Positions 1 to 64,000 of a DNA stretch of 64,000 bases are shown here, one piece after another. Made by a program: the position numbers and the translations under genes. Within the stretch, counting starts at the first letter, position 1; every line of letters starts with the position of its first letter. The stretch comes from Flavobacteriales bacterium (GTDB lineage Bacteria; Bacteroidota; Bacteroidia; Flavobacteriales_D; Sanyastnellaceae): NCBI GenBank assembly GCA_018402085.1, contig JAGYJM010000002.1, forward strand, positions 3,115,501-3,179,500, read 5' to 3'. The notes under the pieces were generated by a model. The model was not told the origin of the DNA. It saw only the letters and a program-made list of their open reading frames with translations, and did not search any database.

Positions 1-153
1 AATGACCTTTTCATCAATGTATCGGATCTCCTGATCCTTCTGAGTGATTTTGGTTGTTCAGGCAATTGCATTGCCGACCTCAACGAATCGGGCGATGTCA
101 ACAGCAGTGATATGCTTGTATTCCTCTCGCTCTTCGACACTACTTGCGAATAA
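1..153 (+). CDS. C-terminal end of a secreted protein with dockerin-like repeats (partial)
   Basis: The reading frame is open from the first base and stops with TAA at 151-153, so only the last 50 residues are present. They form two short EF-hand/dockerin-like units: INVSDLLILLSDFG, a Cys-rich link, then DLNESGDVNSSDMLVFLSLF, ending in TTCE. The next protein to the right (592-4401) ends in almost the same way (DLNGDGLVNSSDLLQFLGTF, then CE). I infer a secreted or surface protein with a Ca-binding-type C-terminal module in place of a T9SS sorting domain. The function of the missing part cannot be judged. A terminator follows within about 25 bases. Confidence 0.7.
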   Translation, partial: NDLFINVSDLLILLSDFGCSGNCIADLNESGDVNSSDMLVFLSLFDTTCE

Positions 154-176
154 AGACTACACTTTTCTGTTCTTAT

Positions 177-210
177 AAAAAGGCGCCTCCTTTATGGGGC
201 GTCTTTTTTT
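177..210 (+). terminator. Rho-independent terminator after the partial gene
   Basis: AAAAGGCGCC pairs with GGCGTCTTTT (one G-U pair) across a short loop, and seven T residues follow. It lies 24 bases after the stop codon of the dockerin-like gene. Confidence 0.75.
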
Positions 211-248
211 ATGGACTCCTTGGATGACTCAGAAAAAGCGGCAAAAAG

Positions 249-276
249 AAACAGGTGAACCTCCGTTCACCTGTTT
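249..276 (-). terminator. Perfect 12-bp hairpin, probable minus-strand terminator
   Basis: AAACAGGTGAAC, loop CTCC, GTTCACCTGTTT: a perfect 12-bp stem. Read on the minus strand it is followed by CTTTTTG, as a terminator would be. It lies about 270 bases beyond the terminator of the 592-4401 gene and no clear gene sits between them, so what it terminates is unknown. Confidence 0.5.
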
Positions 277-545
277 GCTTACTTAGACTACTACTCAAAC
301 CGCTGCTATATACTCCTTTGAGTGAACAGGGTTCATTCAATGCGACTCTCTCTGTCGCTTCGATAGGACAAAGATGCTTGCAACATCGCTGCCCTCCCCT
401 TCTAATTCGCTCAACAGATCAAATTCATCGACGAGTTGAAAGATCCGCTCGTACAAGCGAGATTTTCGTTATGCCAGGCCGACTTCAAACACCAGAAAGT
501 GGATGCGGCCTTTCCGTTTGAAATGAAATGCTTCGATCAGGAGCT
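277..545. other. Spacer between two hairpins, possibly a decayed coding remnant
   Basis: About 270 bases with no convincing gene. On the minus strand one frame reads protein-like from about 540 down to about 345, broken by one stop (includes RKSRLYERIFQLVDEF). On the plus strand a different frame reads protein-like from about 405 to 577 (includes FIDELKDPLVQARF). Both are short and neither has a credible start. It may be a gene remnant or non-coding sequence; I cannot decide which. Confidence 0.25.
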
Positions 546-572
546 AAAAAAAGCCTCCAATAGGAGGCTTTT
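546..572 (-). terminator. Rho-independent terminator of the glycine-rich protein gene
   Basis: AAAAGCCTCC, loop AATA, GGAGGCTTTT: a perfect 10-bp stem, followed on the minus strand by a run of seven T. It lies 20 bases after the stop codon at 592. Confidence 0.85.
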
Positions 573-591
573 ACAATAACCAAAACCTTAC

Positions 592-3500
592 CTATTCACA
601 AGCCGACCCGAAGGTGCCAAGGAATTGAAGCAGGTCAGAAGAATTCACGAGTCCATCACCGTTCAGGTCTGATGGGCAATTGTTATCAAGAACGCAATTC
701 CCTAAGTCTATGTTTGCCTCCTCTTGAAAGTTCAATGCCTCAGGATCAGTACAGCCATACACAATTGGCTCATTGTTAATCACACATGACCCATCATCAT
801 AATCTGCACTCTCGTCATAGTTATCCGCATTTATGTCTGTGCATCCAAAATAAAAGCAACTGCCATCATCAGAATTCGCCATCGCATTATAGTTGGCTGC
901 ACCGCTATCCGTGCACCCGTTAAAGATGCATGTACCATCATCTGATTGGGCTGCAGGATCAAAATTAGCGGCCCCCGGATAGATACATCCCGGGTACTCA
1001 CACGAACCATCGTCTTCCGTTGCCTCGTTATCAAAGTTTGACGCTTCCTGATCTGTGCAGCCGTTTACTTCTAATTCGTCACACACGCCATCTCCGTCAG
1101 TGTCAAGCAGACAGTTTCCTTCACAATCATAATACTGTTCCTGATAAACACAGATTCCAGGATCAGTTGCGGCATCATCATAATTGCAGGCACTTTCATC
1201 TTCACAACCGCTAATCTCCAGCTCATCGCATACACCATCTCCATCAGCGTCATTGATGCAATCTCCATTACAATCAGCGAATGGCTCCGGGAAGACACAG
1301 GTCTCATTATCTGCTTGCGCTGAAGGATCATAGTTACAGGCATCTATGCTTGTACAACCCTCTATGCATTCAGGTGCTGCAAGCTCGTAGCGAATGATCG
1401 CAAGGCCGTCACCGGAACGCAAACCAGATTGAGTGCTCGCATTCGTTAACCCATCAATGTATGAAGAGCCTCCGGCGCCTCCACACCACGGATGACCGCC
1501 GCCGCCACCATACCAGCCGCCGCCGCCACCGCCACCGTAGCGAAATGTACCGTCGCTGAAGGTTGAATTATTACCTCCCTGCCCGAGGCTTCCTGCACCG
1601 GCACTCCAACCATTTCTGCTACCTCCTGTTCCTCCACTCAATTGACTGCCCCCGGTAGGCACCACAACATCTCCTATGCCACTTCCTCCTGTCAGACCAC
1701 CACCGGCGCCACCTTGTCCGCCGTTATCTGCGCCACCGCCGCCGCCTGCAACAGCTGCCCGGTCGCTCAATCCATTTCCGTTCAATCGTATATCGGTCGC
1801 GCCGCCCCCTGAGGCTCCGCCATCATCAGAACCGCCGCGGCCCCCGCCGTTGAAACCGCCCGGAGTGCCGGCGTTTCCGTTATTGATCATTGAACCGGCC
1901 CCTCCTACGTACACATACAGCACGTCACCAGCATTCAGATCGACTTGACCGGTGACATAGCCACCCAGACCCCCGATGTCTGTTCCATCCAAATCACCGC
2001 CTTGTGCGCCCCAGAGTTCGATCTCATAGGTTGCTGTTGCCGGAGCGGTAAAGGTTTGCTCTGAGCCGGTATAAGTGAAGGTAAATTCCTCATTGACACC
2101 AGTGCCATTGGGGTCATAACAGTTGCCACAAGCGTCTTCTATGAAGCTGCCTCCGCAGGTGCCTGTGCAATCCACCTGGAATACACAACTGCCGTCGTCG
2201 CAGGCGGCATTGGGGTCGTAATTGCATGCCTCTTGACTGTTACATCCCGGATATGTGCAACTGCCGTCGTCACACTGCGCACTATCATCGTAATTACATG
2301 CCAACGGATCAGTACAACCATCAGGGAAAACACAACTATTGTCATCAGCCTGAGCCTCTGGATTGTAGTTACAAGCCTCATCGTTGGTACAACCCTCTAT
2401 GCACTGCGGTGCACTTGACTCGTAGCGAATGATGACGAGTCCGTTTCCGTTTCGCACACCACCGGTCATTGTAGCGTTATTGAGTCCCTCGGCGTATGAA
2501 GAGCCTCCGGCACCTGAACACCAGGGGTGACCGCCACCTCCACCGTACCAGCCGCCGCCGCCGCCGCCGCCATACTGATAGGTACCGTCGCTGTAAATTG
2601 CATTTCCACCACCCTGGCCAAAGCTACCGGCTTCGGAAGTCCAGCCATTTCTACTTGCTGCTGAACCTCCTTGTAGCGGACCTCCTCCCGTTGGCAGCGT
2701 TGGGTCTCCGGAGCCGTCTGCACCATACTGGGTGCCTCCGGCACCGCCAACGGCTACTCCTCCATTATTGTCTGCGCCGCCGCCGCCGCCAGCTACTGCA
2801 ATACGATCGCTTAGTGAACTTCCGCCCATGCGGATGTCGCTAGCACCTCCACCAGAAGCACCTGCCCCGGCAGTACCACCGCGTCCTCCGCCATTCCAAC
2901 CTCCCGGGGAACCTGATAGTGGGTCTCCGTCTGACCGGCCTTCACCGCCAACGTAAATAAGAAGTTCATCTCCTGCCGTCAACGTAAGCTCTCCTGTAAC
3001 ATGAGCGCCTAAACCTCCAATTTCCGGAGCTTGATAGGTACCCCCTTGAGCGCCGAACAATTCAACCTGGTAAACACCACTGAAAGGCGCTAGGTAGGAT
3101 TGAGGCTCCCCCGTAAATTCAAAGAACTCTTCAATTGTCTCCTGCGGAATGGAAGGATCGTAACAGTTGCCGCAGGCATCTTCTATAAAATTGCCCCCGC
3201 ATGTGCCGTTGCAGTCGAATTCATATGCACATGAGCCATTATCGCAGCCGGCAGACATATCATAATTACAAGCGGCCTCGTCTAAACAACCCGGGTAAGT
3301 GCAGGTTCCGTTGTCGCATTGGGCGTTACTATCATAATTACAAGCTGTTACATCTGTACACCCGTCCGGATAGATGCAGCTATCGTCATCTACTTCAACC
3401 GTCTCGTCATAATTACAAGCCAGAGGATCAGTGCAACCGGCATTGCATTCCGGTGCTGCAAGCTCGTATCGAATGACCGCAAGACCGTCACCAGAACGCA

Positions 3501-4401
3501 AACCAGATTGAGTGCTCGCATTCGTTAACCCATCAATGTATGAAGAGCCTCCGGCGCCTCCACACCACGGATGACCGCCGCCGCCACCATACCAGCCGCC
3601 GCCGCCGCCGCCGCCGTAGCGAAATGTGCCGTCGCTGAAGGTTGAATTATTACCTCCCTGCCCCAGGCTTCCGGAACCTGCTGTCCAGCCGTCTTTGCTA
3701 CCGCCTGTTCCTCCACTCAATTGACTGCCCCCGGTAGGCACCACAACATCTCCTATGCCACTTCCTCCTGTCAGACCACCACCGGCGCCACCTTGTCCGC
3801 CGTTATCTGCGCCACCGCCGCCGCCTGCAACGGCTACACGCTCGCTCAATCCATTTCCGTTCAATCGTATATCGGTCGCGCCGCCCCCTGAGGCTCCGCC
3901 ATCATCAGAACCGCCGCGGCCCCCGCCGTTGAAACCGCCCGGAGTGCCGGCGTTTCCGTTATTGATCATTGAACCGGCCCCTCCTACGTACACATACAGC
4001 ACGTCACCAGCATTCAGATCGACTTGACCGGTGACATAGCCACCCAGACCCCCGATGTCTGTTCCATCCAAATCACCGCCTTGTGCGCCCCAGAGTTCGA
4101 TCTCATAGGTTGCTGTTGCCGGAGCGGTAAAGGTTTGCTCTGAGCCGGTATAAGTGAAGGTAAATTCCTCATTGATACCTGTGCCATTGGGGTCATAACA
4201 GTTGCCGCAGGCGTCTTCGATGAAGTTGCCGCCGCAGATACCTGCGCAGTCAACATCAAACGCGCAAGAACCATCATCAGTCATGGCGTTAGGATCGTAA
4301 TTACAGGCATTGATGTTGGTACATCCGGTTTGGGCAACGAGGTTCGCCGTTCCGGTTAATGCACATAAGAGAGCAAGCGTGGCAGTGAATTTCAGCAGCA
4401 T
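592..4401 (-). CDS. Large secreted glycine-rich repeat protein with Cys-rich repeats and dockerin-like C-terminus
   Basis: A protein of 1269 aa with a clear signal peptide (about residues 1-24, ending LVAQ). Three glycine-rich domains (about 61-319, 410-660 and 754-1012) each start with a beta-sandwich-like FTYTGSEQTFTAP segment and contain long Gly runs. They resemble the ALK/LTK-type glycine-rich domain family seen in bacterial surface proteins. Between and after them are Cys repeats of the type GCTD..ACNYD....DDGSC, then two DADGDGVCDELE calcium-type segments. The C-terminus is a dockerin-like unit (DLNGDGLVNSSDLL) ending in CE. There is no T9SS sorting domain. Likely exported and extended at the surface, perhaps structural or adhesive; no enzyme motif is seen. 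The first and third glycine-rich domains are nearly identical at the DNA level. Confidence 0.85.
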   Translation of the reverse strand: MLLKFTATLALLCALTGTANLVAQTGCTNINACNYDPNAMTDDGSCAFDVDCAGICGGNFIEDACGNCYDPNGTGINEEFTFTYTGSEQTFTAPATATYEIELWGAQGGDLDGTDIGGLGGYVTGQVDLNAGDVLYVYVGGAGSMINNGNAGTPGGFNGGGRGGSDDGGASGGGATDIRLNGNGLSERVAVAGGGGGADNGGQGGAGGGLTGGSGIGDVVVPTGGSQLSGGTGGSKDGWTAGSGSLGQGGNNSTFSDGTFRYGGGGGGGWYGGGGGHPWCGGAGGSSYIDGLTNASTQSGLRSGDGLAVIRYELAAPECNAGCTDPLACNYDETVEVDDDSCIYPDGCTDVTACNYDSNAQCDNGTCTYPGCLDEAACNYDMSAGCDNGSCAYEFDCNGTCGGNFIEDACGNCYDPSIPQETIEEFFEFTGEPQSYLAPFSGVYQVELFGAQGGTYQAPEIGGLGAHVTGELTLTAGDELLIYVGGEGRSDGDPLSGSPGGWNGGGRGGTAGAGASGGGASDIRMGGSSLSDRIAVAGGGGGADNNGGVAVGGAGGTQYGADGSGDPTLPTGGGPLQGGSAASRNGWTSEAGSFGQGGGNAIYSDGTYQYGGGGGGGWYGGGGGHPWCSGAGGSSYAEGLNNATMTGGVRNGNGLVIIRYESSAPQCIEGCTNDEACNYNPEAQADDNSCVFPDGCTDPLACNYDDSAQCDDGSCTYPGCNSQEACNYDPNAACDDGSCVFQVDCTGTCGGSFIEDACGNCYDPNGTGVNEEFTFTYTGSEQTFTAPATATYEIELWGAQGGDLDGTDIGGLGGYVTGQVDLNAGDVLYVYVGGAGSMINNGNAGTPGGFNGGGRGGSDDGGASGGGATDIRLNGNGLSDRAAVAGGGGGADNGGQGGAGGGLTGGSGIGDVVVPTGGSQLSGGTGGSRNGWSAGAGSLGQGGNNSTFSDGTFRYGGGGGGGWYGGGGGHPWCGGAGGSSYIDGLTNASTQSGLRSGDGLAIIRYELAAPECIEGCTSIDACNYDPSAQADNETCVFPEPFADCNGDCINDADGDGVCDELEISGCEDESACNYDDAATDPGICVYQEQYYDCEGNCLLDTDGDGVCDELEVNGCTDQEASNFDNEATEDDGSCEYPGCIYPGAANFDPAAQSDDGTCIFNGCTDSGAANYNAMANSDDGSCFYFGCTDINADNYDESADYDDGSCVINNEPIVYGCTDPEALNFQEEANIDLGNCVLDNNCPSDLNGDGLVNSSDLLQFLGTFGSACE
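1366..2140 (-). repeat. 775-bp in-gene direct repeat, copy encoding the third glycine-rich domain
   Basis: It matches 3445-4219 with a constant offset of 2079 bases and no indel visible by eye. Long stretches are identical and only scattered substitutions occur. The middle glycine-rich domain (about 2420-3170) is far more diverged at the DNA level. Confidence 0.85.
3445..4219 (-). repeat. 775-bp in-gene direct repeat, copy encoding the first glycine-rich domain
   Basis: Partner of 1366-2140 in the same gene and orientation. Synonymous sites are mostly shared, which points to recent duplication or gene conversion. Confidence 0.85.
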
Positions 4402-4732
4402 GGCATAATAAGGTTAAGTTGCTACAATATAGCAGAAAAGAAATCGCACGGTGTTATGGCTGCATTACGTTAATGCAATATTCGCTAATCACACATACCC
4501 GGCTAAGTCACCATGGCTTTGATCTATGCCCGTCTTCGTAATTCACCCGTCTTCCGGTTTCAACCATACGTATCTGCATCCGCCGCTTTCGCGGCGAAAT
4601 GAGCGCCTAACTATTCAAAAGAACAAGAACCCTAAATAAACCGAGGTATTTACAGGTCATGGGAGTTGGATAAGGCAAAGCACAGGGCTTCAAAAGACAC
4701 TTCGCCCGAAAACAGCCACTTTTAGCAACAGA
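4402..4732. other. Intergenic region between the glycine-rich gene and tRNA-Leu
   Basis: About 330 bases with no gene seen. It holds a weak minus-strand -7-like box for the glycine-rich gene (TATATTGT near 4421-4428), a small perfect hairpin TGCATTA-CGT-TAATGCA near 4461-4477, and one copy of the dispersed GATGC hairpin repeat (4576-4596). Confidence 0.5.
4576..4596 (-). repeat. Dispersed GATGC hairpin repeat (intergenic copy)
   Basis: Minus strand: CGCCGC GAAA GCGGCG GATGC. A 6-bp stem, a 4-base loop and the conserved GATGC tail. Copies with the same sequence lie at 27830 and 58440. Confidence 0.65.
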
Positions 4733-4777
4733 AAAGCCCCGCAAGCTTCTGTTTATCAGTCGCTTACAGGGCTTTTT
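4733..4777 (-). terminator. Terminator after tRNA-Leu
   Basis: On the minus strand AAAAGCCC..TAAGC pairs with GCTTG..GGGGCTTTT. It sits directly downstream of the tRNA and may end a transcript that also includes the 4888-6492 gene. Confidence 0.6.
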
Positions 4778-4779
4778 TG

Positions 4780-4860
4780 TACCCGGAGTGGGAATCGAAC
4801 CCACACTCCAAAGGAACACGAGTTTGAGTCGTGCGCGTCTACCAGTTCCGCCATCCGGGC
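4780..4860 (-). tRNA. tRNA-Leu (anticodon CAA)
   Basis: The reverse strand folds as a tRNA. The acceptor stem is GCCCGGA/TCCGGGT, with one G-U pair. The D arm contains the AACTGGTAGACGC type of Leu tRNA. The anticodon stem CACGA/TCGTG carries loop CTCAAAC, giving anticodon CAA, which reads the leucine codon UUG. There is a variable region and a T arm GTGGG-TTCGATT-CCCAC. Discriminator base A; the CCA end is not encoded. It lies 27 bases downstream of the 4888-6492 gene on the same strand and may be co-transcribed with it. Confidence 0.93.
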
Positions 4861-4887
4861 AAGGGGTGCAAATTTATCAAAATACTG

Positions 4888-6492
4888 CTATTCCTGCGAT
4901 TTAAAATTGAAACGCCCCAAACGATAGTGGCGACGATATTGTGCATAGATCAACAACTCGCCTGAACCCGTTGACAGGTTCACCTTTGGCTTCACCGCCG
5001 TACGCTCTTCTTTTGACTCGAGCAGGGGCAGTCTCCGTTGCTGTCCATCCTGATTTATCACTACAGCATTGACCACGCTATTCTTGATGGAAGTGAAACT
5101 ACGCGTTGCAGACTGAGGATTGGTGCGAAAGCGTTGCGCATTGTCTGGGTGATCATTGAATACGAAGAACAGATTACCCTCATCAGAGGTTAGCGCGTAT
5201 GAGCTGTATCGTCCGTCATCGTTCATGGTCACTTGTTCTTTTGGAATCTTTTTCGCCCAGTGAATATTTCCGTCAGGTAATACATCCACCACAATGATAT
5301 CATTGTAGTGGTAGAAATACTGAATTTCTTGCCTGCCGGTGGTGATATCTGCCCGAAAGCGCTGAGTTACGTAATACTGCTCAGCCACGAGAGAGGCCCC
5401 TCCGTCATCGCGCAGTACGAAGTGGTCGAAATAAAAATTATCGAGTTCTCGTTCTTTCTCCAGCCGGTTTTCTTTAATGAACTGCCTCAGAAATTCGTCA
5501 TCAAAGGCCTTGAGCCCTTTAGCGGCAACCTCTTTGCTCTTTCCGTCAACCCTGAAAAAAAATGTTCCTGCGACCGAGAAATAGCGGTCATTGCTGTAAA
5601 ACCCTCCGATGGCGAGGTCACCCTCAGGCGTGAGGTCTGAAGCCGTCGAAATCACCCATTTATCATCAAGTCCGACCTCAAATTCTTTCACCTTGTTACG
5701 ATCAGGATCATAGGTTACCAACACATATCGTTTTTCACTGAGCGGACGTTCTTCTTGTCGTACTTGAGCTTTTTCGGTGCGAATCCCGGTCATCATATAA
5801 ACGTGTCCGTTTTCATCAAGGAGATATTGATTGATTTCGAACAAGTCAGAACGATAAGGCAATTCAATCTCCTTCTGCCAAATGATTTCAAGATTGAGAT
5901 CGAGCACTTTCAAATCAAAGCTTTCATTGGCTTTGCGATTGATGTTGTTCTCGTGGTGAATCAGCAGGAGCGTGCTATCAGCTGAAACGGTGACACCAAC
6001 GCCTTCTGTATCGGCGGGTCTTTTTCCCGGTGCCTCGTACAGCAAAGCCGGGAGCCCCAGGCGCATACCATCTTTAGCGTACCAAGTGCCGTACAGCCCC
6101 ATACCATTGCCTGATTCAGCTTTCGCAGTTCCAATGACCAATAGCCCCTTTTCGTATAGGTCAATCGAATACAAGCGAAGCTCATTACCGTCTACTTCAG
6201 GAAGCTTGATGAGTGATTCTCCTATTTTCTCAAGACTCTCTCTGCGATATCGCAGAAGGTAATACTCTTTTGTACGTCCTCTTCCGCTTCGCTCACTCAG
6301 CACATAAAAGGTATCGTTATCAGCTCCAAGAAGAAGAGCCGAGCGCTGCTTTCGATCAAGTTTTTCTGCCTCGCTCCAGACCACCTTCCCTTGAAATTCA
6401 GGCACCCGATCATCAGGCAACACTTCCTGCGCGAGGGTTTTGTGCATAAAACCTGCGAAAAGAAGACATAATAACGTGCAGAAGCGTCTCAT
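4888..6492 (-). CDS. Secreted protein of unknown function
   Basis: A protein of 534 aa with an N-terminal signal peptide (about residues 1-21, ending TLAQ). The rest is soluble and rich in beta-type patterns (short aromatic/aliphatic strands between polar turns, for example LLRYRR, GDLAIGGFYSND, YHYNDIIVVDV). This could be a beta-propeller, but I do not recognise a family. There is no T9SS tail, lipobox or catalytic motif. The start is an ATG directly before the hydrophobic segment. It lies 65 bases downstream of the YadA-like gene on the same strand and is followed by tRNA-Leu. Probably periplasmic or outer-membrane associated; function unknown. Confidence 0.8.
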   Translation of the reverse strand: MRRFCTLLCLLFAGFMHKTLAQEVLPDDRVPEFQGKVVWSEAEKLDRKQRSALLLGADNDTFYVLSERSGRGRTKEYYLLRYRRESLEKIGESLIKLPEVDGNELRLYSIDLYEKGLLVIGTAKAESGNGMGLYGTWYAKDGMRLGLPALLYEAPGKRPADTEGVGVTVSADSTLLLIHHENNINRKANESFDLKVLDLNLEIIWQKEIELPYRSDLFEINQYLLDENGHVYMMTGIRTEKAQVRQEERPLSEKRYVLVTYDPDRNKVKEFEVGLDDKWVISTASDLTPEGDLAIGGFYSNDRYFSVAGTFFFRVDGKSKEVAAKGLKAFDDEFLRQFIKENRLEKERELDNFYFDHFVLRDDGGASLVAEQYYVTQRFRADITTGRQEIQYFYHYNDIIVVDVLPDGNIHWAKKIPKEQVTMNDDGRYSSYALTSDEGNLFFVFNDHPDNAQRFRTNPQSATRSFTSIKNSVVNAVVINQDGQQRRLPLLESKEERTAVKPKVNLSTGSGELLIYAQYRRHYRLGRFNFKSQE

Positions 6493-6557
6493 ACGTGCTG
6501 TTCACCTGACCCGTTCAAAGTTAAGAAGCCAGACGCTAGCAGCCATTTGATTTGGGA

Positions 6558-7688
6558 TCAGGGCGACTGCAGGTCTTGCACCTGCTGTTGCAAATCTTGC
6601 ACCTGTTGTTGCAGTGCAGCATTAGAAGCTTGCAGGTCCTGAATCAATTGCAGCAGGTCATTGCCCTGCACGATCACTTGTCCGTTGACATCCACCACTC
6701 CGTTCACCACTGCAGTGCCGTCTTCATTCACACGAAAGGCGTCGCTCCTGTTCTCATCATCGGTTCCGTTGCCGACTACAAATAAGGCACCAGGCTGATC
6801 TGTTTCATTGTACCGGCCCACTGCCATTTGCTCGCTTTGATCAGCAACAGTACCCATACCTGCAGCGTGTGACCGTGCACCTGAAGCTACGGTTTCTAGA
6901 CCTTCGGCATGCGCCGCCTCTCCGGAGGCCATTGTTTCTCGACCTTCGGCATGGGCAAAATTTCCTTCTGTTACAGACTGATAACCCTCAACGTGGCCGG
7001 CAAACCCACTCACTTCTGTCTGATAGCCTTCTGAATGTGATGCATCTGCAAGAGCAGACGTGGCTTCTCCTTCTGCGTGGGCGCATGTGGCATCAGCTAT
7101 TGTATTGCGGTTCTCAGCATGCGAAAACAAGCCACTGGCCTGGGTTCCGAACCCTTCTGCGTGCGCGGCGGTCTGGGTGGCTGACGAACCAAAGCCTTCA
7201 GCGTGTGAGGCTGTTCCTGAAGATAAGGTGCCCTCGCCTTGCGCAGAGGCGCAGGTGCCGGAGGCTTCATTAAAGCGGTTTTGTGTGTGGCTAAAGTTAC
7301 CGGCAGATTCATTCTGATATCCAAAAGCGCTGGTGTATGCTCCCGCGGCCACATTTTCAAAGCCTGCGCTGATACTGTTTGTGGTATTCAGGCGTTCGTT
7401 GATCCATGCGTAGGGTACCTCATCCATTCCTTCCGTAACCAATGTGTCTGTGAAGAATGAAAGGCTGAGGTTCTCACGTGCAGAGGCCGGATTATCAGCG
7501 CCTGTTCCGCCATTCAACACCCCTATGACCCCTTCGATCTGGAGTTCGTTGCCGTAGAATTGAAGAAAAGCCAAAAGGTCAGCGTTCCCTATCAGGCTAT
7601 CTCCATTAGCATCAGGATTGTAAGGAAACTGCGCCCATAAGGCAAGAGACAAGCAAAGGGCTGTTAGTGTAGAAAGCAGGTTTTTCAT
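6558..7688 (-). CDS. YadA-head-like repeat protein with N-terminal dockerin-like segment and C-terminal coiled coil
   Basis: A protein of 376 aa. Signal peptide about 1-19 (ending LWAQ), then at once a dockerin/EF-hand-like unit (NPDANGDSLIGNADLLAFLQFYG). Residues about 110-310 are built of 14-15-residue repeats with the pattern S/A-H-A-E-G-x-x-T-x-A-S-G, typical of the left-handed beta-roll head of trimeric autotransporters such as YadA. The last 35 residues are a Gln/Leu heptad coiled coil (VQDLQQQVQDLQ), which would trimerise the head. There is no C-terminal beta-barrel anchor and no T9SS domain, so its attachment is not explained. The dockerin-like unit matches those at the C-termini of the two proteins to its left. 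Likely a surface adhesin-like protein. Confidence 0.8.
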   Translation of the reverse strand: MKNLLSTLTALCLSLALWAQFPYNPDANGDSLIGNADLLAFLQFYGNELQIEGVIGVLNGGTGADNPASARENLSLSFFTDTLVTEGMDEVPYAWINERLNTTNSISAGFENVAAGAYTSAFGYQNESAGNFSHTQNRFNEASGTCASAQGEGTLSSGTASHAEGFGSSATQTAAHAEGFGTQASGLFSHAENRNTIADATCAHAEGEATSALADASHSEGYQTEVSGFAGHVEGYQSVTEGNFAHAEGRETMASGEAAHAEGLETVASGARSHAAGMGTVADQSEQMAVGRYNETDQPGALFVVGNGTDDENRSDAFRVNEDGTAVVNGVVDVNGQVIVQGNDLLQLIQDLQASNAALQQQVQDLQQQVQDLQSP

Positions 7689-7750
7689 GGTTTGGTATTT
7701 TGATCATTTCGGGTATAAGGAATACGGTTTCCTCATCAAAAACCCTAAGC

Positions 7751-9286
7751 CTAAGCACTTTGTTCAGTATCAGGCGATTCAGTCTGGATTGATCGTTTGA
7801 GCTGGATACGAAACGTGGTTCCCTTGCCAATTTCAGATCGTTTCACGAAGATTTTACCTCCGTGGTAGTCTTCGATAATCCGCTTCGTCAGTGAGAGCCC
7901 TAGTCCCCAACCTCGCTTTTTAGTTGTAAAGCCCGGCTCGAAAACGGTTTTAAACTGGCTCTTTTGCACACCTTTTCCGGAGTCGGTGATATCAAGGTAT
8001 ACCACGCCACTTTCTTCTCCAATCTCTGCTTTCAGGCTGCCGCTTCCTTCCATGGCATCTACGGCGTTCTTTACAAGGTTTTCAAGCACCCATCCAAAGA
8101 GCGGGGGAGACATATTTACCAAGGGTTCTTGCAGGCTGCAGCTCACTGCAAACGAAACTTTGCGTGACATACGTAATTTGAGATAGTCAAATGATTGCTG
8201 CACCATGAAGTCAAGACGTTCAGCTTGCAATCCCGGACGCGATCCGATTTTCGAAAACCGCTCTGTAATGGTATTGAGTCGGTCAACATCCTTGTTGATT
8301 TCGGTCAGGGTTGACTGATCTACTCCCTGCGCTTCAAGCAGCGGTACCCAAGCCATAAGCGAAGAAAGCGGTGTGCCGAGCTGATGTGCGGTTTCTTTAG
8401 CCATCCCTACCCACACCTGGTTCTGTTCTGCCTTGCGGAAGGTCGAGAAAATGAGGTATGCCGTCAACAAAAACACCCCGATTAACACGAGTTGTACCAT
8501 CGGGAAGTACTGCAACTGGTTCAGGATAACGCTGTCTTCATAATAGATGTAGTTTTTACCGCTTTCCGGAAGCTCTATCTCAATCGGCGGATTTTGTCCG
8601 GCCATACGACTCAACCGCTGCTGAAGCAGGTCAGGCTCTGTGAGCACCACACTGTCGATACGCTCTGCGCGTAACACCCGTTTTCGAGTGCTATCTGTGA
8701 GAATCACCGGCACACTTGCTGAATTGATCACCGTCTCGGAGATAAATGAGTTGATCAGGTTTTGCATCACCGCCTTCAGCTCTGAAAACCGGTACGAGTC
8801 ATTGTAGTAAATAGTATGGCCTACATCCTGAAGAGGGATCGGCTCATTCCGTTCTGACATGACCTCCCGAAGCGAGTCGGTGTATGCCTTATTTCCCTGG
8901 TGCTCAGGAGGCAGGTTAATTCGATAGAGAATAGAGTCATTGCCGTCGTAAATCAGTACCGGAATGGTCTTATTTGACCAGAGGTATTCTGTTACGAAGG
9001 TGAGGTCCATATCCGGCGGCGGATCGTTGATGAGTCCGTATGCCGTCGCCAGCCGGTCTGCTTTTTCGCGCTCTTCTCGCCGCAGCTCCTCAAAAAGCGC
9101 CTGGGTATAATTGACCAGTTGCGCCCGCTGCTGGATGGCCTCCGACCAGAGTTTTACCTTCAGTTGCTCTTCTTGCCGGATCTTCTCCGCAATAGAATTT
9201 GAATACCATAATGTAACCCCTGCGATCACCATCGCGGCGATAAGGAGTACAATTTTCCAGCGTTGCTTATTCGAATAAAGGTTCAC
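7751..9286 (-). CDS. Membrane sensor histidine kinase
   Basis: A protein of 511 aa from the GTG at 9286; a TTG ten codons upstream is less likely. Transmembrane helix near residues 10-30, a periplasmic domain of about 240 residues, and a second helix near 265-285. The dimerisation box contains ETAHQLGTPLSS with the phospho-accepting His. A HATPase domain follows, with N box (NLVKNAVDA), G1 (DSGKG) and G2 (GWGLGLSL). It lacks a receiver domain. It follows the tonB-like gene by 50 bases on the same strand, and no response regulator is directly beside it, so its partner is unknown. It could pair with a regulator elsewhere. Signal unknown. Confidence 0.88.
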   Translation of the reverse strand: MNLYSNKQRWKIVLLIAAMVIAGVTLWYSNSIAEKIRQEEQLKVKLWSEAIQQRAQLVNYTQALFEELRREEREKADRLATAYGLINDPPPDMDLTFVTEYLWSNKTIPVLIYDGNDSILYRINLPPEHQGNKAYTDSLREVMSERNEPIPLQDVGHTIYYNDSYRFSELKAVMQNLINSFISETVINSASVPVILTDSTRKRVLRAERIDSVVLTEPDLLQQRLSRMAGQNPPIEIELPESGKNYIYYEDSVILNQLQYFPMVQLVLIGVFLLTAYLIFSTFRKAEQNQVWVGMAKETAHQLGTPLSSLMAWVPLLEAQGVDQSTLTEINKDVDRLNTITERFSKIGSRPGLQAERLDFMVQQSFDYLKLRMSRKVSFAVSCSLQEPLVNMSPPLFGWVLENLVKNAVDAMEGSGSLKAEIGEESGVVYLDITDSGKGVQKSQFKTVFEPGFTTKKRGWGLGLSLTKRIIEDYHGGKIFVKRSEIGKGTTFRIQLKRSIQTESPDTEQSA

Positions 9287-9336
9287 CGCACGACGTTCTG
9301 TTGAGCAAGATAGCAAGAACGCCGCGCGTTATCTGA

Positions 9337-10050
9337 TTATTGCAGTCGGAAACGTACCGGCACTCTTCGAATAACCGGCACTCTCATGCCCTGCTGCTCG
9401 CCGGGTTCAAAAGGTGGCAGCGCTCTTATTGACTGAAGCACCGCGCTGTCAAGGCGAGGATGAAGCCCGCGAATGATCTTCGCATCGGTAACTTCTCCCT
9501 TCGCAGTAATCACAAAATCTGCCCACACGGTTCCTTCAACCCCCAGGCTCACCAAATCACGAGGATAAGGGGTTCTTGATAGAATACGAATGATTTCCAG
9601 GTCTGTACACTGTTCGCGCTCTTGTGCGCTTGTATTCGCGCATTTTCTGAAGTGGGGCATACTTTCTACTGCCAGAAATGGCAGGATGGTTTCTTCTTCT
9701 TCTGAAGGCTCTTGAAAAATCGGCTCGATTACTTTCAGCTCCGGATCCGGAAAGGGGTCAGGTTCAGGACCGGGGTCTGGTTCGGGTTGAGGATCCTTCG
9801 GGGGCAACAGCTTGCTCACCGCTTTAGGTTTCACAGGCTGCTTGCGGTCTACCTTGATTTCGCGTAGCGGAATCTCAGCTTCCATAGAGATGTCTTCGGT
9901 GAGCGAAGCCGTAAGGCCAGCCGGGCGAAGTTCAGCGCGGGTGTAGCCAAAGATGGCGATCGCCAGACTCAGCGCAATTAAGAACCCCAACTGAAAAAGG
10001 AGCGGACGCTTTTTCTCAAGGTCTGCATGGGTTGCTTTCTTTCGTGTCAT
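9337..10050 (-). CDS. Energy transducer TonB family protein
   Basis: A protein of 237 aa. A short cytoplasmic N-terminus, one transmembrane helix (about residues 18-37), then a Pro/Glu/Asp-rich spacer (EPDPGPEPDPFPDPE) that spans the periplasm, and a TonB C-terminal domain (about 150-237) with YPRDLVSLGVEGTVWADFVI and the final VPVRFRLQ strand. TonB proteins bring proton-motive energy from ExbB/ExbD to outer-membrane TonB-dependent receptors. No exbB/exbD is present here, but a TonB-dependent receptor lies at 12702-15077. The start ATG at 10050 is well placed before the membrane helix. Confidence 0.9.
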   Translation of the reverse strand: MTRKKATHADLEKKRPLLFQLGFLIALSLAIAIFGYTRAELRPAGLTASLTEDISMEAEIPLREIKVDRKQPVKPKAVSKLLPPKDPQPEPDPGPEPDPFPDPELKVIEPIFQEPSEEEETILPFLAVESMPHFRKCANTSAQEREQCTDLEIIRILSRTPYPRDLVSLGVEGTVWADFVITAKGEVTDAKIIRGLHPRLDSAVLQSIRALPPFEPGEQQGMRVPVIRRVPVRFRLQ

Positions 10051-10148
10051 ACCGTTGGTTTTTAGTACTTACTACTAAAACCCGGTACACCCGTCTTTGG
10101 TATCGGTTCATTTCCGAAACGGCGGCAATGATCTCACTTCAGTTAAGA

Positions 10149-10847
10149 CTATTCTGGGGAAAGCAACTTAAACCCTTTACCGTGAACATTAATAATTTCA
10201 ACACGCTCATCTGCTTTAAGGTGTTTGCGCAACTTAGCGATGTACACATCCATGCTACGTCCGTTGAAGTAGTTGTCGTCTCCCCAGATGGCATTCAACG
10301 CGTAGTTGCGTTCCAGGAGCCCATTCTTGTGCTTGCACAAGAGATAGAGCAACTCGTTCTCTTTCGTGGTAAGCTTGTTTTCTTCCCCATTACGGAACAA
10401 ACGTTGCTTATTGTAGTCGAAACTGAATTCGCCCACCTTGTATTCGGTGACCTCTTCGCCCTCTTCAGGCAGTGCCGCTGCCCGGCGAAGGATGGCATTG
10501 ATGCGCATCATCAGTTCATCCATACTGAACGGCTTGGTCATGTAATCATCCGCACCTGCTTTGAAGCCTTGCAGCGTATCTTCTTTCATGCTCTTGGCTG
10601 TCAAAAAAAGAATGGGGATGTGTCGGTTATCCTGCCGTATTTCCTGTGCAACGGTAAAGCCGTCTTTGTTGGGCATCATAACATCCAGAATGATGAAGTC
10701 AAAATGCTCTCTGCGGTATAGCTTCAGTCCTTCGACTCCATCTGTAGCCAAAGATGTTTCAAAGCCTTTCACTGAAAGATAGTCACTCAACAGGGTGCCC
10801 AGGTTGGGGTCGTCTTCACAAAGCAGTATTCTAGTCGTCTTCTTCAT
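10149..10847 (-). CDS. OmpR-family response regulator (RprY-like)
   Basis: A protein of 232 aa from the ATG at 10847; an earlier in-frame start would only add VFTYRHI-type residues. Receiver domain about 1-120, with acidic pair CEDD, phospho-acceptor Asp in FIILDVMMP, and conserved Thr and Lys (FLTAK, MTKPF). The C-terminal winged-helix DNA-binding domain contains GRSMDVYIAKLRKHLK. It overlaps the end of the sensor kinase gene by 17 bases, so the pair is translationally coupled. Family knowledge: RprX/RprY-type systems of Bacteroidota control envelope and stress functions. The regulon here is not visible. Confidence 0.93.
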   Translation of the reverse strand: MKKTTRILLCEDDPNLGTLLSDYLSVKGFETSLATDGVEGLKLYRREHFDFIILDVMMPNKDGFTVAQEIRQDNRHIPILFLTAKSMKEDTLQGFKAGADDYMTKPFSMDELMMRINAILRRAAALPEEGEEVTEYKVGEFSFDYNKQRLFRNGEENKLTTKENELLYLLCKHKNGLLERNYALNAIWGDDNYFNGRSMDVYIAKLRKHLKADERVEIINVHGKGFKLLSPE

Positions 10848-12282
10848 AATGTGCCGGTAAGTAAACAAAAAATGTACTTCCTTTTTTCAATTCACTCTCT
10901 ACAGAAATCGTGCCGTGGTGCTTTTCTGTCACGGCTTTGACATAACTGAGCCCTAGCCCGAACCCTTTCACATTGTGAATGTTGCCGGTAGGCACTCGGT
11001 ACAATTTGTCAAAGATCTTTCGTTGGTTCTCTTTACTGATACCAATGCCATTATCTTCAAAATGCAGCTCAATGCCCTGGTCTACATTTTCTGAGCGGAT
11101 GGTCAGCAACGGACGATCCGGAGAATACTTCATGGCATTGTCTATCAGATTATATACGAGGTTTGTCAGATGCACAGGGTCACCAGTAATCAGCGGATTT
11201 AACGCATTTAACTCCGTTTTAATGCTGCCTCCGCGCTTTCTGACCTGAATGGCCAGGTTGCGGATCACCGTTTTGATCAGTTCGTGCATATTGATCTGCT
11301 CAACCTTGAGCTGCATCTCTCCGCGATCAAGCACTGCCGTGCGCAGTACATTCTCTACCAAAACCCCAAGCCGCTTGTTTTCATCGCTGATCATGCCGAT
11401 AAAACTCCGCCTTGTTTTATCATTTCGCTGCATATCGGGATCATTCAAGGCCTCGCAGGCCAGCGAGATGGTCGAAATGGGAGTCTTCAGCTCATGGGTC
11501 ATGTTGTTGATGAAATCATTTCGGATTTCACCCAGTTTCTTCTGTCTGAAAATGGTGCTGATCGTATAAGTGAAGGCTCCGAAAATCACTATGATCAGTG
11601 TAGCTGAAATCGCCAGCATGAGCCACATGGTCTGCAGCAGGTACCGTTGACGATTAGGAAAGAAGGCCCTCAGTTCATAGGTCGCAGCTTCAGTAGTACC
11701 CGCGCTCAATAACACACCATAATCTTGCTCATAAAAACCGTCAAGGCACTCTTGTGCCTCCTGAGCCAGCACTTCCGGCTGCCTGTACGCATTGAAAACG
11801 CCAATGTGATAATTGGCCTTTACGTCATTGCCGGCAAGCGCAACCTGCATCAGACTGTCAAGCCGACCCGAAGTGAGCGGTTGCGTGAAAAACGGTGCTG
11901 ACGTGTCTGATGACCCGAGAAGCGAGTCTTCCGGAGCTTCTTCTGACTCGGGTTCTGTAGAATGAATCAGCAGCGGCTCTGACTCGGGTTGCAGAATCAT
12001 TGGCTTTCCGCCCATTACGTCTTTGTAGTTCACGTAATAGCCGTGTGCCTTGACGCTATCAGCAACTTCACGCATGGCGCGAACAACCTGAATGCTGAAT
12101 TCTTGTTCACGTAAAAGAATGGAGTTGTTGATCCAGTATACCTGAATGGCCACCAGTCCGACAAAAGCGGCACTGATCAGCGCCACCAAAATCTGTATGT
12201 ACGTTTTCTTAAATACCACAGGGCTTTTCAAAGGTATTCTGTACACCGCGCAGAGCGGCAGATGCTTCGCTTTTTTTAACAA
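10831..12282 (-). CDS. Sensor histidine kinase (RprX-like)
   Basis: Up to 483 aa from a TTG at 12282. The true start is uncertain: the membrane helix (ILVALISAAFVGLVAIQVYWI) begins about 30 residues in, and a GTG at 12219 would give a more typical N-terminus of 462 aa. A periplasmic domain is followed by a second helix near 215-240. The HisKA box is FINNMTHELKTPISTIS. The HATPase domain has NLIDNAMKYS, DNGIGI and GFGLGLSY. It is encoded just upstream of its response regulator with overlapping ends. A TACCTTTG sequence on this strand at 12229-12236 could be its promoter, which would also favour the shorter start. Confidence 0.9.
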   Translation of the reverse strand: MLKKAKHLPLCAVYRIPLKSPVVFKKTYIQILVALISAAFVGLVAIQVYWINNSILLREQEFSIQVVRAMREVADSVKAHGYYVNYKDVMGGKPMILQPESEPLLIHSTEPESEEAPEDSLLGSSDTSAPFFTQPLTSGRLDSLMQVALAGNDVKANYHIGVFNAYRQPEVLAQEAQECLDGFYEQDYGVLLSAGTTEAATYELRAFFPNRQRYLLQTMWLMLAISATLIIVIFGAFTYTISTIFRQKKLGEIRNDFINNMTHELKTPISTISLACEALNDPDMQRNDKTRRSFIGMISDENKRLGVLVENVLRTAVLDRGEMQLKVEQINMHELIKTVIRNLAIQVRKRGGSIKTELNALNPLITGDPVHLTNLVYNLIDNAMKYSPDRPLLTIRSENVDQGIELHFEDNGIGISKENQRKIFDKLYRVPTGNIHNVKGFGLGLSYVKAVTEKHHGTISVESELKKGSTFFVYLPAHYEEDD

Positions 12283-12323
12283 GTGTTAACCCCCCTTTAA
12301 CACACAAGGCGGTGTGGGCTGCC

Positions 12324-12331
12324 TACCTTTG
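12324..12331 (+). promoter_or_regulatory. Bacteroidota -7 promoter box for a short RNA
   Basis: TACCTTTG, an exact match to TAnnTTTG, in the region between divergent genes. The -33 element is not clear. The only downstream unit before a strong terminator is the candidate small RNA. Confidence 0.5.
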
Positions 12332-12337
12332 AATCGG

Positions 12338-12476
12338 TCTTAAGCAATGTCTGAACGCAGGCATATTCTCAGATCATTTAGGTTAATAAGGTCTTTTCAA
12401 TTAACGTACAGTTTCTTGGATTACCTATTTCGAAACAACAAAGGGAAGGCACTGAACGCAGTGCCTTTGCTTTTTT
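12338..12476 (+). ncRNA. Candidate small RNA or terminated leader
   Basis: About 140 bases bounded by a TAnnTTTG promoter box and a strong intrinsic terminator. The only frame inside (from ATG 12347) runs through the terminator and does not look like a protein. It could be an independent sRNA or an attenuator ahead of the TonB-dependent receptor gene, whose start is 225 bases further on. No known RNA family is recognised. Confidence 0.4.
12446..12476 (+). terminator. Strong Rho-independent terminator
   Basis: AAGGCACTG, loop AACG, CAGTGCCTT: a perfect 9-bp stem, then TGC and six T. It is placed before, not after, the receptor gene. Confidence 0.85.
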
Positions 12477-12505
12477 CAGGTGTTCCTTTTTAGCGCGCAA
12501 GACCT

Positions 12506-12526
12506 GTCCCGATTTATCGGGAAGCG
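12506..12526 (+). repeat. Palindromic TTATCGGGAAGCG repeat (copy 1)
   Basis: GTCCCGATTTATCGGGAAGCG contains the palindrome CCCGATTTATCGGG. The same 21 bases occur inverted at 51553-51573, and a partial copy lies at 23768-23790. Here GCGGGATGC follows, recalling the GATGC tail of the other hairpin family. Confidence 0.65.
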
Positions 12527-12701
12527 CGGGATGCGGTCTGCGAAGCAATACAACAAGCCCGATGCCTTAGATGCTTCCATGCAATCTTCGGTTCTCGACT
12601 CCCATCCAAACAATTCAACACCCTCCGACGACGGTTCAGCCCATACAACTCGACAGAGCGGTGCCGCCCATTCATCTTTGTGGCGTCAAAAACCCCAAGC
12701 C

Positions 12702-15077
12702 ATGAAACGCTACATTCAACCTGTTCTAACTCTCTTCTTCATCATAGCGGCCGCTTCGATGGTCGCCCAGACCGAAGGCGCCGCAACCTCTACCATCCGC
12801 GGTTCGGTTGTGGATGCCCAAAGTGACTTCCCCCTTCCGGGTGTTACCGTTGTTGTAATCGGCTCAGACCCCGTGCTCGGTGCGATCACGGATATAGACG
12901 GAAGGTTTCGCATCGAGAACGTGCCCATCGGACGCCACGCGCTGAAGGTATCCTATATCGGATATGAAAGCAGAAGCATCCCAAACCTTCTCGTGATGAG
13001 TGGAAAAGACCTTGAGGTCAATGTCAACCTGACCGAAAGCATCACTCAACTAGAAAGCGCAGAAGTCATTGCTGAAGATGACAAAACCCGCCCGAAAAAC
13101 GAGATGGCCACCGTCTCTGCGCGATCATTTACGGTTGAAGAGGCCATGCGCTACTCAGGTGCACTGCAGGACCCCTCGCGCATGGCCCAGAACTTTGCCG
13201 GAGTGAGCAATTCAAGTGATGACCGCAATGACATCGTTATCAGAGGCAACTCACCTTCAGGAGTACTCTGGCGCATGGAGGGCATTGACATTCCCAGTCC
13301 TAATCACTTCGCTGCTTTCGGCAGCACAGGGGGCCCTGTCAGCATGCTCAACATCAACAACCTTTCAAACTCTGACTTTCTGACCGGTGCCTTCCCGGCC
13401 GAATATGGAAATGCACTCGCCGGTGCCTTTGACCTCGAGCTTCGCAACGGTAACAAGGAGTCGTATGAGTTTCTTGGACAAGTGGGCTTCAATGGCTTTG
13501 AATTGGGCGCTGAAGGGCCTCTTGGGATCGGAAAAAACGCCAGTTTCATGGTGAATTACCGCTACTCAACGCTGGAGGCTTTCAACGCTCTTGGCATCGA
13601 GTTCGGAACAGGAACTGCAGTGCCGCAATACCAAGACCTCACCTTCAAGATTGATATTCCTACGGCCAAAGCCGGTCGCTTCGGTATCTTCGGGGTGGGC
13701 GGCACGAGCTACATTGAATTTCTTGCCAGTGATGCCACAGAAACCAACCTCTTCAGCTCAGATGCCGAAGATTCACGCTTTCGCTCCACATCCGGCTGGG
13801 TAGGCGTGACCCACCAGTATTTCTTCAACGAGAAAACCAGGTCAAAGCTCGTTCTGGCTGCGTCTCATGCCGGCACTGACGGCACCATTGACTCACTTTC
13901 GGTTGAAGACGGCTCGCCGCACCGTGTGACAGGCCTCGACCGGTTCCAGAACCGCTACATTGCCAAATTTGAGATCAATCATAAAGCCAATGCCCGGAAC
14001 ACCTTTAAGGCAGGAATTCAGGGAGACTTGAGTCAGGTCCATTTCGTTGATTCCATTCGCTTTGCAAGTGGTGAATTTTTCAAAGAGTCAGACGTCGATG
14101 ACCAACTTGAGCTGCTGCAGACTTACGCTGGCTGGCAACATCGCATGAACGAGCGCCTGACAGTGAACCTCGGACTGCACTCACAGCACTTGCTGATGAA
14201 CAGCTCGAACTCCTTTGAACCGCGTCTGGGAGTGCGATATGCGCTGAGCGGCGGACAAAGTCTGAACCTTGGTGCCGGGTTGCACAGTCAGATGCAGCCC
14301 CTTCCGGTCTACTTCAACCGGCAGCGCATCGATGCAAATACTTCTGTGGTCAACAATGACCAACTCGACTTCAATCGATCATTGCATACCGTTATCGGCT
14401 ATGACAACGTGCTAAGCGAGCATTTCCGCATCAAAGTAGAGGCCTACTATCAGTACCTCTACAACATCGCCGTTGACCGAGATCCGAGTTCATTCTCGGT
14501 GTTAAATGTGGGCGCTGACTTCGTGATTCCGAACAACGCTGACCTCGTGAATGACGGTACAGGTGAGAACTTCGGACTTGAGTTTACGGCTGAGCGCTTC
14601 TTCCACCGTGGGTTCTATGGTCTAGCCACCTTCTCGCTGTTTGAGTCGAACTATGTGGGCAGCGATGGGGTAGAGCGTGGCACGGCTTTCAACACCAATT
14701 ATGTAGCGAACCTGCTTGCCGGCAAAGAGTTCACCATGAACAACAAAACCAGTCTCTCATTCGACACCAAAGTCACCTATGCTGGCGGACAGCGCTACAC
14801 CCCTATTGACCTTGAGGCTTCCATTTCCCAAAACCGGGAAGTGAGACTCGAAAACGAAGCCTTCAGCATGCAATTTGACCCATACTTTCGCTGGGACTTT
14901 AAAGTTACCTTACGCGTAAACGGAAAAAAGACGGCTCAGCAATTCAGTGTTGACCTACGCAACCTCACCGGTCGGGAAAACATCTTCACGCAGACCTTCA
15001 ATGCCCGCAGCGGTGAGATTGATACCCGTTATCAGATTGGCTTCTTTCCTGATGTACAATACCGTATCTATTTCTAA
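12702..15077 (+). CDS. TonB-dependent outer-membrane receptor with carboxypeptidase-like N-terminal domain
   Basis: A protein of 791 aa from ATG 12702. The frame is open upstream to 12480, but that part does not look like protein, and the signal peptide (MKRYIQPVLTL..., ending VAQ) begins at 12702. Domains: carboxypeptidase-regulatory-like beta domain (about 27-110), TonB plug (about 120-240, containing DIVIRGNSPSGVLWRMEG) and a 22-strand-type beta barrel ending in the aromatic YRIYF. It takes up an unknown ligand across the outer membrane using TonB energy. No SusD-like partner gene is adjacent. The LytS/LytTR pair directly downstream suggests that uptake and signalling are linked. A CATCTTTG at 12673-12680 may be its own -7 box. 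Confidence 0.92.
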   Translation: MKRYIQPVLTLFFIIAAASMVAQTEGAATSTIRGSVVDAQSDFPLPGVTVVVIGSDPVLGAITDIDGRFRIENVPIGRHALKVSYIGYESRSIPNLLVMSGKDLEVNVNLTESITQLESAEVIAEDDKTRPKNEMATVSARSFTVEEAMRYSGALQDPSRMAQNFAGVSNSSDDRNDIVIRGNSPSGVLWRMEGIDIPSPNHFAAFGSTGGPVSMLNINNLSNSDFLTGAFPAEYGNALAGAFDLELRNGNKESYEFLGQVGFNGFELGAEGPLGIGKNASFMVNYRYSTLEAFNALGIEFGTGTAVPQYQDLTFKIDIPTAKAGRFGIFGVGGTSYIEFLASDATETNLFSSDAEDSRFRSTSGWVGVTHQYFFNEKTRSKLVLAASHAGTDGTIDSLSVEDGSPHRVTGLDRFQNRYIAKFEINHKANARNTFKAGIQGDLSQVHFVDSIRFASGEFFKESDVDDQLELLQTYAGWQHRMNERLTVNLGLHSQHLLMNSSNSFEPRLGVRYALSGGQSLNLGAGLHSQMQPLPVYFNRQRIDANTSVVNNDQLDFNRSLHTVIGYDNVLSEHFRIKVEAYYQYLYNIAVDRDPSSFSVLNVGADFVIPNNADLVNDGTGENFGLEFTAERFFHRGFYGLATFSLFESNYVGSDGVERGTAFNTNYVANLLAGKEFTMNNKTSLSFDTKVTYAGGQRYTPIDLEASISQNREVRLENEAFSMQFDPYFRWDFKVTLRVNGKKTAQQFSVDLRNLTGRENIFTQTFNARSGEIDTRYQIGFFPDVQYRIYF

Positions 15078-15125
15078 ACACTATCTTGAGCTGCGGCTGT
15101 CACCGCAGTTCAAGATTTTCCAGAC

Positions 15126-16181
15126 ATGAAGCGCATATTTCCCTCTGCAGTAAAGTACCTGGGCTTCGATGACCGTCTGATGGTAGCCTTGGGTATTCCG
15201 GTTGTTGCCCTGATCATTCCGCCGCTTTTCTTCGGTGAGACTTATGCGGGTGATTTTATGGCTTTCTGCGCAGAGTGGGGCATGGCGCTTTTCTTCACCA
15301 CCTTTTTGTGGTTTGGCAACCGGCGGGTCGTGATCGAAATCCGCAAAAGGGGCGGCCATCTTTCCGACAGAAAACGGGTGATCTACACCGTTGCCGGAGT
15401 CGTGTTATTCACGATTGCTTTTAACACGCTTACCTATGTCATTACACCTAAAGAGATGCGTCTTGAAATGCAGGGGCCCGGTTTTGGGTCAAGCGTCTTC
15501 ATCACCCTTTTCATCGTAACGATTTATGAGGCTGCCTGGACATCCGCGCGGTTCAAGCGTGCGCAAATGGAAGCCGAGCAATTGAAACATGCCAATCTTC
15601 AAGGACAAATGAACACACTGAAGAGCCAGATCAATCCGCACTTCTTGTTCAACAGTCTGAACACCCTGATTTCGTTGATTCCTGAGGATCCTGATAAGGC
15701 AGAACTCTTCGCACAGAAGTTATCGGATACCTATCGCGCCATTCTAAAAATCAAAGAGCGTGAGGTGATTCCCCTTCGTGACGAATTGGAGTGTCTGGAG
15801 AGCTACACCTTCTTGCTCAACACCCGGTTCGGGGAGGCCTTCCTGCTCAAGTGCGAAGCGGATGACCGCTTCATGAACCGCTACATTGTACCCCTGAGTC
15901 TGCAGATTCTGCTAGAGAACGCCATCAAGCACAATATCGTTTCGCGCAGCAGACCACTGACCGTTGAGATTTTCATCAACGACGATGAAAACCTGGTGGT
16001 ACGAAATAACCTTCAGCCCAAGATGGAGCCGGTGAGTTCAACCGGCACCGGACTTCAGAACATTGATGAACGCTTTACCCTGGTAGCGGAGCGCTCGGTA
16101 GAGGTCGTTAAAACGGAGACCTCGTTCACCGTGGTTTTACCACTCCTCAACATTCAAGATTATGCGCATTCTGATCGTTGA
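15126..16181 (+). CDS. LytS-type sensor histidine kinase
   Basis: A protein of 351 aa. Four predicted transmembrane helices in residues about 20-145, a short coiled linker, then the His_kinase domain with the LytS-family motif QINPHFLFNSLNTL (His is the likely phospho-site) and the ATPase N box LLENAIKHN and GTGLQNIDERF. Such kinases phosphorylate a LytTR-type regulator, and one follows at once with a 20-base overlap. It starts 48 bases after the TonB-dependent receptor, so the three genes probably form one operon. Confidence 0.92.
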   Translation: MKRIFPSAVKYLGFDDRLMVALGIPVVALIIPPLFFGETYAGDFMAFCAEWGMALFFTTFLWFGNRRVVIEIRKRGGHLSDRKRVIYTVAGVVLFTIAFNTLTYVITPKEMRLEMQGPGFGSSVFITLFIVTIYEAAWTSARFKRAQMEAEQLKHANLQGQMNTLKSQINPHFLFNSLNTLISLIPEDPDKAELFAQKLSDTYRAILKIKEREVIPLRDELECLESYTFLLNTRFGEAFLLKCEADDRFMNRYIVPLSLQILLENAIKHNIVSRSRPLTVEIFINDDENLVVRNNLQPKMEPVSSTGTGLQNIDERFTLVAERSVEVVKTETSFTVVLPLLNIQDYAHSDR

Positions 16182-16908
16182 AGATGAGCGTCCGGCAGCA
16201 GACCGGCTTAAAGGTTTTATTCACCGTAAAATGCCAGAAGCCCAAGTGGTTGCCGAATGCGACAGCATTGAAGAAACACTTCATTACCTCGCGAGTGACC
16301 GTCCGGACCTCGCCTTCTTCGACATTGAACTGGCCGACGGCCAGAGCCTTCGCATCTTTGAGAAGGCCGAGATTGATTTTCCGGTCGTTTTCACGACCGC
16401 GTATGACCACTATGCGGTGAAGGCCTTTGAAGTGAACGGAATTGACTATTTGCTCAAACCCCTTTCAGAAGAAACGTTTGACCGCGCCATCCAGCGCTTT
16501 CGCGCTGCACAGAACAAAACCACGATCAACATTGAGCATCTGAGTAGTCTGCTCTCACAGTCGCAATCGTATCGTGAACGTTTTCTGGTGAAAACCGGGT
16601 CGAAACTGGCTTTTGTGCCCACAGAACACATCCGCTGGTTTTCCAGCGCCAGCAGCACCACCTTTATGGTGACCATGGGGAATGAACGCTTTATGCTCGA
16701 TCAGTCGCTTGATGAAATTGAAGCCGATTTGGATCCGAAGCGGTTTTTCAGAATCAACCGCGGATTCATTGTGAGTGCTGCATCGATACAAGGCATTGAA
16801 GTATACTTCAACCATCGGTTGTTGCTGAGCATTGTGCCTGAAAGTGACGAAGAGGTCATTGTCAGCAGGCAAAGGGTGAAAGAGTTCAGGCACTGGCTTG
16901 ATTCTTAG
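16162..16908 (+). CDS. LytTR-type response regulator
   Basis: A protein of 248 aa. Receiver domain about 1-120, with acidic residues in VEDE, phospho-acceptor Asp in FFDIELADG, and Lys in LLKPLSEE. The C-terminal LytTR DNA-binding domain (about 138-245) contains KTGSKLAFVPTEHIRWFSS and FFRINRGFIVS. It overlaps the kinase gene by 20 bases. LytTR regulators bind direct repeats upstream of targets; the likely target includes this receptor operon, but no site could be assigned by eye. Confidence 0.93.
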   Translation: MRILIVEDERPAADRLKGFIHRKMPEAQVVAECDSIEETLHYLASDRPDLAFFDIELADGQSLRIFEKAEIDFPVVFTTAYDHYAVKAFEVNGIDYLLKPLSEETFDRAIQRFRAAQNKTTINIEHLSSLLSQSQSYRERFLVKTGSKLAFVPTEHIRWFSSASSTTFMVTMGNERFMLDQSLDEIEADLDPKRFFRINRGFIVSAASIQGIEVYFNHRLLLSIVPESDEEVIVSRQRVKEFRHWLDS

Positions 16909-16992
16909 CTGAAAAGAAAAGAGCCGAAGACAAGCTTCGACTCTCAACTAACTAATCAGATAACCTTAACCACGTTACGTGGTGGTTGCACA

Positions 16993-17033
16993 TTGTCACT
17001 TTTGACAAGTGCTGCTCCGGATTGCCCGGAGCA
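16993..17033. other. Two adjacent hairpins in the intergenic region before prs
   Basis: TTGTCA-CTTT-TGACAA (16993-17008), then TGCTCCGG-ATTGC-CCGGAGCA (17013-17033), both perfect stems. No T-run follows on either side. They could aid 3'-end formation of the LytTR operon. A further imperfect hairpin (about 16920-16945) lies just after the stop codon. Confidence 0.4.
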
Positions 17034-17109
17034 TTTCAGACACTCAAATATAAAATTTATCTGCTGATTCTTAAATTCATAGCCAAAAGAACGCCGTATT
17101 ATTCAAATC

Positions 17110-17140
17110 TTTGATAACCGGTGTGTTCTGAGTATCTTTG
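17110..17140 (+). promoter_or_regulatory. Promoter of the prs operon
   Basis: TTTG at 17110-17113, 19 bases, then TATCTTTG at 17133-17140: a textbook Bacteroidota -33/-7 promoter. The -7 box ends 22 bases before the prs start codon. Confidence 0.75.
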
Positions 17141-17162
17141 CACCCCTTTATCAGCGCGCATT

Positions 17163-18104
17163 ATGAGCAGCGAAGTCAAAATTTTCTCCGGAACCGCTTC
17201 CCAGTACATTGCAGAAGCGATTGCTCGCGACTACGGAGTAGCCCTCGGTAAGTCGAAGTTTCAGCAATTCAGCGATGGAGAAATCCAGACCTCTATTGAA
17301 GAAACGGTGCGCGGTAAAGATGTCATTATCGTACAATCAACCTTTCCACCTGCTGACAATCTCATGGAGTTGCTGTTGATGGTTGACGCTGCAAAGCGCG
17401 CGAGCGCAAAACGTATTGTTGCGGTAATGCCTTATTTCGGTTATGCCCGTCAAGACCGCAAAGACAAGCCCCGTGTGGCCATTGGTGCGAAACTTGTTGC
17501 CAACCTGCTCACAGCCGCCGGCGTTGACCGGGTAATCACCATGGATCTTCATGCAGATCAGATTCAGGGCTTTTTTGAAGTGCCTGTAGATCATCTGTTT
17601 GGCTCAACGGTGTTTCTCCCCTACCTTGAAGAGATACGCACTGACGACCTGGTTGTCGCTACGCCCGACACCGGAGGTTCTAAACGCGCTAATTCATACG
17701 CCAAATACCTTTCTGTTGACCTCGCCATTTGCTACAAACAGCGAAAAGTGGCAAATCAGGTAGAAAGTATGACCGTCATCGGAGACGTAAAGGGCAAGGA
17801 TGTGGTTCTCGTTGACGACATGGTTGACACCGGAGGCACCCTGACCACTGCCGCTGACATGATGATGGATCAAGGTGCTCGCAGCGTGCGTGCCGCATGC
17901 ACCCACCCGGTATTGAGCGGGCCAGCTTATGAGCGCATCGCCAACTCTGCATTGACCGAGCTGATCGTGACAGACAGCATACCGCTGGCAGAAGACCAGC
18001 CACGAGATAAAATTAAAGTGCTTAGCGTAGCACCTCTGTTTGCGAAGGTGCTTCGTTGCCTGACGAACAATGAATCGATTAGTTCACAATTTATCATATC
18101 ATAA
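17163..18104 (+). CDS. prs: Ribose-phosphate pyrophosphokinase
   Basis: A protein of 313 aa from ATG 17163; the frame is open further upstream but that would run into the promoter. It makes PRPP from ribose 5-phosphate and ATP for nucleotide, His, Trp and NAD synthesis, in the cytoplasm. Motifs: N-terminal FSDGE, YFGYARQDRK (ATP and Mg binding), DLHADQIQGFF, and the PRPP loop VVLVDDMVDTGGT. Length and motifs match the family throughout. It heads an operon with rplY (9 bases on) and pth, an arrangement common in Bacteroidota. Confidence 0.97.
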   Translation: MSSEVKIFSGTASQYIAEAIARDYGVALGKSKFQQFSDGEIQTSIEETVRGKDVIIVQSTFPPADNLMELLLMVDAAKRASAKRIVAVMPYFGYARQDRKDKPRVAIGAKLVANLLTAAGVDRVITMDLHADQIQGFFEVPVDHLFGSTVFLPYLEEIRTDDLVVATPDTGGSKRANSYAKYLSVDLAICYKQRKVANQVESMTVIGDVKGKDVVLVDDMVDTGGTLTTAADMMMDQGARSVRAACTHPVLSGPAYERIANSALTELIVTDSIPLAEDQPRDKIKVLSVAPLFAKVLRCLTNNESISSQFIIS

Positions 18105-18113
18105 AATAACATC

Positions 18114-18728
18114 ATGAAAAAAGCATCATTGAGCGGCTCTCCGCGTGAGGGCGTAGGGAAAAAAGATGCCAAGGATCTTCGTGCATCAGGACGCGTTCCA
18201 GCAGTTCTTTACGGCGGAGAAAACCAGGTACATCTGCATGTCAGCGACATTGACCTCGAGAAACTTGTGTACAATTCTGACGTGTTCCAGATTCAACTGG
18301 AACTTGACGGAAATACCATCCCGTGTATCTTCCGTGAGATTCAGTTTCACCCGGTGACCGATAAAATCGTTCATATTGACCTTCTCCAACTCTTTGACGA
18401 CAAAGAAGTGTGGGTTGATATTCCGGTGCGCACGAACGGTAGTGCCGTCGGTATCCTGAATGGTGGTCGCCTTGCCATAAACCACCGTCGTCTGCGCCTC
18501 CGCGGTTTGCCCCCAGCTATTCCGGACGCTTTGACCATTGACATTACCAAGCTCGATATTGGTGATGTAATCCGTGTGCGCGACATCCCTACAGAAGGCT
18601 TCACGATTGTACAGTCAGAATCTGACGTCGTCGTGGGCATCAAGCGTACACGTGCGGCTATGTCTGCTGAAACCCTTGCTGCGGATAACGCAGAAGAGAG
18701 TGAAGGCGAAGAAGGTGGCGAAGAATAA
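18114..18728 (+). CDS. rplY: 50S ribosomal protein L25/general stress protein Ctc
   Basis: A protein of 204 aa. The N-terminal L25 domain (about 1-90) binds 5S rRNA; it contains SGRVPAVLYGG and FREIQFHPVTDKIVHIDLL. The C-terminal beta domain (about 95-185) is of the TL5/CTC form, and the acidic tail (EESEGEEGGEE) is typical of this longer version. It sits between prs and pth, the usual gene context. Confidence 0.95.
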   Translation: MKKASLSGSPREGVGKKDAKDLRASGRVPAVLYGGENQVHLHVSDIDLEKLVYNSDVFQIQLELDGNTIPCIFREIQFHPVTDKIVHIDLLQLFDDKEVWVDIPVRTNGSAVGILNGGRLAINHRRLRLRGLPPAIPDALTIDITKLDIGDVIRVRDIPTEGFTIVQSESDVVVGIKRTRAAMSAETLAADNAEESEGEEGGEE

Positions 18729-18743
18729 GACTTGCTGTAAAGC

Positions 18744-19307
18744 ATGAAGTACCTTATCGCCGGACTGGGAAACATTGGAGACAATTACCAGTTTACGCGA
18801 CATAACATAGGATTTGAAGTATTGGACGCACTTGCGGGTGCGTCCAATCTTTCTTTCAGCCCCGACCGTTACGGCGATATTGCCGAACTCAAGCACAAGG
18901 GGCGCACCCTTATATTGCTGAAGCCATCCACGTTTATGAACCTGAGCGGTAAGGCGGTTCGCTACTGGATGGAGAAAGAAAAGATTCCTGTTGACCGCCT
19001 ACTGGTGATAACAGATGACCTGGCGTTGCCGTTTGGTACGATTCGCATGCGTGCGAAAGGCAGCGACGGCGGACATAACGGTCTGAAGAGCATTCAAGAG
19101 CTGATAGGCACCACTGCTTATCCACGACTTCGGTTTGGGATAGGGGATGAGTTTCGCAAGGGCCACCAAGTTGACTATGTGCTCAGTCGCTGGTCAGATG
19201 ATGAAGCCGAAAAACTTGGTGAACGCATCGAACGATGCCGGCTGGCCACGCTTGATTTCACTACTGTGGGCGTTGCTCGTGCCATGAACACCTACAACAA
19301 TACCTGA
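18744..19307 (+). CDS. pth: Peptidyl-tRNA hydrolase
   Basis: A protein of 187 aa. It releases tRNA from peptidyl-tRNA that drops off ribosomes. Motifs: start MKYLIAGLGNIGDNY with Asn for substrate binding, TRHNIGFEVLD (catalytic His), KPSTFMNLSGK, and DDLALPFGTIRMRAKGSDGGHNGLKS (catalytic Asp in DDL). Full length. Its stop codon (19305-19307) directly abuts the stop of the convergent gene on the other strand, with no spacer. Confidence 0.97.
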   Translation: MKYLIAGLGNIGDNYQFTRHNIGFEVLDALAGASNLSFSPDRYGDIAELKHKGRTLILLKPSTFMNLSGKAVRYWMEKEKIPVDRLLVITDDLALPFGTIRMRAKGSDGGHNGLKSIQELIGTTAYPRLRFGIGDEFRKGHQVDYVLSRWSDDEAEKLGERIERCRLATLDFTTVGVARAMNTYNNT

Positions 19308-20537
19308 TCAACGCTCAATCGAGAAGCTGCCCAGCCTAAAGTAAAAGCGCTTGTTATCGCGCCCCTTTGGCGCCAGTGCTACTTGTCCGTCAGTCTTCTC
19401 TTCCAGACGCATCGCAAACGCTTCACCAAACGATTCGCCCTCTTTTTGCGGTCGTCCGAGCACCTCTTCTTTCGCGCGATTGAGCAAATAGGCCTGCCAA
19501 TCTGAGCGTTCAGGCAATTCAAGCGCCGGTTCATGCGGAGGCACCTGCGGCATTTCAACAGCGAGTAAAGTTTGCGCAGGTATTGCAAGCGCACGTTCAT
19601 CAGTGGCTTTTTCTCGGCGCAAAAGCGCCGGATGGCGATGTGTAATCGGTGACACGTTGGCGAAGCGTTCTTCCCGGGTTGGCGCTACATCTTGTGTTTC
19701 GGCGTCGCTTGGAATGTTGCCACGGTTCGGCGTGTTGTTGACTGCCCCCGCGTTTTCTCGAATGGTGTTCGCTTCTGTGTTTTCTGAATTTCCTGTTTCA
19801 ACTTGCACGATGTCTGCTGCCTTACCTGGCTGTACCTGGCGCTCAACCTTCAGGTTGCGGTCAGCGGTCAGCGCTTGTTGTGCAGACTGAGACGAATTGT
19901 TCGTCAACCACCACGCGGCCAGAATTGCAAGTCCGATGGCCGCCACTGCAGCGGCGCGTGCTGCAAACTGACGGTACAACGGCACCACGGGCGCCGCCTT
20001 CTTCAGCCCCTCCTTATGCGGATACGTTACAGCATCCGGCTGCATGCGCAGTTTGCGGTAGGTCTCCACCTCACGGGCGAAGTTGTCATCTTGCAGCAGC
20101 TTTGCGCTCAGCGCATTGTCGAGATCACCTTCAGCGATGACAGCAGCCAACTGTTCTGTCGACTCAATCTCTTTCGGAACGGAGAGCTCAGGTGCTTGCA
20201 CATTTCGGGCTTCAAGCTTGGTGCGCTTCATCGCTTCCCAGTGGCGGGCGTTGGCACCCCGGCTGAACTCAGGCAGTTCTTCGGTGTCGCCTTCAAGCGC
20301 CCGAGCCAGCAGCCAGTCAAGCACTTCAGGAGCAGCATCGTCAGCCTTTAGGCGTTCATGATTTACCGCAGTGAGAGCCTCCTCATCAGGAAGTGTCGCA
20401 TCAAGAAAATCGGAATCGGCCTCAAGCTCCGGATGGGCTTCGAGAAAAGCCATGAGCTCGCCACACTCCACCGCAGAAAGGCGTCCCTCGAGCAAGTCGA
20501 GGAGATAAGCTTCGTAATTGGCTTTTGTGATTTTCAT
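19308..20537 (-). CDS. Probable anti-sigma factor (single-pass membrane protein)
   Basis: A protein of 409 aa. The N-terminal cytoplasmic part (about 1-185) has an anti-sigma-like opening (ANYEAYLLDLLEGRLSAVECGELMAFLEAHP) but no zinc motif. There is one transmembrane helix (about 193-212, AVAAIGLAILAAWWLT), then a low-complexity periplasmic region rich in Asn, Glu and Arg. It overlaps the ECF sigma factor gene by 4 bases (ATGA), the standard arrangement for a sigma/anti-sigma pair. Assignment rests on this context more than on sequence. Its stop abuts the pth stop. Confidence 0.75.
   Translation of the reverse strand: MKITKANYEAYLLDLLEGRLSAVECGELMAFLEAHPELEADSDFLDATLPDEEALTAVNHERLKADDAAPEVLDWLLARALEGDTEELPEFSRGANARHWEAMKRTKLEARNVQAPELSVPKEIESTEQLAAVIAEGDLDNALSAKLLQDDNFAREVETYRKLRMQPDAVTYPHKEGLKKAAPVVPLYRQFAARAAAVAAIGLAILAAWWLTNNSSQSAQQALTADRNLKVERQVQPGKAADIVQVETGNSENTEANTIRENAGAVNNTPNRGNIPSDAETQDVAPTREERFANVSPITHRHPALLRREKATDERALAIPAQTLLAVEMPQVPPHEPALELPERSDWQAYLLNRAKEEVLGRPQKEGESFGEAFAMRLEEKTDGQVALAPKGRDNKRFYFRLGSFSIER
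19615..19635 (+). repeat. Dispersed GATGC hairpin repeat (inside the anti-sigma gene)
   Basis: CGGCGC AAAA GCGCCG GATGG: a perfect 6-bp stem with AAAA loop. The tail has G in place of the final C. Confidence 0.5.
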
Positions 20538-21020
20538 AATACGGTATCGATGCTAACGAGGTATTTCTTTAGGGCGACACGTGCACGGTAGATGTACACC
20601 TTCACCTGCGATTCATTCAGTCCGGTAATCTCCCCGATCTCTTCATACGCGTAGCCCTCGTAATCGCGTAGCAGCACCACGATGCGCTGTTGTTCGGGAA
20701 GCCGTTGCAAAGCGTCGTGCAGTTGTTCTTGCAAATCGGAATACTGACGTGAATGTGCATAAGCCGAGGCGTCAACGGTTTCAAAGTCAGCATTCTTTTT
20801 CTCACGACGCAGCCAATCGATCATAGTACGATAGGCTGTGGTAAAGAGGTATGACCTGGATTTTTCAAAGCTGACTTCTTCGACTTTCAGCCAAAGGCGT
20901 GCGAAAGATTCTTGCACGATATCTTGCGCCTGTGCTTCATCTCTCAGGTTTTTGAGAATGAAGCGGTAGACGTTATCGGCAAAGTCTTCGACACAGCGAT
21001 TGTACTCAGCTACGGTCATG
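20534..21020 (-). CDS. ECF-family RNA polymerase sigma factor
   Basis: A protein of 161 aa from ATG 21020. A GTG at 21049 would add ten residues but would lie only a few bases from the likely transcription start. Sigma region 2 (FADNVYRFILKNLRDEAQAQDIVQESFARLW, shown here only to name the region) is followed by the YLFTTAYRTMIDWLRR segment. Region 4 is LPEQQRIVVLLRDYEG, then YEEIGEITGLNESQVKVYIYRAR as the helix-turn-helix. It directs RNA polymerase to alternative promoters. It is co-transcribed with the membrane anti-sigma gene, with which it overlaps by 4 bases. Confidence 0.93.
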
Positions 21021-21059
21021 CTTTTAAGGCGTTTGTAGGTACGACGCACCGGCGTTCCA

Positions 21060-21067
21060 TAAAGTTA
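21060..21067 (-). promoter_or_regulatory. Possible -7 box of the sigma factor gene
   Basis: Minus strand TAACTTTA, one mismatch to TAnnTTTG, about 40 bases before the ATG at 21020. Confidence 0.35.
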
Positions 21068-21091
21068 CAGTGTTTTTTCCGTCAGCTGTCT

Positions 21092-21182
21092 GCAGACGGC
21101 AGACAGCAGACAGCAGACAGCAGACAGCAGACAGCAGACAGCAGACAGCAGACGGCTGACGGCTGACGGCTGACGGCTGACG
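21092..21182. repeat. Heptamer tandem repeat array (GCAGACR x9, GCTGACG x4)
   Basis: Thirteen back-to-back 7-bp units: nine GCAGACA/G (21092-21154), then four GCTGACG (21155-21182). It is intergenic, between the sigma factor promoter and the terminator of the 51-aa gene. Such arrays are prone to slippage. Confidence 0.95.
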
Positions 21183-21186
21183 GCAA

Positions 21187-21218
21187 AGAAAAAGCCCCAC
21201 TCTGAGAGCGGGGCCTTT
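21187..21218 (-). terminator. Rho-independent terminator of the 51-aa gene
   Basis: Minus strand AAAGGCCCCGC pairs with GTGGGGCTTTT around a TCTCAGA loop, with a T-run. It lies about 32 bases after the small gene's stop codon. Confidence 0.85.
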
Positions 21219-21249
21219 CCAACCTTTAACCTATTTGAACCCATTCCGC

Positions 21250-21405
21250 TTAATGAGCGGAAGCAAGCTGGATGATCTGGAATCGAAGGTCATTGACCTC
21301 TTGTAATTTCGCCAGATACGCACTGATGTTCCCTTGTTGCATCAACTCGATTGCCTGGCGCTTCATTGCCTGGTATTTTTTCTTCAGTTCTCTCATGGCA
21401 TTCAT
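21250..21405 (-). CDS. Small basic helical protein of 51 aa, sigma-54-driven
   Basis: A short gene below the usual length cut-off. ATG at 21405, TAA at 21250-21252. It is Lys/Gln-rich at the N-terminus (MRELKKKYQAMKRQA) and its pattern is consistent with two amphipathic helices separated by QQGNISAY, ending QIIQLASAH. There is no signal peptide or membrane segment. Support for a real gene: a perfect sigma-54 promoter 23 bases upstream, its own terminator downstream, a clean start-stop frame and good coding character. A second in-frame ATG at 21396 could be used. I do not recognise the family. It resembles small conserved cytoplasmic helical proteins, and its sigma-54 control suggests a conditional role. 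Confidence 0.7.
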   Translation of the reverse strand: MNAMRELKKKYQAMKRQAIELMQQGNISAYLAKLQEVNDLRFQIIQLASAH

Positions 21406-21427
21406 TTTTGTTGTTCACTTTAACCTA

Positions 21428-21444
21428 AGCAAAAGGCGTGCCAA
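21428..21444 (-). promoter_or_regulatory. Sigma-54 (RpoN) promoter, perfect consensus
   Basis: Minus strand TTGGCACG-CCTT-TTGCT. The -24 GG and -12 GC are exactly 10 bases apart, matching the consensus TTGGCACGnnnnTTGCW. The predicted start of transcription is about 12 bases before the ATG at 21405. No match of this quality was noticed elsewhere in the window. Confidence 0.75.
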
Positions 21445-21448
21445 AATG

Positions 21449-21560
21449 GTCGGGAGTCGGGGGGTCGGGGGTCGGGAGAGCCCTGATATCAGGAATCGGG
21501 AGTCTAAGGGGGGGGTGGGAGAGCCCTGATGTCAAAGGGTGCGGACACTTAACGGGGTCC
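21449..21560. repeat. G-rich degenerate repeats upstream of the sigma-54 promoter
   Basis: Units of the type GTCGGGA/GTCGGGG in tandem (about 21449-21479), then the 14-base GGGAGAGCCCTGAT twice (about 21475 and 21519). A second low-complexity block on the far side of the 51-aa gene from the heptamer array. No gene lies here between nadD and the small gene. Confidence 0.75.
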
Positions 21561-21611
21561 GGTTAAGGCCAGTTGGAAATATCTCCAGACTACAGACCCC
21601 GGGCCCCAGAC

Positions 21612-22214
21612 TCACTCCTCGTAGAGGTAGTTGTTCGAAATGTAATTGATCACTTTATCAGGCACCAGGTAGCGTATATCCTGATTTTCGCGGATCGCAT
21701 TGCGCAGGAATGTGCTCGAAATACGGATCATCGGTGCGTCTACCACCTTAATGCGCTTCATGTTGAGTACAGGGCCCTCGTTGATCGCTCCTCCTTCGCC
21801 GTCGGTTACTGAACGCGGGTATACAAGGACATCGAATTCATTGAGAATTCGCTCGTAGTCTTTCCATTTATGCAGCGAGCGGAGGTTGTCTTCACCCATG
21901 ATCAGCACAAACTCACGATCGGGGTGCTTCTCGCGCAATACGTCGAGGGTCTTGATGGTGTAATTGGGCTGAGGCAGGTCGAACTCAACGTCACTTACCT
22001 TTAAGGTGTTGTTATCCAGTATGGCCAGGCGGCACATCTGGAGGCGGTGGTCATCCGGAAGGAGGTCATCACGCTTTTTCAGGGGATTGTGGGGTGTCAC
22101 CACCAGCCACACCTTGGCAAGTTCGGTATGGTTCGCCATGAAGTTAGCAATCACCAGGTGCCCGATATGAATCGGATTAAAAGTGCCAAAGTAGAGTCCG
22201 GTGCGCTTCTTCAT
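21612..22214 (-). CDS. nadD: Nicotinate-nucleotide adenylyltransferase
   Basis: A protein of 200 aa. It joins nicotinate mononucleotide and ATP to give deamido-NAD. Motifs: GTFNPIHIGHL (nucleotidyltransferase HxGH), TPHNPLKK, and ISSTFLRNAIRE near the C-terminus. Cytoplasmic. Its start overlaps the gmk stop by 4 bases, so yicC, gmk and nadD form one operon. Confidence 0.96.
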   Translation of the reverse strand: MKKRTGLYFGTFNPIHIGHLVIANFMANHTELAKVWLVVTPHNPLKKRDDLLPDDHRLQMCRLAILDNNTLKVSDVEFDLPQPNYTIKTLDVLREKHPDREFVLIMGEDNLRSLHKWKDYERILNEFDVLVYPRSVTDGEGGAINEGPVLNMKRIKVVDAPMIRISSTFLRNAIRENQDIRYLVPDKVINYISNNYLYEE

Positions 22215-22792
22215 GTTTCCAGAAAAGTTGAGACCATCTTCAGGGCATTTTCTTTGGCTTCACTCAGGTTGTCATTGAGTAAAACCTGATCAAATCGGTC
22301 TGCCGTCGCCAGTTCTTCGCCTGCTTTAGCCACCCTTCGGCGGATGCTTTCTTCACTTTCGGTTTCTCGCTTTCGCAGTCTCTGCTCAAGGGCATTGACT
22401 GACGGCGGTTTGACAAATACCGCAATTGCCCGGTCACCGAATGCCTTTTTCAGGTTGATCCCACCCATCACATCCACATCAAAGATGACGTGCTTTCCGA
22501 GCTTCCAGATACGTTCGATTTCAGACTTAAGGGTGCCGTAGAACTGGTCTGTGTAGACTTCTTCCCATTCAACAAAATCTCCCTTGTCAATGCGCTCTTT
22601 GAATTGATCTACGCTCAGGAAGTAGTAATCTGCACCATCTTTCTCGTTGCTGCGCCTTGCGCGGCTTGTAGCCGACACACTGAATGCGAGGTCTTCCCGA
22701 TGTGCCAGCAGGTGCCTGACGATGGTCGTTTTGCCTGCTCCTGAGGGCGCCGAGAAAATGATACACTTGCCGCTGTTTGCTTCAGAGTACAT
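22211..22792 (-). CDS. gmk: Guanylate kinase
   Basis: A protein of 193 aa. It phosphorylates GMP to GDP. P-loop SAPSGAGKTT near the N-terminus, then the GMP-binding segments SVSATSRARR, GADYYFLS and EWEEVYTDQFYGT, and DVDVMGG. Length is typical. It overlaps yicC by 11 bases and nadD by 4. Confidence 0.97.
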   Translation of the reverse strand: MYSEANSGKCIIFSAPSGAGKTTIVRHLLAHREDLAFSVSATSRARRSNEKDGADYYFLSVDQFKERIDKGDFVEWEEVYTDQFYGTLKSEIERIWKLGKHVIFDVDVMGGINLKKAFGDRAIAVFVKPPSVNALEQRLRKRETESEESIRRRVAKAGEELATADRFDQVLLNDNLSEAKENALKMVSTFLET

Positions 22793-23654
22793 TCAGCACC
22801 TGTTCTTTGATCTTCTCCAGTTCATCTTTCATCTGCACCACTGAGCGCTGAATGGTAGCATCATTCGCCTTACTGCCGAGGGTATTGATTTCACGGCCGA
22901 TTTCCTGTGAAATGAACCCGAGTTTCTTGCCCTGTGCACTTCCGTTTTTCAGGATGTCGAGAAAATAAGTGCAATTTGCCGTAAGCCGCTGACGTTCTTC
23001 GGTGACATCAAACTTTTCTACGTAGTAGATGATCTCTTGTTCAAAACGATTGCGGTCAATCTTATCTTGCTCTATGAAATCTTCAAGATTACTGTCAATT
23101 CGAGCTTTGACGCGCTCTACCCTTTCATTTACCGCATCCTCGAGTGCTGACTCCAGCTTGAGAATATGTTGAATCCGCGATTCAAAATCTTTCTCGAGTC
23201 CTTCGCCCTCCTGCGTACGATATGCCTCAAGCATATCCGTCGCTTTTGCGACGAGCTCCATAATCTGCGCCCATTCTTTCTCATCAAGCTCTTCGCGCTC
23301 AGGCTTGAGCACATCCGGGATACGCATGAGCATTGACATATAATCCGCGTCTTGCTGTCCGATCGCATCAGCTACCGCTTTCAAATCGGCATGAAAAGCC
23401 TTCATCAGCGAGGTGTTAAGCGTCATGCGCTTCTCGGAAGCGTCTGCGTCATAATACACTGAGACATCCACTTTACCGCGAATGATCTGCTTCTGCAACC
23501 AGGTGCGCAGCTCCATTTCCTTCTCTTTATACTGAGAAGGCATGCGCACATTGAGGTCAAGTTGTTTGCTGTTGAGGGCCTTCAGCTCAATGGTAAATTT
23601 CCGCGAACCCACGGTTCCTTCGGCTTTACCATAGCCTGTCATCGATCGAATCAT
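22782..23654 (-). CDS. yicC: YicC family protein (putative endoribonuclease)
   Basis: A protein of 290 aa. It opens with MIRSMTGYGKAEG, the family signature, and ends with the conserved domain containing FLDILKNGSAQGKKLGFISQEIGREINTLGSKA. Family knowledge: YicC proteins are RNA endonucleases linked to small-RNA turnover. It heads the yicC-gmk-nadD operon. On this strand TATTTTTG at 23671-23678 is a plausible -7 box 17 bases before the start. Confidence 0.94.
   Translation of the reverse strand: MIRSMTGYGKAEGTVGSRKFTIELKALNSKQLDLNVRMPSQYKEKEMELRTWLQKQIIRGKVDVSVYYDADASEKRMTLNTSLMKAFHADLKAVADAIGQQDADYMSMLMRIPDVLKPEREELDEKEWAQIMELVAKATDMLEAYRTQEGEGLEKDFESRIQHILKLESALEDAVNERVERVKARIDSNLEDFIEQDKIDRNRFEQEIIYYVEKFDVTEERQRLTANCTYFLDILKNGSAQGKKLGFISQEIGREINTLGSKANDATIQRSVVQMKDELEKIKEQVLNVL
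23233..23253 (-). repeat. Dispersed hairpin repeat (inside yicC)
   Basis: Minus strand CGTCGC AAAA GCGACG GATAT: perfect 6-bp stem, tail diverged from GATGC. Confidence 0.45.
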
Positions 23655-23670
23655 TCGTTCCGGTTTCGTG

Positions 23671-23678
23671 CAAAAATA
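23671..23678 (-). promoter_or_regulatory. Possible -7 box of the yicC operon
   Basis: Minus strand TATTTTTG, matching TAnnTTTG, 16 bases before the yicC ATG. The -33 element is unclear. Confidence 0.45.
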
Positions 23679-23767
23679 GGAATTGCAAATGGTGTTCTGC
23701 CGCTAATGCCTTTTGTGCACGCTACGTGCATCTCCTGGCCAGGCCTGTTCGGCGCTAAACCTGTGCC

Positions 23768-23790
23768 ATTTTATCGGGAAGCGCCTGATG
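23768..23790 (+). repeat. Partial TTATCGGGAAGCG repeat (copy 2)
   Basis: ATTTTATCGGGAAGCGCCTGATG shares TTATCGGGAAGCG and a GATG tail with the copy at 12506, but the left half of the palindrome is lost. Intergenic. Confidence 0.45.
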
Positions 23791-23834
23791 ACAAACGCTA
23801 CCGGAATTCCGGAAGGTGAATGAAACCCGGGGTT

Positions 23835-23869
23835 TAAAAAAAGCCCCGCATATACGATGCAGGGCTTTC
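23835..23869 (-). terminator. Terminator of the zincin-like T9SS protein gene
   Basis: AAGCCC-C-GCAT, loop, ATGC-AGGGCTT, with a run of seven T on the minus strand. It lies about 20 bases after the stop codon. A T-rich tract on the plus side may make it bidirectional. Confidence 0.8.
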
Positions 23870-23887
23870 TTTCCTTAAGGTTTACCA

Positions 23888-26800
23888 TCAATGTTGAACA
23901 ATCACGCGGTGATGCACCATACGTTCACCGTCTCTCAGGGTGATCATGTACACACCCGACGAGAATTCTGCAACATCCAGTCTCATGGTTTGCTGATCGC
24001 TGTTCCATTCAGTGCTCAAGACGGTTTGTCCGATCGCGTTGATCATGCGTACTTCCGTCTTTGCGGGCAGCTTTCCTTCGAGTGTCAGGGTGGTGCTGGC
24101 CGGGTTCGGGTACACACGAGCGAGGTTCAGTTCCTGCTCGTTCACGCCAACCGGACAATCGATACCCGGGAAGGTGATCGAACACTCATCCAGCGACTGG
24201 GAGGTGATGCTCACATCTACGATACTGCCTTCTGTGAACGGGCCATACTGGATGGTTCCGGTCTGTGATAGCACTGTGGCGTTTCCATTGGTGTTGTTGG
24301 TGATCAGGTATGGGGCTCCGTTTCCGATGTTGGTGCAATTCACTTCGATGAAGAACTGATTGTCACCATCAGCGCAACCGCTCTCAACCACCGAAACCGT
24401 TGGTAGAATACATTCAAAAATGCAGCTGCCGTCATCGATCGTCGCCTCCGGATCGTAGTTCAATGCCGTGGGGTCGGTACACCCGGCGCAGGAAACAAAT
24501 TCGCAGCTACCGTCATCAACAGTGGCATCCGGGTTGTAGTTGCAGGCTTCCGGATCGGTGCAGCCGAGGCAGCTGAAGTCACATGAACCATCGTCAATGG
24601 TTGCCGAGTCGTCATAATTGCACGCTTCCGGATCGGTGCATCCAAGACAGCTGTAGTCACACGAGCCGTCGTCGATGGTCGCGTCAGGGTCGAAGTTACA
24701 GGCACCTACATCGGTGCAGCCAAGGCAACTTTCAAATTCACAGCTGGCATCGTCGATGGTAGCGTTAGGGTCGAAATTGCAGGCTGTAGGGTCTGTACAA
24801 CCGAGGCAGCTCACAAACTCACAGCTGCCGTCGTCAATGGTCGCGTTCGGATCGAAGTTACAGGCCGTTTCATCCGTACAACCGGCACACGAAAGGAACT
24901 CGCAACTGCCGTCGTCGTCTGTTGCATTCGGGTTATAATTGCAAGCGGTAGGATCCGTGCAGCCCTGGCAGGAGAAATCACAGGAGCCATCGTCGATTGT
25001 AGCGGTGGGGTCGAAATTGCATGCCCCGGGGTCGGTACAACCGAGACAGCTAAAGTCGCACGAGCCATCATCAATGGTCGCGGTTGGGTCGAAGTTACAA
25101 GCGTTCTGGTTGGTGCAACCTGCGCAACTTACAAACTCGCAGCTACCGTCATCAACCGTCGCATCTTCATTGAAGTTACAGGCCTCCGGATTGGTACAAC
25201 CCGGCACATCGTAAACACAGGAGCCGTCATCGATGGTCGCATCCGGATTATAGTTTGATGCCTGGGGATCGGTACAACCGGCGATTTCGCCAACACAGCC
25301 GTTGTTTGGCGGAAGGTTTCCGTCACACACTCCGAACGGGTCTGCCCCACCGCCGATATCGCCGCAGTCAAAGCCCCAGGTGTCGCAGTTGAAGTCAACC
25401 GGCTGGCCATCCCAGTCGAACGAGCCGTCGTCAGCAAAGCCATCGCCAATCCAGCTGAGCACACCAATACTGTGTTGTGTTCCGGCGCAGTCGCAGATCT
25501 GAGGTTCATTATCACAGTTACCATTTTGCCAAGTGAAGGTTGGGGAAGTGGTACCGTCTTCGGTTACGTAGTAAAATTCATACGTCGCCTCAGCGGTGGT
25601 GTTGGTGAATATGATTCCGTTGTCGTTATCTGCCAGGATATCAAGGTCTATGAGATTAAAGCAGTCAAAGCCTTCTCCGTTGACCTGAACACAGAGTTCA
25701 CTGACGACGCAATCACCTGCAATATCAAAGTCGAAGCCGATCACCGGAAGAATGCCAAAACCGTCGCCTGTATCAATGCAGGGCTCTTGCGAAAGGGTTA
25801 GCCCGAGCGGTCCGCAAGCGCTGACTCCACATCCGTTATTCGGGGGCAGGTTACCGTTACAGACGCCGAATGGGTCATCAATCGGGCCGATGTCACCACA
25901 ATCAAAGCCCCAGGTAGCGCAGTTGAAATCTACCGGCTGTCCTTCCCAGTTAAACGAGCCGTCATCTTCGAAGCCATCTCCCAGCCAGTCAAGAACGCCC
26001 AGGGTATGCTGTGTACCTGCGCAATCGCAAACAAGCTCGTCAGAGCTGCAATTTCCGGAGCTGTAATTAAAGGTACCTGAGGTTGAGCCGTCAGATAGGG
26101 TGAATGAGAACGAATAATTGACGTTGGGGTCTAAGGTCAGGTTAACGGTTTCTCCGCTTGCAAGAATAATTGGGGTTTGAAGTCCGGGTAAATTGATGCA
26201 CTCCGGCGCAGCGCCGTCAGCAGACGCACAGATGTCTTCAACGGTGCAATTTCCGGTAAAATTGAACAGCACCTCCACTTGTGGCACCAGGTCGCCGAAT
26301 CCGTTATCTGTGCAGGGCAATTCAGTAAAACTCATATCGAGGTTACCACACCCTGTTTCTTCTACACAGAAGTCGAAGGAGGCCTGGTCGCCATAATTGG
26401 CCGCCCCCATTTCAACCACAATATCACCTCCCGGGTTGGTGATAAAGAAGTCGCCGTCAACGCCACAAGAACCCTCTTCCGTGCCTGCGAGCCCGTCACC
26501 GAAGGCATCAAAAATCGTAAAGGTGAAACACCCTTCGCCGAGGCAGATTTCTTCGAAGTAGGTCTGAATGTCTTCAGGAAAAACATCCACATAGGGCCCA
26601 CCTGAGGCCACTATCTGGTTAGCGGAATTGCGCACCTCCCAGGTCACTTCCGAACCGAAGCAGTCAGGAGTAATCGTGAGGATGTGCAGGGCCTGGGTAC
26701 AGTCTTCTTCTTCTTCAACGGTCCAGCCGATGTCTTCCATCAGTCCGAGAATAATGGGTCCGGGGTCATGGTTGGCTTCGCCGGGCGCCAGAAAGGGCGT

Positions 26801-27694
26801 CATCAGTGAGTTGGGATTGCCCGGGCTATAGGTTGACTCATCGAGGTGAGAATAGCTCGAGCCTCCGTTCCAAGTGTCAGGCGCAAAAATACTTGGTTCA
26901 ACACCGCTGTTGTTGCCCACGGCAACAGGGCCGTTCCAGAAAAGGTCTTCGCCGGTGAGTTGGTTTCCGAGTGCGAATGTGCCGTCGCCAAAACTGAAAA
27001 TCGGGGTGTTTTGTCCGTTTTCGATAAAAGAGTCATAGATCGAAGGTAGCGGGTCAAAAAGCCAGAAGCCCACACCGTTATCCACCGTTGCAGACCCGAT
27101 CACTCCGAGCCCATGCCCGAGTTCGTGAAGGACTACTGTTACAAAGTCATACTGACCAAAGCCCGGGTTACCATCGAGGCCGAAGTACCAGTTGGTGGTG
27201 CTGTTGAAGGTGGCAGAAATATCATAAGACCCGGGGTCGAGGTCGAATCCGGCGATCTTATCAGCGAGTGCTGCGGGGTAGTACGTGTTTGGGTCGGGGT
27301 TTCCGGCGAAGTTGATGAAAAAGCCTTCTGCACCGGCAAACCCGAGTGTTCCACCACCGATCGACTCCCAATTGGCTTCGAGCTGGATGGGGACATCAGA
27401 GGTAAGCAGCGATGCCCAGATATCAACCGCATACTGAAATGCGGTTTGCGCCGCCGGTGTGAAGCCGTTGTAGTCTACGTTGATAATGACGTCGCGGGGT
27501 TGTCCGGGTGAGAAGCTCTCCGGGGGCGGGATGAAAGAGTCATGCTGAATACCGGTTCCGATGAGGCCTTTGCAGCCTTCGTGACCGCATTGCATGTGCT
27601 TAGGCATTCCAAAATACTGCTGGGCCTGCAGCGTAAGTGCTGCAATCAGGGACGCACCTGTCAGAGCAAGGTGCATCAACGTTTTCGTTGTCAT
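23888..27694 (-). CDS. Secreted zincin-like metalloprotease with 11 Cys-rich repeats and T9SS type A sorting domain
   Basis: A protein of 1268 aa. Signal peptide about 1-25. Residues about 65-330 look like a reprolysin/matrixin-type zincin with H190-E-x-x-H194-x-x-G197, but the third ligand position (200) is Gly, not His. Two near-duplicate Cys-rich modules follow (each has CDCAGTQH, GDGF.DDGSF, PVDFNC and GNLPPNNGC). Then eleven repeats GCTDP.ACN(F/Y).P.AT.DDGSC (about 810-1096). The C-terminal type A T9SS domain (about 1195-1268) has VYPNPAS and GVYMITLRDG. Exported by T9SS and held at the surface or released. Whether it is an active protease is uncertain, given the missing ligand. Confidence 0.87.
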   Translation of the reverse strand: MTTKTLMHLALTGASLIAALTLQAQQYFGMPKHMQCGHEGCKGLIGTGIQHDSFIPPPESFSPGQPRDVIINVDYNGFTPAAQTAFQYAVDIWASLLTSDVPIQLEANWESIGGGTLGFAGAEGFFINFAGNPDPNTYYPAALADKIAGFDLDPGSYDISATFNSTTNWYFGLDGNPGFGQYDFVTVVLHELGHGLGVIGSATVDNGVGFWLFDPLPSIYDSFIENGQNTPIFSFGDGTFALGNQLTGEDLFWNGPVAVGNNSGVEPSIFAPDTWNGGSSYSHLDESTYSPGNPNSLMTPFLAPGEANHDPGPIILGLMEDIGWTVEEEEDCTQALHILTITPDCFGSEVTWEVRNSANQIVASGGPYVDVFPEDIQTYFEEICLGEGCFTFTIFDAFGDGLAGTEEGSCGVDGDFFITNPGGDIVVEMGAANYGDQASFDFCVEETGCGNLDMSFTELPCTDNGFGDLVPQVEVLFNFTGNCTVEDICASADGAAPECINLPGLQTPIILASGETVNLTLDPNVNYSFSFTLSDGSTSGTFNYSSGNCSSDELVCDCAGTQHTLGVLDWLGDGFEDDGSFNWEGQPVDFNCATWGFDCGDIGPIDDPFGVCNGNLPPNNGCGVSACGPLGLTLSQEPCIDTGDGFGILPVIGFDFDIAGDCVVSELCVQVNGEGFDCFNLIDLDILADNDNGIIFTNTTAEATYEFYYVTEDGTTSPTFTWQNGNCDNEPQICDCAGTQHSIGVLSWIGDGFADDGSFDWDGQPVDFNCDTWGFDCGDIGGGADPFGVCDGNLPPNNGCVGEIAGCTDPQASNYNPDATIDDGSCVYDVPGCTNPEACNFNEDATVDDGSCEFVSCAGCTNQNACNFDPTATIDDGSCDFSCLGCTDPGACNFDPTATIDDGSCDFSCQGCTDPTACNYNPNATDDDGSCEFLSCAGCTDETACNFDPNATIDDGSCEFVSCLGCTDPTACNFDPNATIDDASCEFESCLGCTDVGACNFDPDATIDDGSCDYSCLGCTDPEACNYDDSATIDDGSCDFSCLGCTDPEACNYNPDATVDDGSCEFVSCAGCTDPTALNYDPEATIDDGSCIFECILPTVSVVESGCADGDNQFFIEVNCTNIGNGAPYLITNNTNGNATVLSQTGTIQYGPFTEGSIVDVSITSQSLDECSITFPGIDCPVGVNEQELNLARVYPNPASTTLTLEGKLPAKTEVRMINAIGQTVLSTEWNSDQQTMRLDVAEFSSGVYMITLRDGERMVHHRVIVQH
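24406..25264 (-). repeat. Tandem coding repeat, 11 units of about 75-80 bp
   Basis: DNA encoding the eleven GCTD..ACN...ATIDDGSC units. Adjacent units keep long identical stretches (such as ATCGTCGATGGTCGC-type blocks), showing internal expansion. It is coding in one frame throughout and lacks CRISPR-like spacers. Confidence 0.9.
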
Positions 27695-27714
27695 AGATCG
27701 TGATTCTTGCGTGG

Positions 27715-27722
27715 CAAAAGTA
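27715..27722 (-). promoter_or_regulatory. -7 box of the zincin-like gene
   Basis: Minus strand TACTTTTG, exact TAnnTTTG match, 20 bases before the ATG at 27694. Confidence 0.6.
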
Positions 27723-27829
27723 GAATTATCCTGAAAGACACTGACAGAATAATCAGGTAAGCATTGATTTCTCAGAGCGGTAGCGAACTTTATGGCTCAG
27801 GAGTAGAGTGTGCGTTACCGATCGTGTTC

Positions 27830-27850
27830 GCATCCGCCGCTTTCGCGGCG
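27830..27850 (-). repeat. Dispersed GATGC hairpin repeat (intergenic copy)
   Basis: Minus strand CGCCGC GAAA GCGGCG GATGC, same as the copies at 4576 and 58440. It lies in the 287-base spacer between divergent genes; nothing else but the two promoters was seen there. Confidence 0.65.
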
Positions 27851-27964
27851 CAAAAAGAGAACTCTAAACACGAATTCGCTCCGGCTGTTACATCGGCACA
27901 GCTGAAAAACGGCTTATTGAACAGAATGCGAGCCGTTACGAATAGGAAATCCTGCGCGATGCAG

Positions 27965-27972
27965 TAAATTTG
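27965..27972 (+). promoter_or_regulatory. -7 box of the polyprenyl synthase operon
   Basis: TAAATTTG, exact TAnnTTTG match. It ends only 9 bases before the ATG at 27982, so the mRNA would have almost no leader. Confidence 0.55.
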
Positions 27973-27981
27973 ATCCCTCTA

Positions 27982-28956
27982 ATGGGCACGGTTACCGACA
28001 TTAAGGCACCAATTGCCGCAGAAATGGACCGCTTCGAGACGCACTTCCGCAGTGCGATGAAGAGCGACACCCCGTTGCTCGATAAAATCACCCATTACAT
28101 TATTAAGCGCAAGGGCAAGCAGATGCGACCGATGTTCGTGTTTTTGTCAGCCAAGCTCTGTGGCGGCGTCACGGATGCCACCTACACGGCTGCATCGCTG
28201 ATTGAGCTGTTGCACACCGCCACCCTTGTGCACGATGATGTGGTGGATGATGCTTACCAGCGCCGCAGTTTTTTTAGTATCAATGCACTCTGGAAAAACA
28301 AAATTGCTGTATTGGTGGGCGATTACCTGCTTTCGCGCGGTCTTCTGATGTCTGTAGACAATGGCGAGTTCAATCTCCTGCGCATCGTTAGCAATGCGGT
28401 GCGCGAAATGAGTGAAGGTGAGCTGCTGCAGATCGAGAAAGCGCGTAAACTCAACATTGATGAATCGGTGTATTTTGAGATCATTCGCCGCAAAACCGCT
28501 TCGCTGATTGCCTCTTGCTGTCAGTCAGGTGCGGCGAGTGCAGGCATGGATGAAGACACGCAGGAGCGCATGCGGCTTTTCGGTGAAAAGGTTGGGATCG
28601 CCTTTCAAATCAAAGACGACCTTTTCGATTACGGCGACGCCGAAGCGATTGGCAAACCGACGGGTATTGATATCAAAGAGCGCAAAATGACGCTGCCCTT
28701 GATCCGCGCGCTGAATCTTGCGTCTTCAACAGATCGCCGGCGTATCATTAACATTGTGAAGAACCACAATGAAAATCCGAAAAAGGTGCGTGAGGTGATT
28801 GATTATGTGATTGAGTCTGACGGACTTGAATACGCGCGCAAGGAGATGCTGGCCTATCAGGCTGAGGCGCTGGAACTGCTAGCCGGTTTTCCGGTGTCGC
28901 CGGCTCGCGCGTCGCTTGAAGAACTTGTAAATTACACCATAAACCGCAAGAAATGA
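27982..28956 (+). CDS. Polyprenyl synthetase family protein (long-chain isoprenyl diphosphate synthase)
   Basis: A protein of 324 aa from ATG 27982; a TTG at 27970 lies inside the promoter box. It adds isopentenyl units to allylic diphosphates to build the menaquinone side chain or a similar polyprenyl chain. The first Asp-rich motif is LVHDDVVDDA and the second is IKDDLFDYG. KGKQMRPMFVFLS is the substrate-binding region. The residues before the first Asp motif (TATLVHDDVVD) suit a long-chain enzyme. The stop overlaps the next start (ATGA). Confidence 0.94.
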   Translation: MGTVTDIKAPIAAEMDRFETHFRSAMKSDTPLLDKITHYIIKRKGKQMRPMFVFLSAKLCGGVTDATYTAASLIELLHTATLVHDDVVDDAYQRRSFFSINALWKNKIAVLVGDYLLSRGLLMSVDNGEFNLLRIVSNAVREMSEGELLQIEKARKLNIDESVYFEIIRRKTASLIASCCQSGAASAGMDEDTQERMRLFGEKVGIAFQIKDDLFDYGDAEAIGKPTGIDIKERKMTLPLIRALNLASSTDRRRIINIVKNHNENPKKVREVIDYVIESDGLEYARKEMLAYQAEALELLAGFPVSPARASLEELVNYTINRKK

Positions 28957-29372
28957 GAGCACTGTTGATCACGCTTTCTGCATCGGCCTTGCTGGCTTGT
29001 GGCTCTGTTGAAAGTGACGAAAAGTCGCACATCAAAGAGAAGCACGGCAACGGGCTCACCAAGACGGAATGGCGCTACAGCGGCAATGATTCATTGAATC
29101 GCACACAAGTAGAGTATCACACGAACGGCAAGGTCTTTATCTCCGGCAAAATGCGCCAGGGTGTGCGCCACGGCGAATGGAAAAGCTTTCACCCGAACGG
29201 TGCGGTCTGGAGCATACAGCATTATGATAAAGGGCGCCGCGAAGGCGAAACCCGTAACTGGTTTGAAACCGGTCAGTTGCGGTATGTCGGGCAATACAAG
29301 AGCGACGAGCGCGCAGGCTCATGGGTGTTTTTCACCGCAGAGGGCGACACAGCCCTGACACGCGAGTTTTAA
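28953..29372 (+). CDS. MORN-repeat (YwqK-like) lipoprotein
   Basis: A protein of 139 aa. A lipoprotein signal peptide with lipobox around LLACGS puts a lipid-linked Cys near residue 16. The rest holds MORN-type repeats: HTNGKVFISGKMRQG, GEWKSFHPNGAVWSIQ, GETRNWFETGQLRYVGQY, GSWVFFTAEG. Databases often name such proteins YwqK-family antitoxins, but that role is not supported here. Its start overlaps the polyprenyl synthase stop by 4 bases. Probably outer-membrane anchored; function unknown. Confidence 0.85.
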   Translation: MRALLITLSASALLACGSVESDEKSHIKEKHGNGLTKTEWRYSGNDSLNRTQVEYHTNGKVFISGKMRQGVRHGEWKSFHPNGAVWSIQHYDKGRREGETRNWFETGQLRYVGQYKSDERAGSWVFFTAEGDTALTREF

Positions 29373-29414
29373 AGTTCTGTTTCAACACCTTGTTGTTCAT
29401 GACCTCATTCTTTT

Positions 29415-29435
29415 CGCGCTAAAAAGCGCGGATGC
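29415..29435 (+). repeat. Dispersed GATGC hairpin repeat (intergenic copy)
   Basis: CGCGCT AAAA AGCGCG GATGC, perfect 6-bp stem, in the 99-base gap between the MORN lipoprotein and the glucosaminidase gene. Confidence 0.65.
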
Positions 29436-29471
29436 TACGTTTAATTTAGTAGCAATGAATGTTGTGTCGTT

Positions 29472-30452
29472 ATGAAATTGCGTCTTGCACCGGCAGCGAT
29501 AGCTGTCTTTATACCCTTTCTTTTGGCGGCCGAAAACGGCCGGATCTCTCGGGGCGAGTACATTTCGATGTGGAAAGACGAAGCTATCCAGCAGATGGTG
29601 GAGCACGGGGTTCCGGCGAGCATCACATTGGCGCAGGGTATACTCGAAAGTGGAGACGGCAATAGCGAGTTGGCCCGAAAATCGAACAACCACTTTGGCA
29701 TCAAGTGCCATAGTGACTGGAATGGCAAGAAGGTCTATCATGACGATGACCGTAAAGGAGAGTGTTTTCGAAAGTATCCTGATGCCCGCGAGTCATTTCG
29801 CGACCATTCACTGTTTCTTAAAAAGCGACGCTACGAGTCACTATTTGAACTAAAGATCACCGACTACAAGGGCTGGGCACGCGGATTGAAGAAATGCGGT
29901 TATGCGACCGATCCGAGCTATGCGCGAAGACTGATTGATCTGATTGAGCAAAACGACCTGACGCGGTTCGATGAAATCGGTCTTGACCTCATCAAGTCAG
30001 GTGGCAGCATCGCTGATGTACCGGAAGATTCGCGGGAAGAGCGTAAACGTGAGAAGCGCTCGTGGGACCGCGACGAAACACTCCCGGAGGTGGACCTGAC
30101 ACAGCACCGTGCAATCAAGGTTAGCGACAATAATATTAAGTACGTCATCGGCGAAGAGGGCGACACGTTTGAAAGCCTTGCCGAAGAACTCGAGATCATG
30201 CCGTGGCAGATCCGCAAGTACAACGACTTCAGTCGGGGTGAGAATCCGCAACCGGGCGAAATCGTCTATATCCAGCCCAAACGCTGGCGGGCCAAAGCTG
30301 ACTGGCACGTGAAGCAGGAAAGCGAAACCATGTGGGACATTTCCCAGCAGCACGGGATCAAGCTGAACAAGCTGTACCGCAAGAACAATCTGGAGCCCGG
30401 CAAAGAACCTCCTGCCGGCACGAAGTTGTCTTTGAGGAAGCGGGTGCGGTGA
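29472..30452 (+). CDS. Glucosaminidase (FlgJ/LytG-like) with two LysM domains
   Basis: A protein of 326 aa. Signal peptide about 1-20 (ending LLAAE). Peptidoglycan N-acetylglucosaminidase domain about 28-170: ITLAQGILESGDGNSELA carries the catalytic Glu, then NNHFGIKCH and YPDARESFRDHSLFL. Two LysM cell-wall-binding domains follow (about 210-265 and 278-325; YVIGEEGDTFESLAEE, HVKQESETMWDISQQHG). It cuts glycan strands in the periplasm during growth or division. The start ATG fits the signal peptide. Confidence 0.93.
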   Translation: MKLRLAPAAIAVFIPFLLAAENGRISRGEYISMWKDEAIQQMVEHGVPASITLAQGILESGDGNSELARKSNNHFGIKCHSDWNGKKVYHDDDRKGECFRKYPDARESFRDHSLFLKKRRYESLFELKITDYKGWARGLKKCGYATDPSYARRLIDLIEQNDLTRFDEIGLDLIKSGGSIADVPEDSREERKREKRSWDRDETLPEVDLTQHRAIKVSDNNIKYVIGEEGDTFESLAEELEIMPWQIRKYNDFSRGENPQPGEIVYIQPKRWRAKADWHVKQESETMWDISQQHGIKLNKLYRKNNLEPGKEPPAGTKLSLRKRVR

Positions 30453-30990
30453 GTTGAAGGACGTTTTGTTATCGTTACGGCGGCTGCGGACATCGGCTTT
30501 AGTCTGCTGTGGAATCCCGAGATTGCCAAAGCATAATTATTCAGTGGGCCGTAGCGGCTATTTAGAAGCGATGAGAGGGCCTTTGGGTTGGGCTGGTCTT
30601 GGGTTTGGCTGGTGAAGTTTCGGGGTAGAAGAGGCTGGTTGTTTGGCGGAATTTCGTCCCGATCCCGCCGGTTCTCCACGATGATGGGCCCCTCCCCCGC
30701 CACCACCGCGCGCATTTTGGGTTGGCCTCGCAGCCAACTGCGTGCAGCAAAGTTCGCTTCCATATTGATTCGCTCAAAGCAATCGCTCCGGCACTTTACA
30801 ATTGATGCATTTCCTTTTACGAATGAACCGTAAACGCTATTCACACGACGCAAGCTACACCTTCAAAGAGCACCACTTAAGCATCCGGCTCACCCAATCA
30901 CCAGCCCGTCAGACCATAGGATCATAAGACCGTCTACCCGTCAACCACACCTCAACTGACGACTGTCATTTTACTGGCAATTCCATTTAC
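30453..30990. other. Long spacer without a convincing gene
   Basis: About 540 bases. Frames on both strands are open in places (a long minus-strand frame covers 30266-30853) but none has a credible start, domain or signal peptide, and that frame also runs into the LysM gene. There are Pro/Gly-rich, G/T-biased stretches on the plus strand (about 30560-30700). It may be a decayed gene or mobile remnant; nothing specific was recognised. Confidence 0.4.
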
Positions 30991-30998
30991 TAACTTTG
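30991..30998 (+). promoter_or_regulatory. -7 box of the hmgA-hpd operon
   Basis: TAACTTTG, exact TAnnTTTG match, followed by a leader of about 115 bases before hmgA. Confidence 0.6.
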
Positions 30999-31005
30999 TG
31001 GCATA

Positions 31006-31107
31006 TGGTTCAACCAACAAGATTCCGCACACATCCTAAGCGCAGGCAGAAGCGCAACCCTGAATGAGGCAGCGCAACATGCTGCCCCATATCCTGAAGT
31101 TGAACCA
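31006..31107 (+). promoter_or_regulatory. Structured 5' leader of hmgA (candidate cis-regulatory RNA)
   Basis: A 9-bp closing stem TGGTTCAAC (31006-31014) / GTTGAACCA (31099-31107) encloses GCGC..GCGC (about 31040-31055) and GGCAGC-GCAACAT-GCTGCC (31068-31086), like a three-way junction. The closing strand ends 14 bases before the start codon. GGTTCAACC (31007-31015) is also palindromic, so a protein operator is an alternative. Confidence 0.4.
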
Positions 31108-31121
31108 AAATATTCCTGAAC

Positions 31122-32285
31122 ATGCCTTTTTATCATACCCTTGGAAACATCCCGCACAAGCGCCACACGCAATTCCGAAAGCCTGACGGCTCCTTGTATC
31201 ACGAACAGCTTTTCGGCACGATTGGTTTCGCCGGAATGTCTTCACTGCTTTATCATGAGCATCCGCCTACGATGGTTAAAGCTGTGGGCGATTCGCTGAA
31301 CGTTGCTCCAAAAGTGGCCATATCGAAAAACATGAAGTCGATAAACCTCAACGGCTTCGGCGTGCCTCCAAAAGCAGACTACCTTGAAAGCCGCGTGCCG
31401 GTGCTCGTTAATGCTGACTGCCACATCGTACTTGCCGCACCCTCAAATTCATTGCGCGACTATTTCTACAAGAACGCAGACAGTGACGAAGTCATCTTCA
31501 TACATGAAGGAAGTGGCACGCTGCGCACTCTACTGGGAAACATCCCCTTTGCATACGGAGACTACCTCGTGGTACCACGTGGAATGATCTACCAGATCGA
31601 TTTCGATACCGCAGAAAACCGTCTTTTCATCGTAGAGTCAAGACAACCGATTTACACCCCGAAACGCTACCGCAACCACTTCGGGCAACTATTGGAGCAT
31701 TCTCCTTTCTGTGAACGTGACTTCCGTCCGCCTTCCAAGCTCGAAACCCACGACAAAAAAGGTGAGTTTATCGTGAAGGTAAAGAAAGAAGACACCTTGC
31801 ACACATACACCTATGCTTCGCATCCCTTTGATGTGATTGGGTGGGACGGCTACAACTACCCCTACGCCTTCTCCATACATGACTTTGAGCCGATCACCGG
31901 ACGTGTGCACCAGCCACCTCCGGTGCACCAGACCTTCGAAACAGGCGGTTTTGTGATCTGCAGCTTTTGTCCGCGTCTCTATGACTACCACCCAAAATCC
32001 ATTCCCGCGCCCTACAACCACAGCAATATTGATTCTGACGAAGTGCTGTACTATGTAGATGGTGACTTTATGAGCCGTAATAATATAGGCAAGGGAATGA
32101 TCACACTGCACCCAGCCGGTATTCCACATGGCCCTCACCCGGGTGCTTACGAGCGCAGCATAGGTAAAACCGAAACAGAAGAATTGGCCGTGATGGTAGA
32201 TACCTTCAGGCCACTTCAGGTCACCGAACAGGCTCTCGCCCTCGAAAACCCCGATTATTACCGCTCCTGGATCAGCGAAGATTAA
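31122..32285 (+). CDS. hmgA: Homogentisate 1,2-dioxygenase
   Basis: A protein of 387 aa. Fe(II) enzyme that opens the ring of homogentisate to maleylacetoacetate in tyrosine/phenylalanine breakdown. Family features: cupin-type metal region with HSNIDSDEVLYY (about residue 300) and HPAGIPHGPHPG (about residue 330), plus FDVIGWDGYNYPYAF and VHQTFETGGFVICSF. It is somewhat shorter than the animal enzyme, in line with the bacterial group. It is followed 19 bases later by hpd, which makes its substrate. The later enzymes (maleylacetoacetate isomerase, fumarylacetoacetase) are not in the window. The start MPFYHTLG is the usual one. Confidence 0.95.
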   Translation: MPFYHTLGNIPHKRHTQFRKPDGSLYHEQLFGTIGFAGMSSLLYHEHPPTMVKAVGDSLNVAPKVAISKNMKSINLNGFGVPPKADYLESRVPVLVNADCHIVLAAPSNSLRDYFYKNADSDEVIFIHEGSGTLRTLLGNIPFAYGDYLVVPRGMIYQIDFDTAENRLFIVESRQPIYTPKRYRNHFGQLLEHSPFCERDFRPPSKLETHDKKGEFIVKVKKEDTLHTYTYASHPFDVIGWDGYNYPYAFSIHDFEPITGRVHQPPPVHQTFETGGFVICSFCPRLYDYHPKSIPAPYNHSNIDSDEVLYYVDGDFMSRNNIGKGMITLHPAGIPHGPHPGAYERSIGKTETEELAVMVDTFRPLQVTEQALALENPDYYRSWISED

Positions 32286-32304
32286 CCCCTTAAAACGAAA
32301 AGAA

Positions 32305-33444
32305 ATGAATACAGATAGCTCCTCCCTTCAACTTAACAAGGTCGTACCCGAAGCAGAAGATTTTCTTCCGTTGCTCGGCACCGACTATGTAGAACTGTAC
32401 GTAGGCAACGCCAAGCAGGCGGCGCATTACTACCAGAGTGCCTGGGGTTTTCAGCCTTTGGCCTATGCCGGACTCGAAACCGGAATGAAAGATCGTGTCT
32501 CTTACGTGCTTGAGCAAGACAAAATCCGCCTCGTACTTACATCGCCGCTCGAACCGGGAGGCGAAGTCAATGCGCATATTGATAAACACGGCGACGGGGT
32601 GAAAGTCGTCGCTCTCTGGGTGGATGACGCTACCCGCTCATGGAAAGAAACCACCTCCCGCGGAGCCGAATCTTACTTTGAGCCGAAAACCATCAAAGAT
32701 GATCACGGACACGTAGTAATGAGTGGTATTCATACCTACGGTGAAACGGTGCATATTTTCGTTGAGCGAAGCGGCTACAACGGCGTGTTCATGCCGGGGT
32801 TCCGCGAGTGGAAAACCGATTACAACCCCGAACCGGTCGGTCTGAAATACATCGATCACATGGTCGGTAACGTGGGCTGGAATGAAATGAACAAATGGTG
32901 TGAGTTCTATGCCAAAGTGATGGGCTTCGCGCAACTTGTGAGCTTTGACGATAAAGACATCTCCACCGAATACACCGCGCTTATGTCGAAAGTCATGAGC
33001 AACGGAAACGGGCGCATCAAGTTTCCGATCAACGAGCCCGCTGCCGGTCGAAAAAAGTCGCAAATCGAAGAGTACATAGACTTTTACAACGGTGCCGGTG
33101 TTCAGCATATCGCCCTGGCCACAGATAACATCATTGAAACGGTGAAGCAACTCAAAGACCGCGGCGTGGAGTTTCTCTACGTACCGGAGACTTACTACGA
33201 GACCGTACTCGACCGTGTAGGCGACATCGATGAAGACCTGGAGCCGCTGAAAGAACTGGGCATTCTGATTGACCGTGATGAAGAAGGCTACCTGTTGCAG
33301 CTCTTCACCAAGCCGGTACTTGACCGCCCTACCATGTTCTTCGAAATCATTCAGCGAAAAGGCGCTCAATCTTTCGGTAAAGGAAATTTCAAAGCCCTTT
33401 TTGAAGCAATCGAGCGTGAACAAGCTTCACGCGGCACCCTTTGA
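32305..33444 (+). CDS. hpd: 4-Hydroxyphenylpyruvate dioxygenase
   Basis: A protein of 379 aa. It converts 4-hydroxyphenylpyruvate to homogentisate, using Fe(II) and O2. Two vicinal-oxygen-chelate domains. The metal triad is visible as His185 (YIDHMVGN), His268 (GVQHIALAT) and Glu347 (FFEIIQRKG). The C-terminal GNFKALFEAIEREQ is the lid helix of the family. Co-transcribed with hmgA; a terminator follows. Confidence 0.97.
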   Translation: MNTDSSSLQLNKVVPEAEDFLPLLGTDYVELYVGNAKQAAHYYQSAWGFQPLAYAGLETGMKDRVSYVLEQDKIRLVLTSPLEPGGEVNAHIDKHGDGVKVVALWVDDATRSWKETTSRGAESYFEPKTIKDDHGHVVMSGIHTYGETVHIFVERSGYNGVFMPGFREWKTDYNPEPVGLKYIDHMVGNVGWNEMNKWCEFYAKVMGFAQLVSFDDKDISTEYTALMSKVMSNGNGRIKFPINEPAAGRKKSQIEEYIDFYNGAGVQHIALATDNIIETVKQLKDRGVEFLYVPETYYETVLDRVGDIDEDLEPLKELGILIDRDEEGYLLQLFTKPVLDRPTMFFEIIQRKGAQSFGKGNFKALFEAIEREQASRGTL

Positions 33445-33464
33445 ACAAAAAACACATCCATCAG

Positions 33465-33492
33465 AAAAGGCAGCATGTTGGCTGCCTTTTTT
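33465..33492 (+). terminator. Terminator of the hmgA-hpd operon
   Basis: GGCAGC, loop ATGTTG, GCTGCC followed by six T, about 20 bases after hpd. Confidence 0.85.
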
Positions 33493-33546
33493 CTTGGGCT
33501 CGTCTACGCGCTTCATTGTGTATATTCGTAAAGCACATAAGGCCAC

Positions 33547-34050
33547 ATGCGTATACTTTCCGTTCTTTTAATCTTCATTTTAGCTTCCTGCGAGCCTCCG
33601 CCTTCAGGCGAGCAACCTATAGATTATATTCTGGGAGTTAAAGACTCGGGCTTGTTTCGGGGGCTCGATGTGGGTGCCTCTCGCAATGCGGTTGCGGCCA
33701 AAGAAGCCGAGCATATCGTGCATCAAATGCCTGATGAACTTACCTGCCGTATCCCGCTTGATTTGAAAGACAGCGCATTCTATGACATCACCTATAACTT
33801 CGATGAAGAAGGTTTGCGGGTCATTGAACTTGATATCTTTCCGGCCAGCAACCCCGTTAAACAAGACCTCTACAACAACTTCAAAGCACACTATGACCGA
33901 CGTTTTGGTCAAAGCTCAGAAGACGATGGCTTTACAATGTGGACAACCAGAAGCCACCGCGGAACGGCCATTGAAGTTTCAATGGTGGATGAAAGCGCAG
34001 AAATCGGTCGTCCGTACCTCTCGGTGAATTTCTATGAATACAACGAGTGA
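33547..34050 (+). CDS. Small lipoprotein of unknown function
   Basis: A protein of 167 aa with a lipoprotein signal peptide (MRILSVLLIFILASC, Cys15). The mature part is a small soluble domain with mixed alpha/beta character (YDITYNFDEEGLRVIELDIFP, DGFTMWTTRSHRGTAIEVS) that I do not recognise. Its 3' end overlaps the ABC ATPase gene by 17 bases, suggesting co-expression. A TATATTCG near 33521-33528 is a near-consensus -7 box. A hairpin-like CTCCGCC-TTCA-GGCG sits in codons 17-22. Confidence 0.75.
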   Translation: MRILSVLLIFILASCEPPPSGEQPIDYILGVKDSGLFRGLDVGASRNAVAAKEAEHIVHQMPDELTCRIPLDLKDSAFYDITYNFDEEGLRVIELDIFPASNPVKQDLYNNFKAHYDRRFGQSSEDDGFTMWTTRSHRGTAIEVSMVDESAEIGRPYLSVNFYEYNE

Positions 34051-35695
34051 GCCCCTCCTCAGGATCAGTAACCTCAGCGTTTCGTTCCGTGCAGAAAATG
34101 CCTGGCATCAGGTGACTCATCACGTGGCACTCAGCGTTCAGCGAGGCCGCGTATTGGGCATTGTGGGCGAGTCAGGATCCGGCAAAACCGTCTCGTCTCT
34201 CGCTTGCATGGGCTTGCTACCGGCAGGCATCGCGCGCATTGATACAGGTAAAGCGATGTTTGACGGCCATGATCTCCTGGCTGATGACTTCGCAAAAGCG
34301 AAGGATGCCAGAGGTCGAAGAATCACCATGATCTTTCAGGAGCCGATGTCGAGCCTTAACCCCTCGATGCGCTGCGGAGAGCAGGTGGCTGAAGCATTGC
34401 GCCAATCGGGGAAGCACTCAGGAGCTATCCGTTCAAAGGTTGCCCAACTCTTCAGCGAGGTGAACCTCCCTGATCCGGCGAACATCGGCAGGCGCTATCC
34501 GCATGAGTTGAGTGGCGGACAAAAGCAGCGCGTGATGATTGCCATGGCCCTTGCACCCGACCCTGATCTCATCATTGCAGACGAACCCACGACAGCCCTT
34601 GATGTCACGGTTCAGCGAAGCATCCTGGCGCTTTTGCGCCGGCTGCAACAAGAAAGAAACCTATCAATGCTCTTCATCTCGCACGACCTCGATGTAGTTG
34701 CTTCGGTGGCGGATGATGTCGCTGTAATGTGGAAAGGAGAAGTGGTAGAGCAGGGCGCTGCAAAGGATGTGCTACGAAGCCCGCAGCATGCATACACACG
34801 AGGCTTATTGCGAAGCAAACCACCTGAAACAGGTGAGCGGCAAAGGCTGCAGACCGTGCGCGACACGCTTGAAAATAGGGAAGTTGCTACACAGGTATTC
34901 ACAAGCCGGCTCACCGGAAATGCGCTGCTCGAGGTACGTGACCTCAGGAAGCATTTCGTGACGAAACGCAATATCCTCGGCAAGCCGGTGGCTTATTTTG
35001 AAGCCGTAAAAGGCGTTTCATTTGACGTGCTTGAGGGTGAAACACTCGGACTGGTGGGTGAGAGCGGGTGTGGCAAAAGCACCGTGAGCCGCATGGTGAT
35101 GGATCTGCTTAAGCCTGACGCCGGCGAGCTGACCTGGAATGATGCTGCATTGAAATCAGGCGGAAAACCCGCTGTTCAACTTGTTTTTCAGGATCCCTAT
35201 GCGAGTTTGAATCCGCGCAAAAGCGCGGGAAGCAGCCTCGTTGAGGCCCTCACGGTCAATGGGCCGGCTGACAGCGCCTCTGCCGCAAAGCAACGCGCTG
35301 AGCAGCTTCTGGAAAAGGTCGGACTCTCGCCCGATTCATTCGGGAAGTATCCCCATTCGTTTTCGGGCGGACAGCGTCAGCGGCTGGTGATTGCCCGAGC
35401 ACTGTGCACCAACCCGAAGTTGCTCATTCTCGATGAGTCTGTCGCTGCTCTTGATGTTTCTGTGCAGGCACAGGTGTTGAACCTCCTGAACGAGCTCAAA
35501 GAGCAGCTCGGGTTAACGTTTTTGTTCATTTCCCATGACCTGAACGTAGTTCGGTTCATGAGTGACCGCATTTTAGTGATGAAATCGGGCATCATTGTAG
35601 AGCGGGGGGAGTCCCAAAAGGTTTTCGAAGCCCCGCAGCATTCGTACACAAAAGAATTGTTGTCATCGGTAAAATTGACCGCCATAGACCGTTGA
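34034..35695 (+). CDS. Fused double ABC transporter ATPase (DppDF/YejF type)
   Basis: A protein of 553 aa with two complete ATP-binding domains of the oligopeptide/dipeptide family. First half: Walker A GESGSGKT, signature LSGGQKQR, Walker [13 protein letters not shown]. Second half: Walker [10 protein letters not shown], signature FSGGQRQR, Walker [13 protein letters not shown] (the usual DEPTSALD is altered but the catalytic Glu is kept). It would power peptide or similar import at the inner membrane, but no permease or binding-protein gene is adjacent. It overlaps the upstream lipoprotein gene by 17 bases. Confidence 0.93.
34288..34308 (+). repeat. Dispersed GATGC hairpin repeat (inside ABC ATPase gene, copy 1)
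   Basis: CTTCGC AAAA GCGAAG GATGC: full consensus with a different stem. In frame it encodes FAKAKDA. Confidence 0.6.
35213..35233 (+). repeat. Hairpin repeat (inside ABC ATPase gene, copy 2)
   Basis: CCGCGC AAAA GCGCGG GAAGC: perfect stem, tail differs from GATGC by one base. Confidence 0.45.
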
Positions 35696-35735
35696 ACAGG
35701 GTGACACAGATCATTTATAATTCACTGATTCTTCG

Positions 35736-35743
35736 TACCTTTG
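35736..35743 (+). promoter_or_regulatory. -7 box of the 1688-aa T9SS protein gene
   Basis: TACCTTTG, exact TAnnTTTG match, about 100 bases before the ATG at 35846. Confidence 0.6.
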
Positions 35744-35764
35744 CTACGCGTTAAATAAAACGGT

Positions 35765-35828
35765 TGTTTCAATTAAAAATGAAACCTCCGCCTGTTTAAA
35801 CCTCCCAAAAGGCTTGGAGTCTTTTGGG
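35765..35828 (+). promoter_or_regulatory. Two hairpins in the 5' leader
   Basis: GGTTGTTTCA..TGAAACC (about 35763-35787) and the perfect 8-bp stem CCCAAAAG-GCTTGGAGT-CTTTTGGG (35804-35828). They lie between the promoter and the start codon. The second is followed by TCTTAACC, so attenuation is possible but unproven. Confidence 0.35.
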
Positions 35829-35845
35829 TCTTAACCGATGTGCTT

Positions 35846-38800
35846 ATGTTACGTTCTACACTGAAATTTTTCAGCCTCGTTGTGGCTGTGTTCGCATTCA
35901 GCACCGGCTTGAATGCACAAACCCTGCTCATTGACGAAGACCTTCGGTCAGGCAATCTGCCACTATCCTGGTCGCAAACCGACGTGAGTTTTTCCACTGC
36001 GGCGGGGGGGTATGCTAACATTACCGGAACAACCGGTGTACTTACTGTTTTTCCTTTTGATGCAAGTACTTTTGGTTCTGTTGAGGTCAACTTTGACGTT
36101 GCCAAGTTTGGCAGTGGTACGGATGGTCCGATTACCGTTGAGTACACCCTGGATGGCACGAACTGGCAGACTGCGGGCGACTCCCCTACCCCAACAAGCA
36201 GCACTTATTTATCATCAACCATTACCATATTTTCTGTTTCTGCTTCAATGCAGGTGCGATTCACCGCTGCGAGCAGCCCCTCCAATAAACGACTGCGAGA
36301 TGTTGTCATCAATGGCCTTTCTGCAGGAGCTGCGCCCGAACCCTCTAATCATGCAACTTCCTTCAACTGCTCTGCGCAAGGCTCTGGCACTATTGACCTC
36401 ACCTGGGTTGATGCCACAGGAGCTCAACTACCGGCAGGGTATCTCATTCGCTGGTCGGATGTTGACTACGCCAGCATCACTGCACCTACTGATGGCACTC
36501 CGGTAGCCGATGGCGCCAACGCACTCAATGTGTTACAAGGAGTTCAATCTGCGAGCATCACCGGCCTGAATGCTTCAACCACCTACTATTTCAGAATTTT
36601 CCCTTACACCAATAGCGGGGTTGACATTGACTACAAAACCGATAGCACCATTCCCGAAACCGACTGTACTACTGCCGCTCCTGCATGGGAAGATTTTGAA
36701 ACCGGCTCAAAAGGAAGTTATGGGAGTGGTACGGTTACCTGCACCGCGGGCACATGGCTGATGAATGACGCCCTCATTGGCTCGTTGGGCTCTGACCGTA
36801 AAAATGGCACTTCCTCTGTGCGCATGCGAAACTCTGGTGTCGTTGAAATGCAGTTTGACCTCACGAATGGTCTTGGCACTGTCGATATTGAACATGCCGT
36901 TTTTGGCTCAGAAGGTAACAGCACCTGGCGCCTTGAAGTTTCAGATGACGGTGGTTCTACCTGGAACGCCTTCGTTAGTCCTTCCGTTACTACCTCATCT
37001 ACCTCACTTACCACCGCCAGCTTCACCGTAAACATTCCGGGTACTGTGCGCTTTCGTGTTCAGAAGCTGATTGGGTCAGAGCGCATAAATATTGATGATA
37101 TTTACGTTACGGATTATGTCGCCCCTGCGACCATCACCACCGGCGCTGTCTCAGCATCAGTCTTCACCCTGAGCGATTGCAACACTACGGCTTCAGGCAC
37201 CGTGGCTTTCACTACTACTGGTGCCTTCGGGGGAGGCAATGTGTTCACTGCTGAGCTCAGCGATGAAAATGGGGTCTTTACAAACGCCCTCAGTATCGGA
37301 AGCGGCACCACCAGCCCGGTCAACATTACCATCCCGGAAAACCTTCCGAGTGGAACGGGTTACCTCGTGCGAGTAGTAAGCAGCGATCCCGCCGTGACGG
37401 GGTCACAATCTTCGGCCATCGAAATTATCCAAAACGGCTCTGACTGTCCCGAACTCGGTGACTTCCGCACACGTGCTTCGGGCATCTGGACCGCCACAAA
37501 CGTATGGCAATCTTATGTCTACAACCCATCGAGCCAGCTGTGGGAGTGGCAAGACGTGACCGGACACCCTGACAGCGATGCGGTGAGCGTGTTCGTTATG
37601 AATGGTGACACCATTGCGCATACCAGCGGTCCGAAACTAGTGAACAACCTTACCGTAGAGAGCGGCGCCAAGCTCTTTAGGGATAATGGCGGTTGCAACC
37701 TGCAATACATCAGCCTTGGCGGAGACATATTCTGCAACGGACAAATTGGCAACGGCACAACCGCCGACGCCATTGGCTTCAACGTTCTCACAGGAACGCA
37801 TACAATCAGTGGCTCAGGTGAGTTCGATGCCTACCGCATTAGGCTGAGCAACGACGGTACCGTAGGTCAACTTGGCAACGCCACACTCAACATCGAGATG
37901 GACATCAATCTGCGATGGGATCCGAACTTTTGTGGAGGCATTGGCAGTGGCAGCCATGCGATCTACAACAACCTTGCGGACGTGGGATCCTTTGATGTTG
38001 TTATTGCAGCAGGACATACATTAAGCCTTACAAACTCTGATGCCGCGCTGGGCATCGATGGCGCATACACAGGAACTTATGCGAATACTGAGCGCTCTGG
38101 CGGTTATCAGGTTTTCGGCACAATTGAGTGCGCCGGGGCTATCAACCTGGGCTCTGACAACACCCTCTCAGGGCCAGGAAGCGTCTACCTCGACATCGAA
38201 AACGGCGGGCTTGTGACTACCGACTACTTGCTGTACGGCACAGACAATGCTGCAGACGGTGGCGAACTTGCCATCGCTGCAGGAGGAACTCTTCGTATCA
38301 ACGGTGTAGGCTCAGGTGAAGATGCGTGGTTGCAAACCACCGCAGGAAGCATTGTGTACACCATGAACGACGAGGGTACAGTAGAATACGCACGAAACGG
38401 CAACCAAAACGTGCCTGCTCTGTTTACTTACGGTAGCCTCGAATTCAGTGGCACGGGAACTAAAACACTCACTGACCTGAACACCACTGTGACAGGTGGA
38501 TTCACAGTGAATTCCGGTGCTACTGTCCAGGGAAATGACCCGACATTCGCGTTGAATGTAGGTGGTGACTGGACCAACGACGGCACATTCAACGCAGGCG
38601 ATGGAACAGTAATATTCGACGGTGCCGCTGCGCAAACCATTGGCGGTGCCAGCACCACTCGCTTCGAGAACATCACCATGGACTCCGGCAATAACCTGAC
38701 CCTGCTTTCTAACACCGAAGTACACGGAGTATTTGCTCCCGAATCCGGTTCATTTGACGCGGGCACCGATACGCTGATTCTCGTTTCAGATGCAAGCGGC

Positions 38801-40912
38801 ACCGGAAGCATCGGAGAAATCAAATCAGGAGCCAGCTACACCGGAAGCACCACTATGCAACGGTTCATTCCTGCGGGTGTACAGAACTGGGTCAACCTCG
38901 GTAACGCACTAACCGGCGCCACGGTAGCAGATTGGAATGATGACGTGGTAACCACCGGGTTCCCGGGGTCGGATTTCCCAACCTACACGAACCAGAACAC
39001 CGGCCAGCTCTTCAACAACATACTAGGATACGACGAGACTGTTCAAGACAGCCTGAACGAAGGTTTTGTTGGGGTTACTGCTCTTACCGACAACCTCAGC
39101 ACAGAACGCGGCTATTTCGTATATATGCTCGGTACGGCCCAAAACATCGATGTTACCGGAAGCATTCAGCAAGGTAGCCTGACCACGGCACTTGATTACA
39201 CCGACTCACCCCTTGGCGCAAGCGAAGACGGATGGGAACTCGTCACCAACCGCTACCCAAGCGAAATCAGTTTTGACTCACTCTACAATGCCTCTACCAA
39301 CATCGGTGCGACTTACTACGTGTACAACGCTGACAACGGCTCGTATGACACCTACACCTCGGGAGTTGGCGGCACGGCCAGCGGCTTCATCCCAAGTTCT
39401 CAATCGTTCTGGGTGCAGTCGGTTGCCAGCGGTGCTCAACTGCAGTTTGAAGAGCGCTTCAAAACCAACAACGGAACAAACTTCGAGCGCAGCTTTGACA
39501 ACATTGCAGCTGTGACGTTGCAAATCCGTAATGGTGATTATTCGCAAGTGACTACCCTGGTTTCACAAGAAGGTTACAGCCTTGACATGGATCTGGGCTA
39601 CGACGCTTTCCACCTCGGAAGCATGACGGCTGATGCGCCACAGATTGCATTTGTGGCCACAGGAGGCGAGAAAACCACGGTCAACCGATTCACTCCGGAA
39701 GACGGCATGTCCGTTCCGGTATATATCAGTGTTCCTGCGGGCACGCATGAAATTGAGGTTCTTGACAGTGACATCTTCGACGGAACGACCTGCTACAGCA
39801 TCGAAGATCTGATCACCGGTGAGCTCTTCCCGCTCGATGAGGGTACCATCATTTCACTCACTACTGAAGAAGAATTCACCGGCGCTCGCTACATGCTGCA
39901 CATCGCAGCACCGCTGAAAGCTCCTGATATGAACCCGGCAACCTGCGCCACTTCAACAGATGGAAGCATTTCGGCAGAATGTGTGGCCGCAAACGGTAAC
40001 GTCGAAATTCTTGACCTTGATGGCAACGTAATCGCCTCTCAAGAAGCAATCGAGGGTGTACTGATCTTCAACAACCTTCCTGAGGGCGACTACATGATCC
40101 GCTACAACAGCGAAGACCTGACCTGTGGTTTCGTTCAATACGAAATCTACCTTGAAGCGATGCCGTCTATGCAAGCTGAAACAACTGTTGTTCCTGCATT
40201 CTGTAACGAAGCAGGTACCGGTGTAATTACGGTGAGTGTAAATGATCAGCCAGCAACAATTGACCTGATTCAAGATGGCCAAATCATTCTGACCGAGTTG
40301 ATTGAAAGTGAGCTATCTGTAGCAGGACTTGATGCCGGATCTTACGAAGTTGAAATCAGTAATGCCTGTGTCACCTACACAGAATATCTCGAGCTTGGTG
40401 ATCCGAGTGCCATCACTGCAGAACTCAACATTCCGCAAACTGCGCTCCTTCAAGATGCGCAAGCGGTGGCGATGTTCTCCGTGGATGTCACAGACAACGT
40501 TACCGTAAACTGGTTCGTGAGTGACGCTTTCATTGGTTCAGGTGTTTCGATTACTCACCTCTTCAACGCTGCCGGTGACTACGACGTACGAGCGGAGATG
40601 GCCAACGAAAATTGTGAATTGACCCTGGAAGGCTCTGTCACCGTAAGCAGCGCTGTAGGAGTTAATGAAGACGTCTCCGACAAACTCACCATAGCCACAA
40701 CTCAGGCGGGATGGAACCTCTCGGGAGCACCCGTGCAAGAAGCCGTGTTTATTGAACTCTTCGACCTGAAAGGCTCGCTTATTAACCAAATCGCTACCAA
40801 TGGAGCGACTGGCATGATTGAAATACCCTCGGCAGACCTCGCTCCGGGTATTTATATGGTGCGACTGTTCGGTTCGTCAGGCGTTATCACCACTGATCGT
40901 GTGATTCGATAA
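35846..40912 (+). CDS. Giant secreted protein with FN3-like domain and T9SS type A sorting domain
   Basis: A protein of 1688 aa from ATG 35846; a GTG two codons earlier is less likely. Signal peptide about 1-25 (ending LNAQ). Residues about 30-160 look like a carbohydrate-binding or cleaved-adhesin beta-sandwich, then a fibronectin type III-like domain (about 165-275: TIDLTWVDATG, TTYYFRIFPYT), a second sandwich, and a long repetitive beta region with Gly/Thr/Asn-rich passages. The C-terminal T9SS type A domain (about 1605-1688) has the GIYMVRLFGSSG strand and ends VIR. Likely a surface adhesin; no catalytic motif seen. It is followed by a terminator. Confidence 0.88.
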   Translation: MLRSTLKFFSLVVAVFAFSTGLNAQTLLIDEDLRSGNLPLSWSQTDVSFSTAAGGYANITGTTGVLTVFPFDASTFGSVEVNFDVAKFGSGTDGPITVEYTLDGTNWQTAGDSPTPTSSTYLSSTITIFSVSASMQVRFTAASSPSNKRLRDVVINGLSAGAAPEPSNHATSFNCSAQGSGTIDLTWVDATGAQLPAGYLIRWSDVDYASITAPTDGTPVADGANALNVLQGVQSASITGLNASTTYYFRIFPYTNSGVDIDYKTDSTIPETDCTTAAPAWEDFETGSKGSYGSGTVTCTAGTWLMNDALIGSLGSDRKNGTSSVRMRNSGVVEMQFDLTNGLGTVDIEHAVFGSEGNSTWRLEVSDDGGSTWNAFVSPSVTTSSTSLTTASFTVNIPGTVRFRVQKLIGSERINIDDIYVTDYVAPATITTGAVSASVFTLSDCNTTASGTVAFTTTGAFGGGNVFTAELSDENGVFTNALSIGSGTTSPVNITIPENLPSGTGYLVRVVSSDPAVTGSQSSAIEIIQNGSDCPELGDFRTRASGIWTATNVWQSYVYNPSSQLWEWQDVTGHPDSDAVSVFVMNGDTIAHTSGPKLVNNLTVESGAKLFRDNGGCNLQYISLGGDIFCNGQIGNGTTADAIGFNVLTGTHTISGSGEFDAYRIRLSNDGTVGQLGNATLNIEMDINLRWDPNFCGGIGSGSHAIYNNLADVGSFDVVIAAGHTLSLTNSDAALGIDGAYTGTYANTERSGGYQVFGTIECAGAINLGSDNTLSGPGSVYLDIENGGLVTTDYLLYGTDNAADGGELAIAAGGTLRINGVGSGEDAWLQTTAGSIVYTMNDEGTVEYARNGNQNVPALFTYGSLEFSGTGTKTLTDLNTTVTGGFTVNSGATVQGNDPTFALNVGGDWTNDGTFNAGDGTVIFDGAAAQTIGGASTTRFENITMDSGNNLTLLSNTEVHGVFAPESGSFDAGTDTLILVSDASGTGSIGEIKSGASYTGSTTMQRFIPAGVQNWVNLGNALTGATVADWNDDVVTTGFPGSDFPTYTNQNTGQLFNNILGYDETVQDSLNEGFVGVTALTDNLSTERGYFVYMLGTAQNIDVTGSIQQGSLTTALDYTDSPLGASEDGWELVTNRYPSEISFDSLYNASTNIGATYYVYNADNGSYDTYTSGVGGTASGFIPSSQSFWVQSVASGAQLQFEERFKTNNGTNFERSFDNIAAVTLQIRNGDYSQVTTLVSQEGYSLDMDLGYDAFHLGSMTADAPQIAFVATGGEKTTVNRFTPEDGMSVPVYISVPAGTHEIEVLDSDIFDGTTCYSIEDLITGELFPLDEGTIISLTTEEEFTGARYMLHIAAPLKAPDMNPATCATSTDGSISAECVAANGNVEILDLDGNVIASQEAIEGVLIFNNLPEGDYMIRYNSEDLTCGFVQYEIYLEAMPSMQAETTVVPAFCNEAGTGVITVSVNDQPATIDLIQDGQIILTELIESELSVAGLDAGSYEVEISNACVTYTEYLELGDPSAITAELNIPQTALLQDAQAVAMFSVDVTDNVTVNWFVSDAFIGSGVSITHLFNAAGDYDVRAEMANENCELTLEGSVTVSSAVGVNEDVSDKLTIATTQAGWNLSGAPVQEAVFIELFDLKGSLINQIATNGATGMIEIPSADLAPGIYMVRLFGSSGVITTDRVIR

Positions 40913-40913
40913 A

Positions 40914-40965
40914 AAAGACCCACATAAGCTTCAGAAAGGCTCCTTACTAGGGGTCTTTCTTTTTG
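40914..40965 (+). terminator. Terminator after the giant T9SS protein
   Basis: AAAGACCC pairs with GGGTCTTT across a long (about 29-base) loop, then CTTTTT. Confidence 0.6.
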
Positions 40966-40995
40966 CTACAAGTTTCAGAGCCCTTCTCTTTTCGG

Positions 40996-41003
40996 TACTT
41001 TTG
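40996..41003 (+). promoter_or_regulatory. -7 box of the enoyl-CoA hydratase gene
   Basis: TACTTTTG, exact TAnnTTTG match, 18 bases before ATG 41022. Confidence 0.55.
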
Positions 41004-41021
41004 GCTATCAAAGTCAGAACC

Positions 41022-41804
41022 ATGGAAAATATCCTCCTAGACACCTCGTCCCATCCGCATATTGCTATCATCACCATTAACCGTCCGAAGCAACTCAATG
41101 CGCTGAATCGCGCTACCATTGAAGAGCTTAGTTCAGCTCTTGATGATCTGAATGGCAACCAAGACATTCGTTGCGTTATTCTTACAGGCTCAGGTGAGAA
41201 AGCTTTTGTTGCCGGAGCTGATATTAAAGAGTTTGCGGCCTTCACCGTTGAGGAGGGCCGCATGCTGAGTGCAGAAGGTCATCAAAAGCTCTTCAACAAA
41301 GTTGAGCTCATGCGCAAGCCCGTCATCGCCGCTGTGAATGGTTTTGCGCTTGGGGGCGGACTTGAGCTTGCGATGAGTGCGCACATTCGTGTAGCCTCTG
41401 ACAATGCCGTACTCGGACTCCCTGAAGTCTCTCTTGGGGTCATTCCCGGTTACGGCGGAACCCAGCGCCTTCCCAGGCTTGTGGGCAGCGGCAAAGCGCT
41501 GGAGCTCATTTGCACGGCCGGGAAAATGTCTGCTGAAGACGCAAAGCAGTGGGGACTTGTGAACGACGTCGTGAGCCAGGAAGAGCTATTGAACACGGCC
41601 ATCGGCATGGCTCAGAAGATCGCCCGTCAATCGCCTACGGCCGTTGCTTTTGCTTTGCAAGCCGTTCGTGCCGGCTACGCGCATGAAGCATCCGGCCGTC
41701 AGGCCGAAATAGAAGCCTTCGGAAAGTGCTTCGGAACCGCTGACTTTAAAGAAGGCACTGAGGCTTTTCTCGAAAAGCGTAAGCCTTCTTTTGAAGGTAA
41801 ATGA
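41022..41804 (+). CDS. Enoyl-CoA hydratase/isomerase family protein (crotonase)
   Basis: A protein of 260 aa from ATG 41022; an upstream TTG overlaps the promoter. It adds water to 2-enoyl-CoA in fatty-acid or amino-acid breakdown. Crotonase features: NRPKQLNALN, oxyanion-hole segments AFVAGADIKEFA and NGFALGGGLELAM, and catalytic Glu residues in LPEVSLGVIPGYGGTQRLPR. The C-terminal helix ends FLEKRKPSF. It stands alone with its own promoter. The exact substrate cannot be told; short-chain enoyl-CoA is usual. Confidence 0.93.
   Translation: MENILLDTSSHPHIAIITINRPKQLNALNRATIEELSSALDDLNGNQDIRCVILTGSGEKAFVAGADIKEFAAFTVEEGRMLSAEGHQKLFNKVELMRKPVIAAVNGFALGGGLELAMSAHIRVASDNAVLGLPEVSLGVIPGYGGTQRLPRLVGSGKALELICTAGKMSAEDAKQWGLVNDVVSQEELLNTAIGMAQKIARQSPTAVAFALQAVRAGYAHEASGRQAEIEAFGKCFGTADFKEGTEAFLEKRKPSFEGK
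41688..41706 (-). repeat. Possible hairpin repeat (inside enoyl-CoA hydratase gene)
   Basis: Minus strand CGGCC TGAC GGCCG GATGC: 5-bp stem, different loop, intact GATGC. A weaker member. Confidence 0.35.
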
Positions 41805-41865
41805 AATAAACAAGTCCACGTGAACAGGCTGCCTTTCATAGATTCCTACCTTGGGCAGATCGCCG

Positions 41866-41873
41866 TAATTTTG
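41866..41873 (+). promoter_or_regulatory. -7 box of the dut operon
   Basis: TAATTTTG, exact TAnnTTTG match, ending 7 bases before the dut ATG. The mRNA would be essentially leaderless. Confidence 0.55.
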
Positions 41874-41880
41874 GCTACAT

Positions 41881-42315
41881 ATGAAAGTGGAAATCATCAA
41901 TCGTTCGCCCTTCGACCTACCGGCCTATAAAACTGCGCAAAGTGCAGGAATGGATTTGCAGGCGAACATCAATGAAGCTCTGACCCTGAATCCCCTTGAG
42001 CGCAAACTCATACCCACTGGGCTGTCAATCGCGCTACCCAACGGATTTGAAGCTCAGGTGCGCCCTCGAAGCGGACTCGCCCTGAAACATGGAATCAGCG
42101 TGCTGAATGCCCCAGGCACGATCGATGCGGATTACCGCGGCGACATTGGCGTGATTCTTGTAAATGTATCTAATGACACCGTCACCATTCAACCTGGCGA
42201 GCGCATTGCCCAGCTTGTCATTGCCCGCTACGAACAGGTAGAATGGGAGTCGGTGGACGTGCTAAATGAAACCGATCGTGGACGCGGCGGTTTCGGAAGC
42301 ACCGGAAAGCACTAA
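41881..42315 (+). CDS. dut: dUTP diphosphatase
   Basis: A protein of 144 aa. It cleaves dUTP to dUMP, keeping uracil out of DNA and feeding dTMP synthesis. All family motifs: [50 protein letters not shown], and C-terminal [10 protein letters not shown]. Homotrimer expected, cytoplasmic. First gene of an operon that continues with a nucleotidyltransferase 4 bases later. Confidence 0.97.
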
Positions 42316-42319
42316 ACAT

Positions 42320-43327
42320 ATGAAGATCATTGTTCCTATGGCCGGCCGCGGAAAACGAATGCGGCCACATACCCTTACGGTTCCCAAGCCTCTTATTGCG
42401 ATTGCCGGCAAACCCATCGTACAGAGGCTGGTTGAAGAACTCGCCGCCATCAGCGACGCTCCGATTGATGAAATTGCTTTCGTCATAGGTGACTTTGGCG
42501 CTGCTGTTGAGCAACAACTCATCGCCATTGCCGAGCAACTCGGCGCGAAAGGCAGCATTCATTACCAGGAAGAAGCGCTCGGAACCGCGCACGCCATTCT
42601 TTGTGCGAAAGAAGCTCTCGACGGGCCCGTCATTGTCGCTTTCGCAGACACGCTCGTGAAGGCAGACCTCAAGCTTGATCCTGATAAAGACGGTGTACTC
42701 TGGGTGCAGCAGATTGATAACCCCGAGCAATTCGGGGTGGTGCAGCTTGACGATGAGGGTCACATTACCGCCTTTGTAGAGAAGCCCAAAAGCTTCGTGT
42801 CAGACCTTGCGATGATCGGGATCTACTATTTCAAAGACGGTGCTCGCCTCCGAGGTGAGCTTCAGTACCTTATTGATAATGATGTGATCAACGGAGGCGA
42901 ATACCAACTGCCAGACGCCCTTCGAAGCATGACCGAAAAGGGTGCTAAATTTGTTCCTGGTAAGGTTGACGACTGGATGGATTGTGGCAACAAAAACGCA
43001 ACGGTTGAAACCAACACACGCATTCTCGGTTACCACAAAAACAACGCTGACCTGAAAGGAACGAACATTAAGATGGATCATAGTGTCATTATTGAGCCTT
43101 GTTATATCGGTAATGACGTGGTGATTCGAAACTCAGTGATCGGGCCCTTTGCCTCTATCGGCTCGGGTTGTATCATTGAAGACAGCCGCATACGAGAAAG
43201 CATTGTTCAAACACATACGACTGTTAAAAATGCCAATTTGCATAATTCGATGCTGGGAAATCACGTCGAACTCATTACCGCCCCTGAAGTACTCAGTATA
43301 GGTGATTACTCAACGAGAGGAAAATAA
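42320..43327 (+). CDS. Sugar-phosphate nucleotidyltransferase with left-handed beta-helix
   Basis: A protein of 335 aa from ATG 42320, directly before the nucleotide-binding loop IIVPMAGRGKRMRPHT. Rossmann nucleotidyltransferase domain about 1-240 (KPLIAIAGKPIV, YQEEALGTAHAIL, FADTLV), then hexapeptide-type beta-helix repeats (VVIRNSVIGPFASIGSGCIIEDSRIRES). It forms an NDP-sugar, probably from glucose 1-phosphate or GlcNAc 1-phosphate; the substrate cannot be fixed by eye. Conserved neighbour of dut and the TPR gene in Bacteroidota. Confidence 0.92.
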   Translation: MKIIVPMAGRGKRMRPHTLTVPKPLIAIAGKPIVQRLVEELAAISDAPIDEIAFVIGDFGAAVEQQLIAIAEQLGAKGSIHYQEEALGTAHAILCAKEALDGPVIVAFADTLVKADLKLDPDKDGVLWVQQIDNPEQFGVVQLDDEGHITAFVEKPKSFVSDLAMIGIYYFKDGARLRGELQYLIDNDVINGGEYQLPDALRSMTEKGAKFVPGKVDDWMDCGNKNATVETNTRILGYHKNNADLKGTNIKMDHSVIIEPCYIGNDVVIRNSVIGPFASIGSGCIIEDSRIRESIVQTHTTVKNANLHNSMLGNHVELITAPEVLSIGDYSTRGK

Positions 43328-45073
43328 TTGAACATCCGAACATCCATACTCCTCGGTATTGCAGCCCTCACACTGCTCGCCTCCTGCAAAGGGGGGAAAT
43401 TCATGGGGCGTAACACCGAAACTACCAGCGAACCGTTGGTCGCCCGGGAATCAAAAGATTTTCAGACAGCCTTTTTCAGCGCACAAGAATACAAGTCTAC
43501 GGATGAGCCTGAAAAAGCCTATCAGGCGTTCGCCCAGGCTCGTGCTGAATCGCCTGAAAACAGTGCTGTCTACTACGAAATGGCGCGGCTTGACTTCGAG
43601 CTTGAACGCGGCGAAGAAGCACTGAAGAACATTGAAAAAGCCATAGAGCTGGAACCTGACAATTACTGGTATCATCGCACAAGGGCTTCTATATTGCTCG
43701 AAATGAGCCTCTTTGAAGAGGCCATCAAAGAGCTTGAGCGTCTTCGTGACATGCGTCCCGAAGAGCTTGAAACCTACTATGATCTTGCTGCTGCTAACCT
43801 TTACCTTGAGCAGGGTAAAGAAGCTATCGAAATCTATAATGCTCTCGAACAGCGCATTGGCCTTGACCCCGAACTCTCTTTACAAAAACAACGCATCCTG
43901 ATGCTCATGGGGCAGCAAGAAAAAGCGCTCGATGAAATCAACAAGCTGATCGAAGCTTTCGATGAGCCAGAGTTTTATGCCCGAAAGGCAGAAATGCTGC
44001 TCGAAATGAACCGCCCGGAAGAAGCGCGCTCTGCATTGGTTGACCTGGTGGCAAAAGACCCCAACAATGGTCCGGCCAACATGACCCTCGCGCGGATCTA
44101 TCACAGTGAACGCCAGTTTGACAATGCCTTCGAAGCACTAACACGGGCTTTCACTTCACCCGATGTCGATATTGACGCTAAAATCAGCGCGCTTCTGCCG
44201 TACTTTGATCGTGCTTACACGGATCCGCAAGTGGCTGAACAAGCCCTTTCGCTGCTCGATATCCTTGATGATGTGCATCCGGATGAAGCGAAAACTCATA
44301 GCATGTTTGGTGACTTTCTCACTCAACAAGGCGATTTTGCGGGTGCTCGTGATCGCTTCTTCCGTGCAGTTGAACTTGACCCCGTACGTCCACTCATTTG
44401 GCTGCGCCTGACTGAATTGGATGCTGAAATCGGCGATTGGAGCGCCATGGCTGATCATGCCCGACGCGCTCGAGATCTTTATCCCACGCAGGCTGCTTTT
44501 TATCTCATGCATGGCATTGCGCTTCTCCGCCTTGAAAAACCTCAAGAAGCGATACTAGCCCTGAAAACGGGCAAGGCTTTCGTTATAGATGATCCCGACC
44601 TGGAGGCTAATTTTTACTCCAACCTCGGAGAGGCTTATCACGAGTCGGCTCAGCATCAAAAGTCAGACGAAGCTTTTGAAAAGGCCATCAGCATTAATGA
44701 CGGTGACCCCTTCGTGCTGAACAACTACAGTTATTACCTTTCTGTTCGCAATACCAAGCTTGAGCGGGCGCTTGAACTCTCCGGGCGCAGCCTTGAACTC
44801 CTCGAAGGCACCCCCTCGTTTCTCGACACTTACGGGTGGATTTTATTTCGTCTCGGTCGCTATGATGACGCGCTGATTTATATCCAGCAAGCTCTTGACC
44901 TCGCCGGTCCTGACCCTGAACTTTTCGAGCATTTAGGTGATGTTCTTTTTCATACCGGTGACACCGCAAAAGCGGTGGATGCATGGAGGCGCGCTGTAGA
45001 AGCAGGTGGCGCATCAGAAACCCTGAAGAAGAAAGCCTCCGAAGGAACATACTATGAGTCGCCGCAGCCATAA
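43328..45073 (+). CDS. TPR-repeat lipoprotein
   Basis: A protein of 581 aa. The start is TTG at 43328, directly after the TAA of the previous gene, and it gives a good lipoprotein signal peptide (ILLGIAALTLLASCKGG, Cys near residue 20). The rest is almost all tetratricopeptide repeats (for example YYEMARLDFELERGEEALKN, AWRRAVEAGG), a protein-protein interaction scaffold facing the periplasm. It overlaps the DUF4292 lipoprotein gene by 20 bases. Conserved order suggests the two lipoproteins act together in the envelope. Confidence 0.9.
   Translation: MNIRTSILLGIAALTLLASCKGGKFMGRNTETTSEPLVARESKDFQTAFFSAQEYKSTDEPEKAYQAFAQARAESPENSAVYYEMARLDFELERGEEALKNIEKAIELEPDNYWYHRTRASILLEMSLFEEAIKELERLRDMRPEELETYYDLAAANLYLEQGKEAIEIYNALEQRIGLDPELSLQKQRILMLMGQQEKALDEINKLIEAFDEPEFYARKAEMLLEMNRPEEARSALVDLVAKDPNNGPANMTLARIYHSERQFDNAFEALTRAFTSPDVDIDAKISALLPYFDRAYTDPQVAEQALSLLDILDDVHPDEAKTHSMFGDFLTQQGDFAGARDRFFRAVELDPVRPLIWLRLTELDAEIGDWSAMADHARRARDLYPTQAAFYLMHGIALLRLEKPQEAILALKTGKAFVIDDPDLEANFYSNLGEAYHESAQHQKSDEAFEKAISINDGDPFVLNNYSYYLSVRNTKLERALELSGRSLELLEGTPSFLDTYGWILFRLGRYDDALIYIQQALDLAGPDPELFEHLGDVLFHTGDTAKAVDAWRRAVEAGGASETLKKKASEGTYYESPQP
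44962..44982 (+). repeat. Dispersed GATGC hairpin repeat (inside TPR gene)
   Basis: CACCGC AAAA GCGGTG GATGC: full consensus. In frame it encodes TAKAVDA, which also fits a normal TPR, so coincidence is possible. Confidence 0.5.
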
Positions 45074-45977
45074 TTACATCCGGATGATACTAGGCATGCT
45101 GGCGGTGGCAATCACACTCACCGCATGCTCTAACCAAAAGCGCCTGGCAAAGGGTAAGCCCCTCAAGAATCGCAGCTCTACGGCCATACTCAACCGCTAT
45201 TACGAAACCCCATTCGATTTTGAATGGGTTGGCATGAAGCTGTCTGCTGATTTTGAAACTCCTGAAGAGTCGAGAAGTTTCAAAGCTACTGTCAGGATGC
45301 GAAAAGACAGCATTATTTGGATCAGCATTACACCGCTGATGGGTGTGGAGGTGCTGCGGGCTGTCATTACGCCTGACTCCATAAAATATGTGAGTAAAGT
45401 ACCGAAAGACAAGCACTACTTCGTAGGATCCATCAATGAGATGGCCGAACTGACCAACAGTGATCTGAATTTCTCCATGATTCAAGGCCTGTTGATGGGA
45501 TATTCAATTGACCTGGATGAGAAGAAAGACCGCTTCATATCACGTATTGACGACCAAGAGTATGTCTTGATCTCGAAATACAATCGTAAGCTTAAAAAAG
45601 TTGTCGGTAGTGACGAGAGAGACATCAATCCTGATGATTCACTAGAAATAGAAACCACTGATAAGCGCTACCGTCGTATCTTGAAGCGAGCTGAAGAGGA
45701 AGACCTCCTCATGAAGAGGTACTGGTTTGACGGACGTACCTATCGCCTAACCCGCACCGTCTTCGATGATTTCTATTACCAGCGTTCGCTTGAAATCGAG
45801 CACCTTTCGTTTGATGAATATGACGAGCAGGTTTATCCGAAAAAGAGCGCACTAACATTTGGCACGATAGACGGAAATACGACGTTTACTTTTGAGAGAT
45901 CGCGTATTCGTAAAGGAAAAGAATATGACTTCCCGTTCTCCATACCAGATGACTATGAACGCCGCTATGCGCCTTAG
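45054..45977 (+). CDS. DUF4292 family lipoprotein
   Basis: A protein of 307 aa. Lipoprotein signal peptide with Cys near residue 25 (ITLTACSNQ). The mature domain begins with the typical ILNRYYETPFDFEWVGMKLSAD, then RMRKDSIIWISITPLMGVEVLRAVITPDS, a LolA/LolB-like sheet pattern; the family is DUF4292 of Bacteroidota. Suggested role by fold: lipoprotein or lipid handling in the outer membrane, not proven. Overlaps its neighbours on both sides. Confidence 0.92.
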   Translation: MSRRSHNYIRMILGMLAVAITLTACSNQKRLAKGKPLKNRSSTAILNRYYETPFDFEWVGMKLSADFETPEESRSFKATVRMRKDSIIWISITPLMGVEVLRAVITPDSIKYVSKVPKDKHYFVGSINEMAELTNSDLNFSMIQGLLMGYSIDLDEKKDRFISRIDDQEYVLISKYNRKLKKVVGSDERDINPDDSLEIETTDKRYRRILKRAEEEDLLMKRYWFDGRTYRLTRTVFDDFYYQRSLEIEHLSFDEYDEQVYPKKSALTFGTIDGNTTFTFERSRIRKGKEYDFPFSIPDDYERRYAP

Positions 45978-47157
45978 CCTGATTTTTTTCTTTTTGGTTT
46001 TAGGGGCGAACGTCTCAGCGCAATCCAAGGCTGAACTCGAGCGCCAAAGGGATGCACTCAATGAGAAGATTGCGTATACCCGCAAATTGATCGATGAGAA
46101 GAAAGAAGGTCAGGAAGCCACCTATGAGCAGCTTCGAATCCTGCGAGAACAGATCAATTACCGCACCCAGTTGCTTGCGAGTTACGAAAAAGAAATCCGT
46201 CGCTTTCGCGACGAAATTCAATCAACCGAAAGCGAAATCCGTGAACTCGAATCGAAAATTGCCCGCATGAAAGAAGAGTATGCCGAAATGATTCGTCAGG
46301 CGTACAAGAACCGTCGCAACTACGATGAGATGATGTACATCTTTGCTTCTGAAGACTTTAACCAGGCTTTTAAACGCTTTAAAATTCTTCAGGAATATGC
46401 TGACTATCGCAAGCGGCAAGCCAATGAAATTCGATCTACACAGGAGGCCCTTCAGCAACGGGTCACTCAACTTGAAATTGCACAACGAGAGAAAGAAAGG
46501 CTACTGGGTGTGCAACGCGGTGAAGCCGCTGAACTCGACGGCGACCGAAAAGAAAGCGAGGCCGTTCTTGCGCGATTAAAAAGTGAAGAAAGCAACCTAA
46601 GGGCACAGCAGCAGCAACAAGAAGCCGAGCGACAGCGCGTGAACGCGGCTATTCGCAAAATCATTGAAGAAGAGTTGGCTGCTGCGAAAAAAAGCAATGA
46701 CGGCCGGTTTGAGCTCACCCCTGAAGGCAAGATCGTTTCAGCTGAATTTGAAAAAAACAAGGGCACCTTACCCTGGCCGGTCACGCGAGGTGTGATCACG
46801 GGGCGCTTCGGAAAACAGGCTCACGAGTCTATTCCGGGCATCACTATCGAGAACAATGGGGTAGATATTGCCACGGAAGAAGGTTCGTCGATTCGCTCTG
46901 TTTTTGACGGCACCGTCACATCTGTTTTTGCCATTCCGGGAGCGGGAAAGAACGTGATCGTAACCCACGGTGCCTACAAATCAGTATACACCAACTTGTC
47001 AAAAACTGAAGTCAAGAAAGGTGATACCGTTGTAGCCGGACAGGTGATCGGAACAGTACTCACTGCGAACGGCAAGACCACCGCTCACCTTGAAATCTGG
47101 AAAATGGCCGGCAGCGGGCCGCAGCCTCAGAACCCCGAAGTCTGGATTCGCAAGTAA
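45925..47157 (+). CDS. M23 peptidase-like murein hydrolase activator (EnvC type)
   Basis: About 410 aa from ATG 45925. Other in-frame ATGs at 45949, 45955 and 45967 are possible; 45967 gives the cleanest signal peptide (MRLSLIFFFLVLG, ending VSAQ). A long coiled coil (about 25-265, Glu/Arg/Gln-rich) precedes a C-terminal M23 LytM domain (about 300-410) with GVITGRFGKQAHESIPGI and TAHLEIWKM. The usual zinc ligands (HxxxD, HxH) appear degenerate, as in EnvC activators, which switch on amidases during septum cleavage. Last gene of the dut operon; its stop directly abuts the convergent gene's stop. Confidence 0.9.
   Translation: MTSRSPYQMTMNAAMRLSLIFFFLVLGANVSAQSKAELERQRDALNEKIAYTRKLIDEKKEGQEATYEQLRILREQINYRTQLLASYEKEIRRFRDEIQSTESEIRELESKIARMKEEYAEMIRQAYKNRRNYDEMMYIFASEDFNQAFKRFKILQEYADYRKRQANEIRSTQEALQQRVTQLEIAQREKERLLGVQRGEAAELDGDRKESEAVLARLKSEESNLRAQQQQQEAERQRVNAAIRKIIEEELAAAKKSNDGRFELTPEGKIVSAEFEKNKGTLPWPVTRGVITGRFGKQAHESIPGITIENNGVDIATEEGSSIRSVFDGTVTSVFAIPGAGKNVIVTHGAYKSVYTNLSKTEVKKGDTVVAGQVIGTVLTANGKTTAHLEIWKMAGSGPQPQNPEVWIRK
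46193..46213 (-). repeat. Dispersed hairpin repeat (inside the EnvC-like gene)
   Basis: Minus strand CGTCGC GAAA GCGACG GATTT: perfect 6-bp stem, diverged tail. Confidence 0.45.
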
Positions 47158-50100
47158 TCAGCGAAGCATTACGACTGTTCCGGTACGCACCACTTTCTCA
47201 GAGCTGCAGAGACTCGCGTATGTGACCTGCCACGTGTACACCTCATCTTGCACATAGTAGGCGCTTCCCTGGTAAGAGCCGTCCCAGAAGCCGTCAATTT
47301 CATTCGTTCTGAAGACCTCTTCTCCCCAGCGGTTCCATACGGTCAGTTCGAATTCTTCGAGGTCTACGCCCTCTGCCTTAAAGACATCATTCACGCCATC
47401 GTTATTCGGGGTGAAGGCATTTGGGATGTACACCGATGCGTCTTCCGGAATCTGCTCGAGGTTGACGGTTCCTCCCTGTTCACACCCAAAGATATCGATG
47501 AAGGTGTAGCAGTACTCACCGGGTTCATCTGCATAGATAAACGTGACCTCGCCGCCGTCACACCATTGATAATTAGACCCGCCGTCATACGGAATTTCGA
47601 TCAAGGTTTGAATGCCTTCACAGGCAACCGGGTTGGCATCCAGCATCAATTCCTCTACAGGAATGACCTCCAGTCCTTCGCTATCGGTACAATTATTCAG
47701 CGTTGCCGTTACCGTGTAGACGCCCGGTTCAACAATCACTGTGCTTGCGCCGATCTCTCCGGTACTCCACTCGTAGTCTGCTTCAGGTGGCCCCTGCACA
47801 CTGATCTCTCTTGACTCATCATAATAGCACCAGTAAACATCGTTTTGCGGCACCAGGTCAATACCGTCAATTACGGAAACCTCATCCGTGAAGGTGTCTG
47901 TATTTTCACAAAGCTCATTGGTGATGGTTAGCTGCACGCTATATGTTCCTGCTCCTTCGAAAACGTGCTCCATCTCGGCAACGCTGTATGCAGTGCCATT
48001 GACGTCCCAATCATAGATCAGGTCGGGACCCGTACTAAGGTTATCGAAGTTCACGGTGAGTGCTTCACAGGCGCCATCTTGCTCCATTGCAAAGAGAGCA
48101 TCAATTTCCGGTGTTTGAATGACGTTAACTGTGGCTGTAGTCACATCGGTTCCACCGCAGTTACCGAGACCTTCCACTGTCAACGTTACTGTGTATTCAC
48201 CCGGTTGAGCATACACGTGTTCTGCCTGCACCCCTTCAAATGGAGCAGACCCGTCGCCGAAATCCCAGGTGAAGGTGCTTCCTGCACTGTTGTTCTCAAA
48301 AACAGCCGTGAAGGGGTTACAGCCTTCGAAGTTGGGGTTTCCGATGATGGCGGTCGTTTCTTCGAGCACGTTCAATTCGAGTATTTGCTGATCTTCATAG
48401 CCACAGAATTCATCTGTGATGGTCAGCGTAACCTGATAAATACCGGTACTCGCATAGTCATGGCTGATATCGGGTGTGTCATAAGTTGTTCCGTCGCCCA
48501 TGTTCCAGTTGTAGGCGAGGTTCTCCCCTACGCTCTGGTCAGCGCCTTCAACTGTGAACACTTCGCAATCCGTCTGAACGAGCTGGAATGCTGCGTCGAT
48601 CTCCTGTTCTTCACCCACAATGATTTCTACGATCGTCTGATCCTCAATATTGCAACTCTCCGGATGCACTGCGGTCAGCGTGACTTCGTAGGTTCCGGGG
48701 GTGAACAGGTGTGTTGGGTTTTCGTCAGTCACTACCGGACTGCCGTCTCCAAAGTCCCATTCATAGGTTGTTCCATTGCTATTATTGACAAACTCTACCT
48801 CGAGGTTGCCACACCCTTGTGTGGTGGATGCCTCTGCGATGGCTTCCACATTGCCAACAACGTCAACGGTCTCTGTGGCTTCGTCATTGTTATCACACCC
48901 CTGGTCATCGGCTGAGAGGGTCACCGTATATTCACCTTCCTCTGCGTAGTTATGCTCCACGTTGAAGCCTTCAAGGATCGTACCATCACCCATATCCCAG
49001 GTGTATTCGAGCCATTCGAAGCCGGTGGTATTATCTGTCTGAACAACTCCTTCATCACAGTCATACACAAGGTCGAAGCTGGCGATGTAATCAACTGGCT
49101 CAGACACTACAATTTCGAGGTATGCCGTATCAGCGATATTGCATGAAAGTGAATCGAGGCTGATCAGGCTAACCTCAAAAACACCTGGTTCTGTGTAGGT
49201 GTGTGTGGGTTCAAATTCATCGTTTTCCGGTGAACCATCTCCGAAATCCCATGTAAAAATATTCCCTACACTGAAATTACTGAACTCAATGGTGTGCGGC
49301 GCACATCCATTGACAGCTTCAGCAGAGGCTGTCAGCGAGGCATTCACACCTGAGACCTGGAAGTCCATTTTGAAGACGCCAATATCCCATCCCGTAGCCT
49401 GGTCTGTTGCCCAGGCGTCTGCGTTGGTTGGGAAACCGCCTCCGGAGCACACTCCCTGATAAACGATACCGCTCGGGTCAAAGCGTGAAGTACCTCCGTC
49501 GACGTGGTTCTCCGGGTAGTAGGTCGCAAACTCGAGTGATTCCATGTCAGGACCATACGCTGCGAGGTAGAAGCCTCCGTTCTGATAAACCGCATCGTCT
49601 GTGAGCGATTGTCCGGGCTGGGCTGAATACATTGAAATGTACACATTGTCACAGCGGTCAACAAGGAACGCAACAGGAGTTCCTCCAAACCCAAAGCCAG
49701 AGGGACAAATAGGAGCATTGATGAGCATCTCGCTCAGATCAGCCGTGAATTTGGCTACAAATGAAACACCACCAGGTTCGTTGTATACATCTTCCCCCAC
49801 AACGCCCATGTCGCCCTGTGACTGTCCGTAAATGAAGACATCTTCAGCGTTGTCAAGGTCAAGAAAATAGCTTTGATCGCCTTCATCGGTTGCATACAAG
49901 GTGCTAGCCACCAGGTCAGTATTACCTCCGTTCACTTCAAACGAAGCAACGTAACCGTCTGTTGACTGAAAGTCTCCTCCACCGAGAAAGGTGGTTTGAT
50001 TTGCCCCGGCCGTTGTTGGAAAGTCATCACTGGTTGTCACCCCCGTGATGTAGACGCGTCCGTCTGCCCGAACACGGATTCCGTAACCGGTATCATTCTC

Positions 50101-51495
50101 GCTGCCTCCGATGTAGGTAGCCCAGGTGATGGTGCTGAGTTCTTCATTCATGCTGAACACCACCGCATCCTGGTTTCCGGCATTATTGCTCTGGTAAGCG
50201 CTTGCCGTCACCGGAAAGTCTGTTGATTGCGAGAACGAAACCACAAAGGGCTGTTGTTCAACATCCAGTACAATTTCGCCCCGGAACGTATCATTTCCAT
50301 TGATAACCAGGTTGTTCTGCCCGTCAATATCACTTCCACCAACGTAGGTGCTACCAATCAACTGGGTGCCATTGTCGCTGAAATGTGCCACCACGATGTC
50401 AGTGTTTCCGTTCAATTCAGTACTCACAGCGTCTGCATTGGTCGGGAAGTCTGAAGAAGAGGTAGACCCGTAAACATAGAGCTCTCCAAAATCATTGGCT
50501 ACGAGCGAATGTGGATAATCGTTCTGGTCTCCACCGAGGTAGCTGGCCCAAAGCAAATCTGTGCCTGTCGGGTTGAGTTTAGAGACGGCGATATCAACGC
50601 CGAAGCCACCACCACCGAAGTTCTCTTGTACCGCTCCGGTCGTAGTAGGATAGCCCGAACCAAAAGACCGCGCACCGGTATAGATATTGCCTTCAATATC
50701 GTAGGCCGCGCTATGTCCGTAGTTCTGTTCACCCACCGTACCTGAAAGCGTTGACGCGATCACGAGCGGGTCAATAATGAGCTTGCGGCTTTGATCGAAC
50801 CCACCGGGAAATTCAAAGCCAACCTGATTTCCATTGAGGGTATAATTACACGGTACTTCTTCAAGGCTTGAGCCGTTCATCTGGTATGCAAAGGGGGCCT
50901 GTTCGATAACCTCGCCCACTGAAGTGATGACCTTTAGGTTGCCGTTTTCGAGCGTCAGGCCCTCAGCACCATCATAGCGCAGCAGAATCTGTGACACATC
51001 TGCCCCTGCATTGACAATGAAGTCGTACTTGAGCTGATTGTCAGAGTTATAGAACCGGAGTCCGATTTCTTCCCATAAGCCGGCATACCGAACGGTATTG
51101 AACGCTTTTACTTCAGACGCCCATTTAGACGGGTCATTGCCCTGAAAGTAATTATAATACCAGCTGTTTGGCTGTTGCCCAACGACTTCAGGAATGAGCG
51201 CCCCTTCGAAATGCACTTTGTAGGCATGCGCCCGCAATGGCGTCGCTTCGCGCGTTGCTTCGTCTTCAAGGGTCATGTCATGAGCGATAGCGAGGTCTTC
51301 GGGGTGCACAATCATCCAGGTCAGGCAGTTTTCCTCGAGCCATAAGGTGGCATTGCCATTTGACATTCTGAACAGTGTTTGTTCAGGCCATTGGCCTTTG
51401 TTCTCTTTAAATTCAAAAGAAGGGCGCGGATTGTGGGCCAACACCATCGGCACAAGCCCTAAAAAGAACAGAAACAAACTGAGTACTTTATTCAT
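47158..51495 (-). CDS. Surface protein with SBBP-like N-terminus, six PKD domains and gliding-motility C-terminal domain
   Basis: A protein of 1445 aa. Signal peptide about 1-20. The N-terminal domain starts with FKENKGQWPEQTLFRM (the DUF7948-type opening), followed by SBBP-like beta-propeller repeats (LWASYLGGDQNDY, WATYIGGSENDTGYGI). Then six PKD-type domains, seen as WDFGDGSPEN, WDMGDGTILE, WDFGDGSPVV, WNMGDGTTYD, WDFGDGSAPF and a diverged WDVNGTAYS. The C-terminal T9SS type B sorting domain has IPNAFTPNNDGVND, VWNRWGEEVF and WDGSYQGS. Exported by T9SS and linked to the cell surface; likely adhesion or motility-associated. A convergent neighbour ends at the adjoining base. Confidence 0.92.
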   Translation of the reverse strand: MNKVLSLFLFFLGLVPMVLAHNPRPSFEFKENKGQWPEQTLFRMSNGNATLWLEENCLTWMIVHPEDLAIAHDMTLEDEATREATPLRAHAYKVHFEGALIPEVVGQQPNSWYYNYFQGNDPSKWASEVKAFNTVRYAGLWEEIGLRFYNSDNQLKYDFIVNAGADVSQILLRYDGAEGLTLENGNLKVITSVGEVIEQAPFAYQMNGSSLEEVPCNYTLNGNQVGFEFPGGFDQSRKLIIDPLVIASTLSGTVGEQNYGHSAAYDIEGNIYTGARSFGSGYPTTTGAVQENFGGGGFGVDIAVSKLNPTGTDLLWASYLGGDQNDYPHSLVANDFGELYVYGSTSSSDFPTNADAVSTELNGNTDIVVAHFSDNGTQLIGSTYVGGSDIDGQNNLVINGNDTFRGEIVLDVEQQPFVVSFSQSTDFPVTASAYQSNNAGNQDAVVFSMNEELSTITWATYIGGSENDTGYGIRVRADGRVYITGVTTSDDFPTTAGANQTTFLGGGDFQSTDGYVASFEVNGGNTDLVASTLYATDEGDQSYFLDLDNAEDVFIYGQSQGDMGVVGEDVYNEPGGVSFVAKFTADLSEMLINAPICPSGFGFGGTPVAFLVDRCDNVYISMYSAQPGQSLTDDAVYQNGGFYLAAYGPDMESLEFATYYPENHVDGGTSRFDPSGIVYQGVCSGGGFPTNADAWATDQATGWDIGVFKMDFQVSGVNASLTASAEAVNGCAPHTIEFSNFSVGNIFTWDFGDGSPENDEFEPTHTYTEPGVFEVSLISLDSLSCNIADTAYLEIVVSEPVDYIASFDLVYDCDEGVVQTDNTTGFEWLEYTWDMGDGTILEGFNVEHNYAEEGEYTVTLSADDQGCDNNDEATETVDVVGNVEAIAEASTTQGCGNLEVEFVNNSNGTTYEWDFGDGSPVVTDENPTHLFTPGTYEVTLTAVHPESCNIEDQTIVEIIVGEEQEIDAAFQLVQTDCEVFTVEGADQSVGENLAYNWNMGDGTTYDTPDISHDYASTGIYQVTLTITDEFCGYEDQQILELNVLEETTAIIGNPNFEGCNPFTAVFENNSAGSTFTWDFGDGSAPFEGVQAEHVYAQPGEYTVTLTVEGLGNCGGTDVTTATVNVIQTPEIDALFAMEQDGACEALTVNFDNLSTGPDLIYDWDVNGTAYSVAEMEHVFEGAGTYSVQLTITNELCENTDTFTDEVSVIDGIDLVPQNDVYWCYYDESREISVQGPPEADYEWSTGEIGASTVIVEPGVYTVTATLNNCTDSEGLEVIPVEELMLDANPVACEGIQTLIEIPYDGGSNYQWCDGGEVTFIYADEPGEYCYTFIDIFGCEQGGTVNLEQIPEDASVYIPNAFTPNNDGVNDVFKAEGVDLEEFELTVWNRWGEEVFRTNEIDGFWDGSYQGSAYYVQDEVYTWQVTYASLCSSEKVVRTGTVVMLR

Positions 51496-51885
51496 TGTAG
51501 CCGTATCATATTCATCTGAGAGTAAGACTACACTATCACTAAAAAGGTTGTTCGCTTCCCGATAAATCGGGACCAGTATCGCGCGGAAATCTTTGAATGC
51601 TGAACCGCTATCTGCGAGGAAATTATATCGCCGCTGCCGTTTCCTCTTAAAACGACGCCGCTCATTGCACAGATGCTACCGTTACCAAAGCCTCTCTGTT
51701 GTAAGGTCTTCTTTAACTGTACTTTGAGGATGTCTAACGAAGAGATAGACGTTTCGAAATAGTATTTAAACTCTGTATGTATGATAGTTGAGCAACACCC
51801 GCGCATCAATGCAGTTGCGACCCGCATCTGGATTTTCAGCGACCTCTGAAAAACGCACAAGGCCGTAATGGCAAAGGATTGTGAT
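51496..51885. other. Spacer of about 390 bases before the PKD gene
   Basis: No gene seen. A minus-strand open frame (51528-51920) overlaps the end of the next gene and has no domain or plausible start. It contains the inverted copy of the TTATCGGGAAGCG palindrome at 51553-51573. Confidence 0.45.
51553..51573 (-). repeat. Palindromic TTATCGGGAAGCG repeat (copy 3)
   Basis: Exact 21-base inverted copy of 12506-12526, in an intergenic region 39 kb away. Confidence 0.65.
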
Positions 51886-54800
51886 TTAGAACGTAGCCCT
51901 GAGTTGAACCGAGCCCACATGAACGGCTTGCAGCTCAGGGCTTTTTCTTCCGTTATAGAGCAAATTCAACTGCAGAGATCTTGAAATGCTGCGCTGCAGG
52001 CTGAGGCTCCACGTCGCATTGCGCCCGGGCTGAAGCCCTTCAAGCATTTCAAATGACAGGGTATTGTTTCCGGTGCCATCGTAAGTGATCTCAATGCCAT
52101 TGAAACTCGCTTCAAGAAGTCCTTTCCCGGGGTCTGAAAATCGCACCGATGCTCCCAGGTCAATGATTCGCGCGGCTTCTCCTCCAAATTCGCCACTGTT
52201 CTGTTTGCTTTCATAGCGTCCTTTTACGGTCAACCGAAAACGGTTGGATGGCTGCCACTGAACCTCCGGCTCGAGCAAGCGCGAGCGGATAGCGAAATTT
52301 CTTCCGGTGAGAAAATCGCTTGACACTTCTTTGTTTTCGTCACGGAGCACCAAAATGGAGGTCACTTGTCCGGAAATTCCCTTTCTGACGCGTACTTCAT
52401 GAAAAACATCGGCTCTTGCTTCAAATCCATTGGCGAGCAGTATTTTATTTTCAAGATCCTGAAAAGTGTATTCAATACCGAAGCCGGGGTCTGAGCGGTT
52501 AAACGACAAGGTGTTTCGCAATTGAGCACCGAGGCTGAGGAGGGTGGTGTCTTGCAGCCCTCCTTCAAGCGGGTTCAATCGCTCCCACCCGTCATTCTGC
52601 ATGGTTTTTCGATCAAGCCGCAAGCTGGATGTGTTGGTAAATCGCGTCATGAAACGCTTAAAGCCTTCTGTTTGCGACCATACACGGGCAGGCTGAATGC
52701 GCAGGGTTGTGCTAAACTGATTTGTTGACGTACTCACGTATTCATCTGAAGGCACAAAAGAGCGGATGTAGTTTGCCTCGTAACCAAAGGCGGCAACTTC
52801 AAACTCATTGAGGTCTTTAACGCCGTCGTTATTGTAGTCATTCCAGATGTAATTCCCCTGCCCGGGCGGCACTTCGATATAAATGAACTGCCTGGCTTGC
52901 TCAAGTCCGGAGCCCGTCTGATAAAACACCTGAGTATTCATGAGCCCGTCAAGGAGGTCACCATTGAATTCAAGGCGACCAACGAGCGTCTGTTCGGGCC
53001 TGCTGTCAGTAATGCTGCTATCGCGAATGGCCAATAGCCGGCGTGAGATATTCCAGCGAATCATACGCCGGCTTGGCGCGGTGTAGCTCCCTTCTACCCC
53101 ATAAAATTCGGCCTCCGCAGCCAGCGCCAGTTCATCTTGTCTCGGAAAACGATCCGTTCGTTGTCCGTAAAATGCCCTCCAGTTCAACTTCTGTGCCTGG
53201 CGAGAGCCCAGCCAGCCCTGCCACTCATGAAACCGGTAGGCATTGGCTGAAAGGGTGTCTTCAACGATGAATCGGTTCCATTCAAAATCATCTTTGAAAC
53301 CGATGCGTACCGGACCCACGGGCCATGCCACATCCGTTTTCTGGCGAATGAATCGTGATGTGAGTAATCCGTTGTTTTGGGTAAGGCTTCCGACCCAGTC
53401 TATCTGCTTCTCTTCATCGTCGACCCGCAGTTTTCCGGAGGCCCGGTAGCCATTGAAGGCCGACCCAGATTGAAAAGTAGATGCTTCAGCGGAGGCAAAA
53501 AGCTCCCGGGCTTTACTCAAGTTCACTTCTGCCCCGCCATAATGCTGATCGCTTCGGAGTGCGAGCCCGCGAAAATTCCAGTCACGATCAAACTCTACAG
53601 AACGAAACCTTTCGATATCAGCGAAATTCTGGGAGGTGTACTCATGAAAAACCCGCGTGCCGATCTTCATTTTTTGTGCCTTTCCGACCGGCTTCCTAAT
53701 CGACCAGTCTGTCCAGAAGGCCACGCCGGTATTATCTTCACCGTCAAGTGTTGAGAAGGTATTGTCATCGCGTGACGAAAGTGCGGTCTCGAACACAAGT
53801 CGGTGGTCTTTACCGAGATCGAGTGTGCCGCCTCCTGTGACCATTTGACGTTTTTTCGGACTAACCAGTAAGCGTCTGGGGGTGTGGTCGCCTGCGAGCA
53901 CAATGGCACCATTGATCGTATCAGGGGCCACCCAGCGATAGATGCGCCCGTTTGAGGCAAAACCATCTTCAACATAATTCCCTTGTCCGGTTCCCACAAA
54001 GCTGAACGTCGCCCGGTAAAGTGCCTGATCAGAAGCGGTTGAATACACCAGCACACTGTCATACCCCAGGCTGTCAATCAGCGCGTAAAGCACCTGGTCG
54101 TCATTAAACCCAATGCTGTCAATGCTGCTATTGAAGGCTTGCGCCACCTCATCGCCCACAGTGCTCAACAACAGGCGGTCATCGGCATCAAGGTCTTGTT
54201 GCAACGGCTGGTTCTTACTGTCTTGCTCTGACACGGCATGCACGAACCATGAGAAACGACCTTCACGTCCGGCAGCCTCACCCTGCAGAAGTGCGCGAGC
54301 ATAGTTGCGGTCAGCGTACTGAAACTCCACCACAATTCGCCTGTCTTTAGTGATCATATTTCGCGGTGTAAACGTGAGTTCAGCCGTATTATAATCAATG
54401 GTATAGTCGTACTCTTGTCCGCGTTTCAGCAACTTTCCATCAATGAACACCCTTTCCGTTCCTGCCATAATAAGGATGAAGCGTTCATTTTCGGCTCCTG
54501 TGAGCCTGTAGGGGCCCTGATTTCCTTCGATTCCCTGAACGATGTTTCGCGCGAACTTACCCTTACTGATAGCCGCGCTACCACCGAGACGGATGCTCTG
54601 TAATGAATCACCAATCTGGCTTTCAAAGGTGGCTCCTCGCGCCCTTTTCTGGTAGCGTAAAAAATGGTGTTCGCGCTCAGTAATCTGAAAGTCGCCGGCT
54701 GTAAGTCGCGTGCGATCATCAAAAAGCTGAATATAGACCTGATCGAAATCCTGCAATTGTTGCGTATTGCCGTCAGGCTGAATCGGGATATTGTCATCCG

Positions 54801-55320
54801 TGATGCTTGCGAGCACGTTAAACCGATCGGTTATTTGTCCGCTCAGTTGCAGGTTGAGGTTGCTGTTCACCGCGAGGTCCTGGCTATTTCCGAAGGTCAC
54901 CCCCCTTGCAATAGAGCCTGCTTTGACAAGCTGACCCTGGCTGAATGTGCTGGTAGGAAAAAGGTCATCGCGAAGAATGAAGGGTTTGAAGTTTTGCTGC
55001 TCGCCTCTTCTGATCAGGAGGCTGTCTTTTCTGGCGATCGAGATGGTTCTTGGTATGGCCAGTGCGCGAAAGCGCACGGATGCGGAGTCTTTGAGCTCCG
55101 TTGTCAAGTTGAGCACTCCGGTGTTGGTGTTGTACCGAAAGGCACTGGTGTCCGCTCCTTCTATGCGGATGGAGGAGGGAATTACGAGCAAGCTGTCAAG
55201 AACCAGCGAATCGGTTCCGGGCGGAATTACCCGGGTACGCCAGCCTGTCTCATCCTGCGCTTTTGCGCAGAAAGAAAGCAACAGAATGATCAGAACAAAC
55301 GCTGTTTTGGTACCGCGCAT
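51886..55320 (-). CDS. Large outer-membrane beta-barrel protein of unknown function
   Basis: A protein of 1144 aa. Signal peptide about 1-21 (ending CAKAQ). A soluble N-terminal part (about 22-130), then long runs of alternating hydrophobic/polar strands ending in a terminal Phe (SVQLRATF), as expected for an outer-membrane barrel. It contains one calcium-type loop NDYNNDGVKDLNEFE. No TonB plug or T9SS tail. I do not recognise a named family; large proteins of this kind occur across Bacteroidota. It is followed after about 390 bases by the PKD protein gene on the same strand. Confidence 0.82.
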   Translation of the reverse strand: MRGTKTAFVLIILLLSFCAKAQDETGWRTRVIPPGTDSLVLDSLLVIPSSIRIEGADTSAFRYNTNTGVLNLTTELKDSASVRFRALAIPRTISIARKDSLLIRRGEQQNFKPFILRDDLFPTSTFSQGQLVKAGSIARGVTFGNSQDLAVNSNLNLQLSGQITDRFNVLASITDDNIPIQPDGNTQQLQDFDQVYIQLFDDRTRLTAGDFQITEREHHFLRYQKRARGATFESQIGDSLQSIRLGGSAAISKGKFARNIVQGIEGNQGPYRLTGAENERFILIMAGTERVFIDGKLLKRGQEYDYTIDYNTAELTFTPRNMITKDRRIVVEFQYADRNYARALLQGEAAGREGRFSWFVHAVSEQDSKNQPLQQDLDADDRLLLSTVGDEVAQAFNSSIDSIGFNDDQVLYALIDSLGYDSVLVYSTASDQALYRATFSFVGTGQGNYVEDGFASNGRIYRWVAPDTINGAIVLAGDHTPRRLLVSPKKRQMVTGGGTLDLGKDHRLVFETALSSRDDNTFSTLDGEDNTGVAFWTDWSIRKPVGKAQKMKIGTRVFHEYTSQNFADIERFRSVEFDRDWNFRGLALRSDQHYGGAEVNLSKARELFASAEASTFQSGSAFNGYRASGKLRVDDEEKQIDWVGSLTQNNGLLTSRFIRQKTDVAWPVGPVRIGFKDDFEWNRFIVEDTLSANAYRFHEWQGWLGSRQAQKLNWRAFYGQRTDRFPRQDELALAAEAEFYGVEGSYTAPSRRMIRWNISRRLLAIRDSSITDSRPEQTLVGRLEFNGDLLDGLMNTQVFYQTGSGLEQARQFIYIEVPPGQGNYIWNDYNNDGVKDLNEFEVAAFGYEANYIRSFVPSDEYVSTSTNQFSTTLRIQPARVWSQTEGFKRFMTRFTNTSSLRLDRKTMQNDGWERLNPLEGGLQDTTLLSLGAQLRNTLSFNRSDPGFGIEYTFQDLENKILLANGFEARADVFHEVRVRKGISGQVTSILVLRDENKEVSSDFLTGRNFAIRSRLLEPEVQWQPSNRFRLTVKGRYESKQNSGEFGGEAARIIDLGASVRFSDPGKGLLEASFNGIEITYDGTGNNTLSFEMLEGLQPGRNATWSLSLQRSISRSLQLNLLYNGRKSPELQAVHVGSVQLRATF
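55061..55083 (+). repeat. Dispersed GATGC hairpin repeat (inside the outer-membrane protein gene)
   Basis: GTGCGC GAAA GCGCAC, then G and GATGC: perfect 6-bp stem with one extra base before the tail. Confidence 0.5.
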
Positions 55321-55386
55321 GGTAAAGAGCTCGGACTAAGGTAACGCGATTGCGCGTGCTGTAGTTTATTTCGCCGGCTTCGATCT

Positions 55387-56059
55387 TTAGAGCTTCAAAG
55401 AATAGCCCAGGGTAACCACATGCTCTGTTCGCGGATCAGCGGTCAACACCTGCCGTTGCAAAAGGTAGCCAAACGTGAAATCCTGGCGCTTGTTTATCTT
55501 CCGCTTAAACTCGATCCTTCCGCGCCAGTCTGACCAGTCAAAGCCCGTTTCGTCGCGACTCACAAACCATTCGTAGGAGAGGTCTACATCGAAATCGTCA
55601 ACGATCTCTGTGCTTCCTTTTATTCGCCACCTGAACGCTTCGCGCAATTCTGGTATTCGCTCTTCAAAAGCCGCGACCCCCCTACGGGCAGCCTGATATC
55701 GGAGGCGCATGCTTAATTCAGGTTTCCCAAAATCGTATTCATAAGAGAGGTCAAAATTGAAACGCTGCCGCACGATCAAAAGCCCCATCGTCATCTTGAC
55801 GATAACCCAGCCTGTAATTCACCTCAGCTTCAAATCCGTCTTTAATCTCATAGTCAAGTCCGAGATCGAAAAAACTGGTTTGATAGCGAATAAAAGACCC
55901 CAATGTGCGCACCTGGAGCCCCCCTTTCAGGTCAAAGCGATCAGACAGCTTTCTTTTGGCGCCGGCCTGGAGCCATACGCCAGACACCGAGTGCTGGGCG
56001 ATAAAATCGCCTCCTGATACCAGTGCCGCGAAAAGCAACCATACTTTAAGACTCTTCAT
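55387..56059 (-). pseudogene. DUF2490-like outer-membrane protein, broken by a frameshift
   Basis: Two overlapping frames encode the halves of one protein. The first half starts at ATG 56059 with a signal peptide (MKSLKVWLLFAALVSGGDFIAQ), continues WLQAGAKRKLSDRF and ends NYRLGYRQDDDGAFD. The second half runs from the same point in another frame: RQRFNFDLSYEYDF to HVVTLGYSLKL. Removing one base near 55771 (in GATCGTGCGGCAGCG) would join them as DRRQRFNFDLSYEY, a smooth beta-barrel pattern of about 223 aa, like DUF2490 proteins. Either a real frameshift or a sequencing error. It overlaps the upstream lipoprotein gene by 14 bases. Confidence 0.7.
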
Positions 56060-56468
56060 ATATCCATAGCGTTCCAAGATCAACTTCATCTCTACGGCCG
56101 TTGATTTCTACTTCGCGGATCACAGGCATACGATTCGGGTCAACTTCGTTGTTGCCGGTGGTATCAGCACTATACAAATAGATGGTATACGTTCCGGGAC
56201 GCAGGAAGCGAAAAGCGAACTCACCGTCGAAGTTTGTTTCGACGTTATCGTCTGGCGAGATGTTCTCGCCATAGATAATGAATACATTTTCATCGGCTGC
56301 CGGAAACGTTGCCACTGCCGTTGACGGATTACTGAGAACCAATCGCACTTCAGTCATGACCTGACCGCGAATGATTGCTTGTCCGCCCTCACCGGGCTGT
56401 TTCGTGCACGAAGTCATCAGCGCTCCGGCTGTTGACAGTGCGATTAGCGCTTTGAAAAGTGTTCTCAT
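56046..56468 (-). CDS. Small lipoprotein with carboxypeptidase-regulatory-like domain
   Basis: About 140 aa from ATG 56468; the longer frame to 56528 lacks a signal peptide at its start. Lipoprotein signal with Cys near residue 21 (LMTSCTKQ). The mature part resembles a beta-sandwich regulatory domain (IIRGQVMTEVRLVL, NFDGEFAFRFLRPGTYTIYLYS, REVEINGRRDEVDLGT). It stands directly before the DUF2490-like gene (14-base overlap), so the two may have acted as an outer-membrane pair. Function unknown. Confidence 0.8.
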   Translation of the reverse strand: MRTLFKALIALSTAGALMTSCTKQPGEGGQAIIRGQVMTEVRLVLSNPSTAVATFPAADENVFIIYGENISPDDNVETNFDGEFAFRFLRPGTYTIYLYSADTTGNNEVDPNRMPVIREVEINGRRDEVDLGTLWIYEES

Positions 56469-56474
56469 CAACTT

Positions 56475-56482
56475 CAAAAGTA
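56475..56482 (-). promoter_or_regulatory. -7 box of the small lipoprotein gene
   Basis: Minus strand TACTTTTG, exact TAnnTTTG match, ending 6 bases before ATG 56468, so the transcript would be leaderless. Confidence 0.5.
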
Positions 56483-56492
56483 CGCTTTTGGC

Positions 56493-56500
56493 TAACTTTG
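56493..56500 (+). promoter_or_regulatory. -7 box of the tdk operon
   Basis: TAACTTTG, exact TAnnTTTG match, 64 bases before the tdk ATG and only 10 bases from the divergent minus-strand box. Confidence 0.55.
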
Positions 56501-56564
56501 CCTTCAACCGTATTCGGGGGTGTTGCATTTATTGTGCTCTTCCCTGAATGATAAGCAGCGTTGA

Positions 56565-57236
56565 ATGCTTCCAGAGCCCTCAGACTTTCACATTCACCAG
56601 CGCGGCCGCATCGAAGTGATTTGCGGCTCAATGTTTTCGGGTAAAACCGAAGAATTGATCCGCAGGATGCGCCGGGCACAATTTGCGCGTCAGAAAGTTG
56701 AAATATTCAAGCCACTGCTTGACACCCGTTACAGTGAAGACGAAGTGGTCAGTCACGACCGCAACGCCATTCCATCTACTCCTATTCCGCACAGTTCTCA
56801 GCTGCTGCTGCTGACCAGCGAGGTGGAAGTCATTGGCATCGACGAGGCGCAATTCTTCGATGACGAGCTTCCGAACGTATGCTCGCAACTGGCAAATTCG
56901 GGCATTCGGGTAATCGTGGCCGGCCTTGACCTTGATTTCCGCGGACGTCCGTTCGGGCCTATGCCGCAACTCCTTGCACTAGCAGAATTCGTAACGAAAG
57001 TACATGCGATTTGTGTGAAGACCGGTGACCTGGCTCACCATTCGTTCAAACTCAGCGGCAGTGACCGGCTGGTAGAGCTTGGTGAAAAGGAATTGTATGT
57101 GCCGTTATCGCGAGAAGCTTTTCTTCGAGCGCAAAGTGATCCGAATTACATCACCGAAAAAGACCTGGTCGATATTCGCACACACCTGGTTGATTCAGCA
57201 ACCTCTGCCCAAGAAGAAGACCCCACCAGAGAATGA
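56565..57236 (+). CDS. tdk: Thymidine kinase
   Basis: A protein of 223 aa. It phosphorylates thymidine in the salvage pathway. P-loop GSMFSGKT (residues 21-28), DEAQFF with catalytic Glu94, [10 protein letters not shown], and the lasso region [15 protein letters not shown]. Of the four Cys that usually bind structural zinc, only Cys150 remains; the others are Thr153, Ser182 and Ala185. The C-terminal tail is longer than in E. coli. The stop overlaps the MurF-Alr start by 4 bases. Confidence 0.95.
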
Positions 57237-59710
57237 CCCACACGGAGGCCCTTCCGTTTGAGCGCCTGGCGGCATTGCCGGGGGCACGTCTGATTGGTCA
57301 TACCGGCCATGCATTCACACGACTGAGCTATGACTCGCGTATCATAAGCGACCCCTCTCATTCGTGTTTTCTTGCGATCAGGGGCGACTTTCATGACGGA
57401 CACGACTTCATTGAAGCGGCCTATCGCCTCGGTGTTCGTTGCTTCATTTGCACCGATCTTGCAGACCCAGGGCTGTATCCCGACGCCGGCTTCGCGATCG
57501 TGCCAGACGTGATGGCCGCATTGCATGCTTTGGCGGCGCAACATCGCAGTCAATTCAGCTATCCTGTCATTGGCATCACGGGCAGCAATGGTAAAACGGT
57601 CGTCAAGGAGTGGCTCACGCGACTGCTGGTTCCTGCGCAACGCGTAGTGCGGAGTCCGAAAAGCTACAACAGCCAGCTTGGCGTACCCCTTTCGCTTTGG
57701 AACCTTTCATCAGCCGATGATGTCGCCATCATTGAGTGTGGCATCTCGAAGCCCGGCGAAATGGAGAACCTGGCGTCAATTGTTCAACCGACAATTGGCG
57801 TCTTTACTCATGTAGGCAATGCTCACCTGGAGCATTTCATTGGTGTACAGCAACTGGTTGAAGAAAAATGCCGGCTCTTCACCCGTGCAGAAAAAGTTTT
57901 TTATCCTGCACAGCAGCCCATCATAACTGAAGGGTTAGCTGCTGTCGGTTTCAGTGGTGAGCACTGCACCTGGGGTGCTGCCGGCAGCGGGGCAATGCTT
58001 GAATTGCTAAGTACCCTCGACACAGCTCGAGGCAAGCATCTACGGGTTTTCTTCAAAGGGCGCGAAGAAGAGTTGTTCATTCCCTTCAAAGATGACGGCT
58101 CTGTGTCAAACGCGTTGCTGGCTTACGTGGTAGCCGAGGAGTTGGGTGCCTATTCATCTGCAATACGTGAATCGTTGTCATCGCTGTCGCGCATTGAAAT
58201 GCGGCTGGAGCGCTTCAGTGGGTGGAATGGTGCGGTGATCCTGTCAGACGTCTATAACAATGACCTGAACGCCCTCGAACTATCGCTTGATGAGCTTTCA
58301 AAAATCAAAGGTGTGCGCAAGCGGATGGTGCTGCTGAGCGACATCCTTGAATCGGGGATACCGGACGAGGTTCTATACCCCAAAGTGGCTGAGTATCTAA
58401 AGCTCTATGGCATTGACCATTTAGTTACAGTGGGTGACCGCATCCGCCGCTTTCGCGGCGATTTCGACCTTGACGTCATCTGCTTCAGCACCACCGACGA
58501 CCTGTTACAACAGGTTGAGCAACTTGACCTGAGTGATGCCGCAGTATTGCTGAAAGGCGCCCGCACCTTCAGGTTCGAACGTATTGTGCAGCGACTTCAG
58601 CGCAAGGTTCATGCTTCAGCACTTGAAATACATTTACCGTCGATGTTGCACAACCTGAACTTTTACCGTTCACATATTCACAGTGGTGCCCGGGTCATGG
58701 CTATGGTGAAGGCCTTCGGATACGGAACGGGCGAAGCGCCAGTAGCCGGAATGCTTGAGTATCATGGGGTTCATCAGCTCGGAGTGGCTTATGTGAACGA
58801 GGGTGTCGCTCTGCGAAAACAAGGGGTTCGGCTTCCGATTCTGGTATTGAACCCCGACGCGGGTAGTTTTGGGCAATTGATTGAGCACCGCCTTGAACCC
58901 GAGATTTACAGCCTGAAGCAATTGCGCATGCTTGACCGGTCGCTTCAGCGTTTGCGCCTGCGAGAGTATCCGATCCATTTAAAAGTTGATACCGGTATGC
59001 ATCGGCTCGGTTTTACCGGTGAAGCGCTTACTGAACTCTTGCAGCAGCTTTCCAATTTTAAAACGATTCGTGTCGTGGGGGTTATGAGTCACCTTGCTGC
59101 GGCTGAAATGCCTGAACATGACGATTACACACGCCATCAAATCAACCTGTTCAACGCGGCCTGCGAGGCCATTCAGCGCGTATTGGGTTACCGCTTCAAA
59201 CGCCATATTTGCAACACCGCCGGAATGCTGCGCTTTCCTGAAGCGCAAGGCGATATGGTACGGCTGGGCATTGGATTATACGGCGCACCGAGTTGTGCTG
59301 AAGACGCAAAGCACCTGCAACCTGTGGCGCATTTACGCTCGGTAATTTCCCAAATACGGCAAGTAGACGCCGGCGCAAGCGTAGGCTACACACGAGCCGG
59401 AATAGCAGATCATGCGCGAATGATTGCCACCATTCCTGTAGGTTATGCCGACGGTTATCGCCGCTCCCTCAGCAATGGTAAAGGGCGCGTCTGGATTCGC
59501 GGACAGTATGCTCCGGTCACGGGCAACGTGTGCATGGACATGATCATGGTTGACGTGACTTCTGTGCCTGGGGTGCAAGAGGGAGACGAAGTGGTGCTCT
59601 TCGGTGATGCGCCCACCATCAGCGAAGTGGCCCTGGCGGCCGATACCATTCCTTACGAGATTTTGTCAGGAATCTCTGCCAGGCTTCGTAGGATATACGT
59701 CCATAGTTGA
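57233..59710 (+). CDS. Bifunctional MurF ligase/alanine racemase
   Basis: A protein of 825 aa, a fusion typical of Bacteroidota. The N-terminal half (about 1-450) is UDP-N-acetylmuramoyl-tripeptide:D-Ala-D-Ala ligase-like, with P-loop GITGSNGKT (114-122), [10 protein letters not shown] and [12 protein letters not shown]. The C-terminal half (about 460-825) is alanine racemase: PLP-binding Lys493 in [19 protein letters not shown], catalytic Tyr719 in SVGYTRAG, and [10 protein letters not shown]. It joins D-Ala supply to its use in the peptidoglycan precursor. Co-transcribed with tdk by an ATGA overlap. Confidence 0.96.
58440..58460 (-). repeat. Dispersed GATGC hairpin repeat (inside murF-alr)
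   Basis: Minus strand CGCCGC GAAA GCGGCG GATGC, same as the two intergenic copies at 4576 and 27830. In the gene it encodes IRRFRGD near the end of the MurF part. Confidence 0.6.
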
Positions 59711-59804
59711 TGTAGGTCTCTGATTCATCCACTTTTTTCGGTCGGGCATTCGTCTGAGAGTTTGTATACTAGCAAACCATTAGAAACCTTTTAACCTGTA
59801 AGAA

Positions 59805-62441
59805 ATGAGGAAAATTTACCTTCTCCTTTTTGTTGTTCTCGTTGGCATTACAGCTAACGCGCAGCGTGAATCGGCCTTTGTGCCGGGAGAAATTCTCGCG
59901 CAGATCACCGATAATGATCGCGTTGATGAACTCGTTCAGGACCTCCGTATCGTGGAAGGTGTTGAAACCAACCTCCAGAAAGTGGAAGTGCTCAGTGAGC
60001 ACATGCGCATCTGGAAGTTTGCCTTTAACCCTGAAATCATCACGGCACGTGAGATGCGTGCGGCATTCGACCAACATGCCCTGGTTGACATCGTGCAGTA
60101 TAACCACTATGTGACATTGCGTGAAGCTCCGGACGACCCACAGTACGGACAGCAGTGGCATCATAATGATCCGCAAGACAACGACATTGACTCGGAAGAG
60201 GCCTGGGAAATCACCACCGGTGGCACCACAGCTTTTGGAGACGAAATCGTCGTTTGTGTGATTGAGGGAAGCAACCTGAACCACACCGACCTTGTAGATA
60301 ACAAGTGGGTCAATGAGGGCGAAATTCCTGACAATGGGATCGATGATGACGGCAACGGTTACATTGATGACTATGAGGGCTGGAATGTAAACTCTGAAGA
60401 CGATAATAACGTGCTTCAGGGCGGACACGGCACTTCGGTTTCAGGAATGATCGGTGCGAAAGGAAACAACGGTGTAGGTGTCTCAGGGGTAAACTGGGAT
60501 GTAAAAATCATGTCTGTTGCCGGTGAAAGCCTCTTCGATGAGTCATCTGTGATTGAGGCGTATAACTATCCGCTTCAAATGCGTAAGCTCTACAATCAGT
60601 CAGGCGGCACAGAGGGCGCCTTTGTGGTTGCCACAAACGCCTCATGGGGTATTGATAACGGTGATCCAGCGACCATTCCTCTCTGGTGTAACTTCTATGA
60701 CACCCTCGGTACCTACGGTATCCTGAACTGCGGTGCAACGGCCAACAACAATGTGGATATTGACCAGGTAGGCGACATCCCAACGGCATGCACCAGCGAT
60801 TACATGATCTCTGTAACAGCTACCAATGACAATGACGTTCGTACCTTCTCTGCTTACGGCGCTACCATGGTTGACCTTGGCGCACCTGGAGAAGCAGTAG
60901 TGACCACCAACGGTTCAAGCGGCTACGGACCTACCAGCGGCACATCCTTTGCATCTCCGCTGACTGCCGGATCGATTGCACTCCTCTACTCGGCACCTTG
61001 TCCGTCTTTCATGGCTCTCGTACAGGCAGACCCGCAAGCGGGCGCTGATTACGTGCGTCAGGTGCTTTTTGAAGGCACTGACCCGGTTGACAACCTCGAT
61101 GGCGAGTGCGTCACCGGAGGGCGACTGAATGTGAACAACTCCTTGCAGCTGATCCTCAACAGCTGCAGCGACAGCGAGTGCCTCGCTCCCTTCAGCCTGA
61201 GCGCTCAGGCGGCTGACACAGACGATTATCTTATCACCTGGTCTGCTATCGGAAGTGCACAGTCGTTTAACCTGCGTTACCGCGTTGCGGGAGATCCCGA
61301 ATGGATCGAAGTAACAGGACTAACCGAACCTCAGTATAATCTCTCTGACCTGTTGTGGTGTGAAGCCTACGAGGTTGAAGTGATGTCTGTCTGCGAAGAG
61401 GGCGAAAGTGACTGGACCAACACCCTGACTTTCGAAACCGACGGTTGCTGTGAAAACCCGGCCCTTGAATCAATCGTGATCAACAGCATTACCGAAACCG
61501 GCGCTCAAATCACCTGGAACGACGTTCTCGCAGCACAGAGTTACAATGTGTTGGTAACGCCTGCAGACGGCGGCTCGCCGATTGAGTTAAATGTTGACGA
61601 TACCTCCATCGCACTTTCTGACCTCAACGCCTGCACCATCTATGAAGTGCAGATCGCCGTTGAGTGCGCAGACGAAAGCCTCGAATATACCGATGCTGTA
61701 ACCTTCAATACGGTTGGCTGCGGTGCATGCGCTGACCTTGCATTCTGCACATCATTTGGCTCCTCAGATGAAGAATGGATCGACCGCATTCAGCTTGAAG
61801 ATATTGACAATAATTCAGGGAATAACGGTGGCTACGGTGACTATACCAATACCCCAGACCAAACGACGGCCCTCGATCCTGGTCAAACCTACTCGGTAAC
61901 GCTGACCCCGGGTTTCTCCGGATCAGAATACAGCGAATACTTTAAAGTCTGGGTTGACTACAACCAAGACGGAGAGTTCTCAGAAGATGAAGTGGTCTTT
62001 GAAAGCGACGAAGCCAGTACCGAAGAAGTCTCAGGATCATTTATTGTACCCGTCGATGCCGCTCAAGGTTCGAGCAGGATGCGCGTGAGCATGAAGTTCA
62101 TTGGTTTCTTTGGGGCTCCGCAAGAGGCTTGCGACGAACTCGAATTCGGCGAAGTAGAAGACTACTGCCTCGAAATTACCGACAACATCGTAGGTATCAG
62201 CGAAACCGGCCGGTTGAACTGGAACGTTTACCCGAACCCGGCTAACGATGTGCTCAATATCAGCCTGCCAACCGGCACCTTCGACGTTGAAGTACGCGAC
62301 ATGACCGGTCGTCTGGTGGCGCAGCAGCCTACACAAGGCAATGCGGTGATCTCACTCGATAACGTGCAGACAGGTGTTTACCTCGTGCAGGTGCTGAGTG
62401 AAGGACGCACCATCGGTACGCAACGCGTGATTGTGCGATAA
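59805..62441 (+). CDS. Subtilisin-like (S8) serine protease with FN3, GEVED and T9SS type A domains
   Basis: A protein of 878 aa. Signal peptide about 1-19 (ending ANAQ), a propeptide-like region to about 105, then the S8 domain (about 115-445). His208 (GGHGTSVSG) and Ser381 (GTSFASPLTAG) are present, but the catalytic Asp position is Glu154 (VCVIEGSNLNH). Two FN3 domains (about 465-545 and 550-640), a GEVED domain (about 650-790, DYNQDGEF, GEVEDYCLEI) and a type A T9SS domain (VYPNPAND, GVYLVQVLSEG). Surface-attached or released protease, unless the Glu makes it inactive. A terminator follows. Confidence 0.92.
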   Translation: MRKIYLLLFVVLVGITANAQRESAFVPGEILAQITDNDRVDELVQDLRIVEGVETNLQKVEVLSEHMRIWKFAFNPEIITAREMRAAFDQHALVDIVQYNHYVTLREAPDDPQYGQQWHHNDPQDNDIDSEEAWEITTGGTTAFGDEIVVCVIEGSNLNHTDLVDNKWVNEGEIPDNGIDDDGNGYIDDYEGWNVNSEDDNNVLQGGHGTSVSGMIGAKGNNGVGVSGVNWDVKIMSVAGESLFDESSVIEAYNYPLQMRKLYNQSGGTEGAFVVATNASWGIDNGDPATIPLWCNFYDTLGTYGILNCGATANNNVDIDQVGDIPTACTSDYMISVTATNDNDVRTFSAYGATMVDLGAPGEAVVTTNGSSGYGPTSGTSFASPLTAGSIALLYSAPCPSFMALVQADPQAGADYVRQVLFEGTDPVDNLDGECVTGGRLNVNNSLQLILNSCSDSECLAPFSLSAQAADTDDYLITWSAIGSAQSFNLRYRVAGDPEWIEVTGLTEPQYNLSDLLWCEAYEVEVMSVCEEGESDWTNTLTFETDGCCENPALESIVINSITETGAQITWNDVLAAQSYNVLVTPADGGSPIELNVDDTSIALSDLNACTIYEVQIAVECADESLEYTDAVTFNTVGCGACADLAFCTSFGSSDEEWIDRIQLEDIDNNSGNNGGYGDYTNTPDQTTALDPGQTYSVTLTPGFSGSEYSEYFKVWVDYNQDGEFSEDEVVFESDEASTEEVSGSFIVPVDAAQGSSRMRVSMKFIGFFGAPQEACDELEFGEVEDYCLEITDNIVGISETGRLNWNVYPNPANDVLNISLPTGTFDVEVRDMTGRLVAQQPTQGNAVISLDNVQTGVYLVQVLSEGRTIGTQRVIVR

Positions 62442-62463
62442 GCACTTGCTCGATTACAACATT

Positions 62464-62498
62464 GAAAAAGCCCGGACCAGTTGGTTCGGGCTTTTCTT
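62464..62498. terminator. Bidirectional terminator between convergent T9SS genes
   Basis: AAAAGCCCG-GACC-AGTT-GGTT-CGGGCTTTT: long stem with A-run before and T-run after, so it can work for both the protease gene and the gene at the right edge. Confidence 0.8.
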
Positions 62499-62500
62499 TT

Positions 62501-62521
62501 CGGTGCAAAAGCACCGGATGC
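62501..62521 (+). repeat. Dispersed GATGC hairpin repeat (intergenic copy)
   Basis: CGGTGC AAAA GCACCG GATGC, right after the terminator; perfect stem, distinct from the other copies. Confidence 0.65.
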
Positions 62522-62543
62522 TTCAGTGATTCCAGCCTTTCAG

Positions 62544-64000
62544 CTATTGCTTCAAAATGCGCTTCATTGATTTCCCCGGAACCTCAACCACGTAGAGTCC
62601 ATCGGCCAACATACTGATATCAACGCGGTGTGCGGCGCGAAGTTGTTCCTCTACTACGATGCGACCTGACATATCCCGCACACGAAGTGGAAGCCCGTGC
62701 CAGTCTGCGGGAGTGCTCACAAAAACAACATCGCGTGTTGGGTTCGGATAGACCGTCCACTGTTGCTCGGCGGTTTCATTCACTTCAACGGAACCTTCTG
62801 ACATCAGATTCACATTGTCAATCCAGATGTGGTTGCCGTAGCCGCCGATGTTGGCAAAGGCGAGGGTCACACAAGACTCCTCCGCCAATGGCGCGAGGTC
62901 TACGGTATCCGTACGCCAGATGGTCTCTCCACCCAGATCGTACCACCACCAGGTGTAACAATCGTCTACACCCAGCTCATCGCCGAACTTCGAGTAAATG
63001 GGGGTCCACTCCTCGCTTCCCTCAAGCTGGTACCAGACCTCCAGACCGTCAACGTATTCATTGAACGGTGCGTGCACCACCTCAAAGTGAAGAATCGGGT
63101 CTTCCATAGCGGTCATATCTACGGCCGGCATCACCAGAAGGTCAGCATTGCCCTGCGTATCAACCCAATAATTAGGGAACTGTGCCACGCGGTTTGATTC
63201 ATCGGTCAGGTCGGTTCCCCACTCCCACGTTCCGAAGCCGCTGCTCTCGATTTTCCATCCCGGAGGTGGGAACGCCTCATTAAAGTCTTCCACAATCGGA
63301 AGCGGCAAGGGTTCATCCACTACCGTAATCATGTCTTCCCAGGTGAACGAATCGGTATTGCCATCACTATCCGTAACCGTTAAGGTAACATCGTAGCTCC
63401 CGGGAGTGCTGTAGACGACAAGGGGTTCCGGACCATCCGCCGCTTCTGCGGCGCCACCTTCAAACGCCCACTCGTAAGACGCGCCTTCGCAGCGTAACAC
63501 ACTGGTATCACTGAATTTGACAGTGTCTGGTGCACACTGAAGCGCAAGGTTCACCTCCAGCTGATCGGCCATGAACGCCGCCTGCGGTGCCGATGGCGTA
63601 TAGAAGTCGCTCTGATGCACCCCTCGCGAGCCTGCACCGCGTATTTTACCTTCACAGTAGTAAGGCTGAAGGAAGGTCATCGGCGTCTGAGCTGGAAGTC
63701 CTGTATTGAAAAGTTCCCATTCAGACATGGTATCATCTATGTAATAAATCGCCCTGTTTGTGCCTACATACAGACCTCCTTGAGACCCTCTTTGGTGGGC
63801 AATAGAAATGACATATTCATTGGACAATTCGGGGGTCGTTCGATCAGTCCAGTTATCACCTCCATTGATTGATTCAAAGACCTTGTATCCACTGTGATTA
63901 CCGACAAAAGCAACCCACAATCGATCAGGGTTTTGACCGTCAACGTCGAGGTAGAGCGGTCTATTTGAATTGCCTCCTGACTGCACGTTAGAAATGCTAA
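62544..64000 (-). CDS. Secreted protein with PKD and sandwich domains and T9SS type A tail (N-terminus cut off)
   Basis: The frame is open to the right edge of the window with no stop, so the N-terminus is missing; the GTG at 63986 is internal. About 485 residues are visible. The first part looks like the end of a sortilin/BNR-type propeller (ESINGGDNWTDRTT, GLYVGTNRAIYYI). Then a PKD domain (YEWAFEGG, TPGSYDVTLTV), a cleaved-adhesin/MAM-like beta-sandwich (EDFNEAFPPPGWKIES, WIDNVNLMSEG) and a type A T9SS domain (VYPNPTRDV, GLYVVEVPGK). Surface-exported; enzyme activity, if any, would lie in the missing part. Confidence 0.85.
   Translation of the reverse strand, partial: SISNVQSGGNSNRPLYLDVDGQNPDRLWVAFVGNHSGYKVFESINGGDNWTDRTTPELSNEYVISIAHQRGSQGGLYVGTNRAIYYIDDTMSEWELFNTGLPAQTPMTFLQPYYCEGKIRGAGSRGVHQSDFYTPSAPQAAFMADQLEVNLALQCAPDTVKFSDTSVLRCEGASYEWAFEGGAAEAADGPEPLVVYSTPGSYDVTLTVTDSDGNTDSFTWEDMITVVDEPLPLPIVEDFNEAFPPPGWKIESSGFGTWEWGTDLTDESNRVAQFPNYWVDTQGNADLLVMPAVDMTAMEDPILHFEVVHAPFNEYVDGLEVWYQLEGSEEWTPIYSKFGDELGVDDCYTWWWYDLGGETIWRTDTVDLAPLAEESCVTLAFANIGGYGNHIWIDNVNLMSEGSVEVNETAEQQWTVYPNPTRDVVFVSTPADWHGLPLRVRDMSGRIVVEEQLRAAHRVDISMLADGLYVVEVPGKSMKRILKQ
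63434..63453 (-). repeat. Dispersed hairpin repeat (inside the PKD domain of the right-edge gene)
   Basis: Minus strand CGCCGC AGAA GCGGCG GATGG: same stem as the 4576 copy with altered loop and tail. It encodes AAEAADG in the loop of the PKD domain. Confidence 0.5.

Follow-up and report, generated by a model that had tools for sequence, protein, structure and literature searches.

A conserved, probably sigma-54-dependent promoter upstream of a gene for a small, predicted helical protein in Flavobacteriales and Flavobacteriaceae

The window analysed here, 64,000 nucleotides of the genome of a Flavobacteriales bacterium (family Sanyastnellaceae; GCA_018402085.1, contig JAGYJM010000002.1, positions 3,115,501 to 3,179,500), carries on its minus strand a short gene with an exact −24/−12 promoter sequence in front of it. 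The explanation that covers the findings best, and that we consider probable, is a single-gene unit that would be transcribed by sigma-54 RNA polymerase and that encodes a basic 48-aa protein predicted to fold as a helical hairpin; that the promoter and the protein are real is in our judgement almost certain. The small gene keeps its own RpoN promoter despite changes of neighbourhood, and it does so in at least two orders. A promoter of a known kind is found here on a protein family without a name, and in one branch, the Flavobacteriaceae, a putative second promoter is superimposed on it, which is unusual. The 48-aa gene is a compact and testable reporter and target of the sigma-54 regulon, and the superimposed ECF-like and sigma-54 elements form a natural series for the study of switching between alternative sigma factors.

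The promoter and the gene in the window

The promoter reads TTGGCACGCCTTTTGCT on the minus strand from 21444 to 21428. It can be written as TTGGCACG-N4-TTGCT, contains TGGCAC-N5-TTGC and has the correct GG-N10-GC spacing, exactly as the original prediction, from which this analysis started, had described it. It is the sole match to the motif in the window with zero mismatches. With up to three mismatches 19 matches were observed versus 23.2 expected, which means that the looser matches are at chance level and that weight can be given only to the exact form and to its conservation. These numbers could also be taken to indicate that the promoter-like string is itself a chance match, as could the lack of a genome-wide excess of the strict pattern in two relatives (G001, 24 versus 24 in the control; G002, 24 versus 22). 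The motif, however, keeps a constant position in front of the gene across differing neighbourhoods, and this conservation across genomes leaves chance with a negligible probability; we regard it as ruled out.

The open reading frame at 21250–21405 (−) codes for 51 aa, as predicted, but the protein is probably 48 residues long. With most homologues the alignment begins at codon 2, 3 or 4 of the 51-aa frame, and their own ATG matches the second ATG of the window's gene (21396), which makes 21396 the likely start and 21250–21396 (−) the preferred extent of the gene; the three extra codons (21397–21405, −) less likely belong to it. The distance from the motif to the first ATG, given earlier as 23 bases, is actually 22, and that to the second ATG is a gap of 31 nt, near the gaps of the homologues. 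Transcription would start some 12 nt past the −12 box, which would give a leader of roughly 20 nt.

Downstream of the gene lies an intrinsic terminator hairpin with a U-rich 3′ side (21188–21220, −), and the claim that the gene has a terminator of its own is borne out by its fold (−24.8 kcal/mol, z −5.05, equalled in 0 of 200 shuffles) and by a terminator-like match; a simple terminator scan alone did no better than shuffles. The original prediction saw the unit as boxed in by two repeat arrays. Repeats are indeed present on both sides, namely a tandem CAGACAG/CGGCTGA repeat between the terminator and the downstream ECF sigma factor gene (21083–21180) and GTCGGG-rich and AGAGCCCTGAT duplications immediately 5′ of the promoter (21450–21534), but both arrays are probably incidental, because the sequence immediately before the promoter is hardly conserved at all among 29 own-order loci (at most 0.31 bits for each of the bases 4 to 20 before the box in the site-anchored profile). 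The unit of the seven-base tandem repeat at 21083–21180 switches from CAGACAG to CGGCTGA partway.

Homologues and selection on the reading frame

Homologues of the small protein were found at E 1e-3 in 36 of 100 relatives, of which 19 are among the 61 genomes of the same family and 17 among the 39 from other families of the order. The order name Flavobacteriales was not borne out, as the classification used here assigns the family of Polaribacter and Tenacibaculum, in which further homologues occur, to the same class and to a different order. The own-family genomes have a mean size of 3.33 Mb with the gene (19 genomes) and 2.34 Mb without it (42 genomes), kinship being ignored in these means. 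For 30 of the 36 matching genomes the locus itself was retrieved. A stop was flagged within the matched stretch in three of these loci: in L008 and L016 it lies just 5′ of the ATG and the frames are intact, and the translation of L026 is 46 aa long.

In a sample of the phylum 9 of 392 genomes match. Besides the own genome they comprise a second member of its family, five genomes of a family labelled f17, and two TPR-like false matches (L124, L125) that are without the promoter and were left out. We take f17 to be the Flavobacteriaceae because its member G468 shares the gene and upstream DNA with Polaribacter aquimarinus (L126, L142). In a wider f17 sample 16 of 299 genomes match, and a set of named Flavobacteriaceae was assembled from the best 80 loci listed, which are mostly from Polaribacter and Tenacibaculum but also from Lutibacter, Aureibaculum and uncultured kin. 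Among the 96 listed Flavobacteriaceae loci four pairs are identical in sequence, leaving 92 distinct ones, and many are close kin, so that the loci are not independent.

To judge from the sequences, the reading frame is under purifying selection. For example, among the eight own-order pairs compared, dN and dS are 0.03 and 1.14 (L010/L013), 0.05 and 0.96 (L015/L016), 0.16 and 1.09 (L009/L012), and 0.21 and 1.71 (L018/L021); L019/L020 has a pN of 0 and a pS of 0.22, L003/L004 shows few changes (0.04 and 0.08), L005/L006 zero changes, and in L001/L002 the synonymous sites are saturated. In 182 randomly drawn Flavobacteriaceae pairs the median dN/dS is 0.287 with a range from 0 to 1.9, the ratio being noisy because the gene is short. 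Five positions (M1, M19, G22, Y27 and L31) show no variation at all in an alignment of 25 sequences.

These findings bear on the idea that a small regulatory RNA is the main product of the locus and the peptide incidental. A short monocistronic unit with a strong terminator would suit such an RNA, and in the part of the Flavobacterium psychrophilum study considered here a putative regulatory RNA, Rfp36, stands under a sigma-54 promoter (PMC9723704). However, amino acids are kept while synonymous sites change, the length and the five invariant positions are preserved in the 25 sequences, and the interval between promoter and gene is weakly conserved, its information rising to 1.0 bit (29 loci) only in an A-rich stretch 5′ of the ATG. 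We therefore consider a mainly RNA-based function highly improbable.

Conservation of the promoter

In 29 of the 30 own-order loci a site within 200 nt upstream of the gene scores at least 10 of 12 sigma-54 consensus positions; the thirtieth locus (L028) is N-masked at the promoter and was left out of the profile. The strict pattern TTGGCAYN5TTG is present within 110 nt in 23 of the 30. In L018, L021 and L024 the −12 element is one base closer and out of register, and in L017, L023 and L030 the deviation is inside a box. In the 29 aligned loci the information peaks at the two boxes: every row has T-G-G and A in the −24 box, and in the −12 box the initial T and the G. The gap from box to start is 29–40 nt in 26 of these loci, with 49, 67 and 68 nt in the other three.

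The strict motif is likewise found upstream of 71 of the 80 named Flavobacteriaceae homologues among the matches listed, as compared with 2 matches in the 474,046 positions of the control for these loci. It is present in all five f17 loci of the phylum sample (one scores 8 and one 9 of 12), and in 12 of the 16 loci of the wider f17 sample, being absent from 4. Within 200 nt of 30 control genes, which encode DUF6435 proteins, the strict motif was not found (0/30), and only one of these genes (L241) reaches 10 of 12.

Gene neighbourhoods

As neighbours we counted the nearest open reading frames of at least 80 aa, named from Pfam. In the window the upstream neighbour encodes a nadD-type nucleotidyltransferase (PF01467; 21612–22214, −), whose cluster is upstream in 15 of the 30 own-order loci, and the downstream neighbour, past the terminator, an ECF sigma factor (PF08281, PF04542; 20534–21049, −), whose cluster is downstream in 8 of the 30. 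In three own-order loci, all of one family, the gene directly upstream on the same strand encodes an activator-like protein, EBP-A, which is dealt with below. In Flavobacteriaceae, among the matches listed, the small gene is accompanied by a convergent seryl-tRNA synthetase gene (serS) in 93 of 96 loci and by a divergently oriented TPR gene in 92. Promoter and gene are kept in three different gene neighbourhoods, and since the neighbours vary by lineage, the promoter does not owe its conservation to a single conserved operon.

Downstream of the ECF sigma factor gene the window contains, at 19308–20537, the gene for a 409-aa protein without any Pfam match, which is possibly the anti-sigma partner of the ECF sigma factor.

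RpoN, candidate activators and the search for an enhancer

The gene for sigma-54, rpoN, is present in 98 of 100 relatives, the own genome included, and the own genome has 11 matches to the activator domain PF00158, four of which are strong. The prediction that RpoN controls a small monocistronic gene has good support from the sequence: the promoter and the reading frame are both conserved in relatives, and rpoN is found together with four strong activator-type proteins. The 48-residue protein is very probably made under RpoN control.

The activator would be either EBP-A or a Fis-type protein (L036), whose gene in the own genome sits between a miaB-type gene and the lptE gene. EBP-A (L035 and its relatives L018, L021, L022 and L252–L256) is a widespread REC-AAA+ protein resembling sigma-54 activators. 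At E 1e-60 an EBP-A query finds matches in 98 of 100 relatives, some of these being paralogues of about 40% identity, and at least 91 of 100 have a match of at least 61% identity. Presence and absence could not be used to choose the activator, as EBP-A-like matches are found nearly everywhere and those of the L038 type only sporadically. Twelve genomes, nine of them carrying the small gene and three lacking it, were checked for activators: ten have two, G003 has three, and G067 has EBP-A alone; since G067 is in about 280 contigs, a second activator may be missing from the assembly.

In 14 relatives the box follows the nadD stop after 16–74 nt; in the window the distance is 168 nt. The short interval leaves little room for an enhancer, though one inside nadD is possible. 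A convincing shared enhancer site was not found upstream; the best common 7-mers occur in 7 loci, letter shuffles reach 6, and the 7-mers are read as the coding end of nadD. EBP-A is favoured as activator because its gene is directly upstream in the three loci of one family and because no common enhancer is visible.

Some sigma-54 activators, such as FlgR and CtcC, are known to lack a DNA-binding domain. EBP-A is like them in that it consists of REC and AAA+ domains, an HTH not being found; it differs from them in its origin in another phylum and in its contact loop. The motif of the loop with which activators contact sigma-54 is GAFTGA. In ten EBP-A loci from eight genomes it is GAFTSA instead, and in the ninth genome (locus L259) no GAFT was found. 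It should therefore be considered that EBP-A may not act on sigma-54.

The small protein could also be thought of as a feedback regulator that would bind the AAA+ ring of EBP-A and so damp the activator, in the manner of PspA and PspF, a known case of feedback on a sigma-54 activator. The likeness is that an AAA+ activator could be the target of a helical protein whose gene has a sigma-54 promoter; the difference is that the protein here has only 48 aa and that the link is adjacency in one family. The location of the gene directly behind EBP-A, in the same orientation, in three loci of that family, the small helical hairpin of the model, and the retention of its own promoter in differing contexts would fit this role, but EBP-A-like matches occur in at least 91 of 100 relatives and the small gene in 36 of 100, and we find the feedback role unlikely.

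An overlapping ECF-like element in Flavobacteriaceae

Promoters of ECF sigma factors typically have an AAC-type −35 and a GTC-type −10 element at a fixed spacing. Elements of this kind were found at fixed spacing in the Flavobacteriaceae loci only, where TGTWAC-N17-GTC, within which the sigma-54 box mostly lies, is present in 60 of the 80 named loci among the matches listed and in 11 of 16 others; one locus also matches at spacer 13. In the own-order loci the pattern is absent (0/30), and in two controls it has 2 matches in 238,623 nt and 0 in 48,871 nt. Several Tenacibaculum loci are one base off TGTWAC. In L138, L140, L210 and L221 the spacers are strongly divergent while both boxes and their distance are constant, which argues for function. 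In F. psychrophilum, as far as the ECF promoters (SM6) are described in the portion of the report drawn on here, they have a CGT box (PMC9723704), which is unlike the letters GTC, so that we assign the element to an ECF factor with reserve. If the assignment is right, a second promoter would overlap the sigma-54 promoter, and the small gene of Flavobacteriaceae would answer to two alternative sigma factors.

Among the 96 listed Flavobacteriaceae loci both elements are present in 60, the sigma-54 box only in 23, the ECF-like element only in 11, and neither in 2. All 13 of these loci without a strict sigma-54 box retain the serS and TPR neighbours, which means that the locus is the same; L152 and L163 are near-misses to the box. 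On a quick serS tree of 92 rows, with states taken from the strict patterns and the direction of change left aside, the sigma-54 state needs a minimum of 6 changes, reduced to 4 when L152 and L163 are counted as present or omitted, and the ECF-like state has 9. At this one syntenic locus each of the two elements thus appears to have been independently gained or lost several times.

A comparable case is rhlG of Pseudomonas aeruginosa, which, in the part of the study consulted, has promoters for sigma-70, for sigma-54 and for the ECF factor AlgU (PMC4074388). It resembles the Flavobacteriaceae gene in that one gene is under both sigma-54 and an ECF factor, but its AlgU start (−113) and sigma-54 start (−65) are separate, whereas the elements in Flavobacteriaceae are superimposed. 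One could go further and suppose that in Flavobacteriaceae the sigma-54 promoter lies in the spacer of an ECF promoter, that either was repeatedly dropped, and that the 48-aa hairpin links both stress systems via EBP-A; we consider this combined view quite unlikely.

The protein and its relation to DUF6435

By hand count the product has 8 K/R versus 4 D/E, and the AlphaFold2 model consists of two helices (residues 2–21 and 24–47; mean pLDDT 95.1), in agreement with the basic helical protein that had been expected. A sequence search of solved structures gave one match at E 0.71, and a fold search gave 52 matches, none at or below E 0.001, which are generic hairpins (best E 1.4). The 48-aa protein is over none of the family cut-offs searched; NCBIfam gave nothing at E 1, and PHROGs and PADLOC nothing at E 0.1. 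A phage or plasmid gene was also considered and rejected, as tblastn gave no match at E 0.01 in either collection.

One family considered was DUF6435 (PF20027), likewise of short proteins, and the small protein would have an ordinary housekeeping role if it were a true member. There is a weak Pfam match (E 6.6e-4, 20.1 bits with 51 aa), and of 25 members of the small protein's own family 6 reach E 0.01 or better against DUF6435. However, 20.1 bits, and 19.4 bits with 48 aa, are both below the curated cut-off of 26.9 bits, a profile-profile comparison (25 versus 13 sequences) gave a probability of 1.3% at E 0.042, and the start MFxxFKK, typical of most DUF6435 sequences, is lacking. Moreover, the own genome has a separate DUF6435 gene that is over the cut-off, and the DUF6435 genes are without the strict promoter, as mentioned above. 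With none of these features in its favour, membership was rejected; we hold it to be most improbable. A search of the literature for DUF6435 or Lacal_2735 found neither in any of the papers covered, and one for sigma54, small protein and Flavobacteriia in combination found none, which is not proof of absence in print.

The sigma-54 regulon and a possible role in stress

To our knowledge, little is known of sigma-54 regulons in Bacteroidota. The strict pattern is found 60 times in the own genome versus 19 times in the reversed control, the 60 being inflated by repeats, and 36 versus 20 times in G003. TTGGCAC is present at 23 of the 60 sites, of which 20 were fetched. Genes preceded by such sites include those for Lon, a Skp-like (OmpH) protein, a Band 7 protein, TPR and DUF4476 proteins and three small HTH proteins; several sites fall inside genes, and that before the Skp-like gene is within an open frame of 2025 nt.

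In F. psychrophilum the sigma-54 promoters given in the part of the report used here (SM4) precede groES-groEL, lon, dnaK, grpE-dnaJ, htpG, skp and clpB (PMC9723704). The two organisms belong to the same phylum and both have −24/−12 promoters; the Lon and Skp genes listed there have counterparts here that are likewise preceded by the motif. In the selection of promoters as printed, the small gene was not identified, some entries being given as "protein of unknown function" (PMC9723704).

The small protein may, tentatively, belong to the sigma-54 regulon as a stress effector or adaptor, and would then be made together with the proteins for protein quality control and the envelope. This guess was made because of the association with the regulon alone, that is, the chaperones and proteases of F. 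psychrophilum and the Lon and Skp-like sites found here. The original prediction of a conditionally made regulator or stress factor appears plausible.

Some further sites were observed. In the own genome, two similar genes (L087 and L091; G000:C2:1642532 and 2054365) each have a sigma-54-like site about 95 nt upstream; one of the products was scanned and had no Pfam match over cut-off. Three HTH genes of about 70 aa (L079, L086 and L093; PF01381; G000:C2:1022, 1603456 and 2620713) have TTGGCACN5TTG 27–36 nt before the ATG. In three genomes, genes for secreted DUF4476-type proteins (L089, L101 and L112, the latter two assigned by eye) have sigma-54-like sites 44–49 nt upstream, and in two of these genomes, about 4 kb away, so do the genes for the lipoprotein-like L102 and L111.
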